Source: Sulfurospirillum sp. UCH001 (lineage in GTDB: Bacteria; Campylobacterota; Campylobacteria; Campylobacterales; Sulfurospirillaceae). From it: DNA of 64,000 bases. Where the stretch lies: contig NZ_AP014723.1 of assembly GCF_001548035.1 (NCBI RefSeq), positions 1,860,001-1,924,000 on the forward strand. Reading direction: 5' to 3'. Under the pieces are notes generated by a model that saw only the letters and a list, made by a program, of their open reading frames with translations, was not told the origin of the DNA and ran no database searches. Positions 1-64,000 of the stretch are shown one piece after another (position 1 is the first letter of the stretch; each line of letters begins with the position of its first letter). A program made the translations under genes and the position numbers.

Positions 1-1090
<1,090 letters not shown>

Positions 1091-1289
1091 TATTTGTATT
1101 CTAATGCACATTTCACTCCCTTATTAAATGTAAAACATCTAACAAGTTGTAAATTGTTTTTTTTGCGTTTTGTTGACTTTGACAATAATAAATTAAATAA
1201 CTTTAGACTAAAAAAGTCTAATATCAACTCTTAAAATAAAGAACTGATATTAAACTTCTTCTCTCTTGTTTGACAATGTCCATAAAAAA

Positions 1290-1365
1290 TGGTGGAGAAT
1301 AGCGGGATCGAACCGCTGACCTCCTGCGTGCAAAGCAGGCGCTCTCCCAGCTGAGCTAATTCCCC
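1290..1365 (-). tRNA. tRNA-Ala (anticodon TGC)
   Basis: A 76-nt minus-strand cloverleaf starting GGGGAATTAGCTCAGC, with anticodon TGC in the loop CTTTGCACG, the T-loop motif GGTTCGATCC and an encoded CCA end. It lies in the 16S-23S spacer, one base after tRNA-Ile, which is the normal spacer arrangement in many bacteria. Confidence 0.97.
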
Positions 1366-1366
1366 A

Positions 1367-1443
1367 TGGTGGGCTTAAGAGGACTCGAACCTCTGACCTT
1401 ACCCTTATCAGGGGTACGCTCTAACCACCTGAGCTATAAGCCC
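1367..1443 (-). tRNA. tRNA-Ile (anticodon GAT)
   Basis: A 77-nt minus-strand cloverleaf starting GGGCTTATAGCTCAGG, with anticodon GAT in CTGATAAGG, the T-arm GGTTCGAGTCC and an encoded CCA. It is the first tRNA of the 16S-23S spacer in the direction of transcription. Confidence 0.97.
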
Positions 1444-1538
1444 CTCTATCTTTCATTCAATCTCTCAAAACTAAATAAGCTTCCCTAGCTTAGGCTCGCC
1501 AGAGACACCATTGTGAGATAGTGTCTCATATACTCTAG

Positions 1539-3047
<1,509 letters not shown>

Positions 3048-3250
3048 ATTTTTATGAAGTGTTCTTCATTTGACTTATCTCTTTGTTTGCGAAGAGTTGA
3101 TAATCTCTTACTTTATTTGCGTCCTGGCTAAGGTCGCTTATTTAGATTTCAAAGATTGAATTTGACATTGTTAAATTGTTAATGAACTTGAACGCAAATC
3201 CCCAACTTTGGGCCGTTCTCTTAAACCCCGTTCTCTCAAACGAGGACGAA

Positions 3251-3256
3251 ATTATA
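3251..3256 (-). promoter_or_regulatory. Candidate rRNA operon 1 promoter (-10 TATAAT)
   Basis: A perfect TATAAT on the minus strand about 205 bases before 16S, upstream of a structured leader containing CCCAA-AG-TTGGG. It is retained in both rRNA copies (counterpart at 9104-9109). No good TTGACA box is visible at 16-18 bases, which is common in Campylobacterota, where -35 elements are weak. Confidence 0.5.
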
Positions 3257-3298
3257 TATTTAACCTCCTTAAATCTAGGTTAAATGAATGAAGAAAAT

Positions 3299-3783
3299 AA
3301 ATATAATTTCAAATCAATCAAGTTTTTATCTTTTATGAAATAAAACGCTCAAAAACAGTTCATAAAAAGGATAAAAATATATGGTTATACATCATTCATA
3401 CTATTACAAAAGCACTATAAATACTTTTTTGCGAAATTAGATGCAGCATATCTATATATGAGACTTTATCTAAATCATATATTTTAATATGATCCTAACT
3501 CTATATAATGGAAACTAAAATATATAGTTTCTCTCATAAGGTTGCTTATAAGTGTTTATTATTTCTTTAGAATATATTCTTCAGTCAATTATATCTCAAC
3601 ATCTAGAACAAGAGAAATATATGAGATTCGCGTATACGATATATACATATGAGATAATGATAAGAGTTTTGAGTATATAGATAGAGAGCTGTAGATATGT
3701 AGAAACGATCTTTTAGCTTTTTTGCTGCTTGCGATATTATGAATAAGGGATTGAGAAAAGGGAAGGTTAAAGAAGAATCACGG
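3299..3783. other. Unique spacer between the two rRNA operons
   Basis: About 485 AT-rich bases between the end of the operon 2 5S gene and the promoter of operon 1. I see no open reading frame with a ribosome site, no tRNA and no clear GC-rich terminator hairpin after 5S. A small inverted repeat GAAACTA-N7-TAGTTTC lies near 3511-3531. It is the only non-duplicated DNA between the two operons. Confidence 0.7.
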
Positions 3784-3900
3784 AACTGGCAGCGACCTAC
3801 GTTTCCATCTCAGTAAGAGAGAGTATTATCGGCGATGAAGAGCTTAGCTTCCTGGTTCGAAATGGGACAGGGCGTTTCCTCTTCTCTATAGCCACCAGAA
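3784..3900 (-). rRNA. rrf: 5S ribosomal RNA, operon 2
   Basis: About 117 nt on the minus strand, beginning CTGGTGGCTATAGAG, with the internal CCATTTCGAACCAGGAAG and GCCGATAATACT blocks typical of 5S rRNA and a 3' GCTGCCAG that pairs with the 5' CTGG. It follows 23S after a spacer of roughly 130 bases. Ends are approximate. Confidence 0.93.
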
Positions 3901-4033
3901 TCGTGAATTAAATCTATTCGCATTATAAGCTAAATAGGCTTAATTCACCATTCTTTAGTGATTTTAGTATTGTCTGTCAACAAAGCGCTTTACACTTAAT
4001 AAGGAAGTGAAATAGCATTATCATACGTTAATA

Positions 4034-6943
<2,910 letters not shown>

Positions 6944-7142
6944 TATTTGTATTCTAATGCACATTTCACTCCCTTATTAAATGTAAAACATCTAACAAGT
7001 TGTAAATTGTTTTTTTTGCGTTTTGTTGACTTTGACAATAATAAATTAAATAACTTTAGACTAAAAAAGTCTAATATCAACTCTTAAAATAAAGAACTGA
7101 TATTAAACTTCTTCTCTCTTGTTTGACAATGTCCATAAAAAA

Positions 7143-7218
7143 TGGTGGAGAATAGCGGGATCGAACCGCTGACCTCCTGCGTGCAAAGCAGGCGCTCTCC
7201 CAGCTGAGCTAATTCCCC
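7143..7218 (-). tRNA. tRNA-Ala (anticodon TGC), operon 2
   Basis: Same sequence as the tRNA-Ala at 1290-1365, shifted by 5853 bases: anticodon TGC, encoded CCA, inside the 16S-23S spacer of the second operon. Confidence 0.97.
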
Positions 7219-7219
7219 A

Positions 7220-7296
7220 TGGTGGGCTTAAGAGGACTCGAACCTCTGACCTTACCCTTATCAGGGGTACGCTCTAACCACCTGAGCTATAAGCCC
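7220..7296 (-). tRNA. tRNA-Ile (anticodon GAT), operon 2
   Basis: Same sequence as the tRNA-Ile at 1367-1443, shifted by 5853 bases: anticodon GAT, encoded CCA, directly before tRNA-Ala in the direction of transcription. Confidence 0.97.
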
Positions 7297-7391
7297 CTCT
7301 ATCTTTCATTCAATCTCTCAAAACTAAATAAGCTTCCCTAGCTTAGGCTCGCCAGAGACACCATTGTGAGATAGTGTCTCATATACTCTAG

Positions 7392-8900
<1,509 letters not shown>

Positions 8901-9103
8901 ATTTTTATGAAGTGTTCTTCATTTGACTTATCTCTTTGTTTGCGAAGAGTTGATAATCTCTTACTTTATTTGCGTCCTGGCTAAGGTCGCTTATTTAGAT
9001 TTCAAAGATTGAATTTGACATTGTTAAATTGTTAATGAACTTGAACGCAAATCCCCAACTTTGGGCCGTTCTCTTAAACCCCGTTCTCTCAAACGAGGAC
9101 GAA

Positions 9104-9109
9104 ATTATA
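9104..9109 (-). promoter_or_regulatory. Candidate rRNA operon 2 promoter (-10 TATAAT)
   Basis: Counterpart of 3251-3256: TATAAT on the minus strand, about 205 bases before 16S. It lies only about 45 bases after the stop codon of the upstream pseudopilin gene, with no terminator visible between, so the pilin operon may read through into rRNA. Confidence 0.5.
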
Positions 9110-9155
9110 TATTTAACCTCCTTAAATCTAGGTTAAATGAATGAAGAAAATTTAT

Positions 9156-9779
9156 TTAGTAATTTTGAGCGGAAATATAAGTGTAACCAGTTTCAGGAGT
9201 GATAGTAATTGTAATATTACCATCAGGATTAACAAGTGTTATATTGCAATCTTGCATTAATAAATACTGATACATATTTATTTGAGGAGGCTGAGTGCTT
9301 GTAGTGTAATAGTAGGGTCTTCCTATTACGTCAAAAGATAATTCTCCAATGCCTGCACCAACATGACAATTTGCCGTAAATTGTACATTTGTAATTCCAA
9401 AAGATTTTGTAATATCTAATTTAGTATTGGTACCATCTAAGTAATTTTTTGTTAATGGATCTATAGCCACTTCTCTATGAGTTACAGTATCAGCATTACC
9501 ATTTTGATCTGTATCTGAATAAATCACATAATATATTTGCAGTGGGTTAGAAAGTCTTCTAAATTCAAATTGCCAATTTTCCCTAAACCATGTTGCATCA
9601 TTAGGATCAAACTTATCATCTATCATAGCAAGATGTTGAGTATAGCGAATGTGACTGACGACTTGATCGGCGGCTTCACGTAAGGGATTACGTTGAAAAC
9701 TAGAAGATACAAAATAAGATAAAATACCTACGATCACAATGACAAACACCAGTTCAAGCATCGTAAACGCTTTTTTCAT
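9156..9779 (-). CDS. Type II secretion/type IV pilus-like pseudopilin
   Basis: 207 aa. The N terminus MKKAFTMLELVFVIVIVGIL is a class III prepilin signal: a short basic leader, then F/M-T-M-L-E with the conserved Glu at +5 and a hydrophobic stretch of about 20 residues. A prepilin peptidase would cleave before the hydrophobic segment, giving a minor pilin or pseudopilin anchored in the inner membrane and assembled into a periplasmic or surface fibre. The globular part is not recognised. It is last in a tight minus-strand run with pabA and a membrane glycosyltransferase. The secretion or pilus system it serves is not in the window. Confidence 0.85.
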   Translation of the reverse strand: MKKAFTMLELVFVIVIVGILSYFVSSSFQRNPLREAADQVVSHIRYTQHLAMIDDKFDPNDATWFRENWQFEFRRLSNPLQIYYVIYSDTDQNGNADTVTHREVAIDPLTKNYLDGTNTKLDITKSFGITNVQFTANCHVGAGIGELSFDVIGRPYYYTTSTQPPQINMYQYLLMQDCNITLVNPDGNITITITPETGYTYISAQNY

Positions 9780-9791
9780 TTTATCCTCTTT

Positions 9792-10982
9792 TTATTTGAA
9801 ACTATAAAGATAAAAGGTCTTCACTACCTTACCATAATATGTGATATTAATCTGTTCATAACCTTCTTCAATCTCTTTTTGAAGTGAAAGTTTATAATTG
9901 CCACCTCGTTCTATCTGATAAAATTTAAGTCTGAGTGCCATTTTATCATCTTTCATCATTACTTTTGTAATGCCTTTAGATTTAAGAGCATCAGCTAACT
10001 CTTTAGCAATGTCATAATTGATCGCAAAATGTTTTGATGGCTCATTCATAAAAGCGTAAAGCGGCTTATGAAAAAAGCTTAACATAGTATTTGCGACAAG
10101 GAAAACAAGTACTGTTATAAAAAAGAATGTATGTAGCTTACGAAAAGCAGGTAATCTAACACGATAACTATTGAAAAAAACTTTAACCATTAAAGGAACA
10201 GAAAGAACCACAAAAGGAGCAAAATCTTCAAGTAAAAGTCGTTGTCGTAAAGAGAGCAAAAGTGAGACAACTAACGAAAAAAATGAAATGTACCATAAAA
10301 GATTCTTTTCTTCTTTAATAAGAATACGATACATCGCATAGACAAAATACAAAAATAAAAGTGGAGAAAAGACAATAGCATAAACACCTAAAGTATCAAC
10401 AAAATACCCCTTAGGTTTTCCACCTGTGTCAAAACCATACAAATACATCGAAGCACTAAACAAGATCAACGTTAAAATTAATAGATCTGTTTTGCGCTTC
10501 ATAATTGCATAGGCAAACAGTGCAATATAAAAAATCGCAAAAGAATTATCGATGAAAAGGCACACAATAAGAACTAAGTGCGAAGCAACTTTATACTCTT
10601 TAAGATAAAGATAGGTAAATAATAAACTAAAAAAGATAACAATAATGCCATTATTGACTAATAATGCGACGCCATTCACTCCTGGCAAAAGAGCGTAGAT
10701 AGCAATGGATATAATACGATCAACACGTTTTTTGAGAAAAAGCTTGCCAATTTTATAAAGTAAAACAATAGACGCTAAATGAAACAGAATAAATGGCAAA
10801 CGAAGAGCAAAATCATTTTGTCCTAAAAACTGTGTTGAGTAAACAGCCAAATAATGAATAAAGCCATTTCCATTGAAGAAAATATTTGCCTCATCATAGC
10901 TGATTGAAATACTCTGCGTAGCAAACGAGAGTAAGATACCGCTTAAAACGAGGATAAGAAGTAAAAAAAGTCTTTCTCTCAT
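9792..10982 (-). CDS. Membrane glycosyltransferase, family 39/ArnT-like
   Basis: 396 aa with about ten hydrophobic segments. The first periplasmic loop has SYDEANIFF near residue 30, resembling the acidic D-E motif that family 39 (PMT/ArnT-type) glycosyltransferases use to accept lipid-linked sugars. The following segment (ALRLPFILFHLASIVLLY) also fits that family. Substrate is unknown. Its ATG overlaps the pabA stop (ATGA), so it is translationally coupled to pabA, although no biochemical link is evident. The C-terminal part is periplasmic-like and not recognised. Function is assigned from fold-type features only. Confidence 0.65.
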   Translation of the reverse strand: MRERLFLLLILVLSGILLSFATQSISISYDEANIFFNGNGFIHYLAVYSTQFLGQNDFALRLPFILFHLASIVLLYKIGKLFLKKRVDRIISIAIYALLPGVNGVALLVNNGIIVIFFSLLFTYLYLKEYKVASHLVLIVCLFIDNSFAIFYIALFAYAIMKRKTDLLILTLILFSASMYLYGFDTGGKPKGYFVDTLGVYAIVFSPLLFLYFVYAMYRILIKEEKNLLWYISFFSLVVSLLLSLRQRLLLEDFAPFVVLSVPLMVKVFFNSYRVRLPAFRKLHTFFFITVLVFLVANTMLSFFHKPLYAFMNEPSKHFAINYDIAKELADALKSKGITKVMMKDDKMALRLKFYQIERGGNYKLSLQKEIEEGYEQINITYYGKVVKTFYLYSFK

Positions 10983-11548
10983 AGTTTTAAAAAATTATTT
11001 AAGATAGCGTGGCCATGTTCACTTAAAATGGACTCTGGGTGAAACTGAACACCGTAAATTTGTTTGTCTTTAATCTGTAATGCCATAATCTCATGATCAT
11101 CCGTACTATATGCCGTTGGGATAACGACATCAGGTAAACTCTCTTGTTCAACGGTTAAAGAGTGATATCGTGTTGTCGTGAATATCTCTGGTAATCCCTC
11201 AAATAAACAACTGTTATGAAGTTGCTTGGTAGTAGATGTTTTACCGTGCATCATACGTTTTGCACGTACGACTTTACCACCAAAAGCTTGACCAATTGCT
11301 TGATGTCCTAGACAAATTCCTAAAATAGGAATTTTGCCGCCAAAATGCTTAATGACATCCAAGCTCACGCCCGCTTCATTAGGGGTTGCAGGGCCAGGAG
11401 AAATGATAATTTTTTCAGGATGGAACGCTTCAATCTCCTCGATGCTGAGTTCGTCATTTCGAATAACTTTCAGATCAGCTCCAAGTTCTAAGCAATACTG
11501 AACAATGTTGTATGTAAAACTGTCGTAATTGTCTATCATTAAGACCAT
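10979..11548 (-). CDS. pabA: Aminodeoxychorismate/anthranilate synthase glutamine amidotransferase subunit
   Basis: 189 aa class I glutamine amidotransferase. It starts with the family signature MIDNYDSFTYN; the nucleophile Cys79 is in GICLGHQ and the other triad members are His170 and Glu172 in VQFHPES. It releases ammonia from glutamine for a PabB or TrpE partner that aminates chorismate (folate or tryptophan synthesis). No pabB, trpE or trpD lies nearby, so PabA (or a shared PabA/TrpG) is more likely than a dedicated TrpG, but the sequence alone does not settle this. First gene of the run ending in the pseudopilin. Confidence 0.88.
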   Translation of the reverse strand: MVLMIDNYDSFTYNIVQYCLELGADLKVIRNDELSIEEIEAFHPEKIIISPGPATPNEAGVSLDVIKHFGGKIPILGICLGHQAIGQAFGGKVVRAKRMMHGKTSTTKQLHNSCLFEGLPEIFTTTRYHSLTVEQESLPDVVIPTAYSTDDHEIMALQIKDKQIYGVQFHPESILSEHGHAILNNFLKL

Positions 11549-11601
11549 AAGTGTTTATCCATTTAAATAAGCTAGGTTTAATAATGATAACACTCTTTTG
11601 C

Positions 11602-12948
11602 TTAAGAATTGACTATTTGGGCAAGTAGCCACGTCATGGCTAAAAGATCGGCACTGCCTCCTGGAGAGAGATTTTTCTCTATCATTGCTCTATCAAAATC
11701 ATTCAAACATGCATCGAGCATTTCCATTTCATTGATGCGATGCAAACGTTCACGTGCTTGTGCCTTAGCATAAGAAAGTCCTTCCATTCCACCACGAGAC
11801 CACAATGTACTATCATCCAACTCACTGATGAGTAAAAGGAGTGTCTTTTTAAGCGCAATCTCTTCACCCTCTTCTTGCGCACATGACCTATAATAAGGCA
11901 AACTCTTCTCAAAAATAATCGCAAAACCACTTTGAGCAATACCCCTAATACCAGTACTTCCACTCTCATAAAAGAAACGAGCCCCTGCACTATTCGGCTT
12001 TGCATGAACAAGATCGTCTTCGACAAGATTATGACAAAGAGCTTTCATATGAACGTGTACATTTTGATATGTGAGATTTTCATGGTTTCCATAAATGCGT
12101 CCAATAGCACCACATAAAATAGCCAAACAGAAGATCATTCCTTTATGGGTATTGACCCCTTTTGTCGCTTCAAACATCGCTTGCTCACAATCTATACCAA
12201 TCTCTCTTAGTCTTTTAAAACATATTTTTGCCTCTTCATGAGCATACGCGTGTGCCGTCTCTATTAAACGAGGTATAAAAGATTTTATCACCTTAATGCT
12301 TGCATAAAAGGTATAAATGTCCATATCTTGGTGTGCGCCACTATTGGCTCTATCGACCAAGCCTGGTTTAGGGGTGAGTTCCACTTCTTTTTGCATCGCT
12401 CGTTCACACCATAAAGCGATAGAGTTGGCAAAAGCATGTTTTTCTACCAATCTCTTAATATGAAGATTTAACTCTGTGTAGCTGTGTTTTTGTGCCCTTG
12501 CACAAAGGTGTGCAGTGTCATTACACACAAAACATTGACGTTTAGAAAGTCCAAGTTGATTTCTAGAAAGAATAGAGCCAGAAACATCCAGTACATCTAT
12601 ATCCATCAAACGTCCAAGAGGATGTGCTTGCTCTAGCGAACACGTTAACACTTTGAGCATTTTTGCATCTGCGCTGCACACAAAGAGCGACTCCGCTCCT
12701 GTTGGGGCTATTTTACTTTCACACAAAAGTAGCTCAATGCCTTCTTCCCTGAGCAGAGAGAGAATACTCTGATAGGCTATTTCATGGATAACAACAGCTT
12801 CATGCGAAAGCTTAATAAGACTTGGGATATTAATGGATAATGAGATAAGTGACACTAGAGGAAAGCGTGCCAAAAGCTCTTTTTGCTTAAGTGAACGCTC
12901 CTCCTTCGCTTTTAAAATAGCATCTAATGTTGTTGGTTTGTCTATCAT
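11602..12948 (-). CDS. citXG: Fused CitX-CitG, citrate lyase prosthetic group synthesis and transfer
   Basis: 448 aa fusion. The N-terminal ~170 residues resemble CitX (apo-citrate lyase phosphoribosyl-dephospho-CoA transferase; GRLMDIDVLD near residue 112). The rest is CitG (triphosphoribosyl-dephospho-CoA synthase) with VELTPKPGLVDRANSGAHQD near residue 190 and STGIRGIAQSG near 330. Together they build the prosthetic group from ATP and dephospho-CoA and attach it to the CitD serine. Fused CitXG proteins are known in some bacteria. The start codon follows the citF stop with no gap. Last gene of the citrate lyase operon. Confidence 0.88.
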   Translation of the reverse strand: MIDKPTTLDAILKAKEERSLKQKELLARFPLVSLISLSINIPSLIKLSHEAVVIHEIAYQSILSLLREEGIELLLCESKIAPTGAESLFVCSADAKMLKVLTCSLEQAHPLGRLMDIDVLDVSGSILSRNQLGLSKRQCFVCNDTAHLCARAQKHSYTELNLHIKRLVEKHAFANSIALWCERAMQKEVELTPKPGLVDRANSGAHQDMDIYTFYASIKVIKSFIPRLIETAHAYAHEEAKICFKRLREIGIDCEQAMFEATKGVNTHKGMIFCLAILCGAIGRIYGNHENLTYQNVHVHMKALCHNLVEDDLVHAKPNSAGARFFYESGSTGIRGIAQSGFAIIFEKSLPYYRSCAQEEGEEIALKKTLLLLISELDDSTLWSRGGMEGLSYAKAQARERLHRINEMEMLDACLNDFDRAMIEKNLSPGGSADLLAMTWLLAQIVNS

Positions 12949-14448
12949 TTATGCAAGTTGGCGCACGACATCAATGATCGAACCGTCACGGTAGCGGATA
13001 ACCGCAACCACTTTATCTTTATACTTGATTTCAGCAGGTTCACCACACAACGCAATCGCTCTTTCATAAAGCTCTTGCATTTCTACGATTTGAAGCCCTG
13101 CTTTTTTAAGTCGTTCTTTAAGCTCTTTGTTTTTAGGATTCACCGCTATACCTTGATCGGTGACAACAATGTCAACGGTTGAACCAGGGGTTACAATCGT
13201 ATTGACTCGTTTTGTCACAGTTGGAAGACGTCCGCGTGTGAGTGGTGCGACAATGATAGAAAGCTTTGCCTCAGCCGCTGTGTCACTATGACCTCCTGAT
13301 GCCCCTCGTAAAAAGCCTTTAGAGCCTGTAATGACATTAACATTAAAATCAAGATCAACTTCAAGCGCACTTAATACAACAATATCCAGCTGTTTGATGG
13401 AAGCACCTTTAGAACTTGGATTGGCATATTCATTCGCGCTGATTTCGATATGGTTTTTATTTTCACCTAATGATTTTGCAGCAAATTCATCAAAGCTTTG
13501 TACGTCTAAAAGCGTTTTAATGAGTCCACGCTTTAGCATATAAACCATAGTCCCGGTTATACCACCTAACCCAAAGCTAGCCGTAATGCCTTTTTCTTCC
13601 ATTTTTTCACTCAAAAAGACGGTTGTTGCCAAAGATGCACCACCTGTACCTGTCTGAATACTAAAGCCATCTTTAAATAGGCCTGAGTACTCAATCACCT
13701 TTGCAGTATGACTCGCAAGCAGTAGCTCTTTGGGATTGGTCGTCATACGGGTTTCACCTGCACCAATTTTAGAAGGATCGCCTACCTCATCGACAACTAC
13801 CACAGCATCCACTTGGTCTTGATGTAAGCTTGCAGGTACATTTGGATACTCTTCCAAAGACTCCGTAAGGACAATCACATAGTCCGCATACTGTGCATCA
13901 ATCATCGCGTAACCTAAAGAACCACATTTGGAGCGACCTGAATAGCCATTGGCATTTCCAAAAGCATCACACACTGGCACACCCAAAAAAGCGACATCGA
14001 TTTTAAGCTCACCAGATTGCACCAGATGAACACGACCACCGTGTGAATGAATCTGCACAGGTTTTTCCATTAACCCTTTAGAGATTGCCTCTCCAAGCTT
14101 GCTTCTAAGACCTGATGTGTATATCTGCGTTACGACACCGCTTTTAATGTGTTCAATGATTGGGTCATGCACGGAAGCAAGCGAACTTGACGCTAATGTG
14201 AGATTTTTAAAACCCATTTTAGCAATGACATTCATCACATTATTAATCAACAAATCCCCACCGCGAAATGCGTGATGGAACGAAATCGTCATGCCATCTT
14301 TGAGTCCTGAGCGTTTAATAGCTTCTTCGATGCTCCCACAGATTTTAGCACGTCTGTCTTCACCCTTAACGTTCTCTTTTCCAGTGTAGAAAGGGGCATT
14401 TATAGGCGTTAAGGCTTCTGTCGTAAAATGTTTTTCTATATCTTTCAT
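12949..14448 (-). CDS. citF: Citrate lyase alpha subunit (citrate-ACP transferase)
   Basis: 499 aa from the start chosen here. CitF exchanges the acetyl group on the acyl carrier for citrate, forming citryl-ACP. Family segments include ISFHHAFRGGD near the N terminus, HSHGGRVHLVQSGEL and VPVCDAFGNANGYSG. A longer frame opens at 14496, but the ATG at 14448 is preferred: AGGAG lies just upstream, it overlaps the citE stop in ATGA, and the extra 16 residues (Arg/Cys rich) are not CitF-like. Cytoplasmic, in the CitDEF complex. Confidence 0.95.
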   Translation of the reverse strand: MKDIEKHFTTEALTPINAPFYTGKENVKGEDRRAKICGSIEEAIKRSGLKDGMTISFHHAFRGGDLLINNVMNVIAKMGFKNLTLASSSLASVHDPIIEHIKSGVVTQIYTSGLRSKLGEAISKGLMEKPVQIHSHGGRVHLVQSGELKIDVAFLGVPVCDAFGNANGYSGRSKCGSLGYAMIDAQYADYVIVLTESLEEYPNVPASLHQDQVDAVVVVDEVGDPSKIGAGETRMTTNPKELLLASHTAKVIEYSGLFKDGFSIQTGTGGASLATTVFLSEKMEEKGITASFGLGGITGTMVYMLKRGLIKTLLDVQSFDEFAAKSLGENKNHIEISANEYANPSSKGASIKQLDIVVLSALEVDLDFNVNVITGSKGFLRGASGGHSDTAAEAKLSIIVAPLTRGRLPTVTKRVNTIVTPGSTVDIVVTDQGIAVNPKNKELKERLKKAGLQIVEMQELYERAIALCGEPAEIKYKDKVVAVIRYRDGSIIDVVRQLA

Positions 14449-15332
14449 TGCTCTTCTCCTAAAACACCTGAAGCACGGGCTAAATTCATAATCCATTCTG
14501 CTCTTAAAATAATAGGCGCATCAACCATTTTACCATCGAGTGAAATAACACCTAAACCTCTCTCTTTAGCATCTTTTGCTGCTTCAAGTACTTCTATTGC
14601 CCAGTTGATGTCTTTTTGGCGTGGTTCAAACGCTTTATGCAGCCATGGAATTTGTGTCGGGTTAATGAGTGATTTCCCATCAAAGCCAAGCCCTTTAATG
14701 TACTCTACCTCATGCATAAAACCTTCTTTGTCTTTTACATCCGAGAAAACAGAGTCAAACGCACCGATTTTTGCAGCACGTGCAGCAAGCAAGATTTGAT
14801 TACGTGCTGCCATAAGTTCAAGTCCCTCTTTGGTACGTTGGGTATGAAGGTCACGTACAAAATCCTCTGCACCAAGCGCAATTCCCATCATGCGTTTAGA
14901 ACATCGTGCGATATCCACAGCATTGACGACACCAAGTGCACTTTCAATCGCCGCTAGAAGTAAGGTTTTTTTCTCACGTCCTATTCGATTTTCAATATGA
15001 GCTATCTCTTGCTCCATTTCAAGTACATCATCAACGGTATCTGTTTTTGGAAGACGGATGATATCTACTCCAGCACGAATGACTGCTTCTAAGTCTAAAA
15101 GACCAAACGGAGAGTTAAGAGGATTAACACGCACCGCCGTTTCGATGTCTTTGTAGGTAAAATGTTGTAATGCATGAAAAACCATCATGCGAGCAGAGTC
15201 TTTTTCACTAAGAGCTACTGAGTCTTCTAAATCGAACATGACGGTATCTGGCTTATAGATAAACGCGTTACAGACCATACCTGTATTAGATCCTGGCACA
15301 AAAAGCATGCTTCTTCGTAATTTTTGTTTCAT
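14445..15332 (-). CDS. citE: Citrate lyase beta subunit (citryl-ACP lyase)
   Basis: 295 aa. CitE splits citryl-ACP into oxaloacetate and acetyl-ACP. It has the TIM-barrel CitE signatures: RRSMLFVPGSN at the start, DTVMFDLEDSVALSEKD (metal-binding acidic residues), VRVNPLNSPFG and ALGAEDFVRDL. The frame extends to 15347, but ATG at 15332 gives the family N terminus, overlaps the citD stop (ATGA) and has GGAG about nine bases upstream. Part of the citCDEF-XG run. Confidence 0.95.
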   Translation of the reverse strand: MKQKLRRSMLFVPGSNTGMVCNAFIYKPDTVMFDLEDSVALSEKDSARMMVFHALQHFTYKDIETAVRVNPLNSPFGLLDLEAVIRAGVDIIRLPKTDTVDDVLEMEQEIAHIENRIGREKKTLLLAAIESALGVVNAVDIARCSKRMMGIALGAEDFVRDLHTQRTKEGLELMAARNQILLAARAAKIGAFDSVFSDVKDKEGFMHEVEYIKGLGFDGKSLINPTQIPWLHKAFEPRQKDINWAIEVLEAAKDAKERGLGVISLDGKMVDAPIILRAEWIMNLARASGVLGEEQ

Positions 15333-15628
15333 GAGAGTTCGCTCCAATCCGGTTGAGTCTGAGACGCAGCCCTTAAAATAGCAGTTTGAACACGCGCTTT
15401 GATGACATAATCCAGCGCTCCTTTATCTTGAACGATCAGTTTAACACCATCGACTTTCATTGCTTTTGCCGTTTCTAAGATGAGATCGCGTATGGCATCC
15501 CCATAGATCTCTTCGACACTACTCTCTAACTCAATTTCAATGCCTTTTGCATCAATAGGAATCACCCGTACAAACGCATCGCTTGATTCTAATGTCCCAG
15601 CATGGGCTGTTTCTAGCTTTTTGCTCAT
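15329..15628 (-). CDS. citD: Citrate lyase gamma subunit (acyl carrier protein)
   Basis: 99 aa, the usual CitD size. The motif AGTLESSDAFVRV near residues 10-20 contains the serine that carries the phosphoribosyl-dephospho-CoA prosthetic group. It shuttles acetyl and citryl groups between CitE and CitF. Its start overlaps the citC stop, and its stop overlaps the citE start, so stoichiometry is probably set by coupled translation. Confidence 0.95.
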   Translation of the reverse strand: MSKKLETAHAGTLESSDAFVRVIPIDAKGIEIELESSVEEIYGDAIRDLILETAKAMKVDGVKLIVQDKGALDYVIKARVQTAILRAASQTQPDWSELS

Positions 15629-16644
15629 TTTTCTTCCTCTTTAGACATCATTTTTTCAATCAATGCATACGTCGTTGGAGGGACAAGCGGTATGATCTCT
15701 TCCAAACGATTTTCGTGCATTAATTTTCTGACTCTCGAAGCCGAAATTGGCTCACCACCATATTCAATGCGCCCTAGCACAACCACTTCAATAGGTGGGA
15801 ATTCACCAGGTGCTGCAAGTAATTTTTTCATTTGCTCATTATACTCATTTGTCACGGCACATAAAGGCTCTTCTCCAACATAACGGTGTGTAATGCCGAG
15901 TTGTGGGGCTAAATGATTTCTAAAGATATTCAGATCAAGCTCGGTATAGAGTGAATCGATCTGACGTTTGTCCTTAATAAAATAAGTCGGAAACGTCGCT
16001 TTAGAAATGATATAGTCTGAACCCTCATGTATCGTGAGGTTTTGCAAATCTTCCAAGCCTTCGCAAATGAGCTTGTATCGATCTTGAAACGTAAAAAAGG
16101 AAGCATCTTCCTTCACCACAAACAAATGAACCCAGTGTGATCTTTCACACGCTTGTTCTACAAGATAACGATGTCCTAGCGTAAAAGGATTGCAGTTCAT
16201 GACAATACTGCCCACAACGTGACCTGTATGCTTGTACTTTCGCAATCGTTTCTTGTAAAGATCTAAATTGTAGCTGTTTTCCATCAAAATGACTTGATGG
16301 TTTGCTTGTTCTATATACTTAAAGCCACACGATTCAAACACCTCCTCATATTCAGGTTTTGTAAATAAAAAAAGATCATGTCTGCCTTCACGAAATGCTA
16401 CCTTAAGGAGTTCGCTCATTAAACTCAGTGCTAACCCTTCGCCTCTTATAGATTCATCAAGCGCAATATTTTTTAATACTTTACCACTGAGTCCTCCACA
16501 AGCAACAATGTGATCATCCTCTTTTGCGATCACAAAAATTTCGACATCTTCCGACATTTCAAGATCAACACTCTGTAAAAAATCCTTCACTTTTTGCATT
16601 CGAATAACGCTGGTAGATGGTACTTCTGAGAAAGTAAAACTCAT
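15625..16644 (-). CDS. citC: [Citrate (pro-3S)-lyase] ligase
   Basis: 339 aa. It acetylates the thiol of the citrate lyase prosthetic group using acetate and ATP, activating the lyase. The N-terminal ~125 residues form a GNAT-like domain (SIRGEGLALSLMSELL); the C-terminal part is a nucleotidyltransferase with the TxGH motif in NCNPFTLGHRYL (Thr155-His158) and ISASRVRKLM near the end. Both domains are typical of CitC. It overlaps the AbrB-like membrane protein upstream and citD downstream by four bases each. Confidence 0.95.
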   Translation of the reverse strand: MSFTFSEVPSTSVIRMQKVKDFLQSVDLEMSEDVEIFVIAKEDDHIVACGGLSGKVLKNIALDESIRGEGLALSLMSELLKVAFREGRHDLFLFTKPEYEEVFESCGFKYIEQANHQVILMENSYNLDLYKKRLRKYKHTGHVVGSIVMNCNPFTLGHRYLVEQACERSHWVHLFVVKEDASFFTFQDRYKLICEGLEDLQNLTIHEGSDYIISKATFPTYFIKDKRQIDSLYTELDLNIFRNHLAPQLGITHRYVGEEPLCAVTNEYNEQMKKLLAAPGEFPPIEVVVLGRIEYGGEPISASRVRKLMHENRLEEIIPLVPPTTYALIEKMMSKEEEK

Positions 16645-17696
16645 CTATCCCCTTTGGGGCGAAGGTATTTGACAAAAACAGGCGCTACACTCATCACCAA
16701 AAACATTCTTACGATATGATGCAATGCTACATACGGCAAATTTGCGGCAACAATGATGGCGATAAGATTCATTTCTGACTGACCTCCTGGAGAAAACGCC
16801 AAAAGAATTGAGACTAAAGGAAATTCTGTCATCTCTGTGACAACAAATACAAACAAAGCAGAGATCATTGCTAAAATGACAAAATAACCCAACGTTTGCC
16901 CTAAAATTTTGACAATCTCTTTTGCTTTTACGCCAACAAAAACAAACCCTACTGTAGTCCCAAGAATAAGCTGAATCAGTTTGATAATCTCACTGGGTGG
17001 TCTAGAATGCACCATACCAGAACCATACACAAAGGCACCCAAGATCATCGGTCCTAGCATAGTTCCACCTGGAAGTTTAAGCTTTAATGCACCCCACCAG
17101 CCCAAAAGCGCACAGACAATTAAAATAACCATATCATGAGGGTCACTGTGTAGTAAAGGCTGGGTAATGCTGACTCTGCCATCTAATGAGACATGAGAAA
17201 TCGCTTGAATGATAAAGGGAAGTGTAAAGACAATACATAAAAGACGAACCGACTGCGTCATTGTCACTTTATAGACGTTTGCACCCATCGCTTCAGCCAA
17301 AGTGACCATCTCAAGAAGTCCACCAGGCATTGAGCTAAAATAGGCTGTCATCTTATCAAACTTCAGCCACTTCCAATAATAAAGCATGCCGCAAAAAGTA
17401 GTTAGAAGCACAAAAGGTAAAATCAAGACTATACTGGAAATGAAATCTTCTAAGTAATGCAAGATGGTAGGATTAAAAGCACTACCGATGGTAATACCAA
17501 GCACGGCGCGTGCTGGAGCGGAGAACATTTTAGGAGAGCGAAGGGAAATTTTGGGAAAACGACTGGCTATTGCTATGGCGACAATAGCACCCAAAAGCCA
17601 TGGCAAAGGCACATGAATAAACGAAAAAACGATGGCTCCTAAAACTCCTATAAACAGCGATGCTACTACAGGTAAAAAGCCTTCAAGCCATTGCAT
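16641..17696 (-). CDS. AbrB-like (COG3180) membrane protein, possible citrate/tricarboxylate transporter
   Basis: 351 aa with about ten membrane segments arranged as two similar halves: VPLPWLLGAIV near residue 30 and LPGGTMLGPMILGAF near 210. This duplication is the hallmark of the membrane family often mislabelled 'AbrB transcriptional regulator'; no DNA-binding domain is present. It is the first gene of the citrate lyase operon and overlaps citC by four bases, the position where CitS, CitT or CitM transporters normally sit. Citrate uptake is therefore a reasonable guess, but no transport assay on a close relative is known to me. Efflux of a product is an alternative. Confidence 0.7.
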   Translation of the reverse strand: MQWLEGFLPVVASLFIGVLGAIVFSFIHVPLPWLLGAIVAIAIASRFPKISLRSPKMFSAPARAVLGITIGSAFNPTILHYLEDFISSIVLILPFVLLTTFCGMLYYWKWLKFDKMTAYFSSMPGGLLEMVTLAEAMGANVYKVTMTQSVRLLCIVFTLPFIIQAISHVSLDGRVSITQPLLHSDPHDMVILIVCALLGWWGALKLKLPGGTMLGPMILGAFVYGSGMVHSRPPSEIIKLIQLILGTTVGFVFVGVKAKEIVKILGQTLGYFVILAMISALFVFVVTEMTEFPLVSILLAFSPGGQSEMNLIAIIVAANLPYVALHHIVRMFLVMSVAPVFVKYLRPKGDR

Positions 17697-18020
17697 TGAA
17701 CATCCATTAAATGATCTGTGTAAGTCATGGCAATGATACCTTTTCTTTCATTAAGAATAACTAAGAAAAAAGAAGCTCAAATACGGCTATTTATGGGCAT
17801 TTTGTGCATAAAAGCCACTAAAATTAAACAGAGCTTTTTTGCATTTTACATGAGGTAAGTTTTAATAAAAATTCAGTAAATATCTTCATCTATTATAGAT
17901 AAAACGAAATCATACAAAAGAATAAAACACTGGTCTTGATCCGCATATTATAGAAATAAATATCTCTAGGTACTTCTGTTATAAGGATGAGCCACTAACA
18001 CATCTTTAGAATTAGCGTAC
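17697..18020. promoter_or_regulatory. 324-bp upstream region of the citrate lyase operon
   Basis: Non-coding region between the MFS gene and the citrate lyase operon. On the minus strand there are two TATAAT hexamers, at 17947-17952 and 17892-17897, either of which could be a -10 box for the cit operon. No TTGACA partner, no sigma-54 GG-N10-GC pair and no clear terminator for the upstream MFS gene were found. No regulator gene for citrate use is in the window. Confidence 0.35.
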
Positions 18021-19211
18021 TTAATGTAAAGAGTGTTGCAGTCTTAGAGCAAAAAGAAGTGTACCAAGAACAATAAATGCAAGAAGCCCTAAAAAGATAT
18101 GCCATCCTAAGTAATGATAAAAAACACCCGGAGCGAATGTACCAACGGTTCCACCTGCATAATAAAACGAGAGATAAAGCCCATTTGAGATAGCTCGCTT
18201 TTCATGCGCTAATTTGCTAATGAGTCCTGAAGCAACCGAATGAATGATAAAGAAGCCTGCACAGAAGACAAACATTCCGCCAAACATTACCATATAGTTA
18301 TTTATATGAAAAATCTGCAGCCCTATGACATAGGTTATGATACCAACAATGATAGTTTTACTTTCGCTTTTAAAAAGACGAATCATCCATAAAATACGAA
18401 TAGAAATAATAAAACCAATGATATAACCCGCATACATCATACCTACTTTGCCGTATCCCATCGTTGAGCTAAAGGTTTTGAGTTGAAAAGGAATGAAATT
18501 TAGCAGTGCCTGAAATACAAAAAAGATAAAAAACATCATCATGTAGATATTGAAAAATGTCTTATTTTTCAAAACATCCATAATTTGAGAAAATTTAGGT
18601 TTGACAAAATCAACCTTCACTTCTTCACTTAAAAAGTTAAGGCATCCAAACATCGCGATGAGTGCAATGCCTAAAAGTACAAAAAAGAGTCTCCATCCAA
18701 AATAATCACTCAGCACTCCTGAGAGCAATCGTCCAACAAATCCACCCAAAATAGTAGCCCCGATATAATACCCAATCGCCTGTTGTACTCTATCTTTAGG
18801 TGTAATGAAGCTGATATAGCTCATTAAGGAAGTAAGCACTGCAGGGATTAACAGACCTTGTAATGCGCGGATTGCCAAAAGTACAGGATAGGTATCGCTC
18901 CATGCAAAACAAAGTTCTAAAATACCTAAAATTAAAACAGCATTTCTCAAAAAGAGCTTAGAAGAAAACGTCTCTAAAATGTAACCATAAAAAATCGGTG
19001 CAAATCCAAGAGGTAACATAATGACCGTTGTAAAAATAACCGCTTCAAAGCGACTTAAACTAAACTCTTTTTCAAAAAGGGGTTGAATGGGTTGTACCGC
19101 ATAAAGCGTACACAGTGTTAAAATCGTGCAGGTATAAATGATGAGGAGTTGGTTATTGGAGAGAAAACGTGCAAGGGAGCTTTCGCCCCCTAGCCTATTT
19201 GTCTGAATCAA
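18021..19211 (-). CDS. MFS transporter, YnfM/arabinose-efflux-like
   Basis: 396 aa with twelve predicted membrane segments. The loop after TM2 (GYILETFSSKLFLRNA) replaces the usual GxxxDRxGRR, and the second-half region contains GVLSDYFGWRLFF, both as in the YnfM-type MFS group. Substrate is unknown. It opens with a TTG codon at 19211 overlapping the phosphoribosyltransferase gene by 17 bases, with GGGA upstream, so it is the third gene of a purine-related operon and could export a purine-type compound; that link is inference from position only. Confidence 0.75.
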   Translation of the reverse strand: MIQTNRLGGESSLARFLSNNQLLIIYTCTILTLCTLYAVQPIQPLFEKEFSLSRFEAVIFTTVIMLPLGFAPIFYGYILETFSSKLFLRNAVLILGILELCFAWSDTYPVLLAIRALQGLLIPAVLTSLMSYISFITPKDRVQQAIGYYIGATILGGFVGRLLSGVLSDYFGWRLFFVLLGIALIAMFGCLNFLSEEVKVDFVKPKFSQIMDVLKNKTFFNIYMMMFFIFFVFQALLNFIPFQLKTFSSTMGYGKVGMMYAGYIIGFIISIRILWMIRLFKSESKTIIVGIITYVIGLQIFHINNYMVMFGGMFVFCAGFFIIHSVASGLISKLAHEKRAISNGLYLSFYYAGGTVGTFAPGVFYHYLGWHIFLGLLAFIVLGTLLFALRLQHSLH

Positions 19212-19644
19212 TCTGAAAATCCCAGAAAAACTCTATCCATTCTGTTGCTTCACGTGCCGCAAAATCAGGGCGAAGCAATGCTTTTTCTTTATAAAAAACA
19301 GAAGCGATTTTAAAATCTGCTTCAGGATATTTTGCAGTTAAAACGCGTTGAATCTCGATCATTGTTTCACCACTATCGATAATGTCATCAACAATGACAA
19401 CGCGTTTTGCTTTGCTAAGATCTGGGATATTAAAAATGTTGATGGTATCAAGCTTACGAGTCTCCTCATAATGAATTGAATTGATAGAGTAAAGTGCTCT
19501 CATCTCCAACGCTTCTGATAAAAAATGACCTAATGTCATACCACCACGAGCAACTGCTAAAATAACATCTGGATTATAAGGCTTGATCTCTTTAGCAAGT
19601 GTGTTCACATCTTCTTTAAATTCTTCATAACTATAATAACGCAA
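19195..19644 (-). CDS. Purine (xanthine/guanine/hypoxanthine) phosphoribosyltransferase
   Basis: 149 aa type I phosphoribosyltransferase. The PRPP loop is VVIVDDIIDSGET near residues 82-94, and AVARGGMTLG near 30 is the pyrophosphate loop, as in Gpt-type enzymes. It would convert a free purine base plus PRPP to the nucleotide in the cytoplasm. It lies one base after the purine permease gene, so uptake and salvage are coupled. Base preference cannot be told from sequence. Confidence 0.85.
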   Translation of the reverse strand: MRYYSYEEFKEDVNTLAKEIKPYNPDVILAVARGGMTLGHFLSEALEMRALYSINSIHYEETRKLDTINIFNIPDLSKAKRVVIVDDIIDSGETMIEIQRVLTAKYPEADFKIASVFYKEKALLRPDFAAREATEWIEFFWDFQIDSDK

Positions 19645-19645
19645 A

Positions 19646-20935
19646 TTAATGTCCTTCCTGTACGATAAATACGATTAAACTGACCAGTGTCAGAAACAAA
19701 ATACCAAAATTAATATCTTTGAACTCTTTCTTGATAAGTTTGATCAATACATAAGAGATCAATCCAAATGCCAAACCATTGGTAATAGAGAATGTCAAAG
19801 GCATCATAATAACAATCAAAAAGGTTGAAACTGCAATCGCTGTGTCTTTAAAGTTAATATGAGAAAGTTCACCAAACATCAAAACGCCTACCATAACCAA
19901 AACAGGATAGATGGCATTTTCAGGAATGGCTTTAAACAAAGGCATCATGAAAAGAGTAAGGATAAAGCAAAGTCCTGTCACAACAGCGGTTAAACCAGTA
20001 CGACCCCCTTCTTCAACACCGCTTGCACTTTCGATAAATGCTGTGGTTGTAGAAACACCTACGACCGAACAAACAGTACTAGCAAGTGCGTCAATTTCCA
20101 ATGTTTTTTGAAGTTCTTTTCCATCATCTTTAAATAAACCTGCACGGAAACCAACACCTGCAAGTGTTCCAAGTGAGTCAAATAAATCGGTAATTAAAAA
20201 AGTAATGATGACAGGGAAAAGAGAAAGTGTCAATGCGCTTTTAATATCAAGTTCAAAAGCAATTGGGCTTACAGAAGCGGGCATAGAGAAGAATTCTGTT
20301 GGATACGCTGCAATACCTGAAATCCATGCAACAATAGCGGTTGTAACGACCGCAAGGATAAATGCACCTTTAAGTCGCCATGAATAGAAAGCAAATACCA
20401 AAACAAGTCCTAAAACGCCAAGTAGAACATTTGGGTTTTTAAAGTTACCTACACCCACTAAAACAGCAGGATTTGCAATAACCATACCCATACTTTTGAG
20501 TCCAATGAACGCGATAAATGAACCAATACCCGCACTAATAGCACGTCTTAAATCATGAGGAACACTTTTCATAATCCAAACACGCAGTGGTGTCAAAGAG
20601 AGGATTAAGAATAAGAGTCCTGAGAGAAAAACAACGCCAAGTGCTGTTTGCCAAGGCACTTTCATACCTAGAACTAAACCAAACGTAAAGTAAGCATTAA
20701 GTCCCATACCAACACTCATTGCAATTGGGGTATTTGCCCAAAGACCATTGAGAATCGTCGAAAAAATAGTAATCAAAGCAGTTGCTGTGATTAGCGCCTC
20801 CATCGGCATGCCTGTTTTGCTCATGATGATAGCATTGACGGGTACAATGTACATCATGGTCAAAAATGTCGTAAACCCAGCTGTTAGCTCGGTCTTGACA
20901 GTTGTCCCATTTTTTTCAAGTTTGAAAAAATCCAA
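19646..20935 (-). CDS. NCS2/AzgA-type purine permease
   Basis: 429 aa. Inner-membrane importer of adenine, guanine or hypoxanthine by proton symport, judging from the family. Signatures: ELTAGFTTFLTMMYIVPVN at the N terminus, SVGMGLNAYFTFGL near residue 75, ITDLFDSLGTLAGVG near 243 and STTTAFIESASGVEEGGRTG near 293, all characteristic of the AzgA/PbuG branch. First gene of the permease-phosphoribosyltransferase-MFS run. Length is normal for the family. Confidence 0.92.
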   Translation of the reverse strand: MDFFKLEKNGTTVKTELTAGFTTFLTMMYIVPVNAIIMSKTGMPMEALITATALITIFSTILNGLWANTPIAMSVGMGLNAYFTFGLVLGMKVPWQTALGVVFLSGLLFLILSLTPLRVWIMKSVPHDLRRAISAGIGSFIAFIGLKSMGMVIANPAVLVGVGNFKNPNVLLGVLGLVLVFAFYSWRLKGAFILAVVTTAIVAWISGIAAYPTEFFSMPASVSPIAFELDIKSALTLSLFPVIITFLITDLFDSLGTLAGVGFRAGLFKDDGKELQKTLEIDALASTVCSVVGVSTTTAFIESASGVEEGGRTGLTAVVTGLCFILTLFMMPLFKAIPENAIYPVLVMVGVLMFGELSHINFKDTAIAVSTFLIVIMMPLTFSITNGLAFGLISYVLIKLIKKEFKDINFGILFLTLVSLIVFIVQEGH

Positions 20936-20949
20936 GGGTTATCCTTTTA

Positions 20950-22014
20950 TTAATATGTTTTGAGTTCGTTGTATAAACTATCGCGTTCAACTGCTTTAAA
21001 GCCACTGGTTTCAATAAGCTCTAAAATACTTTGCAAACCAAGTCCTTTAGCACTTTTAGCGCCTGCGGCGGATTGAATCGCTTCGGCTTCAATCGTACCA
21101 TCCAAATCATCTGCACCATACTCCATTGCAACAAGAGCTAAGTTAATCGTCGATGTTGCCCAGTAGGCTTTAATGTGGTTAATATTATCGAGCATCAAAC
21201 GACTGATGGCAAATGTTTTGAGAATTTCGGTTGAACTTAAAAAATCTTCGACATGTAAGTAGTTGTTGTCACGTTGGTAGACAAGAGGAATAAACGCATT
21301 AAAACCGTGTGTGCGGTCTTGCAGATCACGAAGGCGGAGCATATGGTCGATGCGGTGTTCACGCTTTTCCACATGACCAAACAGCATCGTCGCATTGGAC
21401 TCGCGACCACGTTTATGCCAGAGTTCATGGATGTGTAACCACTCAGCTGAGCTGACTTTACCTTTGCAGACATATTCGCGCACTTTTTCATCAAAAATTT
21501 CAGCACCACCACCAGGCATAGAGTCTACACCATACTCTATCATCTTATCAATGACCTCATCAAAACTGAGTTTATACTCTGTTGCTAGGAAGTTGATTTC
21601 TGCTGCGGTTAGTGCCTTTACATGTAGATGTGGAAAGCGCTTTTTGATCTTGGAGAAAATCTCTAAGTACCATTCTAACCCTGTTGCAGGGTTGTGTGCT
21701 GAGACAACATGGACTTCAGTGATGTGATTATTGTTCACTGAGTTATCCAAGATAGCTAAAATCTCTTCATGCGTCATAGTATAAGGATTGGGGTTTTTAC
21801 GATTAGCGGAAAATGCACAGAATTTACAGATGTCTTTACAGATGTTGGTAGGGTTGATATGTCGATTGACATTGAAAAAGACTTTATCGCCATGAAGTGC
21901 TCTTCGTCTTTGATTCGCGTATTTACCGAGTGTAAATAGATCAAGATCGTAGAGGGCTATGCCATCTTCAAGGCTTAGTCGTTCATTGTTTTCAAGTTTT
22001 TCTATAAGAGTCAT
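20950..22014 (-). CDS. mqnE: Aminofutalosine synthase (radical SAM)
   Basis: 354 aa radical SAM enzyme. The iron-sulfur triad is Cys59-x3-Cys63-x2-Cys66 in NICKDICKFCAF. The NVNRHINPTNIC lead-in, SMPGGGAEIF and the late GADDLDGTIEAEAI match MqnE rather than MqnC. It joins the enolpyruvate ether of the futalosine pathway with SAM-derived adenosine to make aminofutalosine, a menaquinone precursor. This pathway is general in Campylobacterota. The gene ends 15 bases before the purine permease gene. Confidence 0.92.
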   Translation of the reverse strand: MTLIEKLENNERLSLEDGIALYDLDLFTLGKYANQRRRALHGDKVFFNVNRHINPTNICKDICKFCAFSANRKNPNPYTMTHEEILAILDNSVNNNHITEVHVVSAHNPATGLEWYLEIFSKIKKRFPHLHVKALTAAEINFLATEYKLSFDEVIDKMIEYGVDSMPGGGAEIFDEKVREYVCKGKVSSAEWLHIHELWHKRGRESNATMLFGHVEKREHRIDHMLRLRDLQDRTHGFNAFIPLVYQRDNNYLHVEDFLSSTEILKTFAISRLMLDNINHIKAYWATSTINLALVAMEYGADDLDGTIEAEAIQSAAGAKSAKGLGLQSILELIETSGFKAVERDSLYNELKTY

Positions 22015-22140
22015 GAATTACTTTCAGAAAGAAATAAGAGCAGATTTTAGCAATTTTTTTTATAAAGAGAGGTTAAAAGTTTAAAAGTACCATGGAAGGG
22101 AAGAAAAGTACCAAAATGATTCCTTTTCTCCCCCTATTTT

Positions 22141-23352
22141 TTATAGATAATCTTCTGGTTTATAATGTTCAACGACAAAATCGATATCTTTATCGCCACG
22201 ACCACTGAGGTTCACTAAAATAGATTCATACGGTTTTTCTTTGGCAAGTTTCATCGCAAATGCCACAGCATGAGCACTCTCAAGAGCAGGAATGATGCCC
22301 TCATAATGGCTTAGATCGTAAAAGGCTTGAATGGTCTCTTTATCATCTGCAATACCTACTTTGGTACGCCCAATAGAGTTTAGATACGCATGTTCAGGCC
22401 CAACGGAAGGATAGTCTAATCCACTTGCGATAGAGTAAACTTCAGCAGGCTCACCAGCATCGTTCTTAAGCATAATGGAATTAAAGCCATGCAGCATTCC
22501 TTCACTTCCATAGGTTAAACTTGCAGCATGTTCTCCAAGTTTTGTTCCACGTCCTCCTGGTTCAACGCCATACATCTCACATGGATCGTCAATGAATGCC
22601 GAGAAAAGGCCGATAGCATTACTGCCACCACCCACACACGCGACTAAATTATCAGGAAGATTGCCTGTCATTTCTAAAAATTGTTCTCTAGCTTCTATGC
22701 CAACCACACTTTGAAAATCTCTGACCATTTTAGGGAACGGATGAGGACCAACAACAGAACCGATGCAGTAAATGCTATTTTCTGGATCTTGTAAATATGC
22801 TACAAACGCTGAATCTACAGCTTCTTTAAGCGTTCGTGCTCCAAAACTCACTGGTACTACTTTAGCACCAAGCACACGCATACGTACAACGTTTGGATGC
22901 TCTTTGGCGATATCTACTTCACCCATGTGAATTTCACACTCAAGCCCAAAGTACGCAGCTGCCGTTGCAAGAGCCACACCATGCTGCCCTGCTCCCGTTT
23001 CAGCAATCAACTTCTTTTTACCTAAATACTTAGCTAAAAGTGCTTCACCCATACAATGGTTAAGTTTATGAGCACCTGTGTGGTTTAAGTCTTCTCGTTT
23101 GAGATAAATACGTGCACCACCAATATGCTCGCTAAGACGTTTTGCATAATACACAGGTGTTGGGCGTCCTTGATAGTGTTTGCGTATATCACGCAATTCA
23201 CGGATAAAATTGTGCGAGTTACCAATCGTCAAGTACGCCTCTTCAATCTTTTTAAACTGTTCTACAAGTTCAGGCGGTAAAAAAGCTCCACCAAATTTTC
23301 CAAAATAACCATTTGCGTCAGGGAAGGCTCTTAGATAAGGCTTTTGCATCAT
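22141..23352 (-). CDS. trpB: Tryptophan synthase beta chain (no trpA adjacent)
   Basis: 403 aa from the start used here. PLP-dependent fold II enzyme: the Schiff-base lysine is Lys96 in [10 protein letters not shown], the catalytic Glu118 is in AETGAGQHG, the phosphate loop is GGGSNAIG, and the end [12 protein letters not shown] is standard. It would condense indole with serine. The frame extends to 23385, but ATG at 23352 has AAAAGGA at good spacing and gives [10 protein letters not shown]. No trpA or other trp gene is nearby, so it may be a stand-alone or second TrpB that uses free indole. Minor departures from canonical TrpB: HKLNH for HKINN. Confidence 0.85.
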
Positions 23353-23460
23353 TTTTATCCTTTTGATTTCAAGTGCATTGGTCACAACTTCATCACACGT
23401 TTGGTTACAACCAAGCTCTTTTTCTGTATTATATCATATAAGTTTTCTGAGGAATGGTGT
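23353..23460. promoter_or_regulatory. Divergent promoter region between trpB and glnD
   Basis: 108 bases between divergent starts. It contains a perfect dyad TTGGTT-AC-AACCAA at 23401-23414 and, for glnD, the AT-rich TATTATATCATATAAG near 23427, which can hold a -10 box. The dyad is centred to affect either promoter. Promoter identity is inference. Confidence 0.35.
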
Positions 23461-25986
23461 ATGGAAATTGAAGAGATTATCGAAGATTTGATTGATAAAA
23501 ATGCGGACGATTTTGAAATATCAAAACTGATTAAAGAGCACATTAAACACTATCTTGGCTCTTTAAATGAAATATTTGTCGAAAATCAAGGCAAAGATTT
23601 TCTGGTTAAACACGCTAAAAAAATTGACCAATTTATCATCCTCATTTACAAATACACCCTGCGCAAATATTTTGGTAACTACATGCCTTTTGTCAACTCC
23701 ATTCCCGTCGTTCTTGTGGGTATGGGAAGTTACGGAAGAGAAGAGTTGTGCGTTTACTCAGACATTGACCTTATGGTTGTTTACAAAGCTGTTCCTGGAT
23801 ATAACATAGAACCTCTCATCCAATCGATGCTTTATCTTGCATGGGATGCAGGGATTAAACTGGGGCATCGTACGCATAAACTTGAAGAACTTTTAGCGGC
23901 AAGCAATCAAGACCTCACCATTAAAACGGCTATGTTAGAATCTCGTTTCTTATGTGGCTCAAAACTCTTATGGATGGAAACAGAGAGAGAACTTCTTAAA
24001 ATTCAAAAATGGCAAAAAAAAGAGGTCATTGCTCAAATTGTTGCCGCCAATGAAGAGAGACGTGCCAAACATCCTATGAGTATGGAGCCCAACATCAAAG
24101 AAGGTGTGGGCGGACTCAGAGACGCCAATACCCTTTCATGGATTTGTAAAATTCTCTTTGGAAGCATTCGTATTCGTGACCGTGTGCCAGAAATCATCAA
24201 TGAGGAAGAGTACAGAGAGTTTAGAAGCTCTTTAGAGTTTTTATACCGTGTACGCTCCGCTTTGCACCTTAGTGCCAAGAAAAAACAAGATGTGCTTAAT
24301 CTTGAGTTTATTCCTGATGTTGCCCAAAAACTAGGCTTTCAAAACAAAATTCTTAAAAATGCGCAAATGCAACTTGCCTCTCGAACACTCTCTTCCATGC
24401 ACACCATAGATGTCACGTGTAAAATCTTTATGCGCAAACTTACTGCATCGGTACTAAGTCATCCAACGCGTTTGAATGATCTGAAAAAAGGACGCATTGA
24501 AAAAGGGTTGTATGTTGTTGATAACTGTGTCGTGGCTTCGCTCAAAAAACCAAGTCCAAGTCTTAGCGTTGTATTAGAGCAACTTCAGCACTTTGATGAT
24601 CCAAAGCTTAGTTTTGATATCAGTTATATCAGTTATATCAAAAATTGCCATTACACATCGCATAATTCTAAAAAAATCTATAAAAAATTCCGAGCACTGC
24701 TCTTTCAACCTAATGTCTATGCACTCTTTAGTGTTTTATATGAAGCGTCTTTGTTACAACAACTCATTAAACCGTTTCGTCAGATCCTCAACCTTGCACA
24801 GTTTGATGGCTACCACAAACTCCCTGTGGACATCCACTCATTGAACACACTCTATCACTTAGAGAACATCAAAGAGCCGTTTATCAAATCACTGTTTGAC
24901 GACCTTTGCCCTGAAGGACGTGCCTTAATGAAGCTCGTTTCTTTTGTTCATGACATTGGGAAAGGACGTAAGGGCGACCATAGTGAACTGGGCGCTAAAA
25001 TCTTCAGAGCTTATGCCTTGAAATTAGAGTTTTCAGAACAAGCAATTGAGACGGGAATTACACTCATTAAATACCATACCCTTATGAGCAATACAGCTAA
25101 TCGTGAAGATATCTATGATGAAAAAGTGGTCCTAGCGTTTATTTCAAAACTTCAAAGTCCACAGATTTTGAAAATGCTCTACATTTTGACTTACGCAGAT
25201 ACCAATGCTGTTAATGACAACATTTACACAGGGTTTATTGCGAAACTTCTTCGTGAATTTTACAACTATAGCCTTGAGATGTTTGATAAAGAAGAACTCA
25301 TTGATGAGACAACCAAACGCCTACGAAAAGAGAACAGCCTTAAAAAGACACCTGAATTTTTAGAACTCTCTAAAGTGCTTCAGAAAAAAACACTCTCCAT
25401 TCAATCCAATTTCTTTTTCTTAAAACAAAAACCTCATGAAATCGTTCAAATTGTCACAGAAGCCGATGAAACACCAAGTGATTCATATCGCTACAAAATC
25501 AGCAATGAAGACCACCTTAGCATCAACGTTATTCGAGGCAAAAACTTCAACATTGGGTATCTTTTGGGAAAACTCTCCTACTTAGACCTTGTGCAGATGG
25601 ATATCTATAAACTGTTTGATGGCAAAAAATATTTCCAAATTGACTTTAATGAAAAAGTTACGGAAAATGACATTGAAATCATTAAAGAACTCATCGAAAA
25701 CTCGTTTGATATGAGCAAAAAGGTTACGCTCAAAAAACCGACTATCCTCAAAGGTGAGATCGACATCAACTGCGAACATTCAAAATCATACGCTCTAATG
25801 CATGTCAATACAAAGAACCAACACGGGCTCATGGCATACTTTATGAGTGTCTTTGATGAACACGGCATTGATATCGCTATGGCAAAGATTCAGACGATCA
25901 AGAATCGAACAAGAAACCTGCTTTTAATCGAAAAAACAGTGGGTTTATGTAACAATGGAGAAAATATTTTAGATTATTTTTATTAA
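23461..25986 (+). CDS. glnD: [Protein-PII] uridylyltransferase/uridylyl-removing enzyme
   Basis: 841 aa. It modifies and demodifies PII proteins in response to glutamine. The nucleotidyltransferase motif is GMGSYGREELCVYSDIDL, with Gly89-Ser90 and the metal-binding Asp101 and Asp103. The HD phosphohydrolase domain has His497-Asp498 in FVHDIGKGRKGDHSE. The C terminus carries an ACT-type ligand domain (NQHGLMAYFMSVFDEHGIDI). The open frame starts 117 bases earlier, but ATG at 23461 follows a GAGGA site and the upstream residues are unlike GlnD. Slightly shorter than the E. coli protein. glmS follows 13 bases later. Confidence 0.9.
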   Translation: MEIEEIIEDLIDKNADDFEISKLIKEHIKHYLGSLNEIFVENQGKDFLVKHAKKIDQFIILIYKYTLRKYFGNYMPFVNSIPVVLVGMGSYGREELCVYSDIDLMVVYKAVPGYNIEPLIQSMLYLAWDAGIKLGHRTHKLEELLAASNQDLTIKTAMLESRFLCGSKLLWMETERELLKIQKWQKKEVIAQIVAANEERRAKHPMSMEPNIKEGVGGLRDANTLSWICKILFGSIRIRDRVPEIINEEEYREFRSSLEFLYRVRSALHLSAKKKQDVLNLEFIPDVAQKLGFQNKILKNAQMQLASRTLSSMHTIDVTCKIFMRKLTASVLSHPTRLNDLKKGRIEKGLYVVDNCVVASLKKPSPSLSVVLEQLQHFDDPKLSFDISYISYIKNCHYTSHNSKKIYKKFRALLFQPNVYALFSVLYEASLLQQLIKPFRQILNLAQFDGYHKLPVDIHSLNTLYHLENIKEPFIKSLFDDLCPEGRALMKLVSFVHDIGKGRKGDHSELGAKIFRAYALKLEFSEQAIETGITLIKYHTLMSNTANREDIYDEKVVLAFISKLQSPQILKMLYILTYADTNAVNDNIYTGFIAKLLREFYNYSLEMFDKEELIDETTKRLRKENSLKKTPEFLELSKVLQKKTLSIQSNFFFLKQKPHEIVQIVTEADETPSDSYRYKISNEDHLSINVIRGKNFNIGYLLGKLSYLDLVQMDIYKLFDGKKYFQIDFNEKVTENDIEIIKELIENSFDMSKKVTLKKPTILKGEIDINCEHSKSYALMHVNTKNQHGLMAYFMSVFDEHGIDIAMAKIQTIKNRTRNLLLIEKTVGLCNNGENILDYFY

Positions 25987-25999
25987 AAAGGTAATGTCT

Positions 26000-27811
26000 A
26001 TGTGTGGAATTGTTGGCTATATTGGAACCAAAGAAAAACGCAATTTTTTAATTAGTGGGCTCAAAGAACTAGAATACAGAGGATATGATTCAGCAGGTAT
26101 TGCTGTGCTTAAAGATGGTGATATTACGTCATTTAAAGCCACAGGAAAACTCTCAAATCTAGACCATAAAGTCGAAAATTTTAGCTCATCAGGTTTTGGT
26201 GTGGGTATCGGACATACTAGGTGGGCAACACATGGTAAACCAACAGAAGCAAATGCACATCCACACTGGGGTGAATTCTCCTACATCATTCACAATGGCA
26301 TCATCGAAAACTATAAAGAGATCAAAGACGAACTTTTAAAAGATGGTGTAAAATTTTTAAGCCAAACTGACACCGAAGTAGCCGTACATCTTTTTGAAAA
26401 AAATGTCCGAGAACTTGGAGATTGCTTTAAAGCGTTTGAAAAGACTGTAGCTTCTCTACATGGCGCTTATGCAATTTTACTTATTACAAAAAAAGAACCC
26501 GATGTTATCTTCTTTGCGAAAAATGCTGTGCCATTACTTCTTGGGAAAAGCAGTGAAGGAGAAGTCTTCTTTAGCTCTTCTGATGCCCCACTGATAGGCC
26601 TTGTTAAAGAGGTTGTCTATCTTGAAGATGGCGAATACGGTTGGGCAAAAGATAAAGAAATTACGCTTTTAAAAAATAGTATTGCTCAACACCTTGATTT
26701 CAAACCACTGACGCACGATAAACTCTCTGCACAAAAAGATGGCTACCGTTACTTTATGGAAAAAGAGATTTATGAGCAGTCTTTAGTCGTTGGAGAAACC
26801 CTTATGGGTCGTATCAAGGACAATTCTGTTGTCTTGGATGAACTCTCCACTCTTGATCTTTCAAACATTGATGCCATTAAAATTTGTGCATGTGGTACAA
26901 GTTATCATGCAGCACTCAGCGCGTGTTATATGTTTGAACGTTTAGCCAAAATTCGCACCAATGTTGAAATAGCCAGTGAGTTCCGCTACAAAGAGCCTCT
27001 GCTTGATCCAAAAACACTCTTTATTGTCATTTCTCAAAGTGGTGAAACAGCAGACACACTAGAAGCCCTTAAAATGGCAAAACGTGGAGGTATGCAAACA
27101 CTCGCGATTTGTAATGTCGATAACTCCTCTATTGTACGTACTGCTGATATGACCATCCTTACTCGTGCAGGTATTGAAAAAGGTGTCGCCAGTACCAAAG
27201 CGTTTGCAACTCAAGTCATCACTCTTTGGCTTTTAACACTCTTCATTGGTGAGCATAAAGGAAGTATGGATGAGGCAACACTTCAGAATGAAATTGCAGC
27301 ACTGCTTCACATTCCACTTGTTTTAAAAGTCAATGAAGCAACCCATGAAAAAATTCGCCGTCTCTCCAAACGTTATCTTCACGGACATGGTTTCTTCTTT
27401 ATTGGTCGTGATCTTTTCTATCCACTCGCTCTTGAAGGTGCACTCAAACTCAAAGAGATCAGTTATCTTCATGCAGAAGGTTACCCTGCAGGCGAGATGA
27501 AACATGGACCAATAGCTCTTGCCGACAGCGAGCTTTTCACTATAGCCTTAATGCCTAAAAATCTTCTCTACGATAAGATGAAAAGCAACGTCGAAGAACT
27601 AGGTGCTCGCGATTCAACCCTTTTGGTGATTAGTCCAGAGTCCTTTGAGTTAGCCGATGATTTTATCAAAACAAAGCCTCACACACATATGATGGGCGAG
27701 TTTTTTGAGATGATGCTCATCACCCAATTGCTTGCCTTAGAAATATCCATTCGCCTTGGAAATGATGTCGATATGCCACGAAACTTAGCAAAAAGTGTCA
27801 CTGTAGAATAA
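26000..27811 (+). CDS. glmS: Glutamine-fructose-6-phosphate aminotransferase (isomerizing)
   Basis: 603 aa. It makes glucosamine-6-phosphate for peptidoglycan and lipopolysaccharide. The nucleophile Cys1 (after Met removal) is in CGIVGYIG; the ATG at 26000, not the in-frame ATG at 25994, exposes it and sits eight bases after AAGG. HTRWATHGKP and HNGIIENY mark the glutaminase domain; two SIS sugar isomerase domains follow, with SQSGETADTLEAL and GVASTKAFATQ; the protein ends in LAKSVTVE as usual. No glmS ribozyme is visible upstream. Confidence 0.96.
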   Translation: MCGIVGYIGTKEKRNFLISGLKELEYRGYDSAGIAVLKDGDITSFKATGKLSNLDHKVENFSSSGFGVGIGHTRWATHGKPTEANAHPHWGEFSYIIHNGIIENYKEIKDELLKDGVKFLSQTDTEVAVHLFEKNVRELGDCFKAFEKTVASLHGAYAILLITKKEPDVIFFAKNAVPLLLGKSSEGEVFFSSSDAPLIGLVKEVVYLEDGEYGWAKDKEITLLKNSIAQHLDFKPLTHDKLSAQKDGYRYFMEKEIYEQSLVVGETLMGRIKDNSVVLDELSTLDLSNIDAIKICACGTSYHAALSACYMFERLAKIRTNVEIASEFRYKEPLLDPKTLFIVISQSGETADTLEALKMAKRGGMQTLAICNVDNSSIVRTADMTILTRAGIEKGVASTKAFATQVITLWLLTLFIGEHKGSMDEATLQNEIAALLHIPLVLKVNEATHEKIRRLSKRYLHGHGFFFIGRDLFYPLALEGALKLKEISYLHAEGYPAGEMKHGPIALADSELFTIALMPKNLLYDKMKSNVEELGARDSTLLVISPESFELADDFIKTKPHTHMMGEFFEMMLITQLLALEISIRLGNDVDMPRNLAKSVTVE

Positions 27812-27830
27812 TCACCTGTAAGGAAACGCG

Positions 27831-29663
27831 ATGCAAAAAAAGCTCTCTTTGGTCATTGTAGGAACGATTTTTATCTCTTTTATGATTCTTATGGTAATTT
27901 CAGCTCTTTCTATCCGAAGCATTGGGATTAAAAATGCAGAAGAGAAAGCGCAAATCATTTCAAGTTTAGTAGAAGACGGGCTTAGTGCACATATGCTAAG
28001 CGGTACAATGGATAAACGAGAATTTTTTCTTAAAAAGATAAGTGCGTCCAAAGGGGTTGAAGCTCTTTGGATTTTTCGTAGTGAAGCAGTTGAAAAACAG
28101 TTTGGCAAAGGGCTGGGTAATGAACTCATCCGCGATGGCATCGATGAGAAAGCCCTTAAAACAGGTGAAGTTCAAAAACAAATTACAGAAAGCACTCACA
28201 GCGCGAAACTAAGAGTCACAACACCTTATATTGCAAAAGAGCATGGTCTTCCTAATTGTATGCAGTGTCATCAAGCTAAAGAAGGTGATGTTTTAGGTGC
28301 AATTAGTATTGTGTTTGATATCTCAGACGTAAGAACCAATGGTATTTTAACCTCATTAACCATTTTGGGTGTTTCTATCGTCATTATGATCTTAGTTTTT
28401 ATCATTATCAATCACTCTATGAAACCATTGATGGAACTGTTTCACTCTATCAAGTTTGTTATGAAAAAAGCGCAAGAAGGTGAATATGTTAGACGTGTGC
28501 GCTGTTCGAGCAATGATAAAGAGTACCAAGATGTTAAATTTTGGATCAACTCTATTTTAGATAAACTCGAAGATACCTTAAAAGACATCGAAGCAACCGT
28601 TAAAAAGTTTTTAGCCCTCTCACCAAATCATCAATCTGACCTTCTGCTCGAAGCACAAAGCATTGTGCATGAACTTTCCGATATTTATCAGTTTAAACGT
28701 ACCATTGAGTTTGATGAGAATAAAGAGCAAGTCTACAGACGTATAGGCTCCATTTTGCAGAATGAATTAAAACTCAAAGACTTTGTTTTGATTGAATCAG
28801 GAAAGAATGCTATCCATCCAACCATCGTCTTTGATGCGGCGAGTCAAAAACGCAATCTCGATCCAACCTGTCGTGCGCTTCGTACAAAACAAGCTGTCTT
28901 TTCTGATCAATTTAAAAATATTTGTGAATCATGCGAAACATGTGATCATCATCATCTTTGTATTCCGTATCTTATTAGCAGTGATTTTGAAATCTTGCTC
29001 AGTATTTGGGCAAAAACTCCAGAAGAGTTGAACTTTACAAAAGAGCAACTTCCTAAAATTCAAAATTACATTGATGCAGCCAGACCTGAACTTGTCAGTA
29101 AAAACCTTACCGAGATTTTGAAAATTTCCTCAACAACCGATGCGCTAACAGGACTATTTAACCGAAAATACCTCGATGAATACATCGAAAAAGCGCTCTC
29201 TCAGGCTAAACGTAATGGCATCGTCTATGGAATTTTGATGATTGACATCGACTTCTTCAAAATGGTAAACGACACATATGGTCACGATGTAGGCGATAAG
29301 GCGATTAAAGTTTTAGCACAAGTGCTTAAAGAAAACATTCGTGAATCTGACACCGCATTCCGTTTTGGGGGAGAAGAATTTTTGGTACTTTTATATCAAT
29401 GTGAAGAGACAATGGTAACGAACATTGCTGAAAAAATTCGTCTTGCTTTTGAGAAATCCCCTATTCAATCCAACAATGGCTCAACATTCTATAAAACATT
29501 GAGCGTTGGCGCATCTATCTTCCCGAAAGATTCAGATTCATTGTGGAAATGTATTAAATTTGCAGATATTGCACTCTACAATGCAAAAGATAGCGGTCGT
29601 AATTGTGTCAAACGTTTTGATGCTTCTATGGTCGATTCTCAAGAACTCAAAAGCGATTTTTAA
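27831..29663 (+). CDS. Membrane diguanylate cyclase with periplasmic CxxCH haem motif
   Basis: 610 aa. Order: membrane segment (about 8-28), periplasmic sensor with a c-type haem motif Cys143-x2-Cys146-His147, second membrane segment (about 171-193), HAMP-like linker, a cytoplasmic region with a Cys/His-rich cluster CESCETCDHHHLC near residue 365, and a GGDEF domain with an intact GGEEF (513-517) and IDIDFFKMVNDTYGHDVGD. The enzyme should make c-di-GMP from GTP. The haem motif suggests redox or gas sensing, and the cytoplasmic cysteines might bind a metal; both are inference. It begins 19 bases after glmS. Confidence 0.85.
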   Translation: MQKKLSLVIVGTIFISFMILMVISALSIRSIGIKNAEEKAQIISSLVEDGLSAHMLSGTMDKREFFLKKISASKGVEALWIFRSEAVEKQFGKGLGNELIRDGIDEKALKTGEVQKQITESTHSAKLRVTTPYIAKEHGLPNCMQCHQAKEGDVLGAISIVFDISDVRTNGILTSLTILGVSIVIMILVFIIINHSMKPLMELFHSIKFVMKKAQEGEYVRRVRCSSNDKEYQDVKFWINSILDKLEDTLKDIEATVKKFLALSPNHQSDLLLEAQSIVHELSDIYQFKRTIEFDENKEQVYRRIGSILQNELKLKDFVLIESGKNAIHPTIVFDAASQKRNLDPTCRALRTKQAVFSDQFKNICESCETCDHHHLCIPYLISSDFEILLSIWAKTPEELNFTKEQLPKIQNYIDAARPELVSKNLTEILKISSTTDALTGLFNRKYLDEYIEKALSQAKRNGIVYGILMIDIDFFKMVNDTYGHDVGDKAIKVLAQVLKENIRESDTAFRFGGEEFLVLLYQCEETMVTNIAEKIRLAFEKSPIQSNNGSTFYKTLSVGASIFPKDSDSLWKCIKFADIALYNAKDSGRNCVKRFDASMVDSQELKSDF

Positions 29664-29668
29664 AGGTA

Positions 29669-30544
29669 ATGATGAAATTTTACCGCGTGTATATTGAGCT
29701 CACTAACATTTGTGGGCTCAAATGCAGTTTTTGTCCTCCAAAAGCACTTCCATCACATACTATGTCACTCTCTTTTTTTGAACATGTACTCAATGAACTT
29801 ACACCCTATACAAAAGAAGTAGCGTACCACATGGGAGGAGATCCACTCACGCTTTCCAATCTGAAAGCTTATTTGGATATAACGCTCAAAAAACACTTTA
29901 AAGTAATACTTACCACCAGTGGATACTACCTAAATAAACATGATCTTCATACGTTATTACATCCTGCCATCAAACAGGTCAATATTTCACTGAACAGTTA
30001 TAATAAAAACAGTATGCCACTCTCATTTGAAGCGTATATGGAGCCTATTGTAGCGTTATGCCAACTTAAATTAGAAAAAAATAGAGAGCTTTTCATTAAC
30101 CTTCGTTTATGGAATATGGATGAAGAACAGAGTGAAAAAACCTTCAATGAAACACTTTTTAAGTACCTTGAAAAAACGTTTAACACGCCATTAGATGCTA
30201 CAAAAATCTATGAAGAGAAGCCTCGCTCTATTCGATTGACAGAAAAAGTCTTGCTGCACTTTGACACGTATTTTGAATGGCCTTCTCTTGCTTCATCCCA
30301 TCACAGTGATGGAACATGTTTAGGGCTTTCTTCTCATTTTGGAATTCTTTCCAATGGGACTGTTGTGCCTTGTTGTTTGGACAAAGATGGTGTTGTAGAA
30401 CTTGGCAGCCTACAAACAGACACACTCGAGCACATCTTAAATGCACCAAGAACCCACACTATCATTGAAGGCTTTAAACGTCATAAAGCTATCGAAACTT
30501 TATGTCAAAAATGCAAGTATAAAAACCGTTTTAAGGAGAACTAA
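29669..30544 (+). CDS. Radical SAM/SPASM-type protein of unknown substrate
   Basis: 291 aa. The radical SAM cluster is Cys15-x3-Cys19-x2-Cys22 in NICGLKCSFC, followed by HMGGDPL (GGE-like SAM-binding motif) near residue 54. The C-terminal part carries a SPASM/Twitch-like set: Cys217, Cys235-Cys236 in GTVVPCC, and Cys279-x2-Cys282, which could hold auxiliary Fe-S clusters. Such enzymes often modify peptides or small metabolites, but no precursor peptide is visible. ATG codons at 29669 and 29672 both follow AAAGG. The stop overlaps the start of the HIT gene by one base, so the two are probably coupled. Confidence 0.8.
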   Translation: MMKFYRVYIELTNICGLKCSFCPPKALPSHTMSLSFFEHVLNELTPYTKEVAYHMGGDPLTLSNLKAYLDITLKKHFKVILTTSGYYLNKHDLHTLLHPAIKQVNISLNSYNKNSMPLSFEAYMEPIVALCQLKLEKNRELFINLRLWNMDEEQSEKTFNETLFKYLEKTFNTPLDATKIYEEKPRSIRLTEKVLLHFDTYFEWPSLASSHHSDGTCLGLSSHFGILSNGTVVPCCLDKDGVVELGSLQTDTLEHILNAPRTHTIIEGFKRHKAIETLCQKCKYKNRFKEN

Positions 30545-30915
30545 TGTCTGACAAATTATATGAAAATGAATACTTCTATATCGAAAAAGAAAATGCCATC
30601 ATCCCTTGGGTAAAAATTTTCTCAAAACGTCCTTATAAAGAACTCAGTGACTGCGACCCTGAGACACAAGCTGCTATGCTTAAGGCCATGCTGATTGTCG
30701 AAGAAACCATGCGTTTTTACTACAACCCTAAAAAAATCAATATTGCGATGTTTGGTAACTATGTTCCTCATCTGCATATCCATGTTATGGCACGATTTGA
30801 AGAAGATTCGCACTTTCCTGAGTCTATGTGGGGAGTCAAACAACGTGAAGCACACCTACATCTCCCAAGTTTTGAGAACTTTGTTACCATTCTACAAAGT
30901 AAGTTAGCGCTCTAA
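30544..30915 (+). CDS. HIT-family nucleotide-binding protein
   Basis: 123 aa. The histidine triad is His76-x-His78-x-His80 in PHLHIHVMAR, the nucleotidyl-transfer or hydrolase site of the HIT superfamily. The sequence belongs to the short bacterial HIT branch of unknown specificity. It overlaps the radical SAM gene by one base (TAATG), suggesting joint expression and possibly a shared pathway. Cytoplasmic. Confidence 0.85.
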   Translation: MSDKLYENEYFYIEKENAIIPWVKIFSKRPYKELSDCDPETQAAMLKAMLIVEETMRFYYNPKKINIAMFGNYVPHLHIHVMARFEEDSHFPESMWGVKQREAHLHLPSFENFVTILQSKLAL

Positions 30916-30993
30916 TCCTGTTTTTGGGTGAATTTTAATCTCCCTTTTGCTAAGCTTTTTGGAAAAATTTTAAAAAAAATATAAAGATAACGA

Positions 30994-32310
30994 ATGAAAA
31001 AAGTGTTCCTAAGTTTCTGTTTTTTACTCTCAACGTATGCGTTTAGCGCAAATTTACATTATTCTCTCATCAAAAAGGAAAGTGGCAAAGAAGGTAGTAC
31101 TCTTTTAATTGTCGGAGGTATTCATGGCGATGAACCAGGAGGTTACTTCGCACCAATGCTTTTAGCCCGTTACTATAAAATTGAAAGTGGTAATCTCTGG
31201 ATTGTTCCAAATCTCAATTTTGACAGCATTGTCAAAAATTCTCGTGGTATTAATGGTGACATGAACCGTAAATTTGCCAAAATCGAGACGAAAGATAAAG
31301 ATTTTGACACTGTTGCAGAAGTTAAGAAACTTATTTTAAACCCAAAAGTGGATCTTACTTTGAACCTCCATGATGGACAAGGGTTCTATAGAGATCGCCA
31401 AATTGATAAAAACTTTAATCCAAAAGCGTGGGGACAAGCAACCATTATTGATCAGCAACAAATTTCAAACGCTAAGTATGGCAACCTAGCAGAAATCGCT
31501 AAAAAAGTGAATCAAGAGACCAATGTTGACTTGATCGAAGATGTCCATGAGTTTAACGTGAAAAACACCAATACAAAATCTCAAGACAAGGCAATGCAAC
31601 AAAGTTTGACGTACTTTTCTATTACGAACAACAAACCTGCTTTTGCTATTGAGACCAGTAAAAACATCACTCAACTTTCGCATAAAGTCTTTTACCAACT
31701 CAAAACCATTGAAAAATTTATGAATGTTATGAACATCAAGTATTCTCGTTCTTTTGAATTAAGCGAGGAAAATATTAAAAAGCTTCTTAACGATGATGGT
31801 ATGTTAGAAATTCCTCCAACAAAAATCACATTGGATCTTGCAACGCTTAAAACCTACATCAAATTCTTCCCAATGAGTAAAGACAAATTGGTTTATAATA
31901 GCAACAACCCTTTAGTAGCTGTTATTAAAGACAAAGATGAATACAAAATCATGAACGGCAATATTTTAGTTTCAACACTAAAACCTGATTTTATCGAGTT
32001 TGAACACTCTTTAAATGATATTGGTCTGATCATAGATGGTAAAAAGACAACAGCAAAGATAGGCTCTCTCATTAGCGCAAAAAATAGCTTCCAAATTGAT
32101 CCAATTAATGGCTATCGTATCAATATCATTGGCTACTCAAAACCAGGTGTCATTAGTGAAGGTGGCATAAGGGTTGAACCAAAAGATTTTATCAAAAGTT
32201 ATGCTATTGATAAAGATGAAACAACCTATATGGTACAATTTTACAAAGATAAAAAGTTCTGTGGTATGGTCAATATAAAATTTGAAGATGAGAAAAAAAG
32301 TAAAAAATAG
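30994..32310 (+). CDS. csd4: Csd4/Pgp1-type peptidoglycan DL-carboxypeptidase
   Basis: 438 aa, the same length as H. pylori Csd4. A signal peptide spans about residues 1-19. This M14-like zinc enzyme trims the muropeptide tripeptide to a dipeptide in the periplasm and is required for helical cell shape in Helicobacter and Campylobacter. Zinc ligands are His44-x2-Glu47 in GGIHGDEPGG and His126 in LNLHDGQG; Glu220 in FAIETSK matches the catalytic glutamate. In H. pylori Csd4 the first ligand is an atypical Gln46; here it is the canonical His at the same spacing. Downstream domains align in length with Csd4. Confidence 0.85.
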   Translation: MKKVFLSFCFLLSTYAFSANLHYSLIKKESGKEGSTLLIVGGIHGDEPGGYFAPMLLARYYKIESGNLWIVPNLNFDSIVKNSRGINGDMNRKFAKIETKDKDFDTVAEVKKLILNPKVDLTLNLHDGQGFYRDRQIDKNFNPKAWGQATIIDQQQISNAKYGNLAEIAKKVNQETNVDLIEDVHEFNVKNTNTKSQDKAMQQSLTYFSITNNKPAFAIETSKNITQLSHKVFYQLKTIEKFMNVMNIKYSRSFELSEENIKKLLNDDGMLEIPPTKITLDLATLKTYIKFFPMSKDKLVYNSNNPLVAVIKDKDEYKIMNGNILVSTLKPDFIEFEHSLNDIGLIIDGKKTTAKIGSLISAKNSFQIDPINGYRINIIGYSKPGVISEGGIRVEPKDFIKSYAIDKDETTYMVQFYKDKKFCGMVNIKFEDEKKSKK

Positions 32311-32469
32311 CCTTTCATCTTGTACTTCTTTCGCAATGTAGCGTGAAAGAAGTGCCAGCTTCTGCTAAGTATTAGCATACGTAGCTTTTAAAGCTGTGTT
32401 TTAAAAGCATCTAAAGAGTTATATGCAAGAACTCTTACTGAATAATCAGAAAGAATCAAGGAGCGCTGT
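32311..32469 (+). other. Intergenic region with three consecutive hairpins
   Basis: 159 bases between csd4 and the EAL-HDOD gene hold three inverted repeats in a row: ACTTCTTTC pairing with GAAAGAAGT (32324-32353), TGCTAA-GTA-TTAGCA (32363-32377) and GCTTTTAAA pairing with TTTAAAAGC (32384-32408). None has a following run of U as in a classic terminator. The region may be a processed 3' UTR, a weak terminator series or a structured leader of the downstream operon. It does not match any riboswitch I recognise. Confidence 0.45.
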
Positions 32470-33708
32470 GTGAGTACCTTTGTGGGAAGACAACCGATTT
32501 TTGACAAAGAGGGTGTATGCTTTGGGTATGAACTCCTTTATCGTTCTTGTGAAGCTAACAATGTTGCAACATTTCAAGACAATGCTAAAGCCTCCGCACG
32601 CGTTATTGTTAATCTTATTCACAATATTGGACTAACTCCTATCATCGGGCATAAAAGAGGCTATATCAATGTAGATGAGAGTATTCTTTTCAGCGATGCT
32701 ATTTTACTGCTTCCAAAAGAGCATTTTAGTTTTGAAATTTTAGAACACACCAAAGTCTCTTTGGCTCTGTATGAACGCGTAAAACACTTGCACTCGTTGG
32801 GGTATCGTTTTTCGCTCGATGATTTTGACTGTAGCGATACGATGATTAAGTATTATGAACCACTCTTTCCCTACATTGACATTATTAAAGTAGATATTCA
32901 AGCTATCGGAATACCACAACTTCAAATATCGATCGATAAACTTCAAAAATATACTATTCCTCTTCTGGCTGAAAAAATTGAGACACATGAAGAGTATGAA
33001 ACATGCTCAAAACTCGACTTTCAACTTTTTCAAGGGTATTTTTTTGAGCGACCTGTGATTTTAAGCGGGAAAAGAATTGAGCCCAATACCGTTAATGCAT
33101 TGCGACTTATTAATTGTATTCAAGAAAACAATGACGTTGCGTATATATCAGAAAAATTTGCAACCTGCCCTGATCTTGTTTATAACCTTTTACGCCATGT
33201 TAATTCAGGAGCTTACCACTTTAAACAAAAGATCACCTCAATTAAGCAAATGGTGCTTCTTTTAGGTCCTCAGAAAATTATCTCATGGCTTGGACTTTTT
33301 CTTTATGGAGTTCCACAAAACCGCCCTTTTGGAACAGAAATCTTTAATAATGCCAAATTTAGAGCTAAAGTGATGGAAGAGTTAGCACTTATGTGCAATA
33401 AACCTGAGCTTGCCAACAAAGCGTTTCTAACAGGTAGCCTCTCTCTTATTGACGCCTATCTCAACATACCCATGCTTGAGTTTTTGAACAATGTGCACTT
33501 AGATGATGAAATCAAAACCGCCCTACTGTTTCGGGAAGGCTTTTTAGGAGAGCTTCTCTACATCGCTACAGAGATGAACCACTCTGAAGATACAGAAGCA
33601 ACCATAAAAAAACTTGGACATTATCCATGTTTTAGCACAGAACAACTTTATGACGCATGTACCAAAGCAACTATTTTTGTCGAAGAAACCGAAAGTCATC
33701 CAAATTAA
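32470..33708 (+). CDS. YuxH-type EAL-HDOD signalling protein
   Basis: 412 aa, starting with GTG after AAGGAG. The N-terminal ~190 residues are a degenerate EAL domain: GRQPIFDKEGVCFGYELLYRS has YELL in place of the catalytic E-x-L-x-R set, and FSLDDFDCSD stands for DDFGTG. The C-terminal part (about 200-390) is an HDOD domain. The family (E. coli YuxH-like) usually lacks phosphodiesterase activity and acts as an adaptor or c-di-GMP-responsive regulator. It directly precedes the selW-like gene with overlapping Shine-Dalgarno and stop sequences. Confidence 0.85.
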   Translation: MSTFVGRQPIFDKEGVCFGYELLYRSCEANNVATFQDNAKASARVIVNLIHNIGLTPIIGHKRGYINVDESILFSDAILLLPKEHFSFEILEHTKVSLALYERVKHLHSLGYRFSLDDFDCSDTMIKYYEPLFPYIDIIKVDIQAIGIPQLQISIDKLQKYTIPLLAEKIETHEEYETCSKLDFQLFQGYFFERPVILSGKRIEPNTVNALRLINCIQENNDVAYISEKFATCPDLVYNLLRHVNSGAYHFKQKITSIKQMVLLLGPQKIISWLGLFLYGVPQNRPFGTEIFNNAKFRAKVMEELALMCNKPELANKAFLTGSLSLIDAYLNIPMLEFLNNVHLDDEIKTALLFREGFLGELLYIATEMNHSEDTEATIKKLGHYPCFSTEQLYDACTKATIFVEETESHPN

Positions 33709-33717
33709 GGAGTTACT

Positions 33718-33963
33718 ATGAATGTTGTTATTTATTACTGTACACGTTGAGGATATATGCCACGAGCTTTCCGTGTGAAAGATGAAATTTTAATCGCATA
33801 TCCTAGTGCAAACGTATCATTAAGCCCAAAAACGGGTGGTTTTTTTGATGTTGTGGTTGATGAAAAAGTTATTTTCTCTAAAACAGAGAAAATTGGCACA
33901 CCCATTGAACGATTTCCAGAGAGTGGAGAGATTATTTCATTGCTTCAAAAAGCAGATTATTAA
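33718..33963 (+). CDS. selW: SelW-like (Rdx family) selenoprotein with in-frame TGA
   Basis: 81 aa when TGA at 33748-33750 is read as selenocysteine. The start ATG at 33718 follows AAGGAG with good spacing; the frame reads MNVVIYYCTR-U-GYMPRAF, giving the redox motif Cys8-x2-Sec11 typical of SelW-like/Rdx proteins, and continues without a stop through KTGGFFDVVVD and a normal end. Standard gene calling would start at the later ATG (33757) and lose the active site. The protein is expected to have a thioredoxin-like fold and a thiol-redox role. Sec machinery (selA, selB, selC) is not in the window. A genuine stop giving a 10-residue peptide is the less likely alternative. Confidence 0.88.
33751..33803 (+). 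promoter_or_regulatory. Candidate bacterial SECIS element
   Basis: Directly after the TGA, CACG at 33761-33764 pairs with CGTG at 33772-33775 around a 7-base loop AGCTTTC, placing the apical loop 14-21 bases after the TGA, the distance used by bacterial SECIS hairpins. An outer stem can form between GGATAT..GC (33751-33760) and GCATATCC (33796-33803) with a 2-base bulge. Folding was judged by eye. Confidence 0.5.
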
Positions 33964-34010
33964 CCTTACACCTCACTGTATGACTTTCACATTTTTTTAA
34001 AAGGTATATC

Positions 34011-35570
34011 GTGGGCTATTTTACGAGCTTTTGTGTGCGATTAGCTTATAGTATAGAAGCGTCTTCTCGCTATCATCGCATTAAGGAGTTTTGCAGGACA
34101 CTCTTAGAGTATCAGCACTCAAGACTCAAATTTTATTTTGATATTTTCATGGTTATTCTGGTTGTCATCAGTGTTTTTTTCTTACTCTATGAAGTCAAAA
34201 ACCCTGATGGGCACCCTTTTTTAGATACCTTCGTACAATTTTCCTTGGTCGTTTTTATCATTGAGTATCTTTTACGCTTTTGGATCTACTCCGATAGCCA
34301 TAAGATCTTTCTAGAGCGTTATGACTATGCCATCAATAATAACCTACCCTTTTCATTACCACGAACACTCCTTGCCATTCTGAAGAAAAAAGGAGAGTAT
34401 ATTGTCTCTCCTTTAGCCATTATTGACCTCTTAGCTATTTTGCCAAGTTACCGTCCACTGCGCTTTTTGCGTATTTTTCTCTTATTTAGGATTTTTAAAC
34501 TTTTTCGTTATGCAAGAAGTATGAAAACATTTACGGCAATTTTGACAGAAAAGAAATTTGAACTCTTTACTTTGGCTATTTTCGCAAGCTTTGTTATCTT
34601 TACAGGAAGTTCAGCTATTTATATTTTTGAAACACATCAAAATCCCAAAATCAATACCCTCTTTGATGCCCTTTATTGGGCGATTGTGACGATGGGAACC
34701 GTAGGATACGGTGACATCGTTCCTGTAACAACTGAGGGTATGATTGTTTCGATGGTCTTAATTATTTTAGGTGTCGCAACACTCGCTTTTTTGACCTCTA
34801 TCATCGTCTCCTCCTTTCAAAATAAACTTTTAGAACTTAAAGAGAGTCGTCTCTTTGCCGAAGTTGACCGATTAGAGAGTTATATTGTTATCTGTGGTTA
34901 TGGTCGCGTGGGCGAGGTAGTCGCTAAAATGTTGCATGAAGATGGATATAAACTGGTCATTATCGATAATGATGCAGAAAAAATCAAACTAGCCCAAGAA
35001 CGAGGACTCATCGGCATTATTGCAGATGCTTCACGTAGCCGTATTTTAGGCGAACTTGGTGTTGGGAAACGGGCATCCCAAATTATATGTGCTACAAATA
35101 GCGATGAGCTCAATGTCTTCATTACACTTACCGCACGAAGTCTTAGTAAACAGATCATCATCATTGCCCGTGTTATTAAAAATACACATAAACGAAAATA
35201 CTTTTTAGCAGGTGCAAACTACGCATTTAGTGCAGATGAAACAATTGGACTTATGGGAGCACAGTATATTACACAACCGATTTCGTATGCAGCGCTCGAT
35301 GAAATGCTCACAGAAAATACAGGTGTTATCTTCGATATGATTCCTATCCATGAACACGCTTTTTTTGTCAACCAACCTCTTGAAGCACTAGAGCTTAGAG
35401 AAAAACGACTTATGCTTTTTGGCATCTTACGAAAAGAGAGTTCACCAACCTTTTTGTTCAATCCAAAGTCAGATTTTGTACTTCAACCGCATGATATGTT
35501 GATTATTATGGGGCGTAAACATCACATCAATGCTCTGCGCAAACTCAATGACAAAGGAAATATACGATGA
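34011..35570 (+). CDS. Six-TM voltage-gated-like K+ channel with RCK domain
   Basis: 519 aa, GTG start. Six membrane segments, the fourth rich in Arg (RPLRFLRIFLLFRIFKLFRY), like a voltage sensor. The pore loop has the selectivity filter Thr230-Val-Gly-Tyr-Gly-Asp235. After the last segment there is a TrkA-N/RCK Rossmann domain (VICGYGRVGEVVA) and a TrkA-C-like end. It should conduct K+ under control of a cytoplasmic ligand. Related channels exist in Helicobacter (HpKchA). The ATG of the following RCK protein overlaps its stop. Confidence 0.9.
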   Translation: MGYFTSFCVRLAYSIEASSRYHRIKEFCRTLLEYQHSRLKFYFDIFMVILVVISVFFLLYEVKNPDGHPFLDTFVQFSLVVFIIEYLLRFWIYSDSHKIFLERYDYAINNNLPFSLPRTLLAILKKKGEYIVSPLAIIDLLAILPSYRPLRFLRIFLLFRIFKLFRYARSMKTFTAILTEKKFELFTLAIFASFVIFTGSSAIYIFETHQNPKINTLFDALYWAIVTMGTVGYGDIVPVTTEGMIVSMVLIILGVATLAFLTSIIVSSFQNKLLELKESRLFAEVDRLESYIVICGYGRVGEVVAKMLHEDGYKLVIIDNDAEKIKLAQERGLIGIIADASRSRILGELGVGKRASQIICATNSDELNVFITLTARSLSKQIIIIARVIKNTHKRKYFLAGANYAFSADETIGLMGAQYITQPISYAALDEMLTENTGVIFDMIPIHEHAFFVNQPLEALELREKRLMLFGILRKESSPTFLFNPKSDFVLQPHDMLIIMGRKHHINALRKLNDKGNIR

Positions 35571-36262
35571 GAGAAAGTAAAATTCTCCTTTTTGGATTTA
35601 GCCGATCTGCCATTGAGATAGGAACAAGATTACAAGAACAAGGATTGACATTTACCTGTATCGATAATGATGCGAATCTTTTGCCTAAAGCTAAAAAACT
35701 AGGATTTGATCTTCGTATCACGGATTATAGTGACGATGAGACGCTTTTAAATTTGGGTATTGGCGAAGATGTTGGATTTGTCTTTACTCTGTTTGAGGAA
35801 GATGTTCAAAATGTGTTTTTAACACTCTCTATTCGCTCTTTAGACCCAAAGGTGCAAATTGTCTCAACGACGCACACAAAAGATGCCATACATAAGCTTG
35901 AGATTGCAGGTGCTAGCACGATCTTAGATCCTTATCAAATCTGTGGGAAGCGTATCTATAAGCTGATAACACAGCCTGAAATTATGCAAGTGATTGATGC
36001 AACGATTTTTGGGGAAGAAGATATCAACATGGAGCAGATCACCATTACAGCACATTCCCCACTGAATGGATTGTTCTTAAGTGAATGCTATCCTACAGAG
36101 AATTACAATATGCTTCTTGTTGGCATTCACGACAAAGAACTCAAGAAAGAGTTCATTTTTATCACAGAAGGGCGTAACCATAAATTAGATTATGGTGATA
36201 TCTTAGTTGTAATCGGTAAAAGTGCTGAGATAGAACGCTTTAAAATGGATTTTAGTCTATAA
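35567..36262 (+). CDS. Free-standing TrkA/RCK regulatory protein
   Basis: 231 aa. An N-terminal Rossmann fold (ILLFGFSRSAIEIGTRL, with a degenerate GxGxxG), acidic DND after strand 2 (CIDNDANLL) that would bind NAD(H) ribose, and a C-terminal TrkA-C region (LDYGDILVVIGKSAEIERF). It overlaps the K+ channel gene in ATGA, so it is probably an additional RCK subunit for that channel, giving a mixed gating ring. Partner assignment is inference. Confidence 0.8.
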   Translation: MRESKILLFGFSRSAIEIGTRLQEQGLTFTCIDNDANLLPKAKKLGFDLRITDYSDDETLLNLGIGEDVGFVFTLFEEDVQNVFLTLSIRSLDPKVQIVSTTHTKDAIHKLEIAGASTILDPYQICGKRIYKLITQPEIMQVIDATIFGEEDINMEQITITAHSPLNGLFLSECYPTENYNMLLVGIHDKELKKEFIFITEGRNHKLDYGDILVVIGKSAEIERFKMDFSL

Positions 36263-37168
36263 CAGAGGAACAATTAAAAAAAGCGTTCCCACACAGGCTA
36301 ATGTTTCAAGTGTTGTGATGGATGCCATTAAAGAGACATCCCCACCAAGCTCCCGTGCCAATATATGTGAAGACGTTGCTGTTGGCATGGATGCAAAGAT
36401 AATTGCAATGCTTAGGCTCATTCCTGCAAGCCCAAAAATATGCGATAAACCATAAGCGACCATAGGAAATAAAACCAATTTTGCAACGGTTGAAACCACC
36501 AACTCTTTCTTTGCATGTTTGAGGTATTTTAGCTCTAATCCCACACCAACCGATAAAAGCCCCATTGGAAGTGCCGCATGACTCACAATGGAAATACTTT
36601 TTAAAATAAATATCGGCATTTCAATGCCACTGGCATTGATAAGCCCACCAATAGCACAGGCACCAATCAGAGGGTTTGTAAGAATGGTTTTAAAAAAGGC
36701 GCGGAGTGAAAAGTTTCCATCACGCAAATAGATAGCAAAAACGGAGATACACAAAATATTAATAAAGGGAATAGCAAACGCCATTACAATAGCCGCTAAA
36801 ACTAAGCCCTTATCGCCATAAACGGCATTGACCAGTGCTAAAAAGACATAGGTATTAAAACGAATACCTCCTTGGACAATAGAGGTAAATGCTCTGTTCT
36901 CAAAATGCAAAATCATATTAAGTAAAATCAGAATGACCAAGATAAGAAAAATACCACTTAAAGAAGAAAAAACAAGATTAACGGTATGCGTCAAGTCAAT
37001 TTTAGCAACAGAAAGTTCATACACTAAAAGACACGGCATCAAGACATAGTAGGTAAATTTATCCATTTTAGGCCAGAAATCAACAGAAGGAAACTTTGCA
37101 TGCTTAAACGCATACCCTGTAAAAATAATGAAACAAATTGGCAAAAGCGCATTCAAAACATAATTCAT
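36257..37168 (-). CDS. AEC (auxin efflux carrier) family transporter
   Basis: 303 aa, about ten membrane segments, beginning NALLPICFIIFTGYAFKHAKF and with the late family block SIAIIFASMPTATSSHILARELGGD. The family exports or imports organic acids or amino acids (malonate, malate). The substrate is not predictable. It converges with the RCK gene, overlapping its end by six bases, and is two bases downstream of the YciH gene. Confidence 0.85.
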   Translation of the reverse strand: MNYVLNALLPICFIIFTGYAFKHAKFPSVDFWPKMDKFTYYVLMPCLLVYELSVAKIDLTHTVNLVFSSLSGIFLILVILILLNMILHFENRAFTSIVQGGIRFNTYVFLALVNAVYGDKGLVLAAIVMAFAIPFINILCISVFAIYLRDGNFSLRAFFKTILTNPLIGACAIGGLINASGIEMPIFILKSISIVSHAALPMGLLSVGVGLELKYLKHAKKELVVSTVAKLVLFPMVAYGLSHIFGLAGMSLSIAIIFASMPTATSSHILARELGGDVSLMASITTLETLACVGTLFLIVPLL

Positions 37169-37170
37169 AC

Positions 37171-37509
37171 TTATCCCTTAAATCGATATTCCAAGGCCTC
37201 TAAAATCGTTTTGAGTTTTTCACGGCACTCCCCTTGAAACTCCATCCATTCAGCTTTACATGTGCCGCCACTGCCAAGCTTTTTTTTGACCAAAGAACAG
37301 AGTGTTGTAAGAGCCTCTTTTTCAAGGGAAAAAGGTCCTACGATAGAGACTGGTTTACCTTGGCGTTTTTCCATCTTTAACACTAAAAGATGTTTGGAAG
37401 GCGTTTTAATCTCGACGGGTTTTGAGGAAGATTTCTCCTCCTCAAATTTCCATCCGTCATCGTTATCAAGTGCGGATCCAAGTGTAAAAAGGACTTTTTT
37501 ATCTGCCAT
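37171..37509 (-). CDS. yciH: SUI1/eIF1-like translation factor (YciH family)
   Basis: 112 aa from ATG at 37509. The C-terminal ~75 residues form a SUI1 domain: LVLKMEKRQGKPVSIVGPF, then KKKLGSGGTCKAEWMEFQGE, the conserved basic-glycine loop. The family is related to eIF1 and can influence start-codon selection. The frame extends to 37548, but ATG at 37509 is preferred because the earlier residues lie entirely within the ABC-F gene; with this start the overlap is 11 bases. Translation-related neighbours (ABC-F) fit. Confidence 0.85.
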   Translation of the reverse strand: MADKKVLFTLGSALDNDDGWKFEEEKSSSKPVEIKTPSKHLLVLKMEKRQGKPVSIVGPFSLEKEALTTLCSLVKKKLGSGGTCKAEWMEFQGECREKLKTILEALEYRFKG

Positions 37510-39094
37510 AGGTCTCTCTAAAGGCTTCATAATCGCCTTTAAAATCAATCACAGAACCATCTGGGTGTAGCTCGATGATACGGTTTGCAAACGCATCAAT
37601 GAGCTCTCTATCGTGGGTTACACAGATGACATTACCAGGGAATTTATACAATCCCTCGCCTAAAGCGATAATCGCTTCAAGATCAAGGTGGTTATCAGGT
37701 TCATCCAACACCAAGAAGTTACCTTTTTGAAGCATCATTTTTGAAAGCATCATACGGTGTTTTTCTCCACCGCTCAGTTGGTTGACACTTTTCTTTTGCT
37801 CTTCACCTGAGAAAAGCATACGACCTAGACACTTTCTGATTTCATCCAAATCTTTTTTCTCATCGTACTGTTGCAACCACTCAAAAAGTTGTAAATCACC
37901 CGTGATGATGTCCGTTGTATTTTGTGGGAAATAACTTGGAATGATGGTAGCGCCCCATTTAACACTGCCTGTATCAGAGGTTAGTTGTTCCATAAGAATG
38001 TTACATAGTGTTGTTTTACCCACACCATTGTGTCCGATAAGTGCGATCTTTTCGCCTTTTTCTACTTTAAAACTGATATTATGAAGTACTTTTTGATCAC
38101 CATAACTTTTTTCAATGCCTTCAACTTCCAAGACTTCATTTCCAATGTCACGACCCATTCTAAACACAATGCTAGGATCTCTACGTGAAGAGGTTTGAAT
38201 GTCTGCGATGTCTAGTTTTTCAAGACGTTTTTGACGTGATGTTGCTTGCTTTGCTTTAGAAGCATTGGCAGAGAAACGACGAACAAAGGCTTCAAGCTCT
38301 TCTTTTTCTTTAAGCTTCTTATCACGCTCCATCTCTTGTTGTTTCGCAATTAAGTTTGCAGCCATATACCATTCATCATAGTTACCTGTAAATTCGCGAA
38401 TTTTCTTAAAATCCACATCAAGAATGTTGGTGACAACGGAGTTAAGGAAGTGTCTATCGTGCGAAATAACGACCATCGTTCCTTCATGGCGAATGAGTTG
38501 TTCTTCTAACCACGAAATCGCTTCCAAGTCTAAGTTGTTCGTTGGCTCATCGAGGAAAAGAACATCTGGTTTTGGATACAGCACTTGCGCTAGCAAAATC
38601 TTAAACTTATCGCCACCTGTGAGTTCACTCATCAAGCTATCGTGCATCTCTACTGGGAAACCAAGTGAGGCTAGGATTTTTTCAATATTGACTTCAACTT
38701 CATACGTTGGATCTTCTTCCGCACAAATAATCTCAAGCTCTGCTAAACGATCATTGACTTTATCATCCGAAAAATCACCTGTTACATAGAGTTCTTCTTT
38801 TTCTTTAATCGCATCATAGAGTCTTTTATTGCCGTACATTACAGCATCTTTAAGAGTAAAATCCTCAAAAGCGTATTGATTTTGTCCTAAAACACCAACA
38901 CGTAAACCATTTTCAATGGAGATATTACCACTGGTTGGCTCAATTTGACGGGATAAAATTTTCAAAAATGTCGTTTTACCTGCACCATTGGCACCGATAA
39001 GTCCGTAACGTTTACCTTTGTCCAATTTCAGGTTGATATTTTCAAATAAAAGCTGATGCGAAAAGCGCATCGTTAGGTTGTTAACTTCTACCAT
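37499..39094 (-). CDS. ybiT: ABC-F ribosome-associated ATPase, YbiT-type
   Basis: 531 aa, close to the length of E. coli YbiT. Two ATPase domains: Walker A GLIGANGAGKTT (near residue 32) and GHNGVGKTT (near 352), signatures LTGGDKFK and LSGGEKHR, and LDEPTNNLD / LDEPDNHLD Walker B motifs. Between them, the linker RRFSANASKAKQATSRQKR is the P-site tRNA interaction motif of ABC-F proteins. No membrane domain, so it acts on ribosomes, not in transport. The second Walker B reads DEPDNHLD rather than DEPTNHLD, a minor deviation. Confidence 0.88.
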   Translation of the reverse strand: MVEVNNLTMRFSHQLLFENINLKLDKGKRYGLIGANGAGKTTFLKILSRQIEPTSGNISIENGLRVGVLGQNQYAFEDFTLKDAVMYGNKRLYDAIKEKEELYVTGDFSDDKVNDRLAELEIICAEEDPTYEVEVNIEKILASLGFPVEMHDSLMSELTGGDKFKILLAQVLYPKPDVLFLDEPTNNLDLEAISWLEEQLIRHEGTMVVISHDRHFLNSVVTNILDVDFKKIREFTGNYDEWYMAANLIAKQQEMERDKKLKEKEELEAFVRRFSANASKAKQATSRQKRLEKLDIADIQTSSRRDPSIVFRMGRDIGNEVLEVEGIEKSYGDQKVLHNISFKVEKGEKIALIGHNGVGKTTLCNILMEQLTSDTGSVKWGATIIPSYFPQNTTDIITGDLQLFEWLQQYDEKKDLDEIRKCLGRMLFSGEEQKKSVNQLSGGEKHRMMLSKMMLQKGNFLVLDEPDNHLDLEAIIALGEGLYKFPGNVICVTHDRELIDAFANRIIELHPDGSVIDFKGDYEAFRETYGR

Positions 39095-39260
39095 ATTCTT
39101 CTCTTCTCTCTATTAGTTTTACGCGGATTATAGCACTATGTTGCTTGTTTCAATATTTACCCTCAATCTAGCGCTCTTTCGTATGAGAAAAAAATCTTGC
39201 TATTTTTAGTTCAAAAAATGTTACAATAAAAAAAGTTCGACCCGAAGCAAAGGATCTTAC

Positions 39261-41552
39261 GTGGCAATCCTCAAGAAAAACATCTGGTTTCTTTTTTATA
39301 TTTTAACGTTTACTGCCACTGTGCTATTTCTCACGGCTTCTTACTTCAAATGGGAAAACACCTACTACAAATATCAAGCATCACAAGAAGCTATTGTCGA
39401 GTTGATGGCAAATGCTACACACTCTTTATTTGATACACAAGAACGCCTTATGGATATTTTGGGTGTATCTATTCTTGAAGACAGGCATCATCTCTATAAC
39501 ACGCCAAGTATTGAAAAACATTCTCAATCCCTTTTAAAAAATCCTGATGTTGTTGCTTTTGGTGTCACGACGCCTGAGGGAGATTTTATTTACGCAAGCT
39601 CATACAAAGATCCAAAACAAGTTCCAAATCTTATGAAACAACCCGAGAGTCATGACTCTTTTTTAGAGGCAATCTCATCACAAGGAATGGTTTTTGGTCG
39701 TACCTATTTTTCACCTCCTTTACAAAAATGGGGAATGCCTATACGTAAAGCTGTTCGTGATGAAGAAGGAAATCCACTTTTTGTCATGACGACATTGTTA
39801 CGACTTACCAGTACATTTGACACTCTGATGAACACCATTCATCATCGCCAAAATCTCGTAGTTTCAGTCATTCGCGATACAGATTTGTACCAACAGTACA
39901 ATTCTGAAGGCAAAAATGACTACAACAAAACTTATGGAAAACCATTCCCAAAGGAGATTATGGAACGTGTTTACACCATCATTTTTGATACCTATGGGCT
40001 TACGCCACAAGAACTTAAACGCGATGAGCCTATTGTCTCTTTTGGTTATACTCATGACAATAATGTTCGCTATTTAGCCTCATTGAAATACAATAAAACC
40101 TATAAACTCTGGATTATTGTTCACACCTATCTTGACACCGTTATTAAAGACTTTCTCACAACATTTCTATTGTACTTAGCAACGTTCCTAATTTCTGGTG
40201 GCGTTTTTTTCTTTCTCTTTCGTCTAATAGCAAAAGCAGAAGAGAAACGCAGACGTGATTTAATCGAACAAGCAACTCATGACCAGTTAACAGCACTTCC
40301 AAACCGTAGTTATCTGCATCAAAATATTCATAATTGGGCGTACAAAGGGGCACCATCGTTTAGCATTTTCTATGTGGATATGGACCATTTTAAAAATATT
40401 AACGACAGCTTTGGACATCAATTTGGAGACTATGTTTTAGTGGAAATCACACGAAGGTTGCGTGCATTAACACCACCTCGCTCATTGATTATCCGTTATG
40501 GAGGCGATGAATTTGTTCTTGTAACCCATCTGCATGAACGCAAAGAGTTACTCTCTTTTGCAACACGCCTCATAGATGCTCTTTCTCGCCCTTATAATGT
40601 CAACGACCTGCATTTTAACATTGGAGCGAGCATGGGTATTGCACTTTATCCTGAGCATGGAGAAAGTCTAGATATGTTGCTTCGTGCTTCGGATATCGCA
40701 CTGTATGAATCCAAAAAAATTAAAAATAGCGCACATATTTTTGCCAGTGAAATGCAAGAAGGGTTTTTAAAAAATGTGAGGATAGAACAAGAACTTCGCA
40801 AAGCCATCAATCAGCACGAACTCTTTATGGTGTATCAGCCTCAAATCGATACAGAAGGTTGTGTGTATGGGGTTGAAGCACTTCTTCGATGGAACAGCCC
40901 AACACTTGGCAATGTTCCACCTAACCATTTCATTCCTTTAGCTGAAGCTTCAGGATTGATGCCTAAAATTGGACGTTTTATTATTGAAACTGCGTGCAGT
41001 GAAATTAAAGCGCTTCATCTTGAACTCGCACACTCGTTTCAAATTTCTATTAATATATCTGTACGTCAATTTATGGACCCTGGCTTTTTAGAACATTTGC
41101 TTTCTAGTGTTGAAAAAACACAGATGCATCGTCTCTCTATCACCTTAGAGGTGACTGAAAATCTCTTTATTGAAGATATGCACTATATTTTGCCACTCTT
41201 AAAACAGATTAGAGAGTTAGGTATCCAAATCTCTATGGATGATTTTGGAACAGGCTACTCCTCTTTAAGTATGTTACGTAAACTTCCGATTGATGAGCTC
41301 AAAATCGATAAAAGCTTTGTTGATGAAATTTGTAGCGATGAAGCTTCAGTCAAAATGGTACAAAACATCATTGCTATTGGTAAAAATTTTGATATGCATA
41401 TTTTGGCAGAAGGTGTTGAGACCAAAGAGCAGAAAGAGATTTTGACAACCTTTGGCTGCGATCGTTTTCAAGGGTATTATTTCTCAAAACCTCTTCCCAA
41501 AGAGGAACTTCTACGCTTTTTAAAAGAGCAAACATTCCCAAATAAATCTTAA
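39261..41552 (+). CDS. Membrane sensor GGDEF-EAL protein
   Basis: 763 aa, GTG start after AAGGA. A membrane segment near 8-28 and another near 300-322 enclose a periplasmic sensor region of about 270 residues (Cache-like by layout). Then GGDEF with an intact GGDEF at 414-418 and VDMDHFKNINDSFGHQFGD, followed by EAL with E539-A-L, DDFGTGYSS and LAEGVETKEQ. Both catalytic signatures look intact, so it may make and break c-di-GMP; family experience suggests one activity usually dominates. Divergent from the ABC-F gene; followed by the hyf upstream region. Confidence 0.88.
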   Translation: MAILKKNIWFLFYILTFTATVLFLTASYFKWENTYYKYQASQEAIVELMANATHSLFDTQERLMDILGVSILEDRHHLYNTPSIEKHSQSLLKNPDVVAFGVTTPEGDFIYASSYKDPKQVPNLMKQPESHDSFLEAISSQGMVFGRTYFSPPLQKWGMPIRKAVRDEEGNPLFVMTTLLRLTSTFDTLMNTIHHRQNLVVSVIRDTDLYQQYNSEGKNDYNKTYGKPFPKEIMERVYTIIFDTYGLTPQELKRDEPIVSFGYTHDNNVRYLASLKYNKTYKLWIIVHTYLDTVIKDFLTTFLLYLATFLISGGVFFFLFRLIAKAEEKRRRDLIEQATHDQLTALPNRSYLHQNIHNWAYKGAPSFSIFYVDMDHFKNINDSFGHQFGDYVLVEITRRLRALTPPRSLIIRYGGDEFVLVTHLHERKELLSFATRLIDALSRPYNVNDLHFNIGASMGIALYPEHGESLDMLLRASDIALYESKKIKNSAHIFASEMQEGFLKNVRIEQELRKAINQHELFMVYQPQIDTEGCVYGVEALLRWNSPTLGNVPPNHFIPLAEASGLMPKIGRFIIETACSEIKALHLELAHSFQISINISVRQFMDPGFLEHLLSSVEKTQMHRLSITLEVTENLFIEDMHYILPLLKQIRELGIQISMDDFGTGYSSLSMLRKLPIDELKIDKSFVDEICSDEASVKMVQNIIAIGKNFDMHILAEGVETKEQKEILTTFGCDRFQGYYFSKPLPKEELLRFLKEQTFPNKS

Positions 41553-41657
41553 TTCTTCTACTGCTTGTAAATAAAAAGAAAACTTTTAGAAAAACAAGCG
41601 CATCATTGTCTTAAGATGACGAATTAATTTTAAAAAAACTATAAATTTTTATATTAA

Positions 41658-41689
41658 GCTATTTTCATGCTACACAGTTAATATATAAT
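41658..41689 (+). promoter_or_regulatory. Hyf promoter with 15-bp box shared with the aor gene
   Basis: GCTATTTTCATGCTA at 41658-41672, then 11 bases, then TATAAT at 41684-41689. The same 15-mer, the same 11-base spacing and a TATTAT occur at 54236-54267 before aor; 28 of 32 positions agree. The box covers the usual -35 area, so it may be an activator site or an extended promoter specific to these units. hyfA starts about 112 bases downstream. Confidence 0.6.
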
Positions 41690-41710
41690 TTTTTGTGTGA
41701 AACGGTTAAT

Positions 41711-41739
41711 TATCATAGTTAAGTCATTTAACAATGATA
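41711..41739 (+). promoter_or_regulatory. 29-bp dyad operator candidate before hyfA
   Basis: Left arm TATCATAGTTAAG (41711-41723), spacer TCA, right arm TTTAACAATGATA (41727-41739). Eleven of thirteen positions are complementary. It lies between the candidate -10 box and the hyfA start, so it could be a binding site for a dimeric regulator or a hairpin in the 5' UTR. Confidence 0.5.
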
Positions 41740-41801
41740 TGATTTTTAAATTATTGTACTAGATTTATTAATTAAGCCAAACAAACCATAGAGGATAGTC
41801 T

Positions 41802-42452
41802 ATGTCAAAAGTTCATAAATTCGTTATTACGAATCCAGACCTCTGCATTGCATGTAACGCCTGTGTAAAAACATGCGTAAAACATGCCTATATACGTGGA
41901 AAACTCTCCAAAAAAAGACTTGATGTACTCACTTTGGAGAGCGGGAAAATGCCTAACCAATGCCGTCAATGTGATGATGCTCCTTGTGCCAATGTCTGCC
42001 CAACGGGTGCGCTTCGTATTGACAATGCCTGTGTTGAGCTGTGCGAAGAAATCTGTATCGGCTGTAAACTCTGTACCATTGCGTGTCCTTATGGCGCCAT
42101 TAATATTGAGGCAGAATTTCCTCCTTCTGTTATAGAAGAAGTGGAAAGAAATCTAGAAGCTGGCTGTATCAGCGGGCTTAAAAGTATTGCCATCAAATGC
42201 GATATGTGTGTAGGTATAGAAACGGGCCCTGCATGTGTAAGTGTTTGTCCAACAGGAGCACTTGTTATGATTGATCCTGTTCTAGGTGAATGTAAATTTG
42301 GTAAGAAAATCAAAGGCGATATGGCACCATTTTTAAAAGCGGTCGTACCTAATGTCACTTTTGAAAACATCCCAGCACCTGAAGTTAAAAAACCAAAAGA
42401 ACCAAAACCTGCTCCTACTGAAACACCAGAAACCAACAAAGAGGAAGCATAA
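41802..42452 (+). CDS. hyfA: Hydrogenase-4 Fe-S subunit HyfA
   Basis: 216 aa ferredoxin-like electron carrier of the Hyf complex. Several four-cysteine 4Fe-4S sets are visible: CIACNACVKTC near the start, CRQCDDAPCANVCPTGA, CIGCKLCTIACPYGA and CDMC...CVSVCPTGA, indicating four clusters as in HycB/HyfA. The last ~30 residues form a Pro/Lys/Glu-rich tail (PKEPKPAPTETPETNKEEA) not usual for the family. In E. coli this subunit links formate dehydrogenase H to the hydrogenase; here the electron donor is unknown. Stop overlaps the hyfB start. Confidence 0.9.
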   Translation: MSKVHKFVITNPDLCIACNACVKTCVKHAYIRGKLSKKRLDVLTLESGKMPNQCRQCDDAPCANVCPTGALRIDNACVELCEEICIGCKLCTIACPYGAINIEAEFPPSVIEEVERNLEAGCISGLKSIAIKCDMCVGIETGPACVSVCPTGALVMIDPVLGECKFGKKIKGDMAPFLKAVVPNVTFENIPAPEVKKPKEPKPAPTETPETNKEEA

Positions 42453-44392
42453 TGCAAACGATATACACCCTATTTTTGTTAGCCTCACTTCTGTCTCTTG
42501 CTCTTTATAAAAAACCTCTTCTTGCTCAAAAAGTTGGATTTGGTTTAGCAAGTGTCATTTCACTTTATGCGGCGGTTTTTTTCTTTTCAAATTTTGATGA
42601 GACGCTGATTTGGAAATTACCTGGTAATTTCATCAGTTTACCTCAATTTAGACTTGACTCTGTGGGCATGTTCTTTAGTTTTTTAGTGAGTTTCATCGCT
42701 TTTGCGGTTTCACTCTTTAGCTTTGATTATGCGAAATTTTATGAGAAAAAAGCCAATTTAGCAGTCTTTGCTTCACTTTTCAATGCTTTCATTCTCTCCA
42801 TGCTTTTAGTTATCGCTAGTGATAACGTCTTCTCATTTATGCTTCTATGGGAGATTATGACACTTATATCTGCACTTCTTATCTTAATCAATGATGGTGA
42901 AGGCGCATCTAAAAATGTCATGATTTATCTAGGTATTGCTCAAATTGGAGCATCGTGTCTTATGGTTGCGCTTATCATTATGGCAAGCATCGCGGGTACA
43001 TTTGAGTTTAGCAAATTCGATCATCTTGAAATGGGTATGGGCATGAGCATCACGCTCTTTTCACTCTTACTTATCGGTCTTGGCTCAAAAGCAGGTATGT
43101 TTCCTTTTCATGTCTGGTTGCCAATCGCGTACTGTCAATGTCCTTCAAACGCTTCAGCACTCATGAGTGGTGTCATGATTAAAGTTGCTCTGTTTGCGTT
43201 TATCAAATTTTCACTGCTTTTACCACAGTTTGCTTACTTTGGATACATCTTGCTTACTATGGGTGCACTGAGCTGTATCTTTGGCATTATTTACGCGCTT
43301 GTCTCTAACGACTATAAAGCTTCTATTGCGTACAGTTCATGTGAAAATGTCGGTATCATCTTTTTAGGTCTTGGAGGAGCATTTTATGGTCTTGGCACCA
43401 ATTCACCAATCATCGCTTTGATAGGTTTTATTGCAGCCTTTTTCCATATTTTAAACCATGCGGTTTTCAAATCTCTTCTGTTTATGTTAAGCGGCAATGT
43501 CTTCACCGCAACCAATACACGTGATATGGACGCACTCGGTGGTTTACACAAAAAAATGCCAATCACCTCTATCATCTTTTTTGTTACGGCACTTTCTATC
43601 TGTGCATTGCCACCACTGAATGGTTTTGCAAGTGAATGGATTGTTTATAAAACTATGGTTATCGGCGGCATTGAAGAAGGTGCGTCATCACGCTTTTTCT
43701 TCTCGCTCGCGATCATTGCGCTCTCCATTACTGGAGCGATGGCAATCATGGCTTTTTCAAAAGTGTACGGTGCTATCTTCTTAGGTGTCGCTCGCGATAC
43801 AAAATGTGTTGAAGAAGCAAAAGAAGTCTCCTTTAGCAGACTCTTACCACTAGGACTCTTAGCAAGCCTTTGTGTGGGCTTTGGTCTTTTTATGAACGAT
43901 GTTGTGAGTATTCTCTCAAAAATCGTTTTAACCATCATCCCACAAACGAGCGTCAGTACTTATGGCTTTATCTCTATGCCTATCATCGTTATGGTCATGG
44001 TGCTCTGCTCCATTCTGCCTTTCATCTTCCTTTATCTGCTCAAAGCAAACAATAAAGAAGTAAGAGTTACAGATCCTTGGGCGTGTGGTTTTATTTATAA
44101 CAAAAATATGCAAATCGGTTCAAACTCTTTTACAGGTGACATCAGAAAAGCACTGAGCTTCCTTCTTAAACATGAACAAGAGATCAAGCTTGATGGTTAT
44201 TTTTCAAAAGTAGTCTATACGAAAAAAACACATGACCTCTTTTGGGAAAAACTTTATGCTCCTGTGATTGATATGGTGATGCTCATCGCTGACAAGATAG
44301 GCATTTTTCAAAATGGTAGAACCAATCTTTATACGGGCTATATCTTAATCTATCTTTGTTTAGTACTCATTTTTGGGTACTACTATCTATAA
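42452..44392 (+). CDS. hyfB: Hydrogenase-4 membrane subunit HyfB (NuoL/Mrp-like)
   Basis: 646 aa, about 15 membrane segments. The antiporter-like core contains GLGSKAGMFPFHVWLPIAYC and SCENVGIIFLGLG, typical of HycC/HyfB and NuoL-type proton-channel subunits, with conserved Lys and His in membrane segments. It anchors the peripheral arm and may couple H2 production to ion movement. Overlaps hyfA by one base; hyfC follows 12 bases later. Confidence 0.9.
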   Translation: MQTIYTLFLLASLLSLALYKKPLLAQKVGFGLASVISLYAAVFFFSNFDETLIWKLPGNFISLPQFRLDSVGMFFSFLVSFIAFAVSLFSFDYAKFYEKKANLAVFASLFNAFILSMLLVIASDNVFSFMLLWEIMTLISALLILINDGEGASKNVMIYLGIAQIGASCLMVALIIMASIAGTFEFSKFDHLEMGMGMSITLFSLLLIGLGSKAGMFPFHVWLPIAYCQCPSNASALMSGVMIKVALFAFIKFSLLLPQFAYFGYILLTMGALSCIFGIIYALVSNDYKASIAYSSCENVGIIFLGLGGAFYGLGTNSPIIALIGFIAAFFHILNHAVFKSLLFMLSGNVFTATNTRDMDALGGLHKKMPITSIIFFVTALSICALPPLNGFASEWIVYKTMVIGGIEEGASSRFFFSLAIIALSITGAMAIMAFSKVYGAIFLGVARDTKCVEEAKEVSFSRLLPLGLLASLCVGFGLFMNDVVSILSKIVLTIIPQTSVSTYGFISMPIIVMVMVLCSILPFIFLYLLKANNKEVRVTDPWACGFIYNKNMQIGSNSFTGDIRKALSFLLKHEQEIKLDGYFSKVVYTKKTHDLFWEKLYAPVIDMVMLIADKIGIFQNGRTNLYTGYILIYLCLVLIFGYYYL

Positions 44393-44404
44393 GGAGAGGA
44401 CACA

Positions 44405-45331
44405 ATGGATTTTGTTTACTTATTATTACAGCTTGTTTCAGCAATAGTCGTTGCTCCTCTCTTTGATGGTATTTCAAGGAAATTAAGAGCCAAGTTCCAA
44501 TCTCGTATTGGACCAAGTATTTTTCAAACCTATTATGACATTTACAAATTGCTCAAAAGAGGTAGAACCAAATCAAGCAGTACAAGCTACATCTATCAAG
44601 TATCTCCATACTTGCTCTTTATATGTGCTGCAGCGATGTTTTGTGCGTTGCCAATCACTTATGGTGCGCAGTCAGCGCCTTTATCGCAGTTTTCAGACAT
44701 CTTTGTGTTACTCTATTTAGGGGCACTCTTTCGCTTTATCTTTATCGTTGCGGGTATCGATACGGCAAACCCTTTTGCTGGAGTAAGTGCGAGCAGAGAA
44801 GGAACAATAGGCTTTTATACCGAAGAGGTTGCAGTGATTTGTCTCATTGTTGTTATGATGGGTACAGGTAGTACGAGTTTATCGTATATCTCTTCTTTAG
44901 TACAAGAAGGCAGTTATGGTTATGCCGTTCCATCATTCTCCATTGCTTCTACAGCCTTCTTATGGGTCATGTATGTAGAAACCGGCAGAAAACCTTATGA
45001 CTTGGCAGAAGCAGAACAAGAGTTACAAGAGGGCGTTTTGGGAGAGTTTTGTGGTAAAGACTTTGCCATCATTGATATAGCAATCTTACTAAAACAGATG
45101 ACCGTATTAGGATTTTTCCTTGTTATTTTTATGCCATGGGCAGGTCTTGTTGATAATCCGATTTTATCGCTTATCATTTTCTTGGCAGAGATAGGTTTCC
45201 TTTATGTCATGGGTGTTTTTATCGATAACTTTGGACCAAGATTTACGATCAATAAAGGTATGAAACGAACGATGCTCTTTGCGCTTGCGATTTCATGTAC
45301 CTCATTAGCACTCTATATTATGGGAATTTAA
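44405..45331 (+). CDS. hyfC: Hydrogenase-4 membrane subunit HyfC (NuoH-like)
   Basis: 308 aa, about eight membrane segments. NuoH/HycD-type signatures: LFDGISRKLRAKFQSRIGP near residue 20, REGTIGFYTEEVA near 130 and ETGRKPYDLAEAEQELQEG near 195, which contact the electron-transfer arm. It connects the hydrogenase module to the membrane domain. hyfE follows directly; no hyfD lies between, unlike in E. coli. Confidence 0.92.
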   Translation: MDFVYLLLQLVSAIVVAPLFDGISRKLRAKFQSRIGPSIFQTYYDIYKLLKRGRTKSSSTSYIYQVSPYLLFICAAAMFCALPITYGAQSAPLSQFSDIFVLLYLGALFRFIFIVAGIDTANPFAGVSASREGTIGFYTEEVAVICLIVVMMGTGSTSLSYISSLVQEGSYGYAVPSFSIASTAFLWVMYVETGRKPYDLAEAEQELQEGVLGEFCGKDFAIIDIAILLKQMTVLGFFLVIFMPWAGLVDNPILSLIIFLAEIGFLYVMGVFIDNFGPRFTINKGMKRTMLFALAISCTSLALYIMGI

Positions 45332-45333
45332 CG

Positions 45334-45987
45334 ATGGCAAATATAAACATAATCGATATTATCGCTGTTTTGATGATGGGAACGAGTTTTGCGGTATTTG
45401 GTTTGCGTCAGTACCGTCATAGTGTTCTAGCGTATGCCCTGCAAACGCTCCTATTGGTCGCTATCTTTTTAGCCTTATATACAAAATACGGCACGCACGA
45501 GCTTCTTGTCTGGTCAGTGACTGCTTTTATCATTAAAGTTGTTTGTGTACCACTTTACTTGATGAGATTGATTAAAAAGCTGAATCTTGTCGTAGAAGAT
45601 GAGCCTGTTGGAGGATTTTTTATCTCTCCTGTTGTTGCACTTAGCTTTTCACTTGCGGTTGCGATGATGTTCTATAAAGTCTTTATTCACTTCTCAATTT
45701 TTAAAGATGTACTGCCGCTTTTCGCAGCCTCTTTCATCTTTATGATGGGTATTTTTGGCTTTATTTTAAGAACGTCGTTTATCAAACAGATTCTCTCATA
45801 CTGTCTGTTTGAAAATGGCATTCATCTAAGCCTTGCGCTCATGGCCTATACTTCACATGAACTTGTTGAAGTGGGCATCTTAACAGATGCAGTTTTTGCG
45901 GTCATCATTATGAGTATTTTGGCGAAACGATTTTATGCCTCTTATGGAAGTCTTGATACATCTAAAGCGGTTAATTTAAGGGGATAA
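45334..45987 (+). CDS. hyfE: Hydrogenase-4 membrane subunit HyfE (NuoK-like)
   Basis: 217 aa, about seven membrane segments, including the NuoK-like block QILSYCLFENGIHLSLALMAY. The frame opens at 45295, but the start MANINIIDIIAV at 45334, two bases after the hyfC stop, gives the expected N terminus. Structural membrane subunit of group 4 hydrogenases. Confidence 0.88.
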   Translation: MANINIIDIIAVLMMGTSFAVFGLRQYRHSVLAYALQTLLLVAIFLALYTKYGTHELLVWSVTAFIIKVVCVPLYLMRLIKKLNLVVEDEPVGGFFISPVVALSFSLAVAMMFYKVFIHFSIFKDVLPLFAASFIFMMGIFGFILRTSFIKQILSYCLFENGIHLSLALMAYTSHELVEVGILTDAVFAVIIMSILAKRFYASYGSLDTSKAVNLRG

Positions 45988-45988
45988 A

Positions 45989-47458
45989 ATGGATATTTTA
46001 TTATTAATTCTCATCATACCTTTTGTTTGTGGCGTAGTCATGTTTTTGATGCCACAGAAGTTCCAGATTCTTCAAAAAGTACATGTTGTATTGAGTATCT
46101 GTGTTTCAGCACTCTTACTTTCTGCCGTCAGTAAAGTAGTCAATGGAGCCCAACTCTCTATTTTTCATAACTTTATTTTCCTAGACTCTCTAGGTGCTAT
46201 CTTCTTATCGTTGATTGCTATTACTGGTTTGTTGGTCAATATCTATGCAACAACCTATATGAAGTGGGAACTTGAAGATGGTCATATCAACATCAAAGAG
46301 GTCAAAAACTACTTTGCGCTTAGCTTCATCTTTACATGGACCATGAGTCTTAGTGTACTGAGTAATAACATTGCCTTTATGTGGGCAGCTATTGAGGCAA
46401 CAACCCTTGCTTCTGTTTTCCTTGTTGCTGTTAAAAATGACAAAAAATCTACAGAGAGTGGTTACAAATACATCGTTTTATGTAGCATTGGTCTTGCATT
46501 TGCTCTTTACGCAACCATTCTTCTTTACTCTGCTGCCAATGGTAAAATCGATGGTGAAGCGATGCTCTACACCAACCTTCTTGCCAATGCGGCTAATTTA
46601 GATAGCATGGCGTTAAAACTGGTTTTCATCTTTGCACTTATCGGGTTTGGAACCAAAGCAGGACTTGCTCCAACACACACATGGCTTCCAGACGTTCACG
46701 CTGAAGGTCCAGCACCTACATCGGCTCTTCTTTCAGGTGTACTTCTTAAGTGTGCAATGCTAGGACTTATTCGTTACTATGCTGTTGTTGCAAATGGTGT
46801 TGGTTTTGACTTTGTTCAGTCGATTATGATCGTCAGTGGAACATTGACCCTTTTCATTTCAGCATTTTTCTTGATTCGTCAGCACAACGTCAAACGTATG
46901 TTTGCGTATCACTCCATCGCACATATGGGTGTTATTGCGTTTGGTTTGGGTGTAGGCGGTGCGATTGGACTTTTTGCGGCACTCTTTCACTGTGCGGCAC
47001 ACTCATTCACCAAAGCACTTGCATTTTGTTCCACAGGCAATATCGCTAAAATCTATGGAACAAAAGATATGACAAAAATGGGTAGTATGATCCGTATAGC
47101 TCCACTCACAGCTGTCCTTTTTGGAATTGCCATCTGTTCATTGGTTGGTGTTCCTGGATTTGCCATTTTTGTGAGTGAATTTCTCATCTTTAAAGCTGCA
47201 GCCGTAGATGGAAAATATATCTTAATGGGTATTTTTGCACTAGCCTTAGCAATTATTTTTATTGCTGACTTTTCACACTTCTTTTTAGCTTCGTTTGGTA
47301 AAGTTGAAGGAAAAGTCGAACATAACGGTGAAATGAAACTCAGTGAAAACTTACCATTGATTGCTTTAGCTATTTTGATTGTTTCGTTTGGTATTTGGCA
47401 ATTTGATTCCTTTACGTTCCTGTTAGATGAGAGCGTTAAAAACATAGTAAAACAATAA
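45989..47458 (+). CDS. hyfF: Hydrogenase-4 membrane subunit HyfF (NuoN/L-like)
   Basis: 489 aa, about 14 membrane segments. Antiporter-type core: GFGTKAGLAPTHTWLPDVHAEGPAPTSALLSG near residue 215 and FAYHSIAHMGVIAFGLG near 307, the strongly conserved NuoL/M/N signatures with the functional Lys and His. Second ion-channel-like subunit of the complex. One base separates it from hyfE. Confidence 0.92.
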   Translation: MDILLLILIIPFVCGVVMFLMPQKFQILQKVHVVLSICVSALLLSAVSKVVNGAQLSIFHNFIFLDSLGAIFLSLIAITGLLVNIYATTYMKWELEDGHINIKEVKNYFALSFIFTWTMSLSVLSNNIAFMWAAIEATTLASVFLVAVKNDKKSTESGYKYIVLCSIGLAFALYATILLYSAANGKIDGEAMLYTNLLANAANLDSMALKLVFIFALIGFGTKAGLAPTHTWLPDVHAEGPAPTSALLSGVLLKCAMLGLIRYYAVVANGVGFDFVQSIMIVSGTLTLFISAFFLIRQHNVKRMFAYHSIAHMGVIAFGLGVGGAIGLFAALFHCAAHSFTKALAFCSTGNIAKIYGTKDMTKMGSMIRIAPLTAVLFGIAICSLVGVPGFAIFVSEFLIFKAAAVDGKYILMGIFALALAIIFIADFSHFFLASFGKVEGKVEHNGEMKLSENLPLIALAILIVSFGIWQFDSFTFLLDESVKNIVKQ

Positions 47459-47470
47459 TTAGGAATTCCA

Positions 47471-49210
47471 ATGAAATGCGATAAATTTATAGAAGCTCTA
47501 GGAACTAGAGTAAAAATTTTAGAAGTTACACGACAGTATGAAGACCAAGTCACCGCTTTGGTTGAATTAAACGATCTTCCAGAAGCAGTTCGCTTCTTGT
47601 ATTACGATATGGGTGGCTACCTCTCAACCATGATCCCCAATGATGAGAGAAGCATCAACAAACATTATGCCCTCTACTACGCGCTTTCTATGGAAGGTGG
47701 CAAAATGTTTGAAGGTGATGAGATCGCGCAAGATGAAAAGTGCTTTGTTACCGTTAAAGTACTTATCTCTCCTGATAGTTTGACTTTTCCATCGGTAACA
47801 CCACTCGTTCCTGCGTGTGTGTGGTATGAGAGAGAAGCATACGATATGTTTGGACTTATCGCCGAGGGCTTGCCTGATAAAAGACGTTTAGTGCTGAGCG
47901 ATGACTGGCCAGACAATCTTTTCCCACTCAGAAAAGATGCGATGGACTATCGCTATCGCCCTGACATGAAAGAACATTACATGGAGCCTGAGTATGACTT
48001 TTTACGTCCTGAGGGCTCAGGTATTATCGATGTTCCTCTTGGACCATTGCACATTACAGCGGATGAGCCAGGTCACTTTAGACTCTTTTGTGATGGTGAT
48101 ACCATCATCGATGCGGACTACAGACTCTTTTACCAACACAGAGGTATGGAAAAACTGGCTGAAAACCGCATGAACTATGATCAAATGGGTTATTTGGCAG
48201 AACGTGTATGTGGTATTTGTGGGTATGCTCACGCCATTGCATGTATCGAGGCAGCGGAAAAAGCAATCAATTTAGAAATTCCTGCTCGTGCGCAAGCCAT
48301 TCGTGTCATCTGTTCAGAGATCGAGCGTCTTCACAGCCATTTGCTCAACATCGGTCTTGCATGTGAAGTCACCGGTAACTACAATGCTTTCATGCACATC
48401 TTTAGAATTCGCGAATACTCTATGAAACTCGCGGAACTGGTTACTGGAGGACGAAAAACCTACGGAAACGTTGTTATGGGTGGCCTTAGACGTGATATGA
48501 CAGGTATCGAGATCAAAGAGAGTTTACGTATCTTGAAAATCATTGAAACACAAGTCGATGAAGTATGGGATGCCGTTATGGATGACCAACGCCAGATGAA
48601 ACGTTGGAAAGGTGTTGGTATCCTTGATAAACAAGTGGCACGTGATTTCTCACCTGTTGGACCAAACATCAGAGGTAGTGGCATCAAACGTGATACACGT
48701 TATGATCACCCGTATGATTTCTTCAAACAGATCGAGTTTAATGTTGCTGTTGTTGAAGGTGGCGATGTTTTTGCAAGAGAAATGGTACGCTATATGGAAC
48801 TTAAAAGCTCTGTTTCTATCATTCGCCAATGTTTTGAGCTTATGCCTCAAACACCAATTATTGTCGATCCAACCTTCCATGTTAAGCCTGAAAACTACGC
48901 TTTAGCCTATGTTGAAGCTCCACGAGGAGAGAATGTTCACTGGATTATGCAAGGTAGTGCGCAAAAAGTCTATCGTTGGAGATGCCGTGCTGCGACCTAT
49001 AACAACTGGCCAAGTCTTCGTTTTCAATTCCGTGGTAACACGATTGCCGATGCCGCCCTCATCGTTTGTAGCTTAGATCCATGTTACTCATGTACAGAGC
49101 GTGTCACCGTTGTTGACATCAAGAGCAAAAAGAGTAAGATTTTAACCAATAAAGATCTTAAAGAATTTTCTAGAACACTTAAAAATAGCCCGATGAAGGA
49201 TCTCAAATGA
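47471..49210 (+). CDS. hyfG: Hydrogenase-4 large catalytic subunit HyfG
   Basis: 579 aa, NuoC-like N-terminal domain (about 1-170) fused to a NuoD-like [NiFe] large subunit. All four nickel ligands are present: Cys247-x2-Cys250 in RVCGICGYAHA and Cys538-x2-Cys541 in DPCYSC, so this is a working group 4 hydrogenase, not a Nuo relic. The 38-residue tail after Cys541 would be cut by the HycI peptidase after nickel insertion. Catalyses H+/H2 interconversion on the cytoplasmic side. Confidence 0.95.
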   Translation: MKCDKFIEALGTRVKILEVTRQYEDQVTALVELNDLPEAVRFLYYDMGGYLSTMIPNDERSINKHYALYYALSMEGGKMFEGDEIAQDEKCFVTVKVLISPDSLTFPSVTPLVPACVWYEREAYDMFGLIAEGLPDKRRLVLSDDWPDNLFPLRKDAMDYRYRPDMKEHYMEPEYDFLRPEGSGIIDVPLGPLHITADEPGHFRLFCDGDTIIDADYRLFYQHRGMEKLAENRMNYDQMGYLAERVCGICGYAHAIACIEAAEKAINLEIPARAQAIRVICSEIERLHSHLLNIGLACEVTGNYNAFMHIFRIREYSMKLAELVTGGRKTYGNVVMGGLRRDMTGIEIKESLRILKIIETQVDEVWDAVMDDQRQMKRWKGVGILDKQVARDFSPVGPNIRGSGIKRDTRYDHPYDFFKQIEFNVAVVEGGDVFAREMVRYMELKSSVSIIRQCFELMPQTPIIVDPTFHVKPENYALAYVEAPRGENVHWIMQGSAQKVYRWRCRAATYNNWPSLRFQFRGNTIADAALIVCSLDPCYSCTERVTVVDIKSKKSKILTNKDLKEFSRTLKNSPMKDLK

Positions 49211-49746
49211 TGAAACTTCTTGATATCAGTAAAAAATACGGGGAAATTACGCATAAGTACCCGTTTGAGCCTTACAAAGTTGCAGAAAATTTTCGTGGAA
49301 AACCTGCTTATGTATACGATCTCTGCATTGGCTGTGCGGCATGTGGTATCGCATGTCCTTCCAATGCCATTACCGTTGTTTTTAACGATGATAAAAGCAA
49401 ACTGATTTGGGAGTTTGACTGTGGACGTTGTATCTTTTGTGGAAGATGCGATGAAGTCTGTCCAACAGGTGCAATTAAGCTCAGCGAAGAGTTTGAGCTT
49501 GCTGTCAAATTTGATAAATCAGCCCTCATTCAAAGAGGTGAACTGGATGTACAATATTGTACAAAATGCAATAAGCCTTTTAGTGCAAAACGTCTCATTA
49601 AATACAGTTTTGAGTGTTTAAGCAAAGCCAACGTGAGTGAAAAAAGACTTGAAGAGGCTAAAAATTATCTTTGTGTTTGTCCTACATGCAAAAAAACGGC
49701 TACAGTAGAATCATTTACCAGTGGCAAAGAGATGGTGATAGAATGA
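49207..49746 (+). CDS. hyfH: Hydrogenase-4 Fe-S subunit HyfH (NuoI-like)
   Basis: 179 aa with two 4Fe-4S motifs, CIGCAACGIACPSNA and CGRCIFCGRCDEVCPTGA, as in HycF/NuoI, plus a C-terminal Cys-x2-Cys pair (YCTKCNK) and CVCPTCKK that may bind zinc or another cluster. It passes electrons between HyfA and HyfI. Overlaps hyfG and hyfI by four bases each. Confidence 0.92.
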   Translation: MMKLLDISKKYGEITHKYPFEPYKVAENFRGKPAYVYDLCIGCAACGIACPSNAITVVFNDDKSKLIWEFDCGRCIFCGRCDEVCPTGAIKLSEEFELAVKFDKSALIQRGELDVQYCTKCNKPFSAKRLIKYSFECLSKANVSEKRLEEAKNYLCVCPTCKKTATVESFTSGKEMVIE

Positions 49747-50564
49747 AAACATATGAAATGCCAAGAGAAATCGAACTCGCCAATAATTTAGAACAAAAGC
49801 TTGAACTTTTACAGCACATTGGTAGAAGTTTTAGCGTTTTTCGTGTGGATTGTGGAAGCTGTAATGGCTGTGAGATTGAAATTTTTGCCGCTATTACACC
49901 TCTATGGGATCCTGAGCGCTTTGGTTTTAAACTCGTTGCGAACCCTCGTCATGCGGATATCTTGCTCTGTACAGGTCCTGTAACACGTCAGATGTACTAC
50001 CCACTTTTACGTGCCTATGAAGCCACACCCGATCCTAAGATCGTTGTAGCCTTAGGTGCATGTGGTGCAACGGGTGGTATCTTTTACGATGCGTATAGTG
50101 TTCTTAGTGGCATCGATAAAATCATCCCTGTTGATGTCTACATTCCTGGCTGTCCTCCACATCCTGCAAGCATCATTTACGGTCTTACTACCGCCCTTGG
50201 TGTTATGGAGCAAAGACTTCAAAAAGTAAGCTTTGAGGAAGACAACGAAATGCCTCCATTGGTAGCAGATTCTGTTCTTGGAAATACACTCTTTGAAAGA
50301 GATCTACTGGTGCAATCAAAAAGACTCATGAGCTATGTATTTGGACGTAAACTTTACGATAAATACCTAAACGCTCTTGTTAAAAGTGGTAACACGCGAG
50401 ATACGCAAGCGACTAAAATCGCCATTACAGAAGCGATTAAAACAGAAGAAGATCCTAGATATGCGGAGTGTATGGGTATTTTACATAATGAGATTTATAC
50501 CCAATACGTTACATGTACGGAGGAAGATAAAATAGACCTCCATAGAGTGAAATGGGGACAATAA
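49743..50564 (+). CDS. hyfI: Hydrogenase-4 small subunit HyfI (NuoB-like)
   Basis: 273 aa from ATG at 49743 (overlapping the hyfH stop). The proximal 4Fe-4S ligands include Cys37 and Cys40 in DCGSCNGCEIEI, then GACGATGG and PGCPPHP, matching NuoB/HycG. It transfers electrons to the nickel site in HyfG. About 100 residues longer than NuoB at the C terminus (AITEAIKTEEDPRYAECM...), as in HyfI/HycG-type subunits of some bacteria. Confidence 0.92.
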   Translation: MKTYEMPREIELANNLEQKLELLQHIGRSFSVFRVDCGSCNGCEIEIFAAITPLWDPERFGFKLVANPRHADILLCTGPVTRQMYYPLLRAYEATPDPKIVVALGACGATGGIFYDAYSVLSGIDKIIPVDVYIPGCPPHPASIIYGLTTALGVMEQRLQKVSFEEDNEMPPLVADSVLGNTLFERDLLVQSKRLMSYVFGRKLYDKYLNALVKSGNTRDTQATKIAITEAIKTEEDPRYAECMGILHNEIYTQYVTCTEEDKIDLHRVKWGQ

Positions 50565-50565
50565 C

Positions 50566-50919
50566 GTGGTAGTAGTATACAAACTCACCAAACGACATCT
50601 TGATGGCGCTAAATCGGGTGATGCAAAACTCGATCAGATTAAAATTTTCTCTACCTGCATCGGACATGGTGTTGGAACGATAGACTTTAGTGAAAAAGTG
50701 CTTGAGATACCTGAATCTGAATTTCAACAGATTTTAGAGCATGGTGATGAGTATCTAAGATTTAAAATTGGTAACTTGAGCAAATATTTTGAAATTGAAA
50801 TCTTTCCTGAACATGCAGCAAAACTTTTGCCGCATGTCATGGAATGCCCTTTTAAAGAGGTCCTTATGGGCTTAAATGAAGGCTATTTGGTTCTTAGAAA
50901 AGATTTTAACAGTAACTAG
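50566..50919 (+). CDS. hycH: HycH-family formate hydrogenlyase maturation protein
   Basis: 117 aa, GTG start one base after hyfI. The sequence (FSTCIGHGVGTIDFS, ECPFKEVLMGLNEGYLVLRKDF) fits the small HycH family, a chaperone needed for group 4 hydrogenase large-subunit maturation. The assignment relies on family similarity and on its place between hyfI and the peptidase gene. Confidence 0.75.
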   Translation: MVVVYKLTKRHLDGAKSGDAKLDQIKIFSTCIGHGVGTIDFSEKVLEIPESEFQQILEHGDEYLRFKIGNLSKYFEIEIFPEHAAKLLPHVMECPFKEVLMGLNEGYLVLRKDFNSN

Positions 50920-50935
50920 GTGATAGGAGAGACGT

Positions 50936-51382
50936 GTGAAGAAAGCACTGTTGTGTGTAGGCAATGAACTTAGAGGCGATGATGGTGTTGCGATTGCCGT
51001 AGGGCGACTGGTAGAACAACACTTGCCTGAATGGAAAGTCTTTTTTGGATACGACACACCCGAAAATGAATTTGCTGCCCTACGCGCATATGAGCCCGAT
51101 GTCATTGTCGTTGTTGATGCTATGAGTGGATTCAAAGAAGATAAAATAGAGTTTCTTGACCTGAGCGATGAGAGGACTTATGTTTATTCAACACATAATC
51201 TCCCTACCCCTATTTTGTTAAGTTATCTTAGAGATATTTGTACTAAAACTATCTTTTTAGGTATTGCTGTTTTACTTGAGAATGTTTTACATTTTAGCGA
51301 AGGCTTAAGTACGAGTGCTCAAAATTCTGCTCTAAAAGCCTTAGATAAAATCAAAGAGTTTGACACGATCCTTGATCAATAA
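50936..51382 (+). CDS. hycI: Hydrogenase maturation endopeptidase HycI
   Basis: 148 aa, GTG start. The family N terminus LLCVGNELRGDDGVA carries a nickel-sensing Asp; VVVVDAMSGF is the second conserved block. It would cut the C-terminal extension of HyfG once nickel is inserted. Last gene of the hyf operon; a two-hairpin terminator follows. HypA-F genes are not in the window. Confidence 0.9.
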   Translation: MKKALLCVGNELRGDDGVAIAVGRLVEQHLPEWKVFFGYDTPENEFAALRAYEPDVIVVVDAMSGFKEDKIEFLDLSDERTYVYSTHNLPTPILLSYLRDICTKTIFLGIAVLLENVLHFSEGLSTSAQNSALKALDKIKEFDTILDQ

Positions 51383-51451
51383 CAAAGTTCTTATTCCATT
51401 CTAAACCGCTACATTCAAGGGTGTTTTTTGCTGTAAAAAAGCAAAAACATC

Positions 51452-51480
51452 CACTCTCAAACAGAGTGCTTCATTTTTTT
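51452..51480 (+). terminator. Terminator of the hyf operon
   Basis: CACTCT-CAAAC-AGAGTG followed by CTTCA and seven T. A second, bulged hairpin (TGTTTTTTGCT with AGCAAAAACA) lies just before it at 51422-51450. About 70 bases after the hycI stop. The rest of the gap to 51577 holds a TGCATTAATGCA palindrome at 51521-51532 and nothing else recognised. Confidence 0.7.
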
Positions 51481-51576
51481 AAACAAAGTTGTTGTAAAAT
51501 CATCCAACTTTTTAGCGAAATGCATTAATGCACGATGGCTTGAAAGAACCCTATCAATTTTTTTCGGAGCATACGG

Positions 51577-54111
51577 TTGAAATACTTCAAATATATTCTA
51601 CTTTCCCTCTTTATTACCTCCCTTGTTCAAATACTCTTATGGACAAAATCGGGTGATCAAATCGTTACATCGCCGCAAATTGGTGACAAATTAGAGTCAC
51701 TCTCGTATACGCCTTATCGAGGATTTGAGAAAGCGCCAAAAAGCGATGCTGAAATTGCGGAAGATATGAAAACGATTGCGCAAATTTCACGAAAAGTAAG
51801 AACCTATGCTATTGATGACGCAAAACGCGTTTTAACAAATGTTAAAGATACCAAACTTAAAGTGGATGTCGGACTTTGGCTCTCAGGCGATAAAAATGCA
51901 AACGAAACTGAAATCGAAACTCTTTTTGAACTTACAAAACTTTATGGCCCAAAAATCTCTTCTATCATTGTAGGAAACGAGGTTCTTTTACGTGCTGATC
52001 TTACATCTGAAGAACTGATAGCGTATATTGACCGAGTATCAAAACGTACCCGTATTCCTGTAACAACGGCAGAGGTTCAACACGTTTGGTTAACCAATAC
52101 AGAACTAGCCCGTCATGTTGATTTTATCTGTGTGCATATCCTTCCTTACTGGGAGAAAGTGCCTATTGAAAGAACATTGGCATTTGCAAAAGAGAAGTAC
52201 GACGCTATTGCTGCGCTTTACCCTAAAAAGCCTATTACCATCGGTGAGTTTGGCTGGCCAAGTAGCGGCTATAACAATGAAAAAGCAGAAGCAACCCTTA
52301 CCAATCAAATTGCCGCTATTACAGGCTTTTTAGAGATGGCAAAAGCTGAAAAATGGAGTTATAACATCGTTGAAGCATTTGATCAACCATGGAAAGGTGT
52401 TCATGAAGGAAGCGTTGGACCGTATTGGGGACTTTTTGACATCAATAAACAACCAAAATTTCATTTTATTAAACAGACTATTATCAATCCGCTCTGGCGT
52501 TACCAGATGGCAGGTTCTGTCTTCTTTGGTATTTTACTCACCTTCTTTGGTCTTAGAAATCAGCGTGTAAACTTCGCTCATGCCATTACCTATGCAGCAG
52601 CAGCGCAAGCAATGGGCTTTGGTATCGCTATGGCTGCGACCTATCCTTTTGTCTATTACATGAACTTTGGTATGTGGGTCATGTGGGTTATGGGAATTAT
52701 CTTGATGATTCCTTTGGTTATTATCACGCTTGCAAAAATCAATGAGCTCTTTAAATGTACTCTTGGTATTGCACCTGAGCGTTTAGCACCACTGAATCTC
52801 AAATCAGATCACGTACCTTTTGTCTCAATTCATGTTCCAGCTTATAAAGAGCAACCGCATGTTCTTATGGAAACACTTGACTCACTAGCACGTATGAAAT
52901 ATACCAACTACGAAGTTCTAGTTGTCATCAATAATACACCTGAAGAGTTTTACTGGAAGCCAATTGAAGAACATTGTAAAAAGCTCGGCGATAAGTTCGT
53001 CTTTTTAAACATTACTTGTAAAGGTTTTAAAGCAGGCGCACTGAATGAAGCACTAAAATATACTAATGAAAAAGCAGAAATCTTAGCCGTTATTGATGCG
53101 GACTATGTTGTTGGTGAAAACTGGTTGATCGATCTTGTTCCACTTTTTGATGATCCAAAAGTTGCCCTTGTTCAGGCTCCACAAGATCATAGAGATGGCA
53201 ATGAATCTCTCATTAAACAAGCGATGAATGCTGAATATGCAGGCTTCTTTGATATCGGTATGGTTGAGAGAAACGAAGAAAACGCTATCGTTGCGCACGG
53301 TACAATGCTTATGGCAAGACTCTCTGCTATGCATGAAGTGGGTGATTGGACGACATATACCATTGTTGAAGACTCTGAGCTTGGCTTGCGATTGTTTGAG
53401 GCAGGTTATACCGCACACTATACCAACAGACGTTATGGTTGGGGTCTACTTCCAGATACGGTTGAAGCATTTAGAACACAGCGTCACCGATGGGCATATG
53501 GAGCTATTCAAATTTTGAAAAAACACTGGCGTCACTTTATGCCATCATCAACATCCCTAACGCCTTACCAAAAATACCATTTTGTGGCAGGTTGGTTCTT
53601 CTGGCTCTCTGATGCTTTTGGCGCGATGACTGCCTTTTTAAATATTTTCTGGGTTCCATTTATTATCTTTGTCGGCGTAACCATTCCAACATTACCGTTG
53701 ACCCTTCCTATTTTGGTGGCATTCTTGGTCAATATTCTTCATGCGTTTATCCTATACCATACTCGTGTCAAAATGGGTATCAAAGAGACGGTACTGAGCG
53801 CGATTGCTTCGATGAGCTTACAGCTTGTCATTTTTAAAGCCGTCTATGATGGTTTTGTCAAAGATGGTCTACCATTTAAACGTACTGAAAAAGGTGGAAA
53901 CACTAAAAAGGTAAACAAGAGTCCTATTCGTCATGAGATGATTTTAGCAACCCTTCTTACCATCTCATTCTTTGCACTGTACTTTACAAACTTTACACGT
54001 ATTACAGAGATTTATGTTTTTGCCTTCACTCTTTTAATTCAGAGTATTCCTTATTACTCTGCGATTATTCTACGTATTATCGAACTTCAATCTATGAAAC
54101 CTAAAAAGTAG
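51577..54111 (+). CDS. GH17-GT2 fusion, probable beta-glucan synthase
   Basis: 844 aa, TTG start after GGAG. A membrane anchor (about 5-23) is followed by a periplasmic glycoside hydrolase family 17-like domain with acid/base Glu135 in VGNEVL and nucleophile Glu224 in IGEFGWPSS. After membrane segments comes a family 2 glycosyltransferase (about 410-640) with VIDADYV, IVEDSELG and the QxxRW-type TQRHRW, then more membrane segments. This layout matches bacterial beta-1,3/1,6-glucan synthases of the NdvB/NdvC kind, where the GH17 part may trim or branch the product. Stand-alone gene with its own terminator. Confidence 0.8.
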   Translation: MKYFKYILLSLFITSLVQILLWTKSGDQIVTSPQIGDKLESLSYTPYRGFEKAPKSDAEIAEDMKTIAQISRKVRTYAIDDAKRVLTNVKDTKLKVDVGLWLSGDKNANETEIETLFELTKLYGPKISSIIVGNEVLLRADLTSEELIAYIDRVSKRTRIPVTTAEVQHVWLTNTELARHVDFICVHILPYWEKVPIERTLAFAKEKYDAIAALYPKKPITIGEFGWPSSGYNNEKAEATLTNQIAAITGFLEMAKAEKWSYNIVEAFDQPWKGVHEGSVGPYWGLFDINKQPKFHFIKQTIINPLWRYQMAGSVFFGILLTFFGLRNQRVNFAHAITYAAAAQAMGFGIAMAATYPFVYYMNFGMWVMWVMGIILMIPLVIITLAKINELFKCTLGIAPERLAPLNLKSDHVPFVSIHVPAYKEQPHVLMETLDSLARMKYTNYEVLVVINNTPEEFYWKPIEEHCKKLGDKFVFLNITCKGFKAGALNEALKYTNEKAEILAVIDADYVVGENWLIDLVPLFDDPKVALVQAPQDHRDGNESLIKQAMNAEYAGFFDIGMVERNEENAIVAHGTMLMARLSAMHEVGDWTTYTIVEDSELGLRLFEAGYTAHYTNRRYGWGLLPDTVEAFRTQRHRWAYGAIQILKKHWRHFMPSSTSLTPYQKYHFVAGWFFWLSDAFGAMTAFLNIFWVPFIIFVGVTIPTLPLTLPILVAFLVNILHAFILYHTRVKMGIKETVLSAIASMSLQLVIFKAVYDGFVKDGLPFKRTEKGGNTKKVNKSPIRHEMILATLLTISFFALYFTNFTRITEIYVFAFTLLIQSIPYYSAIILRIIELQSMKPKK

Positions 54112-54132
54112 TGGCAAATGCCACTACTTTTT
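54103..54132 (+). terminator. Terminator after the GH17-GT2 gene
   Basis: Perfect 14-bp inverted repeat AAAAAGTAGTGGCA-AA-TGCCACTACTTTTT. The left arm contains the stop codon TAG of the gene. The arms end in A and T runs, so it could work in both directions. Another weak hairpin (ATGCT-A5-AGCAT-GTTTTT) lies at 54191-54211. Confidence 0.85.
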
Positions 54133-54235
54133 AAGTAACCTCTTTAAATTCTATTCATAAGAAAATTTAAAAAATTGTGTAAAAAAAGATATGCTAAAAA
54201 AGCATGTTTTTGTTTTAATATTTTTCATTGACATT

Positions 54236-54267
54236 GCTATTTTCATGCTATACACTTTATATATTAT
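54236..54267 (+). promoter_or_regulatory. aor promoter with box shared with hyf
   Basis: GCTATTTTCATGCTA at 54236-54250, 11 bases, then TATTAT at 54262-54267; 28 of 32 positions match the hyf upstream element. A TTGACA lies at 54228-54233, just before the box. The aor start is about 31 bases downstream, behind AAGGAG. Confidence 0.6.
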
Positions 54268-54298
54268 GGGCTTATAACCCTCATATAAGGAGTCAAAT

Positions 54299-56035
54299 AT
54301 GGCTGATCTAATCTATCGTGTCAATATGACAGATCTTAGTTTTAAAATAGAAGAAGTACCATCTGAATGGATGGGTCTTGGTGGTCGTGCATTAACATCG
54401 ACGATTGTTGCTCAAGAGGTTGACCCAGAATGTCATCCTTTAGGACCAAACAACAAACTTGTTTTCGCTCCTGGTCTTCTTTCAGGAACAAGCGCTTCAA
54501 ACAGTGGCCGTAATTCCTGTGGTGCAAAGAGCCCATTAACAGGTGGTATTAAAGAATCGAACGTTGGTGGAACCAGTGCTGGCATTATGTCAAAACTGGG
54601 TGTAAAAGCACTTATTATTGAAGGTATGCCAAAAGATGAGCAAACCTTTTATCAATTACATGTAACCAAAAACAAAGTTGAATTTAATGAAGTTCCTGAG
54701 CTTGTAGGCTTAGATAACTATGCCGTTTTAGATGCCATGGCAGAAAAATACGATAAAAAAGTCGCTGTTATGAGTATTGGTCGTGTCGGTGAAATGCGTA
54801 TGAACCTAGCAAACATCTCTGTAAAAGATCCAAGTGGAAAACTCAGAAGTCATGGCCGTGGTGGACTTGGCGCTGTTATGGGTTCTAAAAAAATTAAATG
54901 TATTACCGTTGATGCAGAGAGCTATAAAGAAGTCACTATTGCTGATCCTGAAAAATTCAAAGAAGCAAGTAAAGTATTTACAAAAGCACTTCAAGAAAAC
55001 CCTATCAGTGGACAAGGGTTACCAGCATTTGGTACAAACGTTCTTGTCAACATCCTTAATGAAGCAGGTGGTCTTCCAACCCGTAACTTTAGAGCTGGAA
55101 ATTGGGAATTTGCGGAAAATATTTGTGGTGAAACGATGGCTGAGAACATCAAAGCACGTGGAGGAAAAACAACGCATGGCTGTCATGCAGGCTGTGTCAT
55201 CCAATGTTCACAAGTTTATAATGACAAAGATGGTAATTACCTCACTTCAGGCTTTGAATATGAAACCATTTGGGCACTTGGTTCTAACTTTGGTATCAAT
55301 GATTTAGATTTGATCGCTAAAATCGATGGACTTATGGATGACTTAGGTGTTGACTCTATCGAAACATCTGTTACACTTGGTCTTGCAGTAGATGCAGGTA
55401 TTTTAGCGTACGGTGATGGACAAAAAGCATATGAACTTCTTTCTAAAGACTTACCAAATGGTACTCCAATTGGTCGCATTATCGGTGGTGGTACGCATAT
55501 ATTAGGTAAACTATATGGCTTAGTGCGTGTTCCAACCGTTAAAGGTCAAGGTATCCCTGCTTATGAGCCACGCGCCGTTAAAGGTCAAGGTATCACCTAT
55601 GCAACAACACCAATGGGAGCAGATCATACCGCAGGTTATGCTGTTGCTACCAACATCTTAAATAGCGGTGGTTATGTCGATCCACTCAAAAAAGAGGGAC
55701 AAGTTGAACTTGCACGTAACCTCCAAATTGCAACTGCTGCGGTAGATAGCACAGGTATGTGTATCTTTGTTGCTTTCCCAGCACTTGATGATCCAAAATG
55801 TTTACCAGCCCTTGTAGATATGATTAATGCACGTTTTGGCTGTAGCCTCACTATTGATGATGTTGTTAATTTGGGTAAAACCATTCTCAAAAGAGAGCAT
55901 GAATTTAATATCAAAGCAGGATTTGGTAAAGCAGATGACAGATTACCAGAATTTATGAAGTATGAAACACTTCCACCTCACAATGTCGTTTGGGACTTTA
56001 CAGGTGAAGAGATTGATGAGTTCTGGAACTTCTGA
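54299..56035 (+). CDS. aor: Tungsten-type aldehyde:ferredoxin oxidoreductase
   Basis: 578 aa. It interconverts aldehydes and carboxylic acids with ferredoxin, using a bis-pterin W (or Mo) centre. N-terminal pterin-binding region: GLGGRALTSTIVAQEV and RNSCGAKSPLTGGIKESNVGG. The 4Fe-4S ligands are Cys295, Cys299 and Cys303 in HGCHAGCVIQC (a C-x3-C-x3-C pattern of one AOR subfamily, against C-x2-C-x3-C in the archaeal enzyme), with a fourth Cys late in STGMCIFV. The next gene, a MoaD-like protein, overlaps its stop; a MoeB-like gene follows, fitting pterin cofactor assembly. Confidence 0.9.
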   Translation: MADLIYRVNMTDLSFKIEEVPSEWMGLGGRALTSTIVAQEVDPECHPLGPNNKLVFAPGLLSGTSASNSGRNSCGAKSPLTGGIKESNVGGTSAGIMSKLGVKALIIEGMPKDEQTFYQLHVTKNKVEFNEVPELVGLDNYAVLDAMAEKYDKKVAVMSIGRVGEMRMNLANISVKDPSGKLRSHGRGGLGAVMGSKKIKCITVDAESYKEVTIADPEKFKEASKVFTKALQENPISGQGLPAFGTNVLVNILNEAGGLPTRNFRAGNWEFAENICGETMAENIKARGGKTTHGCHAGCVIQCSQVYNDKDGNYLTSGFEYETIWALGSNFGINDLDLIAKIDGLMDDLGVDSIETSVTLGLAVDAGILAYGDGQKAYELLSKDLPNGTPIGRIIGGGTHILGKLYGLVRVPTVKGQGIPAYEPRAVKGQGITYATTPMGADHTAGYAVATNILNSGGYVDPLKKEGQVELARNLQIATAAVDSTGMCIFVAFPALDDPKCLPALVDMINARFGCSLTIDDVVNLGKTILKREHEFNIKAGFGKADDRLPEFMKYETLPPHNVVWDFTGEEIDEFWNF

Positions 56036-56262
56036 TGCGTGTTTTTGTGAAACTCTTTGCGCAGTACCGAGAAGGTCGCTTTAAGGCTGAGCATAAAGAA
56101 TTCCCAGAAGGGATGACCGCTCAAATGCTCATAGATCTCTTAAAGCTTGAGAGTGTCTCCCCTTTAGGGGTTTTAATGGTCAACGGACGGCACGTTGCAG
56201 TTTCCTATGTACTTCAAGAGGGTGATGAAATCGCCCTCTTCCCAAAAGTAGGTGGGGGTTGA
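56035..56262 (+). CDS. MoaD-like sulfur carrier with C-terminal GG
   Basis: 75 aa ubiquitin-fold protein ending KVGGG, the diglycine tail that becomes a thiocarboxylate for dithiolene formation in molybdopterin/tungstopterin. Overlaps the aor stop by one base (TGATG). Probably the dedicated sulfur donor for the AOR cofactor. Its stop directly abuts the stop of the convergent ThiS/MoaD-like gene. Confidence 0.85.
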   Translation: MRVFVKLFAQYREGRFKAEHKEFPEGMTAQMLIDLLKLESVSPLGVLMVNGRHVAVSYVLQEGDEIALFPKVGGG

Positions 56263-56538
56263 TTAATGCTCTTTGAGCCCTGAAAGAAGCCTGTATGAAC
56301 CAGGTGTTCCTGGAGGCAGAAGAGCAACCCTATCGCCTTCATGCAAGAGTGTTTCTTTAGGCGTTACCGTATGATTGACAAAAACAGCTTCAACCTCTTT
56401 TTGTTCAAGACCTAAAGAATCGATCAGATCAACAATGCGCGTTTTATCATCAATAACCCATGGCGCATCGATATAGGGAATACCTCTTTGTTTAAGTTTT
56501 TCGCGTAAAAATGAAAAAGCATTGAGTATAATGTGCAT
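56263..56538 (-). CDS. Second MoaD/ThiS-like ubiquitin-fold protein
   Basis: 91 aa. The region VFVNHTVTPKETLLHEGDRVALLPPGTPGSYRLL is typical of ThiS/MoaD-like small modifiers often found near AOR genes. It does not end in GG: the PPGTPG segment is followed by about 12 more residues, so it would need processing or works without thiocarboxylation. Convergent with the MoaD-like gene (adjacent stops) and divergent from the MoeB-like gene by 42 bases. Confidence 0.7.
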   Translation of the reverse strand: MHIILNAFSFLREKLKQRGIPYIDAPWVIDDKTRIVDLIDSLGLEQKEVEAVFVNHTVTPKETLLHEGDRVALLPPGTPGSYRLLSGLKEH

Positions 56539-56580
56539 TGAACATCCTTATCGTAAAATTATACACTAGGCTGAGAAAAA

Positions 56581-57366
56581 ATGGAACTTCTAACATTTTT
56601 AAAAGAGCAAACCATCGATGGATTTCTCCCACTTCAAGCAAATTATGAGGCAATCAAACGTTTTTCGTGTACGTTTCAAGAGACTGAAAAAATGGCTCTT
56701 CAAAATGGAATCACTCCTCTTCGCTACAAGCGCAACCAAAAAACAATCTCGATAGAAGAACAATACACACTTTTTCAAGCGACGGTACTCATCGTTGGAT
56801 GTGGAGGGCTAGGTGGGTTTGTCGCAGAAATACTGACACGCATAGGTGTGGGAAATCTCATTTTATGTGACGGTGATGTGTTTGAAGAACATAATATGAA
56901 TCGTCAAAACTTCTCATCACCCAAAACATTAGGGCGCTTTAAAGCGGAAGTCTTAAAAGAAAAACTCGAAGAGATCAACCCTGCGGTACACATAGAAACC
57001 ATGACACGTTTTTTTGAGCCACAAACAGATGCACTCCTTATCCAAGAAGTTGATGTGATTGTCGATGCACTAGACAACCCTGATCTTAAATGCCTTCTTG
57101 CAAAGCTCTGTTATGAAAAGCAAAAAGCTTTTGTCCATGGAGCAATCGCTGGCTATTACAGTCAATTTTCAACCTCTGCTTTGCTTGAGCCTCTTTATGC
57201 TCAAAAAGGGGATGGCGTTGAAAAAAAAGTAGGCAATCCTTCTTTTACCGTCTGCTTTGCAGCCTCAATTCAAAGCACTGAAGTGGTAAAATTGCTCTTA
57301 GGAAAACCTCATCTTCAAACACCTCTTATGGGAGATTTATGGGAGTATGAGCTAATTTCGCTATAA
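56581..57366 (+). CDS. MoeB/ThiF-like E1 adenylyltransferase
   Basis: 261 aa. ATP-binding GCGGLGGFVAEIL near residue 70, NMNRQNF with the catalytic Arg and the acidic VIVDALDNPD. It should adenylate the C terminus of a MoaD/ThiS-type protein. The zinc-binding CxxC pairs seen in many MoeB/ThiF proteins are absent; a late Cys in FTVCFAAS may act instead. It has an N-terminal extension of about 60 residues not recognised. Neighbours (AOR, two small carriers) point to tungsten-cofactor sulfur transfer. Confidence 0.8.
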   Translation: MELLTFLKEQTIDGFLPLQANYEAIKRFSCTFQETEKMALQNGITPLRYKRNQKTISIEEQYTLFQATVLIVGCGGLGGFVAEILTRIGVGNLILCDGDVFEEHNMNRQNFSSPKTLGRFKAEVLKEKLEEINPAVHIETMTRFFEPQTDALLIQEVDVIVDALDNPDLKCLLAKLCYEKQKAFVHGAIAGYYSQFSTSALLEPLYAQKGDGVEKKVGNPSFTVCFAASIQSTEVVKLLLGKPHLQTPLMGDLWEYELISL

Positions 57367-57389
57367 TCGCAGAAAAAACAGGGAGTGAA

Positions 57390-58607
57390 ATGCAACGATT
57401 ACAAGAAGCACTTTCAACTTTCCATGCCCTCTGTTTAGGACTGATTTTTTCTGCCTTGCTTATTGTTAAACTCAATCTTATACCTTCTTACGCCTATTAT
57501 TTCATTTGGCAAAGTACCTTCGTTTTTCTAATGATTGCCATTGTATTAAGTATCTATTTTAACAAAAGTAAACTCTTTGTATTATTGCTCTTTCCACTCT
57601 TTTTTGCACTCTGTTTAGCCTTTCCAAACACGCTTTTTACAAAACTGAGTGTTTCCGCCTTTTGGCATATAGCTCCCGTTATTACGGCATTGGGCCATTT
57701 ACTCATTTATGCGCTGCAAGAACGTGGACTCTTTAGCTCTTTTGGCGCACTTCGCACAGGTATTGGCGTCATTGTTCTTATTGTAGGATACATCGGGCTT
57801 AAATATTTTTCACTCTCTCTTCAACAAGCGCTCGATACTCCTATTTTGCATGCAAGCTTGCATGGCATCGCAAAAGCGAGTGATTTTATAGTTATTGTGA
57901 CACTTATTTCGTTACTGTTTATCTTTTTAATCTCCATGCTCTTTGAAACACAAAGCCAAAAAGCACCATTTTGGATGCTCTTTTCACAAATGATTCCCCT
58001 GCTCTTTTTGCAAGAAAGTAACTCTTTTGTCCTGTTCTGCCTTATTGCTTCGTGGATTGCCATTTCTGCTCTGGTGCATGATGCGTATAGAATGGCATAT
58101 ATTGACACATTAACAGGAGTGCCCTCTAGAAGAGCTCTTGAAGAGCGTTTTTTAAGACTAGGATCGCATTATACGATTGCTATGGTGGATATTGATTTTT
58201 TCAAAAAATTTAATGACAAATTTGGTCATGACATCGGCGATGATGTTTTAAAACTGGTTGCAAAAGAGCTCAGCCATGTAAAAAATGGCGGTAAAGCATA
58301 CCGTTATGGTGGTGAGGAGTTTACCATTCTTTTTAGTGGCAAGAAAAAAGAAGATTGTATTATGGCGCTTGAAGAAATAAGGGAGCATATTTTCAGACGA
58401 GGCTTTGTTATTCGTGATAAAAATCGTCCTGAAAAAGCACCTAAAGAGATACAAAAAACAACATCTGTTAAAAAAGAACGCCTCTCCGTAAGCATTGGTG
58501 TTGCAGTATCTGCTAAAGGAAAAACACCGCAAGAGATTATAAAAATTGCGGATGACGCTTTATATAAAGCAAAAGAGAGTGGTCGTAACTGTTTAATTTG
58601 CTTATAA
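57390..58607 (+). CDS. Multi-TM diguanylate cyclase (GGDEF)
   Basis: 405 aa. About eight membrane segments in the first ~235 residues, then a GGDEF domain: DTLTGVPSRRALEERF, VDIDFFKKFNDKFGHDIGD and an intact GGEEF near 307-311. An insert of about 25 basic residues (DKNRPEKAPKEIQKTTSVKKE) interrupts the domain before the SIGVAVS strand. Likely cytoplasmic c-di-GMP synthesis controlled by the membrane part. Confidence 0.88.
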   Translation: MQRLQEALSTFHALCLGLIFSALLIVKLNLIPSYAYYFIWQSTFVFLMIAIVLSIYFNKSKLFVLLLFPLFFALCLAFPNTLFTKLSVSAFWHIAPVITALGHLLIYALQERGLFSSFGALRTGIGVIVLIVGYIGLKYFSLSLQQALDTPILHASLHGIAKASDFIVIVTLISLLFIFLISMLFETQSQKAPFWMLFSQMIPLLFLQESNSFVLFCLIASWIAISALVHDAYRMAYIDTLTGVPSRRALEERFLRLGSHYTIAMVDIDFFKKFNDKFGHDIGDDVLKLVAKELSHVKNGGKAYRYGGEEFTILFSGKKKEDCIMALEEIREHIFRRGFVIRDKNRPEKAPKEIQKTTSVKKERLSVSIGVAVSAKGKTPQEIIKIADDALYKAKESGRNCLICL

Positions 58608-58670
58608 TTTACGCATAATTACTTTTTTTAATGTGTTACAATAAATCCAAACTATCCAAAGGATTTTTTC

Positions 58671-58889
58671 ATGAGTAGCACATCCCTCAAATGCTCATTA
58701 TCAGAATGCAAGGCACGCCTTAAAGCAGTTGAAAACATGAGTTTAGCAGAACTAGAACACTACGCTACACGTTGTTCTACGTGCGGTAATTGGATACTCA
58801 AAGATGACCCTATCGCCAATGAAACGTATATGAAAGTTTCAACAAAATGGGCAGAATCATTTAATCAAGCTCTTTTGGAAAATTCCTAA
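58671..58889 (+). CDS. Small four-Cys protein, paralogue 1
   Basis: 72 aa, preceded by AAAGGA. Not recognised. It has Cys8 and Cys13 near the start (LKCSLSECK) and a Cys-x2-Cys pair in RCSTCGNW, which together could bind zinc; no signal peptide. The next gene encodes a paralogue with the same cysteine layout and the shared W-A-E-x-x-N ending, so the two form a small family of unknown role. Confidence 0.75.
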   Translation: MSSTSLKCSLSECKARLKAVENMSLAELEHYATRCSTCGNWILKDDPIANETYMKVSTKWAESFNQALLENS

Positions 58890-59015
58890 CTTAATATTTT
58901 TAGATTAAACACTTTTTCTTAACACTTCTTTGGCTTTCTATCACTAGTATATTCCTTATAGCGTCCTAATAATCTTTTGCCTTTTTATGTATTGCAAGGA
59001 AAAGGAGTGAGTGGT

Positions 59016-59233
59016 ATGAGTCAAAAGGCCCTTAATTGTTCAGAGAAAGAGTGCAAAAAAAACGCGATCAATTGATATCGATGAATATAAATCAACTATC
59101 AGAACAAATCAAGCAGTGTGAACAATGTAATAGCGGCACTTTTAAAACAAATGATGTCGCGACCAAAACCTATCAGGATATATCGCTTTTGTGGGCAGAG
59201 GGACACAATAAAGAGACAGGGAAACTTCACTAA
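59016..59233 (+). pseudogene. Small four-Cys protein, paralogue 2, frameshifted at an A8 run
   Basis: ATG at 59016 follows AAAGGAG. The frame reads MSQKALNCSEKECKK, aligned with paralogue 1 (LKCSLSECK), then reaches a run of eight A (59055-59062) and stops after NAIN. The next frame continues with RDQLISMNINQLSEQ, CEQCNSG and WAEGHNKE, aligned with paralogue 1 to its end. Nine A would restore one frame and keep the exact spacing from the second Cys to the conserved Met. So it is either a one-base deletion or a gene that relies on slippage at A8; a sequencing error in the homopolymer is possible too. Confidence 0.75.
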
Positions 59234-59252
59234 AGAAAGTTTCCAATTTAAG

Positions 59253-59287
59253 GCATGAGAGAGCCCCCTATGGAGCTTTTCTCATGC
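59253..59287 (+). terminator. Hairpin after the small paralogue pair, possible terminator
   Basis: GCATGAG (59253-59259) pairs with CTCATGC (59281-59287), with an inner AGC/GCT match. It lies between converging genes (small paralogue 2 and dapD) but lacks a following T run, so its role is uncertain. Confidence 0.45.
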
Positions 59288-59357
59288 TAGTTAACACTTC
59301 GTTCTCTTTGGCAGAGTACTACTTTTCTTCTTACATATTGCGATTTGCAAAGATCTA

Positions 59358-60575
59358 TTAATGCAATTCGCTGTTAAGTTTGATTTCTCGTTTACTTCGA
59401 GTAGCGACGATCATACCATTTACGCTATTTTGACGGAAATGAATACCATTAAGTCCTGCTAATTCTAATCCTTTAAAGAATACAAGCTCATCAGTACCTG
59501 CTTTTTTGAGCTTCGCTTTTGGATTCGCTTCACTGATTTTTGCAAGTTCTACTCCACTTACTCCAATTTTGGTTCCTTCCAAAATAGCGATGCCTGCATC
59601 AACAATACAGCCATCTCCTAAAGGAATACCTGTCACAGAGTTCGCGCCAAGGAGTGTATTTTCACCAATGCTGACTGGGTTGCCATTTGTACCACTTAAC
59701 ACTCCTAAGATACTCGCACCTCCGCCAACATCACTTCCCTTGCCTACTACAACAGATGAGCTAATACGTCCTTCAACCATTACCGCACCTGTGGTACCTG
59801 CGTTAAAGTTGACATAACTAGCACCTGGCATAATAGTCGTACCTGCGTGAAGTTGTGCACCCATACGTACTTTACTTGCATCAAGCACACGCGTATTGTC
59901 CGCAGGAATGATATGAGAAAGATAACGTGGGAATTTATCGACAGACTCGATAGTTGGATATTCACCTCGAAGCTTTAGCTCAACTTCATGCATTCTAAGC
60001 CATGCAAGTTCAATCGGCTGACCAAGAGACCATGCCACATTTTCAAGTACACCAAACGCTCCTGAAAGGTTGAGAGAACGAAGAGGTGCCTTACCAGTTG
60101 AAAGCGCGTAAAGTTTAAGATAAACGGCTTCTGGGCTTAGAGGTGCTGCATCTTCAAACAAAAAGACAATACGAAAATCTTTTTTAAGTTTCTCCGTTTG
60201 CGCGATCCAATCAAGTGTTTTAATAACTTGAACATTTTTATGTGCTTCACCAATGGCCTGATTAAGATATGGTGTAAATGCATTCATTGCATTTTTGACA
60301 AATTTCTTTTTCACGTCATAGACAAATTCACTGCTCGTAAAATCTACATCAACACCGCTTTCTTGGATTGCCGCAATCAAAATAGCAGCACTACCAAAAT
60401 TTTCATTCCAGTTAATCACTGGAAACGTTGCTTGTAGAATTTTTTCAGGATTTAACTGCCCACGGTCAACCCTAGCAATACCAAAAGCAATCGGTTTACG
60501 ATATCCCTCTTGCGCTTCAATTTCTTTGACTAATGCTTTAAAATCTGTTTCATCAATACTTACACGTAATGCCAT
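59358..60575 (-). CDS. dapD: Tetrahydrodipicolinate N-succinyltransferase
   Basis: 405 aa from ATG at 60575, which follows AAAGGAG; the open frame extends slightly further. Lysine/diaminopimelate pathway enzyme that succinylates tetrahydrodipicolinate. The C-terminal half shows left-handed beta-helix hexapeptide repeats (VRMGAQLHAGTTIMPGASYVNF, GKGSDVGGGASILG, GENTLLGANSVTG). The long N-terminal domain (~180 residues) is usual for the campylobacterial DapD form. Confidence 0.9.
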   Translation of the reverse strand: MALRVSIDETDFKALVKEIEAQEGYRKPIAFGIARVDRGQLNPEKILQATFPVINWNENFGSAAILIAAIQESGVDVDFTSSEFVYDVKKKFVKNAMNAFTPYLNQAIGEAHKNVQVIKTLDWIAQTEKLKKDFRIVFLFEDAAPLSPEAVYLKLYALSTGKAPLRSLNLSGAFGVLENVAWSLGQPIELAWLRMHEVELKLRGEYPTIESVDKFPRYLSHIIPADNTRVLDASKVRMGAQLHAGTTIMPGASYVNFNAGTTGAVMVEGRISSSVVVGKGSDVGGGASILGVLSGTNGNPVSIGENTLLGANSVTGIPLGDGCIVDAGIAILEGTKIGVSGVELAKISEANPKAKLKKAGTDELVFFKGLELAGLNGIHFRQNSVNGMIVATRSKREIKLNSELH

Positions 60576-60637
60576 ATTTTTCTCCTTTGTACACAATTTC
60601 TACCAAAGATTTATAGATGTTTCCTAACACGTAGGAC

Positions 60638-61762
60638 TTATTTGCTTGAACAAGCACTTGGTGAGCCATTAACTCCCATAGTTGGTTGGATCGCTTCGTT
60701 GCTGACGCCACCCTCTTCATTCACTTTTTCAATGCATTCCCAAAGTTTACGTGCAGAAGCTTGATAGCGCTTTGCTGTTTCACTTTCTGGATGGAAGAAA
60801 CTTACTGGTTTACCAGCGTCTCCACCTTCTCTTACTGCAGGTTCAATCGGAATCTCACCAATCACGATGGTTTCAAATTTTTCAGCCAACGGTTTGGTTG
60901 TTCCTTTTCCAAAGATATCATACTCTTTATTTGTCTCAGGGCAGATAAATCCGCTCATGTTCTCCATAATTCCAGCAATTGGTATGTGAAGTTTTTGGAA
61001 CATGTCAAGACTTCTCTCAGTATCATCAAGGGCAACTTGTTGAGGCGTTGTGACACAAATGCCTGCTGTTACTGGAACACTTTGTGCCAATGTAAGCTGA
61101 GCATCACCTGTTCCTGGAGGCATATCGATGAAAAGAACATCTAAGTCACTCCATAAGATATCACGTAAGAGCTGCTCGATTGCTTTCATAACCATCGCAC
61201 CTCTCCAGATGAGTGATTGACCATTTTCCATTAAAGAACCCATACTCATCATCTCAACGCCGTAAGCAAGGATTGGTTTTACTTTTTGTCCTACAATTTC
61301 AGGATGTGTATCAACAACACCCATCATACGAGGTACATTTGGACCATAGATATCTGCATCTAAAAGTCCTACTTTTTTACCTTGGCTTGCAAGTGCAATC
61401 GCTAAGTTAACCGTTGTTGTTGTTTTACCAACACCACCTTTTCCTGAGCTTACCATTACGAAATTTTTGATGTGTGGTGCCATATTTTTGCCCGATTGAG
61501 AGTTGCTTTTCTCAACTGGAGCCTTTGGTTGCTTCACAACAACGTCCACACGAGCTGCACCTATGGCTTTTACTGCCTTATCTATAGAAGCTTTTAATTC
61601 GTCAGCCACTTCTTTGCTTGAAGAGACAATTTCTGTTTCTATATAAACATTATTATCTGAAATATCGATATTTTTAACAAAACCAAATGTCACAATATCT
61701 TTCTCAAAACCTGGGTATTTAACGCCACCTAATGCGCTTAAAACTGCGTCTTTATTTAACAT
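60638..61762 (-). CDS. mrp: Mrp/NBP35-family Fe-S carrier ATPase
   Basis: 374 aa from ATG at 61762 (AAGG upstream; the open frame starts earlier, overlapping the divergent ispDF region). N-terminal MIP18/DUF59-like domain (about 1-85), a linker, then a deviant Walker A SSGKGGVGKTTTT and DADIYGPNVPRMMG, DMPPGTGDAQLT and NMSGFICPETN. The family carries and delivers Fe-S clusters in the cytoplasm. Single recognised Cys in the ICPET motif; the second usual Cys is not obvious. Confidence 0.9.
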   Translation of the reverse strand: MLNKDAVLSALGGVKYPGFEKDIVTFGFVKNIDISDNNVYIETEIVSSSKEVADELKASIDKAVKAIGAARVDVVVKQPKAPVEKSNSQSGKNMAPHIKNFVMVSSGKGGVGKTTTTVNLAIALASQGKKVGLLDADIYGPNVPRMMGVVDTHPEIVGQKVKPILAYGVEMMSMGSLMENGQSLIWRGAMVMKAIEQLLRDILWSDLDVLFIDMPPGTGDAQLTLAQSVPVTAGICVTTPQQVALDDTERSLDMFQKLHIPIAGIMENMSGFICPETNKEYDIFGKGTTKPLAEKFETIVIGEIPIEPAVREGGDAGKPVSFFHPESETAKRYQASARKLWECIEKVNEEGGVSNEAIQPTMGVNGSPSACSSK

Positions 61763-61829
61763 TTTTTCGACCTTTATGCTTAAGTGATGGCGGAATTTAA
61801 CACAAAAAAGATAAAAAAAAGCTTTCAAA

Positions 61830-62993
61830 ATGTATAATATCGTAACACTTCAGAAAAAAGGACAAAGTTTGCCCGATTTAGCCCTTGTGATGTTAGGCGC
61901 AGGTAGTTCAACACGTTTTAATCAACGTGTTAAAAAGCAGTGGTTACGCGTCGAAGAGACCCCTTTATGGCTTTTTGCAACCCAAAATCTTCAACAGCTT
62001 TTTCCTTTTAAGCAAATCATTGTCACCACAACACCTGATGAACATTTTTACGCGCAAAAATTTAGTGGCGCGATCACGTTTGTGGAAGGTGGAGCAACCA
62101 GACAAGAGTCTTTACAAAATGCCCTTTCGCATGTGACAACGCCTTATGTTTTAGTCAGCGATATTGCTCGTCCATGTATTGATCAAGCGATGTTAGTACG
62201 CATCTTATCGGAAATGGAAAATGCCGATATCGTCGTACCTTACCTTCCTGTCGTTGACACGGTTGTGTATGAAGAGAGTACTATCAATCGTGATCATGTA
62301 AAACTCATACAAACACCACAACTCTCGCATACAGATATATTGAAAAAAGCACTCAACACATCAACGCTTTACACAGATGATAGCAGTGCGATTAAAGCGA
62401 TGGGTGGCAAAATTGCATACGTACTTGGAAATCCTGAAGCAAAAAAATTGACATGTAAAGAAGATATCGCTTCTATTCCTTGTCTTAAAGCACCCTCTTC
62501 TGTTCCTTTTGTAGGCTATGGCTTTGATGTACATGCCTTTGAAGAAGGTAAAGTCATGATGCTAGGGGGCGTTGAAGTGCACCCGACGGTAGGCTTTAAA
62601 GCACATTCCGATGGCGATGTTGCCATACATGCTCTTATCGACGCACTTTTAGGCGCTGCGGGAGCGGGAGATATCGGTGAACTATTCCCCGATAATGACC
62701 AACGTTATAAAAACATTGATTCAAAACTACTACTCAAGGAGGTGTGTTCTTTTTTAGCAAAGGTGGGGTTTGAGATCGTTCATTGTGATCTCACGATTAT
62801 GGCGGAATTTCCACGTTTAAGTGCCTTCAAGGACAAAATACGTTTCTGCTTAGCCGATATTATGGCACTCTCTCCCATCCATGTGAATGTAAAAGCAACC
62901 ACAACAGAAAAATTAGGATTTGTCGGGCGACAAGAAGGTGTTGCAGTGAGTGCAACGGCTACATTAAAATATTATGATTGGAAGAATGTATGA
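61830..62993 (+). CDS. ispDF: Bifunctional IspD-IspF isoprenoid enzyme
   Basis: 387 aa fusion typical of Campylobacterota. N-terminal IspD (cytidylyltransferase: MLGAGSSTRFNQRVKKQW, VEGGATRQESLQNAL), C-terminal IspF (MEcPP synthase: GYGFDVHAF, zinc ligands Asp and His in that motif; AHSDGDVAIHALIDALLGA; ATTTEKLGFVGRQEG). It catalyses two steps of the non-mevalonate pathway. Its stop overlaps the start of the orphan response regulator gene, as in Helicobacter and Campylobacter. Confidence 0.95.
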   Translation: MYNIVTLQKKGQSLPDLALVMLGAGSSTRFNQRVKKQWLRVEETPLWLFATQNLQQLFPFKQIIVTTTPDEHFYAQKFSGAITFVEGGATRQESLQNALSHVTTPYVLVSDIARPCIDQAMLVRILSEMENADIVVPYLPVVDTVVYEESTINRDHVKLIQTPQLSHTDILKKALNTSTLYTDDSSAIKAMGGKIAYVLGNPEAKKLTCKEDIASIPCLKAPSSVPFVGYGFDVHAFEEGKVMMLGGVEVHPTVGFKAHSDGDVAIHALIDALLGAAGAGDIGELFPDNDQRYKNIDSKLLLKEVCSFLAKVGFEIVHCDLTIMAEFPRLSAFKDKIRFCLADIMALSPIHVNVKATTTEKLGFVGRQEGVAVSATATLKYYDWKNV

Positions 62994-63877
62994 AGATTTT
63001 AATTGTTGAAAACGAGATTTATCTCGCGCAAAGTATTGCCTCTAAGTTGATGGAAATTGGACATTTATGTGAGATTGCTACCAGTATCAAAGATGCGCTT
63101 AAAGATGAAAAATACGATGCAGTATTGCTCTCAACGAACATTTCAGGACAAAATTTCTACCCCGTTATTGAAAAACATCGCTCATCCATTATCATTTTGA
63201 TGATCTCTTATATCAGTAATGACACTGTCACCAATCCGATTAAGGCGGGGGCTTGTGATTACATTCAAAAACCTTTCATGATTGAAGAATTGATTCGAAA
63301 ACTTCAACATCTTTCCGATTTTAAAAATCTCAAAAAAGAGAATGAAACCTATAAAGAATATGTCAAAAACCTTTTTAGCAGTGCCAATTTAGAACCTCTT
63401 GATAAAAAAACCAAATTTCCTATTCTCATCAAAACAAATTTTCAAAAACATGCCGATGCGCTCGTTTTTAACTATGTTCAGTCACAAAATGAGACATTTA
63501 CTTTTATCTCACTCACCCAAACCAATGCCTTAGAAAAGATTGCGCGGGCTGGAAGTGAGGAATTACTCTACATTATCGATCTTCAAAACCTTAAAAAAAG
63601 CGAAAAACTTAAAGTCTATAACATCCTAGAAGGTAAACGTGCTATTATTTGTAGCACTGATCCTAACGAAGAGAGTGACTTTTCAAAAATCGAAATTAAC
63701 ACCGACAGTAAAATTTTAGACCAAGGTGATATTTTATGTATTGATGATTATGTCAAATATGTCATCTGCAATTTTCAAAACAAATTCCCTGACACGGAAC
63801 TCTCCAAAAAATTAGGAATATCTCGCAAAAGTTTATGGGAAAAAAGGAAGAAGTATGGAATCAACAAGAAAAAATAA
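62990..63877 (+). CDS. HP1021/Cj1608-type atypical orphan response regulator
   Basis: 295 aa from ATG at 62990 (overlapping the ispDF stop). N-terminal receiver-like domain in which the phospho-acceptor position holds Ser48 (YDAVLLSTN) instead of Asp, and the acidic pair reads Glu7-Asn8 (VENE); the conserved Lys (IQKP) remains. The C terminus is a helix-turn-helix, LSKKLGISRKSLWEKRKKYG. The family works without phosphorylation and is known to bind oriC and redox-related promoters in H. pylori and C. jejuni. Location beside ispDF supports orthology. Confidence 0.88.
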   Translation: MKILIVENEIYLAQSIASKLMEIGHLCEIATSIKDALKDEKYDAVLLSTNISGQNFYPVIEKHRSSIIILMISYISNDTVTNPIKAGACDYIQKPFMIEELIRKLQHLSDFKNLKKENETYKEYVKNLFSSANLEPLDKKTKFPILIKTNFQKHADALVFNYVQSQNETFTFISLTQTNALEKIARAGSEELLYIIDLQNLKKSEKLKVYNILEGKRAIICSTDPNEESDFSKIEINTDSKILDQGDILCIDDYVKYVICNFQNKFPDTELSKKLGISRKSLWEKRKKYGINKKK

Positions 63878-64000
63878 CCGACAACTCTTTTTAGATAAAG
63901 AGTTTTTAGCAACCCTCGCTCTGGCTAAAGAAGGCGTTTTGCATCCTGTTGATAAGCTCATGAACAGTGCAGAAGCTAAAGAAGTTGAACACAGTGGATA
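63855..64000 (+). CDS. Start of a further gene, cut by window end (possibly sulfate adenylyltransferase-like)
   Basis: Open from ATG at 63855 (AAGGAAG upstream), overlapping the regulator gene by 23 bases, and running to the window end: 48 codons including LFLDKEFLATLALAKEGVLHPVDKLM. The gene after cj1608 in C. jejuni is annotated as sulfate adenylyltransferase, and the visible residues are compatible with a PUA-like ATP-sulfurylase N terminus, but the fragment is too short to be sure. Confidence 0.55.
   Translation, partial: MESTRKNNRQLFLDKEFLATLALAKEGVLHPVDKLMNSAEAKEVEHSG

Follow-up and report, generated by a model that had tools for sequence, protein, structure and literature searches.

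The locus that concerns us lies in a window of 64,000 nt (the whole stretch of DNA that was analysed) from the genome of Sulfurospirillum sp. UCH001, which amounts to 2.6 Mb in a single contig. Between the genes for an EAL-HDOD protein and a K+ channel, direct reading of the window gives a frame that runs for 10 codons from an ATG, meets an in-frame TGA as codon 11 and continues for 70 more codons to a normal TAA stop (33961-33963), which is exactly the frame, complete with its AAGGAG site, that the first-pass annotation had proposed (Table 1). With the TGA read as selenocysteine (Sec, or U), the product would have 81 residues (MNVVIYYCTRUGYMPRAF...KADY). The Shine-Dalgarno site of this gene, selW, overlaps the TAA stop of the EAL-HDOD gene (33706-33708). 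A standard ORF caller yields only a 68-aa ORF starting at 33757, without the CxxU motif, just as the earlier annotation had warned that an automatic call at this position would discard the active site; the gene model given here corrects that truncation.

Table 1. Features of the selW locus (window positions) and formate dehydrogenase genes of the same genome (genome:contig:positions).
Feature	Position	Strand	Evidence or remark
selW, predicted Rdx/SelW selenoprotein of 81 aa, codon 11 being Sec	33718..33963	+	Pfam Rdx; 35/44 family genomes with TGA; PDB relatives 2fa8, 3dex, 2npb
In-frame TGA, predicted to be read as selenocysteine	33748..33750	+	Present in each of the 35 family homologues; also read codon by codon at individual loci
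CxxU redox motif C-T-R-U (C8-T-R-U11), putative	33739..33750	+	Aligned with CxxC of 2fa8 and 3dex
Shine-Dalgarno AAGGAG	33707..33712	+	Direct reading; 5 nt before selW ATG
SECIS apical hairpin CTTTC-CGTGT-GAAAG	33767..33781	+	Comparison of loci; covariation
EAL-HDOD protein gene	32470..33708	+	Pfam HDOD, and EAL over profile positions 113-236 of 236 only; 9 nt upstream of selW
TrkA-domain K+ channel, a neighbour only	34011..35570	+	Pfam Ion_trans, TrkA_N, TrkA_C
Formate dehydrogenase alpha genes with TGA	G000:C1:2319566-2320423, 1298352-1299200, 2336765-2337628

There is little room for doubt about the family. When searched with C standing for U, the product matches Pfam Rdx (PF10262) over nearly its full length (E=4.2e-19, 69 bits against a cut-off of 22.6), and its relatives in the PDB are Rdx proteins (2fa8, 3dex, 2obk, 2p0g, 2oka and mammalian SelW, 2npb, which is homologous to the Sulfurospirillum protein by sequence), so that the Rdx/SelW assignment made from the bare sequence holds. 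The CTRU motif aligns with the CxxC of 2fa8 (Atu0228) and 3dex (SAV_2001), sequence homologues that are Cys forms and longer (105 and 107 aa), and a Spirochaetota homologue (L061; here and below, L and G numbers denote loci and genomes) also has Cys at the position of the TGA. Homologues thus carry either TGA (Sec) or Cys there, which disposes of the concern, voiced with the original proposal, that neither might align at this position. By homology to the solved members, SelW probably adopts a thioredoxin-like fold.

Within the family, selW homologues were found in 35 of the 44 genomes, and all 35 have one in-frame TGA within the match, at the same codon in the loci that were read codon by codon. 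Across the phylum sample, Rdx matches above the cut-off occur in 115 of 397 genomes, nearly all of these with a single in-frame TGA. Exceptions are G125, where a truncated match begins only past the motif, and the second copies of G297 and G198, which lack a TGA. The latter two genomes belong, with G149, to a genus (family f3, genus g16) in which tandem pairs of Rdx genes are seen (e.g. G297:C1:1266854-1267444); in G297 and G198, one gene of the pair has the in-frame TGA and the other does not, which places Sec and apparently Cys copies side by side. In the valid comparisons among ungapped Sulfurospirillum relatives, which leave out L024 and L026 (mis-registered start) and L033 (which gave no dS), dN/dS is about 0.07-0.17, whether the entire gene or just the stretch 3' of the TGA is considered. 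The Pfam match, the TGA in all 35 family homologues and these dN/dS values together mean that the frame is not a product of chance. The gene is nevertheless dispensable, since at least five relatives are without it, and in one genome (L038, at G022:C1:2109622-2109863) it has a frameshift around residues 52-68, where two matches in different frames overlap, as a result of either decay or sequencing error.

Loss of the gene in some relatives, the frameshift in G022 and the 68-aa output of the standard ORF caller are what could be invoked to view selW as a pseudogene, or its TGA as a Cys codon altered by sequencing error, the 68-aa ORF then being the real gene or nothing being made at all. This is already refuted by the family homologues from independent genomes, 35 of 35 of which have their TGA at this very codon, and it is further contradicted by (i) the purifying selection acting on selW, (ii) the covariation of the SECIS hairpin described below and (iii) the fact that the 68-aa form would be deprived of its N-terminal strand and active site. 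We therefore give it virtually no credence.

The machinery for Sec incorporation is at hand in the genome: tRNA-Sec (selC), selB and selD were all found, and a selA-like ORF, identified by reading the ORF, ends at the start of selB. The first-pass annotation had advised looking for these four genes, with particular weight on selB and selC, and the set is complete. Since three formate dehydrogenase alpha (fdhA) genes in this genome have one in-frame TGA each, Sec decoding is, judging from the sequence, very likely in use. The fdhA genes have similar hairpins of 5 bp with a 5-nt loop, 13 nt after the TGA (TCGCC-GGTGT-GGCGA and TTGCC-GGTGC-GGCAA). The same genome also has a Sel_put/DUF466 (PF04328) gene (G000:C1:1171081-1171266), a family in which a C-terminal Sec is reported to occur in some Campylobacterales (PMC4607533).

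The stem-loop that the first-pass annotation had placed after the TGA of selW is shown by comparison of loci, though not by folding of the single sequence. The hairpin, again of 5 bp with a 5-nt loop, begins 16 nt after the TGA, and its five standard pairs are kept in 29 of 29 distinct selW sequences, whereas the next best register is kept in only nine of the 29. Pair types vary among relatives (CTCTG/CAGAG, CTTCC/GGAAG, CTTCG/CGGAG), and a Dehalococcoidia homologue has CCGTC/GGCGG with the loop GGTCT. Both-side, compensatory changes affect four of the five pairs, and pairing drops from 100% to 49-65% when the register is slid. The covariation score was reached by 0 of 500 shuffles, a count that is not to be taken as a probability because the sequences are related and the register was picked after inspection. 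The hairpin also fits all 20 loci from a later phylum search (some of which are from the same genomes), with the new pair types CTGCA/TGCAG and CTTCT/AGAAG; across the window, 5-bp/5-nt hairpins occur at 0.9% of positions. Folding of the single sequence around the TGA, by contrast, gave no significant structure (z -0.5 to +1.1); the minimum-energy structures differ from the conserved helix, and their own CACG/CGTG helix is broken in relatives, L023 and L033 among them. There is no Rfam match at selW, and a search with Rfam SECIS_1 was also empty, but its control likewise gave nothing, so that this second search carries no weight. With a SECIS model derived from selW, selW was the sole significant match in the genome, this model being too specific for listing other selenoproteins. 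Epsilonproteobacterial SECIS elements have been described as hairpins of 5/6 bp whose loop has an invariant G (PMC4607533), a description with which the selW hairpin agrees.

Reading of the UGA by some other route, such as a near-cognate tRNA (e.g. for Trp), would also account for the open frame, which is the sole point in its favour. It would leave aside the Sec machinery encoded in the genome, the conservation of a hairpin whose architecture is common to the fdhA hairpins, and the Cys found at this position in the PDB relatives and in L061, and is in our view scarcely credible. We are, on the contrary, almost certain that this is a genuine selW, whose UGA at 33748 is read as Sec via SelB and the hairpin to give an 81-residue C-x-x-U redox protein. 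SelB with Sec-tRNA(Sec) would recognise the hairpin 3' of the UGA, and selenocysteine would be inserted there instead of termination, giving a full-length Rdx protein with a thioredoxin-like fold whose C-x-x-U pair, close to the N-terminus, would carry out cytosolic thiol/selenol redox chemistry; the protein would most likely be a small reductase of peroxides or disulfides. The grounds for this are the frame, the homology, the conservation of the TGA, the covariation of the SECIS and the Sec machinery, while Sec incorporation in Sulfurospirillum sp. UCH001, like the redox activity and the substrate of SelW, is something we infer.

SelW-like selenoproteins have been listed for bacteria, Sec being the probable original form (PMC1794560). 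In the same phylum, Campylobacter jejuni SelW (CJnc60, or Intergenic_671549-671895) was discovered computationally in 2005 (PMC1242214); it likewise has about 81 aa and an in-frame UGA read by tRNA-Sec, and it was likewise missed in annotation. Its translation past the UGA was shown in 2025 by Ribo-seq and proteomics/MS (PMC11955535), whereas the Sulfurospirillum gene is known here from sequence. The SelW, FdhA and SelD selenoproteins of Epsilonproteobacteria and their SECIS have also been described (PMC4607533), and share with Sulfurospirillum selW a hairpin a few nt after the UGA, the selA/B/C/D trait and frequent omission of SelW from annotation; the main text of that paper does not name Sulfurospirillum. 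Epsilonproteobacterial SelW, the frequency with which it goes unannotated and its SECIS are thus already published, and the protein considered here is a real but ordinary small redox selenoprotein of a kind already known in the phylum. On its own, the finding raises no new question; what it adds is a collection of loci, well supported, in which the SECIS covaries.

The position of selW between a c-di-GMP-type regulator and a K+ channel had been taken as a hint of its physiological setting, an idea that fares poorly. In the window, selW is perhaps co-transcribed with the EAL-HDOD gene. Each of the 18 loci of the genus that carry selW has an EAL-HDOD gene immediately 5' of it, which, with the overlap of stop codon and Shine-Dalgarno site in the window, is what commends a role for SelW in the c-di-GMP or K+ signalling of its neighbours, e.g. 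as a redox sensor serving the EAL-HDOD protein or the K+ channel. Such a role we consider very unlikely. The channel follows selW in 16 of the 18 loci and is missing in L032 and L035, where its place is taken by a gene for an AEC-type permease (so named from its homology to window positions 36257-37168); in the sister-genus loci that were read, with flanks of about 1.5 kb either way, no EAL-HDOD gene was found near selW; and EAL-HDOD persists where selW was lost. The EAL match is moreover confined to the second half of the profile, which makes c-di-GMP hydrolysis by this neighbour doubtful. With neighbours that differ from genus to genus and, in part, inside Sulfurospirillum itself, losses of selW and a partial EAL match, the neighbourhood is a poor guide to SelW function. 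That the overlap might couple translation of selW to that of EAL-HDOD, and so tie a degenerate regulator of the c-di-GMP type to the selenium or redox state in Sulfurospirillum, is a similarly long shot.

Among the sister-genus loci, the gene order in L050 is rSAM-HIT-selW, with an AEC gene about 1 kb further on, and an AEC gene is also found downstream of selW in L042, L047 and L049; the simplest reading would be that rSAM-HIT-selW-AEC is the ancestral order and that the other genes entered in Sulfurospirillum. In G013, G014, G027, G031 and G026 (L066, L067, L069, L064 and L065, respectively), EAL-HDOD adjoins the AEC gene, with neither selW nor the channel, which amounts to a clean loss, and in G023 it adjoins the channel, selW being missing. 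Five of these selW-less genomes (G013, G014, G023, G026 and G027) have selB above the cut-off, and such losses within a single genus, in genomes that keep selB, would permit a comparison of relatives with and without selW.
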